A stretch of DNA of 23,271 nucleotides, taken from positions 1 to 23,271 of the IMG/VR virus record IMGVR_UViG_3300045141_000178, one strand, 5' to 3'. Below, piece after piece: positions 1 through 23,271 of this stretch (position 1 is the stretch's first letter; each line of letters starts with the position of its first letter). The stretch is from a virus. The translations under genes were made by a program, and so were the position numbers. The notes below the pieces were generated by a model that had not been told where the DNA came from, did not search any database, and saw only the letters and a list, made by a program, of their open reading frames with translations.

Positions 1-56
1 GTCGTCAAATGAAACCGATCTAGGTTTTAGACCCCCTACCCGGTCGCGGCGCGACG

Positions 57-434
57 TCATCGCGGGGCGACCTCCGGGCCCCTCGGAGGGCGATCGCGAC
101 CAGCACGAGCCAGACCACGAGCAGGCCGATTGCCGAAGCCGCCGTCATGCGTCGCCGTCTTTCGGTCGTGGCACGCCTTGGTCATTGCTTGCAGGTTGTC
201 CCATGCGTAGAGCAGCGCCGGATCGCCGTTGTGCGGTGTGCGATGATCGACCACGGTCGCGACATGACCGCAGCCGCATTCGCAGAGTGGATGCGTTGCC
301 AGGTACGCGGCGCGCAGATGGTCACGCCAGCGTCGCGTGTCGTAGTGCCGAGGCTTGGCGCCATCGTAAGCGGCGCGACGATCCGCTTCGGACTGCCAGC
401 CTGGCGCACGATGGACCGGCGGGCGGTTAGGCAT
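57..434 (-). CDS. HNH endonuclease of the terminase-adjacent phage type
   Basis: The 125-aa protein has an HNH nuclease core: Cys51/Cys53/Cys55 in a CECGCG knuckle, the VDH motif with Asp63-His64, Asn80 in a WDNLQ segment, and Cys88-His89 in the closing CHDRKT motif. Small HNH proteins of this kind sit directly upstream of the terminase genes in many tailed phages and assist DNA packaging, so terminase probably lies just left of the window. The start overlaps the stop of the upstream gene by one base (TGATG read on the minus strand), so the two are translationally coupled. The last 25 residues are basic and proline-rich. Bases 1-56, downstream of its stop, hold no readable ORF and are probably the leader of the next late gene. 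The family call is secure; the packaging role is inferred from position. Confidence 0.88.
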   Translation of the reverse strand: MPNRPPVHRAPGWQSEADRRAAYDGAKPRHYDTRRWRDHLRAAYLATHPLCECGCGHVATVVDHRTPHNGDPALLYAWDNLQAMTKACHDRKTATHDGGFGNRPARGLARAGRDRPPRGPEVAPR

Positions 435-775
435 CAGGCGACTGCGCGCGACCAGGCGGCGTCGGCGCGTTCGAGTTCCATCGCCGCGATCGCGCGCTGC
501 ATGCTACCCTGAAGCAGCGCGACAACCGGCTCGGCGCATTGCCCGATCAGTTGGCACTCGCCACGCGGCAGCGAGGCCGGATCGAGCAGATGCACGAGAA
601 CGGCGCGGCCGGCGATATCCAGGCGCACCTGCGCGCGGTGACGCGGGCCGGTTTGGCGCGTGACTGGCAAGGCGAGCGGATTGGCGTGACGTCGCCCGCT
701 AGGGTACGCCCAAACGATCCATGTCTTGTCATGGCAGCGCACAACTGCGCCGCGATCGAAGCGAATAACTGGCAT
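434..775 (-). CDS. Hypothetical phage protein, faint PemK/MazF-like pattern
   Basis: I do not recognise this 113-aa protein with certainty. Its order of elements is a start like FDRGAVVRC, a central strand PLALPVTRQ, then a VRL segment, an LLDPASLPRG turn and a C-terminal helix with LLQGSMQRAI. This loosely resembles the PemK/MazF fold (an N-terminal RGDV-like strand, then a threonine-containing PLT-like strand, then a final helix). The catalytic Arg/Thr residues of a toxin cannot be assigned with confidence and no antitoxin gene adjoins. It starts with ATG 191 bp downstream of the DUF6456-like gene and overlaps the HNH gene start by one base. It may equally be a small phage protein with an SH3-like barrel and no toxin activity. 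Confidence 0.6.
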   Translation of the reverse strand: MPVIRFDRGAVVRCHDKTWIVWAYPSGRRHANPLALPVTRQTGPRHRAQVRLDIAGRAVLVHLLDPASLPRGECQLIGQCAEPVVALLQGSMQRAIAAMELERADAAWSRAVA

Positions 776-966
776 TTATTGGGATCGCTTGCCGGTGCGA
801 TAAGCGCAACGGTTGCGACGGTAACGGATTCGCTACCACCGATCGCGGATCGGCGCAACAATCGTGCGACTCGGCGCTCCGAATCTCGCCGTTCCCGATT
901 CGCCCCTGTCACTGTGGGAATCCCGCAACGCCAGTGTGGCGCGAACGACATGCCGTTTCCCCGCCC

Positions 967-1476
967 TCAGAGCGGTGCTACGCGGCGCCGAGCCGTTCCG
1001 GCTACTTGCGCCCGCCGCCAAACCGCGCAAAGCAGCCCTAGCGCCGTCACAGTCCAGTCGCGGACGGTCTCGGGATTGCGGGCGAACGTGACGAGCCGCG
1101 CCGTCGCTGCCCAGGACTGATCCTCGACCGCGCAACGGGAGACGAGTTGCGCCGCCAGAGGCCCGATCGCGTCCTCGACGCGGCGAAGCCGGGAAAGCGT
1201 CGTGAGAAGCCGCAGCATCCGGTCGTGGCCGTCATTGGCGCCGCCACTGACCCGGGCGGCGGCGAGATCGAGACTGCCATCGGCGAGGACGCTTTCCCAT
1301 GCCACGCGGTATTCGGTCGCCGCTTGCCAGACCTCGGCGCTGATCCGGCCATCCGCAAGCAACCGATCGAGCCGGGTCCGCCGGCGCCAGCCCATGCGGA
1401 AGCTCGTCGCGTCAATCCGGGGCGGGTCGATCGTCTCGACGTGCTGGCGGTAGCTCGCGGTCGGGGCGGCGGTCAT
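967..1476 (-). CDS. DUF6456-like protein, candidate late-gene regulator
   Basis: The start was set at an ATG overlapping the upstream stop as ATGA, giving 169 aa; a longer start upstream would overlap the preceding gene by about 60 bp. The N-terminal half carries RLDRLLADGRIS followed by a helix with WQAATEYRVAWE. The C-terminal half ends in a long helix with ARNPETVRDW and a hydrophobic TALGLLCAVW. This order (a short helical segment with 'two-residue turn then G', a spacer, then a compact helical domain) matches my memory of DUF6456, an alphaproteobacterial family thought to bind DNA. Its place at the end of the early leftward operon, just before HNH and terminase, is where lambdoid phages carry the late regulator Q. 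The regulatory role is inference. The 191 bp after its stop (776-966) hold no convincing gene. Confidence 0.7.
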   Translation of the reverse strand: MTAAPTASYRQHVETIDPPRIDATSFRMGWRRRTRLDRLLADGRISAEVWQAATEYRVAWESVLADGSLDLAAARVSGGANDGHDRMLRLLTTLSRLRRVEDAIGPLAAQLVSRCAVEDQSWAATARLVTFARNPETVRDWTVTALGLLCAVWRRAQVAGTARRRVAPL

Positions 1477-1778
1477 AACGCGTCCTGGAAGTAAGCCCGC
1501 TGACGGGCAGCGTGCCGCTCGCGGATCGCGCGCCAACGAGCCGCGCGTGATCCACCATAGGCCATCGTTTGGTCAATCCGGCCGAGAAAGCCCTCGCGCT
1601 CATCGACCGAGAGTCGCACCCATGCCGCATACAGCACCGCTTCCCAATCGATTGCGGGATCGCGCCGCGCGCGGCTCAGGAATTGCGACGTTGCATCGAG
1701 GTGGGGACCGTCCGTCCGGAAGCACCACGGGACTTCGCCCTCTGGCACTGCGGCGCGCGGTACGGGTGGGGCGGTCAC
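1473..1778 (-). CDS. Hypothetical protein (101 aa)
   Basis: It begins at a GTG that overlaps the upstream stop (GTGA) and ends by overlapping the DUF6456-like gene start (ATGA), so it is firmly embedded in the leftward operon. The protein is mainly helical, with FRTDGPHLDATSQFLSRARR near the N-terminus and an R-rich C-terminal helix (RWRAIRERHAARQRAY). It has no cysteine pairs, signal peptide or membrane segment. I do not recognise the family. Its position between replication genes and the putative late regulator suggests an accessory early protein, but the sequence itself gives no function. Confidence 0.7.
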   Translation of the reverse strand: MTAPPVPRAAVPEGEVPWCFRTDGPHLDATSQFLSRARRDPAIDWEAVLYAAWVRLSVDEREGFLGRIDQTMAYGGSRAARWRAIRERHAARQRAYFQDAL

Positions 1779-2065
1779 CCTCGCGACCTCGGCCAGCTAG
1801 CGGCAAAGCGTTCCAGCGCGAACGCGATCGCGACGCGCTCGACCGGATCGAGCCGCCGGCGAAGCTCGCGCTCGATCTCGGCGAGCGCGTTGTCGAGCGC
1901 GACGGCGCGCGGATCCACGGCCCTCTCCCAGCCTGCCGTTGCGCTCATCGCCGTGGGCCCAGGCCGATCCATGCTCGGATCGCGCCGCATAGCCGGCACG
2001 GCTTGCGCGGTCCCGGCGGCGGCGCTGGCGGACGCGGCGCAAGTCGCGCGGACGGACCGCGCCAA
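1775..2065 (-). CDS. Hypothetical small helical protein, start uncertain
   Basis: The reading frame is open for 96 codons from a TTG at 2065, three bases after the preceding stop, and its stop overlaps the next GTG start (GTGA). The first 40 residues are low-complexity Ala/Arg and look unlike coding sequence, whereas the last 50 (from WERAVDPRAVALDNALAEIE to the end) read as a regular amphipathic helix pair. Two in-frame ATGs, at 1972 and 1948, are therefore plausible true starts; neither has a clear ribosome binding site. The product is probably a 50-60 residue helical protein of unknown function translated by coupling in the leftward operon. Confidence 0.5.
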   Translation of the reverse strand: MARSVRATCAASASAAAGTAQAVPAMRRDPSMDRPGPTAMSATAGWERAVDPRAVALDNALAEIERELRRRLDPVERVAIAFALERFAASWPRSRG

Positions 2066-2068
2066 GCG

Positions 2069-2584
2069 CTAGGCGGCGGGCGGACGAGGCGGGGCGGTGT
2101 CGTTGGCTGGCGCACGGCGTTGGCCTCCTGGCAGCGGATTGATCTCGTCGAGTTGCGCCGGCGAGAGATAGCGCGGCTTCGGCGGCGCCGGCGCGTCCCG
2201 CTCGGCGTACGGGCTTCGCATGTTGCCGAGGATCGTCTCGACGCAACGGCGGACATAGGCGCGCTCTTCGTCGGTAGGCTCGGAACGCGGCGGCGGGATC
2301 TCGGGCGGCGGTAGCGCCGGCAATGGCGGACGGTGCTCGCGCCACCACTCGGCGAGCCAGGCCGCGAGCTCGCCATAGGTCGGAAACCCCTTCACGGCGC
2401 GGGCGGCGCAATGCTCGAGCGACGCGGTCGTAAACGCGCCGTCGGGGAAGCGGTCCATCAGCAGCGGCACATAGGCCGCGAGCTTCATCTCAGCCTCTTG
2501 GCGGCTAATGCTGACGGCGGACAAGATGCCGAGCGATTGGCACCACTGCCGCACCACGGGCAGGTGGGTGGCTTGCTTGGGCAT
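2069..2584 (-). CDS. Putative replication partner protein (helicase-loader position)
   Basis: I chose the ATG at 2584, preceded by an AGGAG about 10 bases away, giving 171 aa; an ATG at 2488 would avoid the overlap but would cut into a conserved-looking segment (CQSLGILSAVSISRQEAEMK). The N-terminal 100 residues form a helical domain with MKLAAYVPLLMDRFPDGAFT and FPTYGELAAWLAEWW, a pattern I associate with small phage proteins encoded directly after an O-like initiator. The rest is a proline-rich linker with a short EERAYVRRCVETILGNM helix. It overlaps the upstream gene by 80 bp in a different frame. By analogy with lambda P it could load the helicase, but no Walker motif is present, so that role is only positional. 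Confidence 0.62.
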   Translation of the reverse strand: MPKQATHLPVVRQWCQSLGILSAVSISRQEAEMKLAAYVPLLMDRFPDGAFTTASLEHCAARAVKGFPTYGELAAWLAEWWREHRPPLPALPPPEIPPPRSEPTDEERAYVRRCVETILGNMRSPYAERDAPAPPKPRYLSPAQLDEINPLPGGQRRAPANDTAPPRPPAA

Positions 2585-3158
2585 GGTCGACGGTCTCCTG
2601 CAGGTCGTCGGTCGCACTGGCCGAGAAGCCGTTGCGGGCTTCGGCTTGCTTCGACTTCCGTGATCGAGATTGGCGGGGGGCGCCCTTGGGGGGGGATTCT
2701 ATATCTGCATCTGATCTAGGCATTGGCTCGCGTTCGTGTGAGCCTTCGGCTAGGCCGTTACCCTTCCCTGCAATGGGTTGGCCTTTGGGTTGGCCTTTGC
2801 GGTTTTTCCAACTTTTCAGCGCTGCGGCGCGGCCTATTACGGAAAGCTCCGCGTCCCGGATCATGCGCCGCGAGAGGATCGAACCCGCCTCGTTGCGCGA
2901 AAATACCCCCCTAGTTTCTAGCTCGGCCAGAAGGGGGGCAACTTGACGGGCATCTGCGAGACACATGCGGGCAACTTGCTTCGCTTCAGTCGTCTTGCCG
3001 CGTGACGGCGGCAGGATCAGATGACCTGGTGGATCGCACATCGACATGATGCAAAGCATCCGCATCCAAAGGCCCTGCGCGGCGAGCGAGCAGACGGACA
3101 AGGCTGGATCGGTCAGCCAGTCTTTCCACCAGAACTTGCCCCAGGGCAGGCCGCTCAT
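2505..3158 (-). CDS. Phage replication initiator-like protein
   Basis: The 217-aa protein opens with WGKFWWKDWLTDPALSVCS and continues AAQGLWMRMLCIMSMCDPPGHL, then a winged-helix-like stretch ending LLAELETRGVFSR and ILSRRMIRDAE. This is the N-terminal DNA-binding domain found in many O-like/DnaD-like phage replication proteins (W-x-DWL...D..L..CS..A.GLW...L). The second half is a hydrophilic linker (QPKGQP repeats, an SRSRKSKQ stretch) probably contacting other replication factors. Its start overlaps the methyltransferase stop as ATGA. A run of eight identical bases (C on the coding strand, 2688-2695) lies in the linker. The reading frame stays coding-like after it, with mostly G/C third positions, so I read it as intact. 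Confidence 0.78.
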   Translation of the reverse strand: MSGLPWGKFWWKDWLTDPALSVCSLAAQGLWMRMLCIMSMCDPPGHLILPPSRGKTTEAKQVARMCLADARQVAPLLAELETRGVFSRNEAGSILSRRMIRDAELSVIGRAAALKSWKNRKGQPKGQPIAGKGNGLAEGSHEREPMPRSDADIESPPKGAPRQSRSRKSKQAEARNGFSASATDDLQETVDHAQASHPPARGAAVVPIARHLVRRQH

Positions 3159-4393
3159 GGCGCGATCTCATTCCCCCAGGCGTCAAATCCCTCCGTTACC
3201 CGACGCGCGAATAGCTCACCGCGCGGCAGGGTCGGGAACAGGTCCTCGATCATCGCAGCGTAATACTCGGGCTTTTCGCTATGCTTCCCTCGTTCAAGCC
3301 GAACGCAGGCGGGGTATTGCTCGCCCGGCGTCGGCGCTGGAACGTTACCCCGGACGCCGAGCAACAGAATCTCGGCGTTGTCGCGGTTCCAGTAGCCGGT
3401 TCCGATCTCAGCCTTGTGCCAAACCCAGCAGGTTCGATACTCGAATCCCCAATGCTCAAGCAGGCCGAGCGCGCGCGAAAGCATCGGCCGCGTCGCCCAC
3501 ATAAACAGCGCGCAATCGGCGGCGGCTGGCAACTTGAGCGCTCGCAATTCGTCGAGCGTCATTGTCGGATAATGGTTGTCGGCCGCGCGATCCATGCCGG
3601 TCTCGCGCGAGTAAGGCTCAAATCGCCACGGCGGATCGGCGTAAATCACATTGTATAGACGCTCGCCCAGCGTTTCCGCAGCGGCGCGCGTTGCCTCGCC
3701 GAGCTTCTGTTCCTTCGCCGCGCGCTTGTATCGCTTGGCGGCGCCTTTCGCGGATACCTTCTCGCCCTGCTTGGCGCGGGCGATTAGCTCGCCCTGGCTT
3801 TCCTCCGGTAGCGCCGCGAGCGCGTCGAGTTCCTCGCCCTGGTCGAGCGACGTCCCGACCGCATCGGCGAGCGCCGGGATGTGCTTCGCGCGCGTTGTGT
3901 CACGCGCGACTGCGGTCCGGCTCTTGCCAGTCTTTGCGGCGGTATCGCTCACAAAGGTCCCAATTTGGGATTCTTCTGAGCGCTTACGTTTGCCGCGTCC
4001 GGCCCCTGGCGCGCCGCCATGCTTCGTCTCGGGATGGATCGCCTCGTATAGACGCTTACGCGCGGCGATGTGTATCGCGCGCTCGGCCGGCGAGAGTTCG
4101 CCCCGGATCAAGTTCTCGTCGATCTCGACCAGCTTTGCCTGATCAGCGTCGGCGAATGCTACGACGTCGGATGCGATGGTCTCCCACTTGAGCCGCTTTG
4201 CCGCCTCAAGACGATGTGCCCCGACGACGAGTTGCGGCGTCGCCTGCCCGTTCGGATAAGTGATGCTGATCGGATGGATCAGCCCGCGCGTTGCCATACT
4301 TTCGGTCAGTTCGGTGATCAAAGAGTCGCGGAGCGGCCGAAGCCGCTCCCCGATCATGATCGCCTTAACCAACACATCGCGGACGGCGGTCAC
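3155..4393 (-). CDS. ParB-domain / MT-A70 adenine-N6 DNA methyltransferase fusion
   Basis: This 412-aa protein joins two domains. Residues 10-110 are a ParB/Srx-type N-terminal domain with the hallmark GAHRLEAAKRL at 58-68 and IDENLIR at 91-97. Residues 110-235 form a charged, helical ParB-like middle region (SDTAAKTGKSRTAVARD reads as a helix-turn-helix). Residues 245-412 are an MT-A70 methyltransferase: DPPW at 253-256 (catalytic), YPTM at 275-278, FMWAT at 297-301, a GTGYWNRDNAEILLLG segment, HSEKPE at 371-376 and ELFAR at 393-397. MT-A70 enzymes transfer a methyl group from S-adenosylmethionine to the N6 of adenine. It starts at a GTG overlapping the upstream ParB-like gene (GTGA). Likely roles are protecting phage DNA from restriction or marking replication origins; target sequence unknown. 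Related fusions occur in other phages. Confidence 0.93.
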   Translation of the reverse strand: MTAVRDVLVKAIMIGERLRPLRDSLITELTESMATRGLIHPISITYPNGQATPQLVVGAHRLEAAKRLKWETIASDVVAFADADQAKLVEIDENLIRGELSPAERAIHIAARKRLYEAIHPETKHGGAPGAGRGKRKRSEESQIGTFVSDTAAKTGKSRTAVARDTTRAKHIPALADAVGTSLDQGEELDALAALPEESQGELIARAKQGEKVSAKGAAKRYKRAAKEQKLGEATRAAAETLGERLYNVIYADPPWRFEPYSRETGMDRAADNHYPTMTLDELRALKLPAAADCALFMWATRPMLSRALGLLEHWGFEYRTCWVWHKAEIGTGYWNRDNAEILLLGVRGNVPAPTPGEQYPACVRLERGKHSEKPEYYAAMIEDLFPTLPRGELFARRVTEGFDAWGNEIAP

Positions 4394-5298
4394 CGCGCGA
4401 TCTCGGGCATAGGATCACCGGGCGTCCACTTCATTTGCGAGATCGTCCCGCGCTTGCCGGTAACAAAGAGATTCCAAGCGGTGACGATGAGCGCGCAGCG
4501 ATTGAGATCATGCACACGTCCCATCGCATCGGCGCGGATGCGAGCGATGGCCTGCTCCAAGAGGCCGATGGATTTGTATCGTCCGCCATGCTTGCCATCG
4601 GCCCATGCGGTCGCGAATTCCTCCGACTTCGCCCGGTTCGCTTGCGCGAAAAGATACAAGAGCGCGGTCACAAGAGTCATGGGCTGGCGGGTCGTCCGAT
4701 AGATGGCGCCGGCTTGCGACACATAATCCGGAAGGGTCGGGAATTCATCGCGGATTAACTGCAACGCCTCGTCGGGCTCGACGGCATTGCGGCTTGTCCG
4801 ATCGGCAGAGCTTAGGTTCCGGACCCAGCGCGCCGCGCCCGATAGAACGTTCGCGTTCGGATAACCGGCGATGGTCAGGACGTCGCCGCCGGATCGCGGC
4901 TTGCCCTGGTCGATGCGGTCGAATAGTTCATCCTTGATCCCGAATACGACGTGCGTCGTGAACGGCTTTCCGGACCGGACGCAGGCGCGAAGCCGGTTCT
5001 GTCCGTCGCGAAGCAATCCCCTATCGGAGAACTTGAGATTGTCGCCGGTCAGGCCCCAGGTCCCCGCGCCCATATGGCGGGAGAACCGGGAGATCGATTT
5101 CGGTTTCATGCTCCGGTTGTGGAGGTTGTAAGTATCGAGAACCCAGGCCGCCACCTTGGCGGTAATCCGGATCACGCGAGAATTGCGCGGCGGCTCGGCG
5201 ATATATTTCATTATCCGCGCTTTGATCTCGTCGTCCGAAAGGCCGCTCGGGATCGTCTCGTCGTTGTTGACTATGGTGCGGACGCTAGCGCTTGCCAT
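4390..5298 (-). CDS. ParB-superfamily phage protein
   Basis: The 302-aa protein has the layout of a recurrent phage/actinobacterial/alphaproteobacterial ParB-like family. A segment with AAWVLDTYNLHNRSMKP is followed by ISRFSRHMGAGTWGLTGDNL, then the signature LLRDGQNRLRACVRSGKPF at about 114-132, the diverged counterpart of the ParB box (G-[HN]R..A). Next come an FDRIDQGKPRSGGDVL motif and an all-helical C-terminal half. It is coupled to the next gene (stop overlaps GTG), which also begins with a ParB domain, so two ParB-type modules are encoded in tandem. A GGGGA lies 7 bases before the ATG. Function is not established for this family; DNA binding or an anti-restriction role is plausible. 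There is no ParA partner here, which argues against plasmid-type partition. Confidence 0.8.
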   Translation of the reverse strand: MASASVRTIVNNDETIPSGLSDDEIKARIMKYIAEPPRNSRVIRITAKVAAWVLDTYNLHNRSMKPKSISRFSRHMGAGTWGLTGDNLKFSDRGLLRDGQNRLRACVRSGKPFTTHVVFGIKDELFDRIDQGKPRSGGDVLTIAGYPNANVLSGAARWVRNLSSADRTSRNAVEPDEALQLIRDEFPTLPDYVSQAGAIYRTTRQPMTLVTALLYLFAQANRAKSEEFATAWADGKHGGRYKSIGLLEQAIARIRADAMGRVHDLNRCALIVTAWNLFVTGKRGTISQMKWTPGDPMPEIAR

Positions 5299-5383
5299 TG
5301 TGTTTCCCCATATCGCTCGCTTTCAAGGCCGGGAGCGGTGCGGCCACCAGGACTCCGCGCGCGAGCGCTTCGTCCGTGATTCG

Positions 5384-5821
5384 TTATGCTGCGATCCTCC
5401 CCCGAAGCGGCACGCCGCCGGCGGTAAGCGCGTCGAGAACGCCGACGACCGACGTGCAGACCGCAATCCGCATGCCGGCCCGTTCTAGGCGCGGGAACAC
5501 CTCGCGCTGCCCCTCGACGTAGCGCGGTGAGCCGCGCCGGGTTCGCACCCAGCGCGCAATGCTCAATCCCTCGCCCGGCCGCTTTAGCTCGATGCCGAAT
5601 AGCTCGTGGTGTAGTACGAGAATATCAGGCCAATTCCGTTTCAGGCCGAGCCGCGCGAGCTTGACCGCCCACCGCGCCGGCAATGGCACATGCCCAGCCG
5701 GAAACGTCGTCCATTCAGCCGGCGGCATCAGTAGACGGTCGAGCGCGTCGGCGACCGCGAGATGGAGATCGTCCTCGGGGACAATAGGGGCGGTAAGCCG
5801 AAACCGAGGGCGCGGCGCCAT
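5384..5821 (-). CDS. VRR-NUC domain nuclease
   Basis: The 145-aa protein has the compact VRR-NUC fold of the PD-(D/E)xK superfamily: an N-terminal helix with EDDLHLAVADAL, the GLKRNWPDILV strand carrying Asp66, the FGIELKRPG strand carrying Glu78 and Lys80, and the YVEGQREVFPRLERAG helix with Gln105, followed by a final strand AVCTSVVGVLDAL. All expected catalytic residues are present and the length is typical of the stand-alone phage form. Such enzymes cleave branched DNA or assist replication and recombination. It lies 12 bp after the HTH gene and 85 bp before the ParB-like gene in the leftward operon. The Bet recombinase of this phage is in the other operon with no exonuclease beside it, so this nuclease is a possible functional partner. 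Confidence 0.9.
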   Translation of the reverse strand: MAPRPRFRLTAPIVPEDDLHLAVADALDRLLMPPAEWTTFPAGHVPLPARWAVKLARLGLKRNWPDILVLHHELFGIELKRPGEGLSIARWVRTRRGSPRYVEGQREVFPRLERAGMRIAVCTSVVGVLDALTAGGVPLRGRIAA

Positions 5822-5833
5822 AGGGGCGCGGCC

Positions 5834-6082
5834 TCAGGCGACTTCGCAGGGCTTGCTATCACTCCGTACGGGTCGCGCCGGACCGGCGTCGAGTTGGCCG
5901 AGCGTCAACCGATAGCCGGCGCGGTCGGCGATCTTCAGCAGCGTCGCAAAGTGACGCGGTGGAATGCCGTCGTCATTGCGCCAATGGCTGATCGTCGTGT
6001 TCGACAGGCCGAGCTTTTCGGCAAGCCGGACTTGCCCGCCGAGCCGCTTCGATAGCTGGTCGATGATCCGGCTGTGCTCCAT
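5834..6082 (-). CDS. Cro-like small HTH protein (carph-isopro type)
   Basis: I place the start at ATG 6082 (82 aa), because the longer frame would begin at a TTG inside the operator palindrome. The helix-turn-helix is QVRLAEKLGLSNTTISHWRNDD followed by GIPPRHFATLLKIADRAGYRLTL, the pattern of the 'carph-isopro' HTH family: a repressor-like HTH, then I-P-P-R and a helix ending in LTL. It is the first gene of the leftward early operon, divergent from the XRE repressor, the position of Cro. The proposed -10 hexamer (6091-6096) would place the transcript start at or within a few bases of the ATG, and no Shine-Dalgarno is visible, so the mRNA may be leaderless. It presumably binds the same TTGCCY-N3-RGGCAA sites or regulates the repressor; this is inferred. 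Confidence 0.85.
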   Translation of the reverse strand: MEHSRIIDQLSKRLGGQVRLAEKLGLSNTTISHWRNDDGIPPRHFATLLKIADRAGYRLTLGQLDAGPARPVRSDSKPCEVA

Positions 6083-6090
6083 CAAGCCCG

Positions 6091-6119
6091 ACGGTAATTG
6101 CCTACAAGGCAACGGTCAA
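6091..6119 (-). promoter_or_regulatory. Leftward early promoter with operator in its spacer
   Basis: Read on the minus strand, TTGACC (6119-6114) and TACCGT (6096-6091) are separated by exactly 17 bases, and the 15-bp operator 6098-6112 fills that spacer. The -35 matches the sigma-70 consensus at five of six positions and the -10 at three. Transcription would begin near 6084, right at the ATG (6082) of the Cro-like gene. A repressor bound here would block polymerase directly. Confidence 0.65.
6098..6112. promoter_or_regulatory. Operator copy 1, TTGCCT-ACA-AGGCAA
   Basis: A perfect 6+3+6 palindrome, one of five copies of TTGCCY-N3-RGGCAA in the window. It lies inside the leftward early promoter, 16 bases upstream of the Cro-like gene's ATG. 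Its centre is 92 bp from operator copy 2. It is presumably bound as a dimer site by the XRE repressor, the Cro-like protein, or both. Confidence 0.82.
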
Positions 6120-6186
6120 GACGGCGTGATACCTAGCCGATTTGGGCCAGAAGTGATCGGTTTGCCAACGAAGCGGACAGCGTCCA

Positions 6187-6207
6187 CAGTTGCCCAAAGG
6201 GCAACTG
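6187..6207. promoter_or_regulatory. Operator copy 2, extended palindrome at the repressor's ribosome binding site
   Basis: The core TTGCCC-AAA-GGGCAA (6190-6204) is extended by three more paired bases on each side, making a perfect 9+3+9 palindrome, the strongest of the five copies. It runs into the GGGAG (6207-6211) that serves the repressor gene, so a bound repressor would limit its own synthesis. It also lies upstream of the leftward promoter and could cooperate with copy 1. Confidence 0.85.
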
Positions 6208-6217
6208 GGAGATGCTA

Positions 6218-6652
6218 GTGAGAATCCGGCGCAAAAAGTATCCTCGCCGCATGATCAAGCAGGCGAAGCGGGGGATCAGCATTGACACGCTGGCCGGCGT
6301 GGGCGTGCGGCTTCGTATGCTGCGTGGGGTTCTCGACCGCACGCAAGCCGAGTGGGCAGACAGGTTAAAGATTTCGCGGCAGATGCTGAACAAGTGGGAG
6401 CAAGGCGTCCGACAGCCCAACATGGATAAGCTCATAGTGATCTGCGACACGACCGGATGCACCCTGGACTTCATTTTTCGCGGCCAGGTGGGCATGGACA
6501 TGAGAGAGGGGCTCAGGAGGGCTTTGCTCGTTTCCTATGGCGACAGCCCTTACGTTTCCGAGCTTTTCGCGCCAGCAGTGCCACCGCCTCCCCCATCTTC
6601 TCCAGCGCGTCGGCGGCGTAAGCAGGGTCCACGGTCTGACGCGGCGGGGTAA
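6218..6652 (+). CDS. XRE-family prophage repressor
   Basis: The protein (144 aa) has a classical XRE/Cro-CI helix-turn-helix: GVRLRMLRGVLDRTQAEWADRLKIS-type first half, then SRQMLNKWEQGVRQPNMDKL and CDTTGCTLDFIF. I favour GTG 6218, six bases after GGGAG; ATG 6212 directly abuts that GGGAG and ATG 6251 has no ribosome site. There is no S24 peptidase domain, so induction would not be by LexA-like self-cleavage. The C-terminal 35 residues are Pro/Arg-rich, and the DNA there also encodes a better-looking ORF on the opposite strand (6513-6689). Operators at 6187-6207 just upstream, and further sites at the left and right early promoters, make it the best candidate for the immunity repressor. Which protein binds the operators is inferred. 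Confidence 0.85.
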   Translation: MRIRRKKYPRRMIKQAKRGISIDTLAGVGVRLRMLRGVLDRTQAEWADRLKISRQMLNKWEQGVRQPNMDKLIVICDTTGCTLDFIFRGQVGMDMREGLRRALLVSYGDSPYVSELFAPAVPPPPPSSPARRRRKQGPRSDAAG

Positions 6653-6689
6653 CTTCCGGAATTACCAGCACCCACTTGCGTTTGGGCAT
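6513..6689 (-). CDS. 58-aa basic protein antisense to the repressor 3' end
   Basis: An ATG at 6689 is preceded by CAGGAG seven to eight bases upstream and opens a 58-codon frame ending in TGA at 6513-6515. The product begins MPKRKWVLVIPEVTPPRQ, continues with a helix (AADALEKMGEAVALLARKA) and ends in a strongly basic tail. Third codon positions are richer in G/C on this strand than on the opposing repressor frame, which supports coding here. It overlaps the last 140 bases of the repressor gene in antisense. Operator copy 3 (6759-6773) lies about 70 bp upstream of its start, so it may be under phage control. No family recognised. Its transcript could also act as antisense RNA on the repressor mRNA. 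Confidence 0.6.
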   Translation of the reverse strand: MPKRKWVLVIPEVTPPRQTVDPAYAADALEKMGEAVALLARKARKRKGCRHRKRAKPS

Positions 6690-6758
6690 TGAACGTCTCC
6701 TGCGTGTCTAGCCGAGCTCTTCCTTCACAATACATGTTGCATCGCGTCAAACGGTCCG

Positions 6759-6773
6759 TTGCCCTTTGGGCGA
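6759..6773. promoter_or_regulatory. Operator copy 3 (one mismatch), TTGCCC-TTT-GGGCGA
   Basis: This copy has a single mismatch from the palindrome (GGGCGA instead of GGGCAA), but is enclosed by an outer inverted repeat, ACGGT on the left (6751-6755) and ACCGT on the right (6773-6777). It is 96 bp, centre to centre, from copy 4. It lies between the 58-aa minus-strand ORF and the rightward operon, so it could control either. A TTGACG hexamer (minus strand, 6750-6745) lies nearby, but I see no good matching -10. Confidence 0.65.
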
Positions 6774-6854
6774 CCGTAACCCCGATGCTGTAGTGTTGGA
6801 TTGCGGTCTGTCAACCGTGGAATAGTGACGATTTGCGTCGGGATGGTGCTGCTA

Positions 6855-6869
6855 TTGCCTAGAAGGCAA
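6855..6869. promoter_or_regulatory. Operator copy 4 at the rightward early promoter, TTGCCT-AGA-AGGCAA
   Basis: A perfect 6+3+6 palindrome 52 bases upstream of the first gene of the rightward operon. Its left half, TTGCCT (6855-6860), could double as a -35 box with TAGGCT (6879-6884) as -10 at an 18-base spacing; both are mediocre matches. That would start the transcript near 6891, ahead of the GGGAG that serves the ATG at 6921. Confidence 0.78.
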
Positions 6870-6920
6870 CTCTGTGCCTAGGCTGCTCCCGCAGGCTCAT
6901 ACACAAAGCGGGAGCCGGTC

Positions 6921-7460
6921 ATGTCGGATAGCGCGGCGCCACAGGTTCCGTCAGGCTACCAGCTAGAGCGGGCGGTCTCGCTCTGGCAGCAATTACGCGA
7001 CGTCTATGATCTCGATCCGTCGCTTGCCGAGGACGAGGACGTCATCAACACGGCTTTCGCCGACGCTGAAATAACGCACCCTGATACGCTGCTTTCACGT
7101 GCGATTGACGCGCTCGTCTGGTGCGAGCGCCGCGAGGTCGAGGCGGACGATATCCGTCGCGAGGTCATCGCCCGGCGCGATCGCTACCGCGCGCGCGCGT
7201 CAAATATCCGGGTCATCATCGCCGAACTGCTCGACGCGCTACGGATCAGGTCGCACCGCGCGAAGTATGGGGCCGCGAGCTTGGCGGCTGGTCCGCCTTC
7301 GGTCGTGCTGACCGACGCCGATCTCGTGCCTGACGAATTCGTCCGGATCGAGCGGCATGTCCAATTGACGCCGATCAAGGAAGCGATCGAGGCCGGTCGG
7401 GAAGTCCCCGGCGCGGTTATGTCGAACGGCTCGACGGTCCTACGGATAAGGAAACTCTGA
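6921..7460 (+). CDS. Siphovirus Gp157-family protein
   Basis: The 179-aa protein matches the Gp157 family throughout. The N-terminus reads YQLERAVSLWQQLRDVYDLDPSLAEDED, the middle is a long charged coiled coil (EVEADDIRREVIARRDRYRARASNIR), and the C-terminus carries the conserved GPPSVVLTDADLVPDEFVRIE and IKEAIEAGREVPGAVMSNGSTVLRIR. Gp157-type proteins are encoded in early phage operons next to recombinase genes, and one member was linked to phage resistance when expressed in Streptococcus; the molecular role is unclear. A GGGAG lies seven bases before the ATG. It is the first gene of the rightward operon and its stop overlaps the bet start (TGATG). Confidence 0.92.
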   Translation: MSDSAAPQVPSGYQLERAVSLWQQLRDVYDLDPSLAEDEDVINTAFADAEITHPDTLLSRAIDALVWCERREVEADDIRREVIARRDRYRARASNIRVIIAELLDALRIRSHRAKYGAASLAAGPPSVVLTDADLVPDEFVRIERHVQLTPIKEAIEAGREVPGAVMSNGSTVLRIRKL

Positions 7461-8665
7461 TGGCGCAGGCAGCCCGCGAGCGGCAGGCATTGATGCCCGC
7501 GCCGCGCTATACCAAGCCGGCGATATTCGCCGGGACCGAGGCCGCCTGGCGCGTCCTGTGCGATCTCTATCCGTCCGCCGAGACGCCGGACATCGTTATG
7601 GCGGTCGTCGAGTATTGCGCGGCGAAGCGGCTCGATCCGTTCAAGGGCCCCGTGCACATCGTCCCGATGTGGAATTCCAAGCTACGCCGGCGCGTGCAAA
7701 CCGTCATGCGCGGGATTAATGAGATCGAGATCGTCGCGTCGCGGACCGGCGTATGGGCCGGGATGGATCTTCCGCAATGGGGGCCAGATCACGAGCGGAC
7801 GTTTCGCGGGACGCGCGAGAATGACGACGGATCGGTCCGTGAGGTCGAGCTAAGGCTGACATTCCCACTCTGGTGCGCGGTCACGGTTTACCGGCTCGTC
7901 GCCGGCGAGCGGCGCGCGTTTACCGAGCAGCTATTTTGGGAAGAGTGTTACGCAATGTCGGGCTTCAGGTCCGAGGTCCCGAACGAGCGCTGGGCGAAGG
8001 CGCCGCGTCAGATGCTTCACAAGTGTTGCAAGGCGGCGGTGCTACGCGCGGCGTTCCCGGAGGAAGGTCTCGGCTATGCCGCCGAAGAGATGGAGGACCA
8101 GTTTACCAAGGCGGGCGGCGTGACGATCGAGGGGAATACCGATCACGGCGACGCCGGTCTGACCGATCGGGACCGGCAAGCGGCACAGTACGGCCACAAG
8201 GCCCCGTCGTCGTCCTCTGGCGAGGATACAGCCGGCGTTGACCCGCTGATGGAACCCAACGGCACGATTTGGCTAAAGAACCTCACGGCGCTTCTAGCAG
8301 CGGCGCCGAACCTGGCGCGCGTCGTCGAGATCGCCGGTCACCAGCGCGTCCGCGCATCGCTCGAAACCGCGCCACCGCTGATCAAGGACCGGATCAATGC
8401 GCTGTTGAAGCAGGCCTACGAGTTGTTTGCGCCCAAGGCCGCGGACGAGCCACCGCCTGGCGATGACGGCGCCGACTGGAACACCAGCCCGACCGACGAA
8501 CTGCTCGCCGAGATCGAGGAAATGGACCTCGACGCTCTCGACACGCTGCCAAGCAGCAAGGCATGGGCTGCGAAAACCCGCAATCTGATCCCGCCCGATC
8601 ACGACACCATAAACGAGGCGATCGCGCTTCGCCGGGCGGTACTGAAGGGAGGCAATCCGACATGA
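7460..8665 (+). CDS. bet: Phage recombination protein Bet (RecT/Red-beta superfamily)
   Basis: The first 215 residues are a Bet domain: AVVEYCAAKRLDPFKGPVHIVPMW near 48-71, VQTVMRGINEIEIVASRTGVWAG, and the C-terminal ERWAKAPRQMLHKCCKAAVLRAAFPEEGLGYAAEEM. These proteins anneal complementary single strands during phage recombination, usually with a partner exonuclease and the host single-strand-binding protein. The remaining 185 residues are an extension, partly acidic (a DELLAEIEEMDLDALD stretch), beyond the usual length of about 260-300 aa, and may hold a protein-interaction module. An AAGGA precedes the start, which overlaps the Gp157 stop. No lambda-Exo, RecE or SSB gene follows, as would be usual. 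The stop overlaps the next ATG (ATGA). Confidence 0.93.
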   Translation: MAQAARERQALMPAPRYTKPAIFAGTEAAWRVLCDLYPSAETPDIVMAVVEYCAAKRLDPFKGPVHIVPMWNSKLRRRVQTVMRGINEIEIVASRTGVWAGMDLPQWGPDHERTFRGTRENDDGSVREVELRLTFPLWCAVTVYRLVAGERRAFTEQLFWEECYAMSGFRSEVPNERWAKAPRQMLHKCCKAAVLRAAFPEEGLGYAAEEMEDQFTKAGGVTIEGNTDHGDAGLTDRDRQAAQYGHKAPSSSSGEDTAGVDPLMEPNGTIWLKNLTALLAAAPNLARVVEIAGHQRVRASLETAPPLIKDRINALLKQAYELFAPKAADEPPPGDDGADWNTSPTDELLAEIEEMDLDALDTLPSSKAWAAKTRNLIPPDHDTINEAIALRRAVLKGGNPT

Positions 8666-8877
8666 ACAAGCGCAACCCCGACCACGAAATGACCGTCATG
8701 CAGCGCGGTCTTCGTGATCTCGCGGCATTAAGTCCGACCGGCCGGCGCCGCGTCCTCGCCTATTGGTGCGCGCGCGCCGAGGTGATGATGCCGGCAAACA
8801 GTGAGCCGCACGGCGAGCAGCAATTGGATATCGAGGACGTACCGATGATGCCGCATCTCAAAGGCGCTGCAGCATGA
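8662..8877 (+). CDS. Hypothetical early protein (71 aa)
   Basis: The start at ATG 8662 overlaps the bet stop as ATGA and its own stop overlaps the next start in the same way, so it is a genuine member of the operon. It carries a helical segment with TVMQRGLRDLAALSPTGRRRVLAYWCARAE-type sequence, then an acidic tail (QQLDIEDVPMMPHLKG). No motif, signal or membrane segment is evident. I do not recognise the family. The helix-rich N-terminus with SPTGRRRVLAYW resembles short phage proteins that accompany recombinases. Confidence 0.7.
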   Translation: MNKRNPDHEMTVMQRGLRDLAALSPTGRRRVLAYWCARAEVMMPANSEPHGEQQLDIEDVPMMPHLKGAAA

Positions 8878-9128
8878 AAGCGCGAACGCTCGCCGAGATC
8901 GACGCCGAGGCGAGCGCGAGCGCGACCGTGCCACGCCTCATTGACGCGGACCAGATCGCCGACCTGATGCACCTCGACAAGCGACAGGTTTACCGGCTCG
9001 TGCGCGAAGGGAAGTTTCCCCGCCCGACGATCGAGGTCGGACGGTATCGGCGTTGGAGCGCAAGTGATTATGTGACCTGGGTCGAGGCGCAGCGGACCGA
9101 GCGCGCGAAGCGGGGGCGCTATGCCTGA
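8874..9128 (+). CDS. AlpA/excisionase-like MerR-type HTH protein
   Basis: The 84-aa protein has the small winged HTH of AlpA and phage excisionases: PRLIDADQIADLMHLDKRQVYRLVREGKFPRPTIEVGRYRRW, where D-Q-I-A-D-L-x-x-x-D-x-R-Q-V-Y-R is the helix-turn-helix and FPRP...GRYRRW the wing, followed by SASDYVTWVE. AlpA-type proteins act as transcription factors or recombination directionality factors. With a tyrosine integrase 2.7 kb downstream, this is the best excisionase candidate in the window, and its position in the repressor-controlled early operon would couple excision to induction. A regulator of operon genes is the alternative. Both ends overlap neighbours (ATGA at the start; the stop lies 8 bases into the next gene). 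Confidence 0.85.
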   Translation: MKARTLAEIDAEASASATVPRLIDADQIADLMHLDKRQVYRLVREGKFPRPTIEVGRYRRWSASDYVTWVEAQRTERAKRGRYA

Positions 9129-9327
9129 CCTCTTGCCGGTCACGCTCGACGACATGATCGCCGAGCTTCGCCGCGAGTGCCGCATGCGGCGTGAAGTGTA
9201 CGCGCGCGCGACGAGCGATGGACGCATGAACCGCCGCGCCGCCGATCGCCGGATCGACGTGATGGACGCGACGCTCGCTTACCTCGAGCAACGCCGAAGC
9301 GAACAGGAGAACGCCGATGGTCGATGA
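9121..9327 (+). CDS. Small phage protein, early-operon family
   Basis: The 68-aa, all-helical and charged protein has DMIAELRRECRMRREVYARATSDGRMNRRAADRRIDVMDATLAYLEQ-type sequence. The pattern (an R-E-x-x-M-R-x-x-V-Y segment, then an ARG/GRM turn and A-D-R-x-I helix) recurs in short proteins of alphaproteobacterial and other phages, where it is uncharacterised. It begins 8 bases before the end of the AlpA-like gene and its stop overlaps the next gene. No enzymatic motif is present. Confidence 0.78.
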   Translation: MPDLLPVTLDDMIAELRRECRMRREVYARATSDGRMNRRAADRRIDVMDATLAYLEQRRSEQENADGR

Positions 9328-9532
9328 ACGGTGGAACGACGCAAACCGGCGACGCGACGGATTGGCGGTTGTCGAGGGGATCGGCAATTACCTGATAATG
9401 CCCGGCGCCGAGGGCCTGCCGATCGACAAGTGCCCCTGCTGCGACAAGCCGTTTCCGCTGACCGCGACGGGATTGCGCGCCGCGCGGCTGATCGCCGATG
9501 CGATGTATCCGATCGAGGAGCCGGGCGGTTGA
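9317..9532 (+). CDS. Small zinc-finger-like protein (CPCCDKPF motif)
   Basis: The 71-aa protein contains one CPCCDKPFPLT knuckle at about residues 38-48 within an otherwise short alpha/beta sequence. One CxxC alone cannot complete a zinc site, so it would need dimerisation or may be a relic of a zinc ribbon. The N-terminus (DERWNDANRRRDGLAVVEGIGNYLIMPG) is followed by a C-terminal helix ATGLRAARLIADAMYP. It overlaps the previous gene by 11 bases, and its own stop overlaps the TTG start of the next micro-gene. Function unknown. Confidence 0.72.
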   Translation: MVDERWNDANRRRDGLAVVEGIGNYLIMPGAEGLPIDKCPCCDKPFPLTATGLRAARLIADAMYPIEEPGG

Positions 9533-9615
9533 ACGTGCGCGCGCTCGTCCACGCCGCGCTGCTCGCGATCCTGCTTTGGTCGGTCATTCTCGTATTCATC
9601 GAGCTAGGTATGTGA
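9529..9615 (+). CDS. 28-residue single-pass membrane peptide
   Basis: A TTG at 9529 overlaps the previous stop as TTGA, with GAGGAG eight bases upstream, and the frame ends at TGA 9613-9615. The peptide is almost entirely one hydrophobic helix (VHAALLAILLWSVILVFIEL) and its stop overlaps the next ATG (TGATG). Overlaps at both ends and a good ribosome site argue that it is translated. Micro-proteins of this kind may modulate membrane enzymes or lysis timing. Nothing more specific can be said. Confidence 0.58.
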   Translation: MNVRALVHAALLAILLWSVILVFIELGM

Positions 9616-9848
9616 TGACGCTCCCGCGCTGCCGGTGCGGACGCAAGCCGCTGACCTACGCGCCGGGAAGCCCGCCGACCTACGCGCCGGGCGGTATCCT
9701 GATCGCCGCCGGCCGTCCGGTCGAAGCATGGTGCCAGCGGTGCGCGGCGGCCCGTGGGTGGCTCGTCGCGCCGACAGCGGCGAAGGCAGCGGCGGCTTGC
9801 CCGACGCCGCGTAGCGCGCGGAAAACGGCGCCGGCGGCGCGGCCATGA
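9615..9848 (+). CDS. Small zinc-ribbon-like protein (77 aa)
   Basis: Four cysteines form two knuckles, CRCG at about residues 6-9 and CQRC near 40-43, spaced as in a small zinc ribbon. Between them lies a proline-rich duplicated segment (TYAPGSPPTYAPGG). The tail is alanine-rich and basic, and may be disordered or nucleic-acid binding. The start overlaps the membrane peptide stop (TGATG) and the stop overlaps the next start (ATGA). No family name can be given, although short zinc-ribbon proteins are common in early phage operons. Confidence 0.7.
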   Translation: MTLPRCRCGRKPLTYAPGSPPTYAPGGILIAAGRPVEAWCQRCAAARGWLVAPTAAKAAAACPTPRSARKTAPAARP

Positions 9849-10231
9849 CGACGAGGTGGCCCGGCGTTGCGTTGGTCGCGCTGGACGAATACGACGTGCC
9901 GCCCGTTAGCGGGTTCGGTCCGCAAGCTGGCGTGCTTCTGGACGCAATGATGGAGTGCCCAATGATCCACCGCGCGCGCTACACCTTCGAGCGGATCGGC
10001 AGCGCCGTGTTCATTGTAGATCTGAACGAAGGCCGCTCGGTTACCAATGACGCGGAAGCGGTGATCCGCGATTTGGTCGAGCGCGGGATCGAGGTCGATC
10101 GCGCGTTGATCGTCTACCAGGACTCAACCGGACTGTGGGACCAGCTTCGGACGCGGCGTAGCGAGTTCGCCGGTGTCCGCGCGCTCGGCGCGCGCGACCG
10201 GATCGAAGCGATACAGCGGGCGCGCCGTTAA
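9845..10231 (+). CDS. Conserved phage hypothetical protein, end of the rightward operon
   Basis: The 128-aa protein has a recognisable C-terminal module: GSAVFIVDLNEGRSVTNDAEAVIRDLVERG, then RALIVYQDSTGLWDQL and an EFAGVRALG strand. This beta-alpha-beta pattern (V-F-I-V-D-L-N-x-G-x-S-V-T-N-D-A-E) recurs in uncharacterised phage proteins of alphaproteobacteria. The first 40 residues are probably a variable extension, and an in-frame ATG at 9961 could be an internal start for the conserved module. Its TAA shares bases with the TAA of the convergent cargo gene in a GTTAAC palindrome, so the two transcription units meet end to end. Confidence 0.75.
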   Translation: MTTRWPGVALVALDEYDVPPVSGFGPQAGVLLDAMMECPMIHRARYTFERIGSAVFIVDLNEGRSVTNDAEAVIRDLVERGIEVDRALIVYQDSTGLWDQLRTRRSEFAGVRALGARDRIEAIQRARR

Positions 10232-11082
10232 CGAAATTGGGGCCTCTTTTCGTGCTCCCAGGGAAGATAGATAAGTCGTCGAGGCATGGTAGTAAGCGCC
10301 GTGCTGACCCAGGCCGCCTCAAAGTCTCCCATTCCGAGGTCTCGGCACCTAACGAGCCCTTCCCGAGCAGGCCAAATAGAGATGAGGCCGTATCGGTCAA
10401 CCATCAATTTAGAGATATCGTTCAGTGGAACGCCAGAAAGCGCGGTACTAAAGCTCATCATGAACAGCCTTCCCAAGGCTCCGGCAGTGGTCTGACAGTC
10501 TATGGTCAGAGCTGGGGCCACTGGCTCTGGACGCGCTTCTGAAGGAATGCCTAGCTCGCTGGGCTCCTTCCACGCGAGATGACTAGTCGCTCCGTGCCAT
10601 CGTAAGCTTTCGTTTGTCCCAATCCATATTGCCCAACCGGAAGGCGGCTGGCGGTGCATCCGCAAGGAATTCCGTTCATCAAAGCTGGTCAGTTGGGTCG
10701 CGGGGTCGGAAAACTCATTCACCATTGTGAACATTGTAATCCAATTTGCTAACGCTCTTCGGTCTACTTTCCCCAAATACGGATTTTCCCCTCGCAGAAA
10801 CTTAACGAGGATTTTTTTGGCAGAGGCCTGCATCAGGCTCATCCAACCATTGTTGCAGTCCTTGCATGCGATCTTCAACCGCTGTGAAAACACGCTGCCT
10901 GGTCTGTCGAGCTTGCCCGGCCTCACTTCGAATGTCGCCATATCCTCCCCTAGTACGGAGGAAGTTAAATGTCTCGAGTGCCCGTCTGTGGGGATGTGGT
11001 TCCTGAGCCAATCCGGCCACGTGTGCTCTCGTGTGAGCCCATGGCGCCCACAGAAAGCGCACTTCCCAGGAGGGTTAGCCAT
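10228..11082 (-). CDS. HNH-type zinc endonuclease-like cargo (moron) gene
   Basis: The 284-aa protein begins KCAFCGRHGLTREHTWPDWL, with Cys8-x2-Cys11 and Glu19-His20, and returns with IACKDCNNGWMS containing Cys73-x2-Cys76 and Asn77-Asn78. CxxC...EH..P.W...CxxCN is the signature of a large HNH-like family often annotated simply as HNH endonuclease. The 200-residue C-terminal part is unfamiliar and may recognise a target. It lies on the opposite strand from its neighbours, and its DNA is visibly richer in A/T, with different codon use, indicating recent acquisition. Independent orientation at an operon junction is typical of lysogenic-conversion or defence cargo. A role in superinfection exclusion is inference only. 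No clear promoter was found upstream. Confidence 0.75.
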   Translation of the reverse strand: MANPPGKCAFCGRHGLTREHTWPDWLRNHIPTDGHSRHLTSSVLGEDMATFEVRPGKLDRPGSVFSQRLKIACKDCNNGWMSLMQASAKKILVKFLRGENPYLGKVDRRALANWITMFTMVNEFSDPATQLTSFDERNSLRMHRQPPSGWAIWIGTNESLRWHGATSHLAWKEPSELGIPSEARPEPVAPALTIDCQTTAGALGRLFMMSFSTALSGVPLNDISKLMVDRYGLISIWPAREGLVRCRDLGMGDFEAAWVSTALTTMPRRLIYLPWEHEKRPQFR

Positions 11083-11325
11083 AGCAAGAACTTCGCGCCA
11101 TCAACGCAAAGACACCCTCGTCGAGAGGTTCCAATCCATGCAACGGCGGCAAGGCATCCGTGCACGTTCGCATGGTAGATCGCATGGTCACCGGCAGGCT
11201 TTCCACTAAGTCATTGAAAGTATGTGGCATTTACGCCGAATATGCATTGTTCACCATTTCGCCAGACGACATTCCACATGATCATGCTGACTGAAAAAAT
11301 CTTGCCTTTTCCGCAGCTTAGGCGC

Positions 11326-11354
11326 TTGATGAGTTGCCCTTAAGGCAATACGAT
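11326..11354 (+). promoter_or_regulatory. Repressor-controlled promoter before the secreted-protein gene
   Basis: TTGATG (11326-11331) and TACGAT (11349-11354) are spaced by exactly 17 bases, and operator copy 5 occupies the spacer, as at the leftward early promoter. Each hexamer matches the sigma-70 consensus at four of six positions. The predicted start near 11361 leaves a leader of about 47 bases before the ATG at 11408. Confidence 0.7.
11334..11348. promoter_or_regulatory. Operator copy 5, TTGCCC-TTA-AGGCAA
   Basis: The outermost copy of the TTGCCY-N3-RGGCAA operator, 4.5 kb from the immunity region. It fits the consensus, the two half sites differing only at the innermost base. It sits between the -35 and -10 of the promoter that reads into the secreted-protein gene and on towards the integrase. 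Confidence 0.8.
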
Positions 11355-11407
11355 CCTCTGGAATGACAACCGGGGTCGCATGATTTTCGCATGGTGGGAG
11401 ACACGAT

Positions 11408-11722
11408 ATGCACATGCTTTGTTCCCTCGCGACGGTCCTGGCGCTCACCAGCGCCGCCACGGCCTTGGCTCAATTGCCGCCGGTCTCGATCGAGAACATT
11501 CGCGGCTTCGCCGGCGCCGGCATGGCGCCGATGAACGGGGACCTCAAGGTTCTCCACCAGTGTCCCGAGATCACCCGGTGGCCGGCGGATATGACGCCCG
11601 CCGAGGTCGCCGAGGCTCGCGCCCTGCGTATCGATCCCGGCGCGCTCTGGCTCCGTCGAAACGATGCCGCGATCGCTAAGTGTCTCGCCGGCTTGTCAGC
11701 CGAACAGCGCCGCATCGACTGA
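11408..11722 (+). CDS. Small secreted/periplasmic protein under phage operator control
   Basis: The 104-aa precursor has a textbook signal peptide: a short N-terminus, a hydrophobic core (LCSLATVLALTSAATA) and an ALA-Q cleavage site near residue 21-22. The mature part of about 83 residues contains two cysteines (in LHQCPEI and IAKCLAG), able to form one disulfide, plus a segment PADMTPAEVAEARALRIDPGALWLRR. GGGAG lies seven bases before the ATG. It is the first gene after the operator-bearing promoter and is followed by two hairpins. Exported phage-encoded proteins can alter surface receptors or block superinfection, but since the operator predicts repression in lysogens, a role during lytic growth or lysis is at least as likely. 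Family unknown. Confidence 0.75.
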   Translation: MHMLCSLATVLALTSAATALAQLPPVSIENIRGFAGAGMAPMNGDLKVLHQCPEITRWPADMTPAEVAEARALRIDPGALWLRRNDAAIAKCLAGLSAEQRRID

Positions 11723-11723
11723 A

Positions 11724-11740
11724 GGGGACGCCACGTCCCC
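11724..11740 (+). terminator. Hairpin 1 after the secreted-protein gene
   Basis: GGGGACG and CGTCCCC pair perfectly (7 bp) around a CCA loop, two bases after the stop codon. No U-tract follows, so it may be an attenuator or mRNA-stabilising stem and not a stand-alone terminator. Confidence 0.5.
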
Positions 11741-11755
11741 TGATCCACACAAGCA

Positions 11756-11784
11756 AACGGCGCCCTGTTGCAAAGGGCGCCGTT
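11756..11784 (+). terminator. Hairpin 2 between the secreted-protein gene and the integrase
   Basis: AACGGCGCCCT and AGGGCGCCGTT form a perfect 11-bp stem with a seven-base loop (11767-11773). The following bases, GTCTCG, contain only scattered T, so termination may be partial or Rho-assisted. It ends 28 bases before the integrase start, so it may set integrase expression relative to the upstream promoter. Confidence 0.62.
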
Positions 11785-11811
11785 GTCTCGACGTGAAAGG
11801 AAGGAAACCAA

Positions 11812-13164
11812 GTGAACGCTACCACCGCCCCCGCCAGGCCACAAGCCGGCAAGCTCGCCACTGGCGCCGATATCAAGCGCGCGACGCCGGGCGCCAAGCT
11901 CCGCTTCGGCGGCGGTCTCTATCTGCTCGTCTCGTCGGCCGCGAAGTCTTGGCAAGTTCACTATCACGTCGCCGGTCGGCACCAGGCCGTGATCGTCGGC
12001 CGCTGGCCCGATCTCGGCGTGACCGAGGCAAAGACGAAGCGCGACGAGATCAGGCGCACGATCCGCGAGGGCGGGGATCCGGCACACGAACGGCGCGAGC
12101 GGCGCCAGGCGCGGCAGGACGCCGAGGCCGCGACCGTGCGCTCGGTCGGCGAGCGCTGGCTTGCCAGCGCGTCGGTGGCGCGCGGATGGTCGGCGAACTA
12201 CCAACACCACATAGGGCTGCGCCTGAAGAACCACATCTATCCGGTGATCGGCGACCGGCCGGTCGCCCGCGTCACGACGCACGAGATCGAGTCGCTGATT
12301 GTCGGGTTAGCGAAAAACTTCCGCTCACAGGCGGATCACGCCCGACAGAATTTGCAATCACTGTTCGACTTCGCAGCGCGGCGCGATCTCGTGACCGTCA
12401 ATCTGGTACGCAAGATCGCCGAGGATCTGCCGAGGCGGATTCCAGGCGATGAAAACGAGATTTGCCGCGCGCATGTCGAGACGATCGAGGATGCGCGCGC
12501 CGTGCTCGCGGCGGTTGAGGCATATAACTCCGGGCCATTCGCCAAGTTGGCCCATCGGCTAATCGCATTGACCGCCGTCCGCAAGCTCGAAGGTCTCGAA
12601 GCGCAATGGTCCGAGATCAAGGAAGGACCGGACGGCATGACGTGGACGATCCCGGCGGCGCGGATGAAAGGCCGGCGCGGCAAGCGGCGCGAGCATGTCC
12701 TCCCGCTTCCACCACAGACGGCAGACGTGTTCCGCGCGGCGCGCGAGCTTGCACGGGCGAGCGGCGTCAAAAGCCCGTTCGCATTTCCCGGTCGAGGCAT
12801 GCGCGGCAACCTCGCGCGCAACACCCCGAATTTCCTATTGGCGTATGCGCTCGCAGGTACCGATCTCGCCGGCCGGCATACCGTTCACGGATGGCGCTCG
12901 ACGTTCTATACCGTGCTGAAAGAGGCGGATTACGATGAGCGGTTGATCGATGCGATGCTCGCCCATCAGCCGGCGCGGCCGTCGCAGGCGGCGCAGCATT
13001 ACGATCGGTCTCGATTGATCCGCAACGGCGCGCATCTACAACCGCTGATCGACCGCCGCCGGCTCGCGACCGCATGGGCCGATCTGCTCTTGGCCGGGGC
13101 ACCATCGCCGTTCGTGCTGGCGGGCCTGACGAGCAACGTCGTGCGACTGAGGGAGGCAGCATGA
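11812..13164 (+). CDS. int: Tyrosine recombinase integrase (P4-type with arm-binding domain)
   Basis: The 450-aa protein has three parts: an N-terminal arm-type DNA-binding domain (LRFGGGLYLLV, SWQVHYHVAGRHQAVIVGRWPDLGV, residues 27-85), a SAM-like core-binding domain (about 108-210, with HIYPVIGDRPVARVTTHEIE) and a catalytic domain. Expected catalytic residues are visible: Arg257 (TAVRKLE), Lys286 (ARMKGRR), His359 and Arg362 (HGWR), His385 (LAHQ) and the nucleophile Tyr397 (QHYDRS). It starts at a GTG with AAGGAAGGA six bases upstream. It should recombine attP with a host attB, often a tRNA gene in this family. It has phage genes on both sides. The stop overlaps a following 26-codon ORF (ATGA). 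Confidence 0.95.
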   Translation: MNATTAPARPQAGKLATGADIKRATPGAKLRFGGGLYLLVSSAAKSWQVHYHVAGRHQAVIVGRWPDLGVTEAKTKRDEIRRTIREGGDPAHERRERRQARQDAEAATVRSVGERWLASASVARGWSANYQHHIGLRLKNHIYPVIGDRPVARVTTHEIESLIVGLAKNFRSQADHARQNLQSLFDFAARRDLVTVNLVRKIAEDLPRRIPGDENEICRAHVETIEDARAVLAAVEAYNSGPFAKLAHRLIALTAVRKLEGLEAQWSEIKEGPDGMTWTIPAARMKGRRGKRREHVLPLPPQTADVFRAARELARASGVKSPFAFPGRGMRGNLARNTPNFLLAYALAGTDLAGRHTVHGWRSTFYTVLKEADYDERLIDAMLAHQPARPSQAAQHYDRSRLIRNGAHLQPLIDRRRLATAWADLLLAGAPSPFVLAGLTSNVVRLREAA

Positions 13165-13241
13165 CGACCGATTACAAGCAAGCCAGCGCGCTCCGTCCCG
13201 GCGATCAAACGGACGTTTGCAGAGGTAGCCGATGGCTCTGA
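13161..13241 (+). CDS. 26-aa micro-ORF coupled to int
   Basis: ATG 13161 overlaps the int stop as ATGA, has GGGAGG upstream, and opens 26 codons (beginning MTTDYKQASALRPGDQ). Its stop lies within the start region of the next gene. The strong ribosome site suggests translation; its main role may be to carry ribosomes from int into the next gene. No recognisable function. Confidence 0.4.
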   Translation: MTTDYKQASALRPGDQTDVCRGSRWL

Positions 13242-13522
13242 AGATGTTGCGATATACAGTTGGCAGGTGGCTCGTTCACTGCGGCTTGCGAGTGATGCCG
13301 CCCGGAGCAGCCCGAGCGGAACTGACCGACATATTCTGGCAGTGGCGCAGGCACGTCACCGTGCAGGTGCGGACTGCGAAAGCGGCAAGGCCTCCGGCTG
13401 ATGATCTCCGCCAAGTCCCAGCCGATGCGGTCGAGCGCGAGTGGGCGAAAGCTCGCGAGTATGAAGCGGCGCGGCAGCAGCGCGAGCGGGCCGCGAATTA
13501 CAAAATCACCGGGCACACATGA
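13232..13522 (+). CDS. Small protein sharing a C-terminal helix with the gene at 13925
   Basis: The 96-aa protein starts at an ATG preceded by AGAGG, and overlaps the 26-aa ORF by ten bases. The N-terminus is basic and mildly hydrophobic (LKMLRYTVGRWLVHCGLRV), possibly membrane-associating. The C-terminal part, VEREWAKAREYEAARQQRER, is a highly charged helix and is identical to that of the protein encoded at 13925, through a 66-bp DNA repeat. Both proteins are 96 aa long. The two probably derive from duplication or a repeat exchange. Family and function unknown; a membrane-anchored coiled coil is suggested. Confidence 0.6.
   Translation: MALKMLRYTVGRWLVHCGLRVMPPGAARAELTDIFWQWRRHVTVQVRTAKAARPPADDLRQVPADAVEREWAKAREYEAARQQRERAANYKITGHT
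13427..13492 (+). repeat. 66-bp perfect direct repeat, copy 1
   Basis: Sixty-six bases identical to 14132-14197, in the same orientation and the same reading frame of both host genes, encoding the charged C-terminal helix. The flanking DNA of the two genes differs, so the similarity ends sharply. Confidence 0.9.
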
Positions 13523-13550
13523 CCGGCTGCATCCCTAACGGAGATATCCA

Positions 13551-13745
13551 GTGAGCACCTTCGATGACCTCCGCAAAGAGACCTACCTCGGTGACGGGCT
13601 TTATGCGTCGTTCGACGGTTGGCATATCGTCCTACGGGCACCGCGCCAGGAAGGCGACCACATCGTTGCCCTTGAGCCGGAGGTGTTCGCCTCCCTGGTC
13701 ACGTATCAGCGCGCGCTAATCGAGAGACTGAAGCAAGAACGATAG
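13551..13745 (+). CDS. Conserved small phage protein (64 aa)
   Basis: It starts at a GTG with a GGAG eight bases upstream. The sequence YLGDGLYASFDGWHIVLRAPRQEGDHIVALEPEVFASLV is characteristic: a short beta-rich motif (L-G-D-G-L-Y-A-S-F-D-G) followed by L-E-P-E-V, found in many short phage and prophage proteins of actinobacteria and proteobacteria. To my knowledge it is uncharacterised. A C-terminal helix (RALIERLKQE) completes it. The clear family pattern makes this one of the surest small genes of the region. Confidence 0.82.
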   Translation: MSTFDDLRKETYLGDGLYASFDGWHIVLRAPRQEGDHIVALEPEVFASLVTYQRALIERLKQER

Positions 13746-13761
13746 TGCTGAACGGTATGAA

Positions 13762-13932
13762 GTGACGATCAGGTCTGGTCCCCCGGGTCACGCAGACTCG
13801 GACACGTATCGCTTCAAGACCCTGAAGGAAGCCCAACGCTGTTGCCGAACAGAGAGCAATGTCCCGCATTTCCGATGGTCTAAGATCGTCGATCTCACGA
13901 CAGGCGAACAGGTGGGAGCGAGCGATGGCTGA
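13762..13932 (+). CDS. 56-aa small phage protein with GTG start
   Basis: The frame from GTG 13762 to TGA 13930-13932 encodes a 56-residue protein with RSGPPGHADSDTYRFKTLKEAQRCC, then HFRWSKIVDLTTGEQVGASDG. This reads like a genuine alpha/beta phage protein: a beta-strand, a KTLKEAQRCCRTE helix, and a strand ending in a T-G-E-Q turn. The same frame is open for several codons before the GTG without another start or clear ribosome site, so the start is uncertain. Its last eight bases overlap the ATG of the next gene. Function unknown. Confidence 0.62.
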   Translation: MTIRSGPPGHADSDTYRFKTLKEAQRCCRTESNVPHFRWSKIVDLTTGEQVGASDG

Positions 13933-14215
13933 GACGTGCATCACCTTCGCCGTCTGGATGCCGCTCGCGCTACTTGCCTCGCTGGGGATCGGCGTCCTAA
14001 TCGGCACGCACATCCGGTTCGTCATCGACCGCGCCGAGCTTGCGGCCTACCGGCGGGTAGCGCGGTTGCCTATCAGCGGCGAGGCGCAGTTAGACGAGAC
14101 GATGCGCGAACTCAAGCGCGTCCCGGAAGACGCGGTCGAGCGCGAGTGGGCGAAAGCTCGCGAGTATGAAGCGGCGCGGCAGCAGCGCGAGCGGGCCCGG
14201 CGGATTGCAGATTGA
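13925..14215 (+). CDS. Membrane-anchored coiled-coil small protein
   Basis: ATG 13925 is preceded by GGGAG at six bases. The 96-aa product has one N-terminal transmembrane helix (AVWMPLALLASLGIGVLIGTHIRFV trimmed, about residues 9-31), then a cytoplasmic or periplasmic charged region ending in VEREWAKAREYEAARQQRER, which is identical to that of the protein encoded at 13232. The layout (TM anchor plus charged helix) resembles an i-spanin, but no partner o-spanin lipoprotein is nested in or beside it, and the gene lies on the early strand beside int. I therefore leave the function open. Confidence 0.68.
   Translation: MAETCITFAVWMPLALLASLGIGVLIGTHIRFVIDRAELAAYRRVARLPISGEAQLDETMRELKRVPEDAVEREWAKAREYEAARQQRERARRIAD
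14132..14197 (+). repeat. 66-bp perfect direct repeat, copy 2
   Basis: Identical to 13427-13492, which lies 705 bp upstream in the same orientation. Recombination between the two copies would delete 705 bp, removing the genes at 13551 and 13762, and fuse the two 96-aa genes in frame. Confidence 0.9.
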
Positions 14216-14226
14216 TGGGAGTGGCC

Positions 14227-14493
14227 ATGACCGACCGGCTGGCGGAACTCGCTGCGCTGAAGCCCGACTGGGACAGCTACGGCGGACGGCCTCCCGATCC
14301 GCTCGCGCTGCTCATGGCGCGGATCATCACCACGTGTGCCCCGTCAATCGCTCCGTCGGGCGATGGCGCCGTGTTGCTGCGGTGGCACGAGCATGGCGTC
14401 GAGATCGAACTATGGCTGGAGCCGGGAATGAGCCAGGAAGTCATCTTCACGCCCTCTGAGACTACCTCCGCTAATCGACGTTGTGAGAGGTAA
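14227..14493 (+). CDS. Small phage/plasmid hypothetical protein (WDSYGG motif)
   Basis: I place the start at ATG 14227, with GGAGTGGCC just before it; an ATG at 14215 overlaps the previous stop. The 88-aa protein begins LAELAALKPDWDSYGGRPPDPLAL, a motif seen in a widespread family of short bacterial and phage proteins (L-x-L-x-x-x-W-D-S-Y-G-A/G-x-P-x-x-x-A). It continues with a beta segment (GDGAVLLRWHEHGVEIELWLEPG). The family is uncharacterised. The protein is soluble, with no signal or membrane segment. Confidence 0.78.
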   Translation: MTDRLAELAALKPDWDSYGGRPPDPLALLMARIITTCAPSIAPSGDGAVLLRWHEHGVEIELWLEPGMSQEVIFTPSETTSANRRCER

Positions 14494-14498
14494 GTCCG

Positions 14499-14723
14499 AT
14501 GGCTGACTGGCCCAAGCCGACATGGAAGCCGCTATGGTGCTCGTGCAAGGCATGCGGGCATTGGTGGGATGACTGGCAGCCGTGCACGGTCCCGATCGCC
14601 ACCTGGATCGCGCACATCAAGACCATTCATTGCCCGGCGTGTGGCGCCAACCGCCGAAAGGTTATGCTGCGCACCAAGCCGCTGGATCAGAGGCCAGAGG
14701 CTACCATCGACAAGACCAGTTAA
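14499..14723 (+). CDS. Small zinc-ribbon protein
   Basis: Of the 74 residues, the cysteine pattern CSCKACGHWW (about 14-23) and HCPACGANRRKV (about 44-55) gives two CxxC knuckles separated by about 25 residues, the arrangement of a treble-clef or zinc-ribbon domain. The ribbon is bracketed by tryptophan-rich loops (KPLWCS, HWWDDWQ). A GAGAGG lies nine bases before the ATG. Phage zinc ribbons of this size bind nucleic acid or other proteins. No specific role can be assigned. Confidence 0.77.
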   Translation: MADWPKPTWKPLWCSCKACGHWWDDWQPCTVPIATWIAHIKTIHCPACGANRRKVMLRTKPLDQRPEATIDKTS

Positions 14724-14743
14724 CGAAGCAAGGAGTGGCCGAG

Positions 14744-14878
14744 ATGAAATCGCAGATAGCCTTCGCCCTTGCGCATCCGGTCTATGAGCCGCAGCGCGAT
14801 ATTGTCCCCGGCCATTACTGGCGGGTCGGAAGCAGCGCCCTGTCGGCGTGCCTGACCGTCAACATCGGCCAGGAGTGA
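14744..14878 (+). CDS. 44-aa micro-protein with strong ribosome site
   Basis: ATG 14744 is preceded by AAGGAGTGGCC, one of the strongest ribosome sites in the window. The short product begins MKSQIAFALAHPVYEP and contains GHYWRVGSSALSACLTVNIG. It is not clearly a signal peptide or membrane helix. Its stop lies only three bases before the next GTG, and the AGGAG for that gene sits inside its last codons, so the two are coupled. Unknown family. Confidence 0.52.
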   Translation: MKSQIAFALAHPVYEPQRDIVPGHYWRVGSSALSACLTVNIGQE

Positions 14879-14881
14879 GCG

Positions 14882-15184
14882 GTGTATGCCGGTGGCCGTC
14901 CGCTCTGGCAGCTATCCATCGCTGTCCATGATGCGCGCGGTCCGGCCCCTGTGCTCCGTTGGAGCCTGACTACCCACCGCCACGTTGACGCCGCCCGCGA
15001 CCGCATCCTTGCCGGCGCCGGCACCGACGAACCTCTGATCGAGACGAACGAGCTTGATGAGATCGAGGCCATGATGCCCGGCTACCGCCGCGTCACGAAG
15101 CAATGGCGCAAACCGCTCAGGATCGACGAGATCAACTTGCTGGCGCCGACGCCCGAAGTGCTGGCGCGACCTGGGCGGCCATGA
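14882..15184 (+). CDS. Conserved phage hypothetical protein (100 aa)
   Basis: It begins at a GTG six bases after AGGAG. The order of segments (RPLWQLSIAVHDARGPAPVLRW, then HVDAARDRILAGAGTDEPLIET, ELDEIEAMMPGYRRVTKQWRKPL and DEINLLAPTPEVLARPG) forms a single compact alpha/beta domain that I associate with small phage proteins of Bradyrhizobium/Methylobacterium-type hosts. It has no catalytic signature, no cysteines and no membrane segment. It is followed by a 37-bp gap and then by micro-proteins with membrane helices. Confidence 0.75.
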   Translation: MYAGGRPLWQLSIAVHDARGPAPVLRWSLTTHRHVDAARDRILAGAGTDEPLIETNELDEIEAMMPGYRRVTKQWRKPLRIDEINLLAPTPEVLARPGRP

Positions 15185-15221
15185 CCTTCCTTCGACAACG
15201 AACCTTAGCGGAGCAAGCCCG

Positions 15222-15341
15222 ATGCTCGACAGCCTGCCCCCCTACCTCGTGGCTCTCGGCGCGCTGGTCATCGTCGGGCTGGTGCTGTGGTGGGCTGACG
15301 GCCCTGAGCGGGAGCGTATGCGGCGGCTGCGCGGGCGATGA
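15222..15341 (+). CDS. 39-aa single-pass membrane micro-protein
   Basis: The ATG at 15222 has GGAG nine bases upstream; the frame encodes 39 residues with one transmembrane helix (LPPYLVALGALVIVGLVLWW) and a basic C-terminal tail (ERERMRRLRGR), predicting an N-out/C-in topology. The stop overlaps the ATG of the next micro-gene (ATGA). A pair of overlapping tiny membrane proteins could be holin/antiholin-like, but size alone is weak evidence and no endolysin gene is recognisable nearby. Confidence 0.58.
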   Translation: MLDSLPPYLVALGALVIVGLVLWWADGPERERMRRLRGR

Positions 15342-15451
15342 CGCGGCTTGCGTTTTGGATCGTGCTCGGCATCGCGCTCGGCTGGGCCATTGGGATGGCG
15401 CTCGGCAGCTTGCCGGACGCCAGCGAACTGACGCCGTGGTTCCGACCCTAA
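15338..15451 (+). CDS. 37-aa membrane micro-protein
   Basis: It starts by overlapping the previous stop (ATGA) and encodes 37 residues, mostly one glycine-rich hydrophobic helix (FWIVLGIALGWAIGMALGSL), followed by an acidic-polar tail (PDASELTPWFRP). The small-residue GxxxG-like spacing (G11, G15, G19, G23) suits helix packing or oligomerisation in the membrane. It is coupled to the preceding membrane protein, so the two are probably made in similar amounts. No homologue is recognised. Confidence 0.57.
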   Translation: MTRLAFWIVLGIALGWAIGMALGSLPDASELTPWFRP

Positions 15452-15474
15452 CCTTTTGCAGGAGTGGCCAATGG

Positions 15475-15555
15475 TTGACCGTGACAATCAGCCTATGGAT
15501 CGTCGGCGGCGCCGTCGTCGGGCTGATACTCTTTTGGCTGATCGGGAAGCTCTAA
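15475..15555 (+). CDS. 26-aa membrane micro-protein, start or frame uncertain
   Basis: The frame from TTG 15475 to TAA 15553-15555 encodes one transmembrane helix (ISLWIVGGAVVGLILFWLIG). It ends two bases before the stop of the convergent minus-strand gene, a sensible operon end. However, the well-placed ATG at 15471, behind AGGAGTGGCCA, is in a different frame, one that runs antisense to the winged-helix gene. Either TTG is used, or one base differs from a functional ancestor. It would be the third membrane micro-protein in succession. Confidence 0.4.
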   Translation: MTVTISLWIVGGAVVGLILFWLIGKL

Positions 15556-15557
15556 CC

Positions 15558-15800
15558 TTAGCGGACTTCGGGTTTCTCGGCATCGAGGCCAGCCCATACG
15601 TAGCCGACGCCGGGGCAAGTCAGAATCATGGCGGGTCCCATGACCTCGCGAAGCTGGTGCACGTGCGAGCGCAGGCACGCGGCGGCCCGCTCTCGGCGCC
15701 GCTCGGCTGGCCAGAGCGCGGCGTGGAGAGCGTGGTAGGCCACGACTTCGCCCGTCTGTTCGATCAAGAGACAAACAAGCTGCGACTTGATACGGCCCAT
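15558..15800 (-). CDS. Stand-alone OmpR/PhoB-type winged-helix DNA-binding protein
   Basis: The start is set at ATG 15800, one base after the preceding stop (TAAAATG), giving 80 aa. The sequence matches an isolated Trans_reg_C domain: LLIEQTGEVVAYHALHAALWP (first helices), then CLRSHVHQLREVMG (recognition helix, equivalent to the D-V-H-I-x-x-L-R-x-K motif) and ILTCPGVGYVWAG (the G-x-G-Y wing). There is no receiver domain, so it cannot be controlled by a histidine kinase in the usual way. It ends the visible late transcription unit. A phage transcription factor acting on late or host promoters is the natural reading, but its targets are unknown. Confidence 0.82.
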   Translation of the reverse strand: MGRIKSQLVCLLIEQTGEVVAYHALHAALWPAERRRERAAACLRSHVHQLREVMGPAMILTCPGVGYVWAGLDAEKPEVR

Positions 15801-15801
15801 T

Positions 15802-16440
15802 TTACCACACCGCGACCCGCATAGCGGCATCTTCCATTATCAGTGCCGCTTGTCTTTCCGTCGTGAGGTCCGGCGGCTCTTGCCATCCAATGACGAGCGC
15901 GCCGCACATGATTCCGAAGATCGGCGGAACCTCGATCATGCACAACCGGGTAATGCGGAAGCGCGCGGCCGCCGCCGCGCCTTCGGCGTTCGGCGTCCCG
16001 GCGCTGACGTCAAAACAAACCGGCTCGTTCCGCAAGAATTTGACCAGCATCGCCGGGTCGGTTGATTCGGAAATCGCCGGGTGCGGACCGCCGAGCGGAA
16101 TCCAGACGCGTCCGTCCCGGTCAAGCCCGTCGCGGACGATCGCGACATTATCCCCGAGCCTGACCTCTAGTAGCAGGACGCCATAGGCGTGCGCGTCGCG
16201 GACGATCCCCGGCGCGAGCTTGGCAAACGCCTGCAAGTCGAGATGCGGCGTCACGCGCCGCGCCAGTACGGCTTGGGCGATTTGCGCGCGTTGCTCGTAT
16301 AGGACATAGCCGCCGCCGCCGACGATCATCAGTACAACCAGCGCGCCGACCTTCCACGGCCGGTCGATAAACGCGAGGACCGTCGCAAGCATTCCCGCCG
16401 CCCCGGAATAGTCCCGGCGTGACGGCGGATCGTCGGCCAC
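15802..16440 (-). CDS. Membrane-anchored phage protein at the lysis/late-operon end
   Basis: The 212-aa protein has one transmembrane helix at about residues 32-47 (VGALVVLMIVGGGGYVLY), preceded by FIDRPWK and followed by EQRAQIAQAVL. The remaining domain of about 150 residues contains LLLEVRLGDNVAIVRDGLDRDGR, FLRNEPVCFDVS and FGIMCGALVIGWQEPPDL, an alternating alpha/beta pattern that faintly recalls a GAF-like sensory fold. Holins do not carry such a domain. The gene follows the 578-aa protein by one base and precedes the winged-helix gene by one base, so all three are co-transcribed. Its place after the tail-fibre genes is where lysis genes often lie; the role is unproved. Confidence 0.7.
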   Translation of the reverse strand: MADDPPSRRDYSGAAGMLATVLAFIDRPWKVGALVVLMIVGGGGYVLYEQRAQIAQAVLARRVTPHLDLQAFAKLAPGIVRDAHAYGVLLLEVRLGDNVAIVRDGLDRDGRVWIPLGGPHPAISESTDPAMLVKFLRNEPVCFDVSAGTPNAEGAAAAARFRITRLCMIEVPPIFGIMCGALVIGWQEPPDLTTERQAALIMEDAAMRVAVW

Positions 16441-16441
16441 G

Positions 16442-18178
16442 TCAGTTGGACGCCGAAGGCGCGGCGATCGCCCATTTACGGCGGATATAGCGACTGGCGG
16501 TCGTGCCAGCTTGAAGCTCCGAGAGTAGCCAGTCGTAAGATCCCTGCGCTCCCGCCACGCCAGCCTGCGCGGTCATAGCCACGGCGCCCAGGGTGTACGA
16601 CGTATAGGTTATATTGGCGTTGGACGAGAGCCTGTCCGGATCGTCGTACGCGCAGACGTCGCCCATGCAGCGTTCATTTAGCGCCCATGCGTCCGCCCAG
16701 GTCGTCACCGAGGGACCGCTTGGGCCTTCGCGAAGCATTGTTTGGTACATCGTCGGCACGGCGCGGACCCAGCCCGACGCGCCGCCGGTCCGCGCTATCG
16801 TGTCCTGCGCTTTCCATTCGAGTACGGGATTCCAATCGGAGTGACCCATCGCCACGACCCAGCCGAGAATCGTCGATAGAAAATCTTCCTGCCAGACAGA
16901 GACATAAGTATTGGCCGGCGGCGTCGAGGTCGCCGAGCCGGGGCTTCCGTCCGGCGTTTGCAGAATCCATAGATCGGCGCATGGCTTCGTCGTGCCGTTG
17001 ACGTAGCGGTCGAGGAACCACGCGCGCTCGTCATCCAATCGCGACTTGAAGATCGACCGAGGAAGGAACCAGCCCGGCACGCTATCCGGCGTCACGGTCG
17101 CGGCTTGGACAAGCGAGCGCAACGACCACGCTACCGCTCTCACCGCATTGCCCAGCGAAAAATTCGCTCGCGCGCCAGGCGACAGGCACACAACATTGTA
17201 TAGCGCGCAGTATTGGACCCATTCCAACGCATAGGGATCGCCGGTCAGCAGGAACGGCATGAAGCAAAAGGAACCCATATGCGCGCTATCCAAAGTCACC
17301 GGACTGCCAGCGGGATTTTGAATGAAGGGGTTCGCGCCAGATGGGCTGTACATCGTGGCATTGGGATATTTCACCCAATCGAGCGGCGCGTTCGTATTCT
17401 CGTCGCGAAAATGCAGCGGGATGCTACCGGCGCCCTCGACCTGCGCCTGAACCGACGCCCATGACGCATCGCTACCCGTGCACAGATATTCCGCCTGCGC
17501 CTCGGTACATGGCCCGATCTCGTCACGTTCGCCGGTCGACGGGATGTACGCCGTGATCCCCGCAAGGTCCATCGGACCGGCATAGTTGCGCGGTGATGAC
17601 AGCGGGATCGCCGAGCCGAAAAGGCTCTCGTCATAGGCCGGCAAGAGCGATCCACGAAATGTATCGGCGGGATAGATGATAGGCCGAGGCCACGACTGCC
17701 AGCGCCAGCGCGCGTTCCAGTTATGCGCCTTCGCCTCGATAACGGCGAGCGTCGTCGTGCCACGTCCGATCGTCGCAATATACGAGCCCATATTGGCGGG
17801 GACGCAATCGAAGATCAGCCCGAGCGAAAAGACGACTTCATCGCGCGGAATGCCGCCGCGATCAGGCCGGAAATGGACCGCGAAGCCGACGAGATCGGGA
17901 TGCGTCACGACGATGCAGCCCTGGACAAAATTACCGCCCGGCTCGTGATAATCGCCGAGATCGGTCCCGGCGATCTCGTCGAAGATATAGCACCGCCCCT
18001 CGTAATCGATAACCGCGCGGAGCTTATCGGTCGTCGGCGGCGGCGTTGGATCGGGCGGCGGCGTAGGCTCTGGCGGCGGCGGGACGAGCGAGACGATCGC
18101 GGTCACGTTGACCGTCCCGGTAAAGTCCACGGCGCCCGAGACGCTGATCGTGAGATCGTTGGTTATCGGATCGGGCAA
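16442..18178 (-). CDS. 578-aa phage virion-associated protein of unknown function
   Basis: The first 32 residues are a short beta-rich segment (NDLTISVSGAVDFTGTVNVTAIVS), followed by a proline-rich hinge at 33-49, then a globular part of about 525 residues. That part is rich in Trp, Tyr and long hydrophobic helices (DPYALEWVQYCALYNVVCLS, LGNAVRAVAWSLRSLV, WQEDFLSTILGWVVAMGH), a spacing reminiscent of alpha/alpha-toroid glycosidases and lyases. No catalytic motif can be named. It comes directly after the tail-fibre genes, where receptor-binding or polysaccharide-degrading proteins are encoded, so a tail-attached surface enzyme is an attractive but unproved idea. It contains at least eight cysteines and no signal peptide. 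Confidence 0.68.
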   Translation of the reverse strand: MPDPITNDLTISVSGAVDFTGTVNVTAIVSLVPPPPEPTPPPDPTPPPTTDKLRAVIDYEGRCYIFDEIAGTDLGDYHEPGGNFVQGCIVVTHPDLVGFAVHFRPDRGGIPRDEVVFSLGLIFDCVPANMGSYIATIGRGTTTLAVIEAKAHNWNARWRWQSWPRPIIYPADTFRGSLLPAYDESLFGSAIPLSSPRNYAGPMDLAGITAYIPSTGERDEIGPCTEAQAEYLCTGSDASWASVQAQVEGAGSIPLHFRDENTNAPLDWVKYPNATMYSPSGANPFIQNPAGSPVTLDSAHMGSFCFMPFLLTGDPYALEWVQYCALYNVVCLSPGARANFSLGNAVRAVAWSLRSLVQAATVTPDSVPGWFLPRSIFKSRLDDERAWFLDRYVNGTTKPCADLWILQTPDGSPGSATSTPPANTYVSVWQEDFLSTILGWVVAMGHSDWNPVLEWKAQDTIARTGGASGWVRAVPTMYQTMLREGPSGPSVTTWADAWALNERCMGDVCAYDDPDRLSSNANITYTSYTLGAVAMTAQAGVAGAQGSYDWLLSELQAGTTASRYIRRKWAIAAPSASN

Positions 18179-18180
18179 GA

Positions 18181-18453
18181 TCAGCCTCCGAAGTTCGGCG
18201 TTATGCCGTACGGTTCAAGTACGGCGGCGAGGTTGGTCTCGGTATCGATCCGCGTCGACGGATCATAGCCGACCATCGCGACCGCCGCGTCGCGCCATGC
18301 GACGAACGTCGCGTCGTCGACCGGCACGTATTGGTTACGCCCCGAGGCGAAGCGCCGGGTCTCGTCGCCGGTCGGCTCGGTGTCCGGCGGGATGATGTGC
18401 GAGCCGCTACCGCCGACGATCCAATACCAATCGATCGCGTTGAAAAACAGCAT
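18181..18453 (-). CDS. Small tail-fibre-associated protein
   Basis: The 90-aa protein begins MLFFNAIDWYWIVGGSGSH and contains NQYVPVDDATFVAWRDAA followed by STRIDTETNLAAVLEPYG. Proteins with D-W-Y-W-I-V...Y-V-P-V-D-D-A-x-F-x-A-W...T-R-I-x-x-E-x-x-L are common immediately after tail-fibre genes and are thought to be fibre tips, chaperones or assembly proteins. It lies 12 bp after the fibre gene and 2 bp before the 578-aa protein gene. The family pattern is convincing; the exact role is not. Confidence 0.78.
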   Translation of the reverse strand: MLFFNAIDWYWIVGGSGSHIIPPDTEPTGDETRRFASGRNQYVPVDDATFVAWRDAAVAMVGYDPSTRIDTETNLAAVLEPYGITPNFGG

Positions 18454-18465
18454 GGCGCGTCCCCC

Positions 18466-19521
18466 TTAGACGTACTGGCCGCCGGCCGTGAGTGCCCCCG
18501 CGATGGTGCCGGGGAGATAGTTCGGACCGCCGCCGGCGGTGTCGATGACGCCATTGTAGCCGGCGGTATAGCGCTGGCCGGTGGCGGTCCCGGTGAACGT
18601 CATGGCTGTCGCTTCGATGCGCCCCTGATCCGCATACCACAGCGCATTCGTTGCGGCCCAGCCGGTGACGGTGAGGGTCGCGCCGCTCGCGTAGATCGTG
18701 CCGAATGGCCCGGCGGCGATGCCCCACACGCCGGACCCGGTAACTGCATTGTTGGTGCCGGTCAGGACTGCGACGCCGTTCCAGTCACTACGCACCGCGA
18801 ACATGCCGCCGGTCTGGTCAAACCGCATGTTGCTACAATACGCCCACCCGCCCCGGGTCACATTGAGACCAACACCAATAATACTATTAATCGTCCACGT
18901 TCCGCCGGTCGCACGGATCGTAAAGCCATTGAGATACATAAATGCCCGATCCACCGAGATGCCATTGGCGTTGGTGGAGTTGATTATGACGTTCTGCGGA
19001 TTGGACGGATTGCCCTGAAGGGTCAAACCGAACGCCGGCATGCCGAACGGCATCCCGGAAAACCACGCGAGAAACGCGCCGGCCACGTTGAAATTGTAGG
19101 TCCCGTCCGCAAGCTGGATCGTGCAGGAATAGCCGTTCCAATCGTAGCGGCGATAGATCACGTCGATCGCAGCCGCGATGGTCAAGAGCGCGCCGCCCGG
19201 CCCCGGCGACAACCCGTTATTGAGATCGTTGCCGGACGTGGCGACGTAAATCGTCATATTCGCCGTGACGAGCGTCCGCGAGACGAATAGCTTATTGAGC
19301 GCCTGAAGCAGTTGCGTATTGTCGGTCTTGTTCAGCGTCAGCCCGGCGGTCTCGACGACATGCGCTAGCTCTTCCTGATGCGAATTCAGCCATTCATACC
19401 GGACGATGGTCGCGGCGAAGCCGCTCGATCCCGGCGAGCCGCCGGTGAAATATCCCGGCGTCCCTTGCGCTCGCGGCGCGGGGAGCGTCGGGACGGCGGT
19501 CGGATCATCGATGCGGTGCAT
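18466..19521 (-). CDS. Tail fibre/spike with right-handed beta-helix
   Basis: The 351-aa protein has an N-terminal attachment part with PGYFTGGSPGSSGFAATIV and WLNSHQEELAHVVETAGLTLNKTDNTQLLQAL, which is typical of P2/Mu-like tail fibres (the 'a-T-x-V-x-x-x-W-L-N-x-x-Q-x-E' and 'L-x-x-x-D-N-T-Q-L-L' motifs). From about residue 88 it changes to YVATSGNDLNNGLSPG and then to repeated short strands rich in Asn, Thr and Gly, with IQLADGTYNF and NVIINSTNANGISV, the pattern of a pectate-lyase-like beta-helix. Such spikes bind or digest surface polysaccharide. No enzyme active site can be identified by eye. The fibre starts 3 bp after the gp48-like gene. Confidence 0.88.
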   Translation of the reverse strand: MHRIDDPTAVPTLPAPRAQGTPGYFTGGSPGSSGFAATIVRYEWLNSHQEELAHVVETAGLTLNKTDNTQLLQALNKLFVSRTLVTANMTIYVATSGNDLNNGLSPGPGGALLTIAAAIDVIYRRYDWNGYSCTIQLADGTYNFNVAGAFLAWFSGMPFGMPAFGLTLQGNPSNPQNVIINSTNANGISVDRAFMYLNGFTIRATGGTWTINSIIGVGLNVTRGGWAYCSNMRFDQTGGMFAVRSDWNGVAVLTGTNNAVTGSGVWGIAAGPFGTIYASGATLTVTGWAATNALWYADQGRIEATAMTFTGTATGQRYTAGYNGVIDTAGGGPNYLPGTIAGALTAGGQYV

Positions 19522-19524
19522 CTG

Positions 19525-20124
19525 TCATTCCCCGTATTGAAACATCGGAATCGTATGCGCCGGCGCATAGAGCCGGATCAGGCATTCAAGCTGCTCATTG
19601 CCCCAGGTCGCGAGCGGCTCGTCGGCGTGTGAAATGTCGGCGCGGAAATAAACGATCGTGTCGGTCGCCGGCGAGATAACCGTCCAGGCGTAATCCCATG
19701 CGGCGTCATAAAGCGGATCGTCGGCGCGATTGATATCGGCGCGGAATGCCTGGTGCTGCTCGATCTCGATCGTATAACCATGCGCGGCGGCGAGATCGAT
19801 GAAATACGCGACCGATTGACCGCCCCGCATCGAAAACTTGGCGCAGACCGCCGCCTGACGCTGTTGGACGGTATCGAGCGGCTCGCAGTCCGGCAGGCCG
19901 AGCGTCGCCTCCCACTCGGGCAACATCTCGGCGGCGACCGAGCAGGGGAAGGTCTCGGCGATCACTTCGCCGGCGCGCGTATGAAGCCGCGCCCAGGTCG
20001 GCATCAGGGTCAGCAGATGCGCGGCTTGAACCGATCCCCAGCCGCGATGCCAGACGCGGCCGCGCGGGAGCAGCCGCTGAAACTGCCAGAGATAATCGGT
20101 CGCGGTCGCGACGGGGATCGGCAT
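19525..20124 (-). CDS. Mu gp48/YmfQ-like baseplate protein (DUF2313)
   Basis: The start at ATG 20124 overlaps the gp47-like stop as TGATG, giving 199 aa; the longer open frame upstream is not real. The protein shows the DUF2313 sequence: DYLWQFQRLLPRGRVW at the N-terminus, WEATLGLPDCEPLDTVQQRQAAVCAKFSMRGGQSVAYF in the middle, and a C-terminal ECLIRLYAPAHTIPMFQYG. In Mu the homologue is a baseplate component at the end of the gp44-gp48 series, joining the baseplate to the tail fibres. The gene order here (gp45, gp46, gp47, gp48, fibre) is exactly that of Mu. Confidence 0.93.
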   Translation of the reverse strand: MPIPVATATDYLWQFQRLLPRGRVWHRGWGSVQAAHLLTLMPTWARLHTRAGEVIAETFPCSVAAEMLPEWEATLGLPDCEPLDTVQQRQAAVCAKFSMRGGQSVAYFIDLAAAHGYTIEIEQHQAFRADINRADDPLYDAAWDYAWTVISPATDTIVYFRADISHADEPLATWGNEQLECLIRLYAPAHTIPMFQYGE

Positions 20125-21227
20125 CAGACCAGCGTCAGCGTGCCCATGACCGGGAGCGCGCCGGCCGGCGGGGTGATCGGCGCGGCGGGTATCGTCATGT
20201 CGAAATGCTTGACGCCCGGCGTCGCGCCGATCGCGGCGTATAGCTGCGACGGGTAGATCGTCCCGCCGATCTCGCCGATCACGAGAAACGCGTCCTGTAG
20301 CGAGGCCAAAATGTCGGCTTCCATCTCGACCGTCGAGGGATCGAGACTCCCGATCGTCACGTCGATCGCGAGCGGGACCGGCGCGGCGACGAACAGCAGC
20401 GCGGTCACCGGCTGAAGCGGCCAGATATGCTCGGCGACGGCGAGCTGATCGCCACTCGCGGTCGGTCCGCGCGTTTCCTCGGCGGCGCAGCCGTCCGTCC
20501 CTTGCGGGAAGCCGCCATGCGCCGCGTTGGCGACGTCGAGCATCGGGTAAACCTGCACCTGTCCCGCGCTCGACTGGATCCACGCGCGGGTAACGCCGGG
20601 GACCTGAAGCGCCCACTCGATGTAATCCGACGCCGCGCCGCCCTGCGGCGGCTGCGCGTAGGCGAAGAGCATCCGCGTCCGAAGCTCGTCCTCGGTTTCC
20701 TGATCGGCGCCGCCGGTCAGCGGTCCGACCGTCACGCCGCCCGAATTGATCCCCGGAACCGGGAAGTCGATCGCGATCGCGACGCCGGCGTCGGCGTTGG
20801 TCGCGGCGCCATTGATAGCGGCGACGATCGGGACCGTCAGAAGCCCCGTAGCGTCGACCGTCGCGTCGGCGGTCGTCGTATAGGGCGCGCCGTCCTGGCG
20901 CGTCAGCGACGCCCCTAGCGGCAGGACGAGGCCGGTCGCGCCGGTGAACTGCGCGGACCCGCTCGCCGGGGTGCTATCCTTTTGGTAAATCCCGATCAGC
21001 GCCGCCCAGGCGGCGAGATACTCGTCGGTAGCGGTGAAGGGGACCGCCTCGCGCGCGATCCAGTCGAGGTACCCGTAAACCGAATACGCCAGCCCCGACA
21101 TGCACCACGCGAGCGCGCGGAGGACGGCGTTGCGGAGCAGGCCGTCGAGACCGGGGACGCCGCTTGTCGTGATATCCTGAATCGCCTGATTGCGGATCGC
21201 GGTCAGGCTCGGCCGGGCGAACGGCAT
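20124..21227 (-). CDS. Mu gp47/baseplate J-like protein
   Basis: The 367-aa protein is a full-length baseplate J homologue: FARPSLTAIRNQAIQDI at the N-terminus, LDWIAREAVPFTATDEYLAAWAALIGI, a beta-domain with GLVLPLGASLTRQDGAPYTT, then the conserved GGADQETEDELRTRMLFAYAQPPQGGAASDYIEWALQVPGVTRAW (about residues 205-249) and the IGGTIYPSQLYAAIGATPGV segment near the C-terminus. Baseplate J proteins form the wedge arms of contractile tails, so they indicate a myovirus-type particle. The stop overlaps the gp48-like start, and the start overlaps the gp46-like stop region. Confidence 0.95.
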   Translation of the reverse strand: MPFARPSLTAIRNQAIQDITTSGVPGLDGLLRNAVLRALAWCMSGLAYSVYGYLDWIAREAVPFTATDEYLAAWAALIGIYQKDSTPASGSAQFTGATGLVLPLGASLTRQDGAPYTTTADATVDATGLLTVPIVAAINGAATNADAGVAIAIDFPVPGINSGGVTVGPLTGGADQETEDELRTRMLFAYAQPPQGGAASDYIEWALQVPGVTRAWIQSSAGQVQVYPMLDVANAAHGGFPQGTDGCAAEETRGPTASGDQLAVAEHIWPLQPVTALLFVAAPVPLAIDVTIGSLDPSTVEMEADILASLQDAFLVIGEIGGTIYPSQLYAAIGATPGVKHFDMTIPAAPITPPAGALPVMGTLTLV

Positions 21228-21817
21228 TAGCGGACCCTCGCGCGTTGCAACAGCGGCGGCGGCGGGACCGAGACCGGCGAGGCCAGTACCGCGAGACCGG
21301 CCCAGGCCCAGCCGAAGAGAAACCGGTTCAGGCTACCGTCTGGCCGGACGATCGCGATGCCGATCCCGAGTAGCGTCGAGCCGCCGCCGCCGAGCCAGGA
21401 CGTGTTGACCGCGATATCGGACGCGACGCCATCGGTGACGAGCCACGCGAGCGCGTCCTCGGCGTAGCGCTTGGCGAGACCGAGCGTATCGCGCGTTTTC
21501 TTGGCGCGCTCTAGCTGCCAGAGATTCGAGCCGAGCGGCTGATCGAGATACGGGTCCGCCCACCAGCCGCGCCGGTCCGACGAGCCATCGGTCGGAACGA
21601 AGTCCGGCGTCGCGAGCTTATCGGTAAAGAGCGAGACGAGACACGCCGTTTCGAGGTCCTGGCCGGTCTGAAGATCGCCGTCCGCGAGCGACCAGTCGCC
21701 GCCGGCGTTGGCGTTGTCCCATAGCAGATACACATCGCCCGCCGTCAGCGCTGCCGGGAGCGGCGAGACCGGCGCGAGCGGGACGAGCAGGCCGAGATCG
21801 GCGATCCAGCCGCTCAC
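21227..21817 (-). CDS. Mu gp46-like baseplate protein
   Basis: The 196-aa protein has the GP46 family core: LETACLVSLFTDKLATPD (first helix), then SSDRRGWWADPYLDQPLGSNLWQLERAKKTRDTLGLAKRYAEDALAWLVTDGVASDI, the diagnostic D-R-R-G-W-W-x-D and E-x-A-L-x-W-L-x-x-D-G-V-A motifs. It is a wedge/baseplate component in Mu, equivalent to P2 gpW (gp25-like). The N-terminal 45 residues (a VYLLWDNANAGGDW stretch) are also typical. Its start overlaps the stop of the gp45-like gene (ATGA). Confidence 0.93.
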   Translation of the reverse strand: MSGWIADLGLLVPLAPVSPLPAALTAGDVYLLWDNANAGGDWSLADGDLQTGQDLETACLVSLFTDKLATPDFVPTDGSSDRRGWWADPYLDQPLGSNLWQLERAKKTRDTLGLAKRYAEDALAWLVTDGVASDIAVNTSWLGGGGSTLLGIGIAIVRPDGSLNRFLFGWAWAGLAVLASPVSVPPPPLLQRARVR

Positions 21818-22353
21818 GGCCCGACGTGTCCGTGTGGCGCGTTGATGGTATCGGCGGTAATGGTCTTGGTCACGGACAGGCCGCCGCTGATTCCGACGTT
21901 ACCGAAGATGGCGACGGCGCAATCGGCACTCCCTTTCCCCCGCAAGTAAATCGTCGGCGCCGAGATGGTGACTGAGTCGGCGTTTACCGTAACGGTCCCG
22001 GTGCAGGTGATCTCGATATTGCCGCCGGCGGCGAGCTTCACGACGCTTCCGGCGTTGTCATAGAGCGCGACCTCGCCGGGCTTCAGATTGCGTAGCCGGT
22101 ATTTCTGATTGCCGGTCGCGATGATGACGCCATTCGAGCGGTCGCCCGAGGCGAATACCGCGACCGCATCGGTCCCCGGCATGGCATGCGAGGCGAGACC
22201 GTAAATCTGCGCGACCGGCATATTGTCGATCACTTCGGGCGGGAAGCCGCGAACCTGCGCGCGGTGAACCGGACCGCTATCATCGGTCGCGGTGATCTTC
22301 AGTATCCCGACCGCCATCCGGATGCGCCGATGCAGTCGGTCGAGCGCGCTCAT
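21814..22353 (-). CDS. Mu gp45/gpV-like baseplate spike protein
   Basis: I set the start at ATG 22353, overlapping the upstream stop as ATGA, which gives 179 aa. The N-terminal OB-fold part reads RLHRRIRMAVGILKITATDDSGPVHRAQVRGF and is followed by GLASHAMPGTDAVAVFASGDRSNGVIIATGN, then a triple-stranded beta-helix region (KPGEVALYDNAGSVVKLAAGGNIEI, VTVNADSVTISAPTIYLRG) and a terminal IFGNVGISGGLSV...INAPHGHVG repeat. This is the central membrane-piercing spike of Mu-like phages. A His pair (PHGHV) at the tip could bind metal, as in gpV-type spikes, but it lies close to the C-terminus and I cannot confirm it. Confidence 0.92.
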   Translation of the reverse strand: MSALDRLHRRIRMAVGILKITATDDSGPVHRAQVRGFPPEVIDNMPVAQIYGLASHAMPGTDAVAVFASGDRSNGVIIATGNQKYRLRNLKPGEVALYDNAGSVVKLAAGGNIEITCTGTVTVNADSVTISAPTIYLRGKGSADCAVAIFGNVGISGGLSVTKTITADTINAPHGHVGP

Positions 22354-23271
22354 ATCTCGACCGTGGCCGCCGGCGGGTCGAATTTCTCGGCGCTCGGCTT
22401 GGTCGCATTGTTGCGGTTCACGTCGTCTTGCGTGACGAACATATTCGGCGAGGTCGGCTCGACCGAGAATGCCTCGGGCGGCCAGAGGCCGAGCCGGCAA
22501 TGCTGGCCGTTCTCGTCGCGGGTATAGGTGACGGTTCCGATCAGCCAGCTTTTATCCTTCAGCTTCAGCGCCGGCGCGACGATCGGCGCGAGCTTGTTCG
22601 GTTCCCATAGCTTGCCCTTGGCGTCGCGCCATGCGTCACAGGTCACGGTGAAATTGAAGCTCTGGCCCCACCGGCGGTTCTTTTCCCAGATCGCCCGCTT
22701 GCCGGCGAGCGGCTGGCCCATGACGAATTGCTCGGAGATCACGTACAGCTTGCGGAAGCGCGGGACCTCTTCGTCCCGGACGATCTCGCCGACGCCGGGC
22801 ATGTTGACGCCGGCGTCGGTCCCGAGCGCCATCGTCGCGATCAGATGGCCCTCGTATTCCGAATAGCGCTGATCCATCGAAAACATGACGTCGGCGCCCT
22901 CGACGTTCTCGCCGAGGGTAAAGCCGGACGCCATCGACTCGGTCCCGACCTTCGCGAGCATGATCGAGCCGTCCGGGAGGTCATAGACCAGCATTTCGGA
23001 ATAGCGGGTGATCCGGTCGACGATCTCCCATACCGTCTCGCCGAGGTTGATGTTGAATTGCGGCACCAGAATCCCGTCGCCGGCGGTGCTCTGGACGTCG
23101 ACATGATACGGCGCGGCGAGCTTGCGGACGATATCGAGCGTCGTTCCGTTGACGACCTGCATCCCCTGCGTGCTCGGGCTTCCCGCGCTGGTATTCTCGA
23201 CGAGCGCCGAGCAGTCGACCAAATCCTCGCTTTTGCTGCGGCCCTCGACGCGGATCGTATGATTGCCAGCC
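22350..23271 (-). CDS. Mu gp44/gpP-like tail hub protein (5' end outside the window)
   Basis: The frame is open to the right edge, reading GNHTIRVEGRSKSEDLVDCS before the internal TTG at 23222, so the gene is cut by the window and has no true start here. R-V-x-G-R-S-K-S-x-D-L-V-D-C is the hallmark of the Mu gp44/prophage tail gpP family. Other family segments are GDGILVPQFNINLGETVWEIVDRITRYSEMLVYDLPDGS, LYVISEQF and the C-terminal LKLKDKSWLIGTVTYTRDENGQHCRLGLWPPEAF. The protein forms the hub under the tail tube, equivalent to P2 gpD. The stop overlaps the gp45-like start. Only the missing N-terminus (probably 50-100 residues) is unseen. Confidence 0.93.
   Translation of the reverse strand, partial: AGNHTIRVEGRSKSEDLVDCSALVENTSAGSPSTQGMQVVNGTTLDIVRKLAAPYHVDVQSTAGDGILVPQFNINLGETVWEIVDRITRYSEMLVYDLPDGSIMLAKVGTESMASGFTLGENVEGADVMFSMDQRYSEYEGHLIATMALGTDAGVNMPGVGEIVRDEEVPRFRKLYVISEQFVMGQPLAGKRAIWEKNRRWGQSFNFTVTCDAWRDAKGKLWEPNKLAPIVAPALKLKDKSWLIGTVTYTRDENGQHCRLGLWPPEAFSVEPTSPNMFVTQDDVNRNNATKPSAEKFDPPAATVEI

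What the first reader, a model, noticed from the sequence alone, without database searches (positions are those of the whole stretch)
3155..5298. Two consecutive ParB-type modules, one fused to an MT-A70 adenine methyltransferase
A stand-alone ParB-like protein and a ParB/MT-A70 fusion are translationally coupled in an early operon with a VRR-NUC nuclease and replication proteins. No ParA is present, so partition is unlikely. A ParB fold could load the methyltransferase along phage DNA from a nucleation site, modifying it processively against restriction. Individual fusions are known, but this tandem is worth a functional look.
Basis: partly seen in the sequence, partly recalled or inferred. 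Interest (0 to 1): 0.58.

Follow-up and report, generated by a model that had tools for sequence, protein, structure and literature searches.

The report
Paired ParB-fold proteins, one an adenine methyltransferase
A bacterial virus carries two overlapping genes for DNA-clamp-like (ParB-fold) proteins, one joined to an adenine-methylating enzyme; such fusions are already known, but the pairing with a second, very divergent ParB-fold protein recurs in many different viruses and looks like a reusable two-gene cassette.

Summary
P0001 (window 3155-4393, minus) is ParB N-domain + HTH + MT-A70 methyltransferase, with NTP-pocket and DPPW residues intact. P0002 (4390-5298, minus) matches no Pfam or NCBIfam model, only PHROG 5931 (function unknown). 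Its first domain is nevertheless a divergent ParB/sulfiredoxin fold: profile-profile score 54.7, against at most 17.7 in 50 shuffled controls. The genes overlap by 4 nt, and P0001 overlaps the next gene by 4 nt.

ParB-methyltransferase fusions in phages, and the idea that ParB steers DNA modification, are already in print. What I did not find in print is the cassette: relatives of P0002 stand directly upstream of a ParB gene, a ParB/MT-A70 fusion or an MT-A70 gene in 16 of 68 usable viral loci, in several lineages. No ParA was found in 23 such records, many of them fragments, and no parS site in the window, so partition is unlikely.

Best reading: an NTP-gated, ParB-guided N6-adenine methyltransferase acting on phage DNA, with P0002 as accessory ParB-fold subunit or regulator. 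DNA rather than RNA as substrate, the purpose (anti-restriction or replication/packaging control), and any P0001-P0002 contact are inferred. New variant of a known kind.

The parts
4390..5298 (-). P0002, 302 aa, PHROG 5931 family; divergent ParB/sulfiredoxin-fold protein with a helical C-terminal domain
4894..5190 (-). P0002 residues 37-135: divergent ParB-fold domain
   Evidence: hhalign against ParB family prob 96.6, score 54.7; 50 shuffled controls at most 17.7; VIA-align Z 5.8 to Caulobacter ParB, 87 residues, 3.2 A
4993..5007 (-). P0002 DGQNR (98-102), counterpart of ParB box II (P motif)
   Evidence: alignment; G99, Q100, R102 in 56 of 56, but this motif was the scan pattern, so its conservation is partly by selection
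3155..4393 (-). P0001, 412 aa, ParB N-domain + HTH + MT-A70 adenine methyltransferase
4037..4393 (-). P0001 residues 1-119: ParB NTP-binding domain; GAHR box 58-61 and ENLIR box 93-97
   Evidence: G58, R61, N94 in 41 of 41 and R97 in 40 of 41 aligned fusions, P0001 included; Noc match
3770..3976 (-). P0001 residues 140-208: helical HTH region as in Noc/KorB
   Evidence: AlphaFold2 helices at 147-155, 159-171, 186-193, 197-208; Noc alignment of 225-231 columns
3161..3661 (-). P0001 residues 245-411: MT-A70 domain
   Evidence: Pfam E 6.5e-22; METTL3 Foldseek E 7.5e-11; PADLOC MTase_II E 4.8e-48
3626..3637 (-). DPPW catalytic motif (residues 253-256)
   Evidence: D253 and W256 in 41 of 41; position 255 is P in 21, E in 18, A in 2
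4390..4393 (-). GTGA overlap: P0002 stop and P0001 start
3155..3158 (-). ATGA overlap: P0001 stop and start of the next gene
2505..3158 (-). next gene of the operon, 217 aa, no informative family match (replication role only by context)
5384..5821 (-). upstream gene, 145 aa, PD-(D/E)xK/VRR-NUC-like by residue motif only (motif recalled)
   Evidence: no Pfam hit; PHROG 824 unknown function E 3.4e-5

Best explanation
The pair is a phage DNA-modification cassette. P0001 is a ParB-guided N6-adenine methyltransferase: its ParB N-domain and HTH bind DNA and an NTP as in Noc/ParB, and the MT-A70 domain, carried on a long helix in place of ParB's usual C-terminal dimerisation domain, methylates adenines in the phage DNA it is held on. 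P0002 is a second, highly divergent ParB-fold protein made in step with it, acting as accessory subunit or regulator (loading, gating or expression control). Shown by sequence and structure comparison: the domain identities, the retained NTP-pocket and catalytic residues, the 4-nt overlaps, the recurrent adjacency of the two genes. Inferred: DNA as substrate, action in cis, the contact between the two proteins, and protection from restriction or marking for replication/packaging as the purpose.
For: Domain; models and fold matches 64, 67, 69, 70, 73. P0002 vs ParB profile: prob 96.6, score 54.7; controls: 50 column-shuffled ParB profiles at most 17.7, reversed 13.5, MT-A70 11.0. ParB pocket residues G58, R61, N94 kept in 41 of 41 aligned fusions, none of them in the scan patterns. 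P0002-family genes: 16 of 68 usable non-redundant viral loci have a ParB (7), ParB-MT-A70 (6) or MT-A70 (3) gene directly downstream; 14 of 39 adjacent ORFs against 3 of 606 other ORFs in the same loci. From the other side: P0002 relative directly upstream of 8 of 30 viral ParB-MT-A70 genes against 1 of 37 other MT-A70 genes (Fisher p 0.008). The quick tree needs several separate gains or losses of the pairing. ParB-only partners in phages of other hosts: Microcystis Mvi-Yong1342-1 and Pseudomonas phiAH14a. Another phage MT-A70 enzyme was shown to methylate GATC in DNA (PMC7556043, passages). PADLOC type II MTase model E 4.8e-48.
Against: 52 of 68 P0002-family loci have neither partner next door, and 22 of 30 viral ParB-MT-A70 genes lack P0002 directly upstream, so neither strictly needs the other. 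Loci are related by descent, so the Fisher values overstate independence; tree support is weak. Foldseek E for P0002 against ParB is only 0.12 and VIA-align Z 5.8 is below 8. A phage MT-A70 enzyme with an upstream-encoded partner has been reported to prefer 16S rRNA (PMC10810198, passages). PMC12704722 reports that 17 of 28 tested ParB-fold proteins bound no NTP. No binding site was found.
Confidence: 0.5

Rival explanations
1. Regulatory/replication switch: P0002 and the ParB module form an NTP-dependent DNA-bound switch that controls early replication or transcription; the MT-A70 domain is an optional add-on that marks phage DNA for timing rather than for protection.
For: P0002 relatives pair with ParB genes that lack any methyltransferase in 7 of 68 loci and, in two named phages, the pair stands directly before a gene annotated 'replication protein' (Microcystis and Pseudomonas phages). 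The window genes sit beside the CI/Cro-like immunity genes. Other downstream neighbours in the set include ERF, RadC, DNA polymerase A and antirepressor domains.
Against: Methyltransferase residues are conserved in the fusions, and some P0002 relatives stand before MT-A70 genes with no ParB domain found (3 of 68). Context is loose in most loci.
Confidence: 0.25
2. RNA-methylating holoenzyme: MT-A70 plus accessory protein methylates rRNA or mRNA, as reported for a prophage enzyme of E. coli.
For: PMC10810198 (abstract and passages): an MT-A70 enzyme plus the product of the gene just upstream preferred 16S rRNA. The nearest solved relative by sequence and fold is METTL3.
Against: In P0001 the targeting module is a ParB/HTH unit, a DNA-binding architecture. 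Tetrahymena MTA1, titled a DNA methyltransferase, is also a close match. The accessory proteins there are described as winged-HTH, not ParB-fold, and 'parb' does not occur in that paper's main text. Another phage MT-A70 was shown to act on DNA.
Confidence: 0.12
3. Nuclease: the ParB domains nick DNA, with the methyltransferase protecting phage DNA, a compact restriction-like unit.
For: PMC5512222 (passages) cites a Bacillus cereus ParB-methylase fusion with nonspecific nicking activity (primary paper not held).
Against: No metal site was tested here; the conserved residues match the NTP pocket of ParB/Noc.
Confidence: 0.06
4. Plasmid-like partition of the prophage.
For: ParB fold in both proteins.
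Against: Integrase in the window, no ParA in any of 23 records (many are fragments), no parS-like site.
Confidence: 0.03

Closest known systems
ParB-methyltransferase fusions and the ParB-Tls locus of temperate phages (Paracoccus phages, PMC6536676; citing Iyer et al. 2013)
   Same: ParB N-terminal domain fused to an m6A/m4C methyltransferase in temperate phages of Alphaproteobacteria; proposed steering of DNA modification by ParB
   Different: The Paracoccus fusions all lie upstream of the terminase genes; this one lies between immunity-type genes and genes of unassigned function, and has a second divergent ParB-fold gene overlapping it. Which methyltransferase domain those fusions carry was not told in the passages I saw.
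ParB-CTPase-fold survey of Kaljevic et al. 2025 (PMC12704722)
   Same: Orphan ParB folds on mobile elements fused to methyltransferases, MT-A70 among the listed partners
   Different: There MT-A70 fusions are highlighted for archaea against bacteria. The survey used Pfam PF02195 (version .22) at its gathering score, which in the version searched here (.25) neither P0002 (no match) nor P0001 (23.3 against 26.3 bits) passes
PHROG 21315 and PHROG 5931
   Same: P0001 matches 21315 over nearly its whole length, P0002 matches 5931; 41 of 41 aligned fusions match 21315
   Different: Both are listed there as 'unknown function'; neither their pairing nor the ParB fold of 5931 is annotated
Noc/ParB CTPase clamps
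   Same: N-domain and HTH order and pocket motifs
   Different: C-terminal dimerisation domain replaced by MT-A70; no ParA; nucleotide not known
MT-A70 methyltransferases of phages (Serratia BZS1 p32, GATC in DNA, PMC7556043; E. coli prophage enzyme with rRNA preference, PMC10810198)
   Same: MT-A70 family; a partner gene directly upstream in the second case
   Different: No ParB domain was mentioned for those enzymes in the passages I saw; the partner in the second is described as winged HTH
DndB / DGQHR proteins
   Same: A DGQ[HN]R motif (motif name recalled) in a divergent ParB-type protein tied to DNA modification
   Different: No Pfam DndB match in 56 members of the P0002 family at E 0.1; no direct comparison made

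Membership tests
ParB-CTPase fold (ParB/Noc/Srx superfamily), P0001 | ParB N-domain with box motifs, followed by HTH | tested here: met
   Pfam sub-threshold, NCBIfam Noc E 3.4e-10, Noc fold match E 7.2e-10, G58/R61/N94 in 41 of 41
ParB-CTPase fold, P0002 | ParB/Srx fold of the N-domain | tested here: met
   hhalign prob 96.6 with controls near zero; fold searches consistent but weak
ParB-CTPase fold | NTP binding and hydrolysis, clamp closure | not testable with these tools
   needs purified protein
Canonical ParB | C-terminal dimerisation domain | tested here: not met
   P0001 carries a long helix (215-242) and MT-A70 instead
ParABS partition system | ParA ATPase gene | tested here: not met
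   PF13614 in 0 of 23 records, controls 14 of 14; records may be fragments
ParABS partition system | parS site | tested here: not met
   0 matches with up to 3 mismatches in the window (consensus recalled); a divergent site is not excluded
MT-A70 methyltransferase family | domain over cut-off and DPPW-type motif | tested here: met
   78.7 bits against 23.9; D253, W256 in 41 of 41
MT-A70 methyltransferase family | adenine N6 methylation, DNA or RNA | not testable with these tools
   needs modification calling or assay
ParB-Tls locus fusions | fusion gene beside the terminase genes | tested here: inconclusive
   no terminase domain among 32 window ORFs scanned, but the window is a fragment without head genes; Sf6-type terminase small subunits match 6 of 34 neighbour proteins of tandem relatives
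Type II restriction-modification | cognate restriction endonuclease next to the methyltransferase | tested here: inconclusive
   neighbour 5384-5821 is nuclease-like by motif only; no family match

The most novel reading that the evidence does not exclude
P0002 and the ParB half of P0001 form a mixed, NTP-gated DNA clamp, that is, two different ParB folds working as one switch, that loads at a phage site and slides, so that the attached MT-A70 domain methylates the phage genome in cis. PHROG 5931 would then be a widespread, unrecognised partner class of phage ParB proteins, with the methyltransferase as one of several payloads.
Probability: 0.12. Interest if true: 0.75.

Novelty: new variant of a known kind. 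Interest (0 to 1): 0.45.

Why it matters
ParB clamps are the model for CTP-switched sliding on DNA. If a phage uses one, with a second ParB-fold partner, to place a methyltransferase on its own DNA, it would be a way of telling self from host DNA by loading rather than by motif alone. At the least, it assigns a fold and a recurring partner to PHROG 5931, a phage family listed without function, and gives a small, expressible two-gene unit on which the question can be tested.

Tried and rejected
Single-protein scans of viral contigs were nearly blind: P0001 found 1 locus, P0002 none. A profile of mixed ParB proteins had no stretch conserved enough to scan with (error). The phage collection holds no full-length relative of P0001: 355 records match, none over 80% of the query. 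ParB relatives in named phages: 14 records. I opened the loci of four of these from Alphaproteobacteria (Thiobacimonas P1, Rhizobium RR1-B, Sinorhizobium StopSmel, Ochrobactrum POA1180), the Microcystis one and a Bradyrhizobium ParB-MT-A70 phage. Among these six only the Microcystis locus has a P0002 relative (HMM scan).

Inverted and direct repeats in the window gave no convincing nucleation site; the pairs are short and lie mostly in coding DNA. parS and KorB consensus scans were empty or at chance.

Partition was considered and set aside. PADLOC gives P0002 no match. P0002's helical C-terminal domain (residues 137-292) has no clear match: the VIA rows for it are helical pieces of pyruvate carboxylase and dynein at Z under 5; absence is not evidence of a new fold.

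Rows dropped before counts: one search used the 80 loci; L059 had no match to the P0002 HMM, 4 were duplicates by sequence, and 7 more had under 700 nt downstream, leaving 68. The MT-A70 side left out duplicates and genes starting within 1000 nt of the locus start, leaving 67 viral and 65 genome-contig genes; in the latter, 1 of 18 fusions and 0 of 47 others had P0002 upstream. Three of the eight viral fusions with P0002 (L140, L143, L145) are the same contigs as L065, L076, L061 found from the P0002 side. The tree left out loci L211 and above, short domains and duplicates. The pattern was [LM]xDGQ[HN]R[LC]xA and those lie in the MT-A70 domain, so conservation of exactly those residues is partly by selection; N58, N61, R62, G132, R135 of P0002 and the ParB boxes of P0001 were not in the patterns.

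Literature searches for the pairing; no listed title or abstract described a PHROG 5931-type protein beside a ParB/MT-A70 fusion, within the open-licence library only. Iyer et al. 2013 is known to me here only through the citing paper (not held).
Full report
What is there. The window is a virus record of 23,271 bases, linear, possibly a fragment. On the minus strand two genes overlap by four bases (GTGA): P0002 (4390-5298) and P0001 (3155-4393); P0001 overlaps the next gene (2505-3158) by four bases as well (ATGA). No clear ribosome-binding site precedes P0001 by eye, which fits translational coupling (inference). To the right lie Cro/YdaS-like and CI-like regulators, Gp157, a RecT/Bet annealing protein, a tyrosine integrase and, further on, Mu-type tail proteins (Gp45, Gp46, baseplate J, Gp48): a temperate myovirus-like phage. 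The best matches of the fusion in genome contigs lie mainly in Alphaproteobacteria, by the record titles.

P0001. Residues 1-119 are a ParB N-domain, about 140-208 a Noc-like HTH region, 215-242 a long helix, 245-411 an MT-A70 domain. The model matches METTL3 (E 7.5e-11) and Noc (E 7.2e-10 over 225-231 columns). In the alignment of 41 fusions G58, R61 and N94 are invariant and R97 is kept in 40; D253 and W256 of the DPPW motif are invariant, though position 255 is often E. R61 corresponds by alignment to the box II arginine whose mutation abolished nucleotide binding in other ParB-fold proteins (PMC12704722, passages). P0001 is thus a plausible NTP-binding, DNA-binding methyltransferase. PHROG 21315 covers it nearly end to end and matches 41 of 41 fusions: the fusion family is catalogued, without function.

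P0002. No Pfam or NCBIfam family matches, nor does Pfam give a consistent match to its 56-member alignment (each of 10 weak families hits one member). The profile of its N-domain aligns with the ParB family at probability 96.6 and score 54.7; 50 column-shuffled ParB profiles reach at most 17.7, the reversed profile 13.5, the MT-A70 family 11.0, and the C-terminal domain gives nothing. One relative (L084) is hit by the ParB HMM itself, E 8.6e-7. The AlphaFold2 model is confident (pLDDT 92.4). Fold comparison puts ParB, KorB, Noc and sulfiredoxin at the top, but with modest numbers (Foldseek E 0.12 at best; VIA-align Z 5.8, 87 residues, 3.2 A). I conclude that residues 37-135 are a divergent ParB/Srx fold, followed by a helical domain of unknown relation.

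Is the pairing more than chance? From the P0002 side, 16 of 68 usable non-redundant viral loci have a ParB (7), ParB-MT-A70 (6) or MT-A70 (3) gene directly downstream. Counted as ORFs of at least 100 aa, 14 of 39 adjacent ones carry such a domain against 3 of 606 others in the same loci. From the methyltransferase side, 8 of 30 viral ParB-MT-A70 genes have P0002 directly upstream, against 1 of 37 MT-A70 genes without ParB (p 0.008); in genome contigs 1 of 18 and 0 of 47. In 397 genomes of the order of locus L178's genome, 3 carry a P0002 relative at E 1e-20; 2 of these 3 are directly followed by ParB, once with MT-A70 (the Bosea locus already known) and once without. Two named phages of other hosts, Microcystis Mvi-Yong1342-1 and Pseudomonas phiAH14a, have P0002 relative, ParB gene and 'replication protein' in a row. 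A quick tree of 116 MT-A70 domains needs 9 changes of the P0002 label; for the group with both ParB and P0002 it needs 6, of which well-supported branches force 3. The label 'ParB or other N-terminus' changes 23 times, so the N-terminal targeting module is often swapped; support in this tree is low. Against a strict partnership: 52 of 68 P0002 loci and 22 of 30 viral fusions stand without the other.

How it most likely works. ParB/Noc proteins bind a site, close as clamps on NTP binding and slide (established for ParB; starts of the abstracts of PMC7053999 and PMC8367383 seen). In P0001 the usual dimerisation domain is replaced by MT-A70, so the simplest reading is that the ParB part places the methyltransferase on phage DNA. 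A phage MT-A70 enzyme was shown to methylate GATC in DNA (PMC7556043, passages), and PADLOC's type II methyltransferase model matches at E 4.8e-48. P0002, made in the same operon and with its own retained arginines (R102, R135 in 56 of 56; R102 lies in the scan pattern, R135 does not), would be an accessory subunit or regulator. The substrate is not settled: a prophage MT-A70 of E. coli was reported to prefer 16S rRNA when joined by the protein of the gene upstream (PMC10810198, passages). The ParB domain might also nick DNA, as cited for a Bacillus cereus ParB-methylase (PMC5512222, passages). Partition is unlikely: no ParA in 23 records, 14 of 14 controls positive, an integrase in the window, no parS.

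What is known. ParB-methyltransferase fusions in phages are in print: 36 in Paracoccus phages, with the steering idea attributed to Iyer et al. 2013 (PMC6536676, passages), and the fold-wide survey of December 2025 (PMC12704722, abstract, passages and two sections). What I did not find in the searched library is the ParB fold of PHROG 5931 or its cassette with ParB and ParB-MT-A70. Verdict: a real feature, a new variant of a known kind, of moderate interest, with a cheap decisive test.

Noticed in passing
L078:4259-6616: Three consecutive overlapping ParB-fold genes: ParB (240 aa), P0002 relative (267 aa), ParB (280 aa).
   Followed up: no
L033:3098-3697: The gene picked as downstream neighbour of a P0002 relative matches the Mom DNA-modification family (E 1.6e-7), about 260 nt away: another link of this family to DNA modification.
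   Followed up: partly
window:10228-11082: 284-aa minus-strand gene without Pfam match in the stretch of lowest GC (0.565 against 0.595-0.703 in the other 1-kb steps); begins with a CxxC...H pattern like an HNH/zinc protein; probably a late-acquired accessory gene.
   Followed up: no
window:15558-15830: A 90-aa minus-strand ORF that looks like an OmpR-type winged-helix output domain standing alone; the Pfam Trans_reg_C match (E 1.7e-8) to one of 32 window ORFs is probably this one (not checked singly).
   Followed up: no
L022:1769-2797, L125:1765-2718 and many others: Phage MT-A70 proteins often carry a different N-terminal region instead of ParB (56 of 116 non-redundant domains were classed 'other'), so targeting modules seem to be swapped often.
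   Followed up: partly
G023:C6:86941-87186: A weak match (E 4.4e-11) of the P0002 profile, limited to the ParB-fold part, inside a 407-aa frame elsewhere in the genome that holds L178.
   Followed up: no

Follow-up and report, generated by a model that had tools for sequence, protein, structure and literature searches.

A putative integrase operon with exchangeable, probably exported cargo behind an operator of the phage's own immunity class

The C1 repressor of phage P1 has 22 operators distributed over P1 DNA (PMC8546580), and in Acetobacter phage phiAP1 an attB-L has been reported in the upstream region of int (PMC8566455). Among envelope-acting phage proteins to be compared with the one described below, Cor of phi80 and N15 inactivates a receptor (PMC11436027) and SieA of P22 is expressed from the prophage (PMC10883804). 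The window analysed here, a linear IMG/VR virus record taken over its full 23,271 bases, resembles P1 in that one repressor is predicted to shut separate transcription units through operators that include one far from the immunity region. P1, however, has asymmetric 17-mer operators and a plasmid prophage, whereas the window carries five palindromic sites, the distant one at the int promoter. Judging from sequence comparison, we consider it likely that this distant site belongs to a temperate-phage integrase operon with cargo, whose promoter overlaps an operator of the phage's own CI/Cro system.

Judged by its baseplate protein, the phage comes closest, among cultured phages, to Acetobacter phage phiAP1 (44.6%) and Komagataeibacter phage phiKM1 (43.3%), which suggests a host that belongs to, or resembles, the Acetobacteraceae. 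Scanning viral contigs first with the integrase and next with an integrase alignment yielded 11 loci; L019 equals L020 in the part read 5′ of int, such that ten loci and the window make up the 11 distinct int loci compared below. Both the int promoter and the immunity region were read in eight of them (the window, L011, L016, L012, L013, L014, L017 and L020), and these served for the comparison of immunity classes. Two scans of bacterial genome contigs, for prophage hosts and for att mapping, gave no confirmed relative. L014 and L017 are two related phage units on one contig (IMGVR_UViG_3300046536_000173; 83,470 bases), separated by about 41 kb; each has its own int and operators, and they may be tandem prophages.

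Operators and the int promoter region

The immunity region and the distant operator comprise the following features.

5834-6082, minus strand: Cro/YdaS-like HTH protein (ATG at 6082 proposed)
6098-6112: operator in the leftward early promoter, exact copy
6190-6204: operator directly 5′ of the repressor gene, exact copy
6218-6652, plus strand: CI-like repressor, HTH_3 (GTG start proposed)
6759-6773: operator with one mismatch
6855-6869: operator 5′ of the rightward early operon (Gp157, RecT), exact copy
11302-11316, plus strand: TTGCCTTTTCCGCAG, either a degenerate operator or an alternative −35 region, lying 32 bp 5′ of the operator
11326-11354, plus strand: promoter-like TTGATG-17-TACGAT spanning the operator (TTGATG 11326-11331, TACGAT 11349-11354)
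11334-11348: operator TTGCCCTTAAGGCAA in the int promoter region, an exact TTGCC-N5-GGCAA (copy 5 of an earlier note on this DNA)

The earlier note had placed operator copy 5 within a TTGATG-17-TACGAT promoter some 4.5 kb from the immunity region and had likened this arrangement to the leftward early promoter. Each of these statements agrees with the sequence: the 17-bp spacer holds TTGCCCTTAAGGCAA at the coordinates given, the distance from 6869 to 11334 is about 4.5 kb, and the leftward early promoter, on the minus strand, is built alike (TTGACC-17-TACCGT), with the operator at 6098 inside its spacer. The exact form TTGCC-N5-GGCAA occurs four times in the window (6098, 6190, 6855 and 11334), in addition to the one-mismatch copy at 6759, versus about 0.02 exact copies expected from a first-order Markov simulation of the window. 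This copy number, together with the matching of classes across loci described below, rules out a chance palindrome.

The TTGATG and TACGAT hexamers are weak, sharing 8 of 12 bases with the sigma-70 consensus, and a promoter pattern scan did not report the pair at 11326. A second possible promoter, composed of a −35-like TTGCCT within 11302-11316 and a −10-like element immediately 5′ of the operator, overlaps the first and is the part that aligns among relatives, so that the −10/−35 assignment at the int promoter is ambiguous. The versions of TTGCCTTTTCCGCAG in L011 and L016 are one base off the operator arms. In the window the int promoter has a single operator, versus several in the immunity region. 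About 205 bp 5′ of the operator, the palindrome TTGCAATCCATGCAA is found in L012, L013, L014, L016, L017, L020 and others at a near-fixed spacing in both immunity classes; it is decayed in the window, where its counterpart is TTCCAATCCATGCAA (11129-11143), and in L011. It was weighed as a second operator, but L016, a member of the other class, also has that type.

The surroundings of the promoter are laid out as follows.

11169-11186, plus strand: left CGCATG direct repeat pair, putative integrase arm sites
11244-11256, plus strand: GCATTGTTCACCA, core-like element of the putative attP, conserved in the alignment
11377-11393, plus strand: right CGCATG direct repeat pair, putative arm sites, directly 5′ of the Shine-Dalgarno sequence
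11408-11722, plus strand: 104-aa ORF with a predicted signal peptide (approximately residues 1-21), followed by a helical mature domain that contains C52 and C92
11756-11784, plus strand: GC-rich, terminator-like hairpin between the ORF and int, possibly attenuating int
11812-13164, plus strand: tyrosine integrase (Arm-DNA-bind_3, Phage_int_M, Phage_integrase), the downstream gene of the two-gene unit

Most of the loci share one order 5′ of int: CGCATG repeats, the core-like GCATTGTTnACCAcaa, an operator-type palindrome, a second CGCATG pair, one to three small ORFs, the GC-rich hairpin and int itself. Some repeat and core copies are degenerate, and the left CGCATG pair can be made out in most of these 11. 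This arrangement looks like an attP-int module with a putative att site; the scans found no integrated copy with host flanks. The hairpin at 11756-11784 shows compensatory changes among relatives and in the window folds better than shuffled sequences (z −3.3).

Several further elements were seen in this part of the phages. Directly 3′ of the ORF stop and before the conserved hairpin, the window has a perfect short hairpin (GGGGACG-CCA-CGTCCCC, 11724-11740), of which none was noticed among the relatives read. A 284-aa protein with an HNH-like start (CAFCGRHGLTREHTWPDWL) and a weak PHROGs match only is encoded at 10228-11082 on the minus strand, in the interval that separates the early operon from the attP-like region. 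On the left of the attP-like block, L020 has an adjoining tRNA-Leu (7006-7098; anticodon aag as called) that is absent from the other loci scanned, and L012 has, directly adjacent at 7212-7362 (equal to about 5212-5362 of L004), a CRISPR-like mini-array carried on a phage contig. Its 29-nt repeat, CGGTTCATCCCCGCATGCGCGGGGAACGC, is type I-E in look, with a period of 61 and 32-nt spacers; one spacer, searched against viral contigs, matched only itself.

Operator class and immunity class

The eight loci fall into a TTGCC/GGCAA class (n=3: window, L011, L016) and a TTGCA/TGCAA class (n=5: L012, L013, L014, L017, L020). In each of the eight, the int-promoter operator has the class of the locus's own immunity region, 4 to 7 kb farther upstream. 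Repressor identity to the window divides along the same line, at 99% (L011) and 69% (L016) within the class versus 27-34% in the other, as does that of the Cro-like protein (99% and 80% versus 34-41%). Neither Gp157 (L016 61%, other class 62-65%) nor Int (L016 62%, other class 59-67%) shows such a split. Between L016 and the window, identity is 88% in the promoter block but 52% in the adjoining attP-like core and 64% in the left arm region, and thus a block of about 50 bp tracks the immunity class rather than the flanking attP-like DNA. For L011, identity to the window is 96% in the promoter, 99% in the repressor and 83% in int.

With three and five loci, random assignment would give a complete class match about once in 56 times. 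Shared ancestry of the three GGCAA-class phages could explain part of the match, and since independent class changes are few, the evidence from class matching is strong, not overwhelming. The earlier note had called the gene behind this promoter a true member of the repressor's regulon, and membership is supported by the match in 8 of 8 loci, by the split of repressor and Cro-like protein along class lines and by operator copies beyond chance. That the operator at the int promoter follows the immunity class argues that the palindrome marks a repressor-controlled integrase promoter.

An alternative is that the palindrome serves chiefly as a binding site for Int/Xis or the Cro-like protein instead of the CI-like repressor, and that the gene is consequently on in the lysogen. 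The similarity of the Cro-like protein also splits by class, and Int arm-like repeats flank the promoter. We nevertheless regard this as improbable, for the same palindrome recurs in the leftward and rightward early promoter regions, the expected places of action of a CI-type repressor, and Int, which shows no class split, is unlikely to be the reader of the class. As a comparative case the locus is unusually clean: its distant operator covaries with the immunity repressor, and the sequence alone is enough to recognise regulon membership.

The slot between the attP-like region and int

The 104-aa ORF is preceded by a Shine-Dalgarno-like GGGAG and has homologues in L013, L018 and L020 (31-36% identity) and in L022/L023 (61% overall, 64% in the mature part). 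Values of dN/dS are 0.24 for the window and L022 and 0.18 for L013 and L020; these, with the codon-position pattern, rule out a non-coding ORF, and by this sequence evidence it is a real gene under coding selection. L002 was rejected as a homologue, its match covering 14 aa on the strand opposite a long coding ORF.

The N-terminus is hydrophobic and ends A-L-A|Q. Its h- and c-regions are present, with no K/R in the n-region of the window copy, whereas the four homologues have one. In each of the five family members the N-terminus is hydrophobic and closes with a motif of the A-X-A type, and signal-peptide-like N-termini also occur in unrelated occupants of the slot. The protein is probably exported, through what is predicted to be a Sec-type signal peptide. 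The earlier description of a signal-peptide protein with two cysteines holds for the mature part, which has C52 and C92; a third cysteine, C5, lies in the signal peptide. Both mature-part cysteines are invariant in the family, as are W81, R83 and about 16 other positions, and a C52-C92 disulfide could form. A structure prediction, which the earlier note had proposed, gave a confident model of five short helices (AlphaFold; mean pLDDT 85, reaching about 90 or higher across most of residues 31-100). Fold searches with this model came back empty, and the product had no significant match to a protein family, a solved structure or a viral model; Pfam, PHROGs, NCBIfam, PADLOC, the PDB and phage records were covered. 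The family thus appears to be an undescribed small helical one, with no relatives in the databases searched.

Occupants of the slot differ from phage to phage. The window and L011 have the same immunity, yet their slots hold unrelated proteins, both predicted to be exported; the second family is common to L011 and L014 (a low-confidence model of strands and one long helix) and a third is found in L016. In L012, L015, L017 and L021, which make up four of the 11 loci, the small slot ORFs lack an evident signal peptide and so include no recognisable exported protein, which indicates that export is dispensable for the int module. The signal-peptide DNA of L013 and L014 is 92% identical (58/63), whereas the mature parts belong to different families, suggesting exchange at the signal-peptide boundary; a gapped global alignment with no shuffled baseline puts their mature DNA at 65% identity, a figure not to be taken for homology. 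In L022/L023, the 64% homologue stands beside an unrelated integrase with neither operator class nearby, and the ORF family is therefore not tied to operator control.

The earlier idea that the promoter serves mainly the exported protein is not borne out. The attP-like/int arrangement in 11 distinct loci makes it best read as the promoter of the integrase gene, the small ORF being variable cargo; int is probably what the operator mainly serves. Whether the cargo is a mere passenger is a separate matter. According to one reading, to which we give somewhat less than an even chance, the operator serves int and the exported protein is moron-like, with a benefit unrelated to induction and with low expression in the lysogen by leakage or from adjacent host promoters. 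The unrelated slot contents of phages with the same immunity point this way, as do the homologue beside another integrase that lacks the operator and the signal-peptide DNA shared by two phages with different mature families. As in morons, a variable gene occupies a conserved site and is absent from a close relative (window versus L011). Against this, the ORF is first after the promoter and has its own Shine-Dalgarno sequence, and should then share the control of int; moreover, the only promoter region seen upstream of it is the operator-bearing one of int, which argues against a promoter of its own that is active in the prophage.

Among candidate roles for the protein, to which the earlier note counted lysis helper, inhibitor of envelope targets and receptor masking, our best guess is an action at the envelope early in infection, in superinfection exclusion or receptor masking, in effect like Cor or like Llp of T5. 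The predicted export signal, the conserved cysteines and the early timing predicted from the promoter are consistent with such a role, and fast turnover of the slot is what would be expected of a gene for competition between phages. The searches, however, linked it to no exclusion protein by sequence or fold, and a good many of the exclusion genes known are active in the lysogen, the state in which the int promoter should be off; although it is the best guess, we hold the proposal to be on the unlikely side. Far less probable still is a periplasmic lysis regulator for lytic growth only, such as an RI-type antiholin of T4 or a spanin-like helper. The size, the helices, the two cysteines and the expected absence from lysogens recall RI, and one family member weakly matches an Rz1-like LysC model (E 0.098). 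The model nevertheless had no significant PDB fold match, and a gene that adjoins int and is absent from close relatives would be unusual for lysis.

According to the mechanism we favour for the operon, the repressor would shut the int promoter in the lysogen, and neither Int nor the small protein would be made. During infection before the repressor builds up, and again at induction, the promoter would fire. The first product would be the small Sec-type signal-peptide protein with its predicted five-helix domain and two conserved cysteines; the second would be the integrase, made by read-through past the leaky terminator-like hairpin. The earlier note had the protein exported only on induction. 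Expression at induction is indeed expected, but a promoter that is off in lysogens and on at both infection and induction makes this too narrow, as early infection should be included. For this group of related phages we put forward, as somewhat less likely than not, a dedicated attP-int slot behind a class-matched int promoter, where one small exported protein replaces another, at times with the signal peptide kept; the slot would give a brief envelope-acting pulse at infection and induction only. The slot also marks a place in these phages from which new small exported proteins, lacking relatives in the searched databases, can be collected for tests of envelope action and phage competition.

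Comparison with known systems

In the literature searched, which covered few subscription papers, we found no direct precedent for an int promoter controlled by the immunity repressor or for exported morons near attP. The module is like P4-type integrase modules in its Arm-DNA-bind_3 integrase, its attP-like region 5′ of int with arm-like direct repeats, and the AlpA/Xis-like HTH gene nearby; unlike these, it has a cargo gene between promoter and int and an immunity operator in the promoter, and its att site is putative. The cargo resembles phage morons and lysogenic conversion genes in being small, variable and horizontally exchanged, in its fixed place and in the terminator-like hairpin that follows, but no independent promoter that is on in the prophage was seen, and it apparently uses the repressor-controlled int promoter. 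Cor is comparable to the ORF product in its small size and its export, whereas the prophage expression of P22 SieA is the opposite of the pattern expected for the window ORF, and neither protein has detectable sequence or fold similarity to the product. Dispersed operators are already known from P1, and an att site 5′ of int has been reported in phiAP1; the protein family appears to be new.
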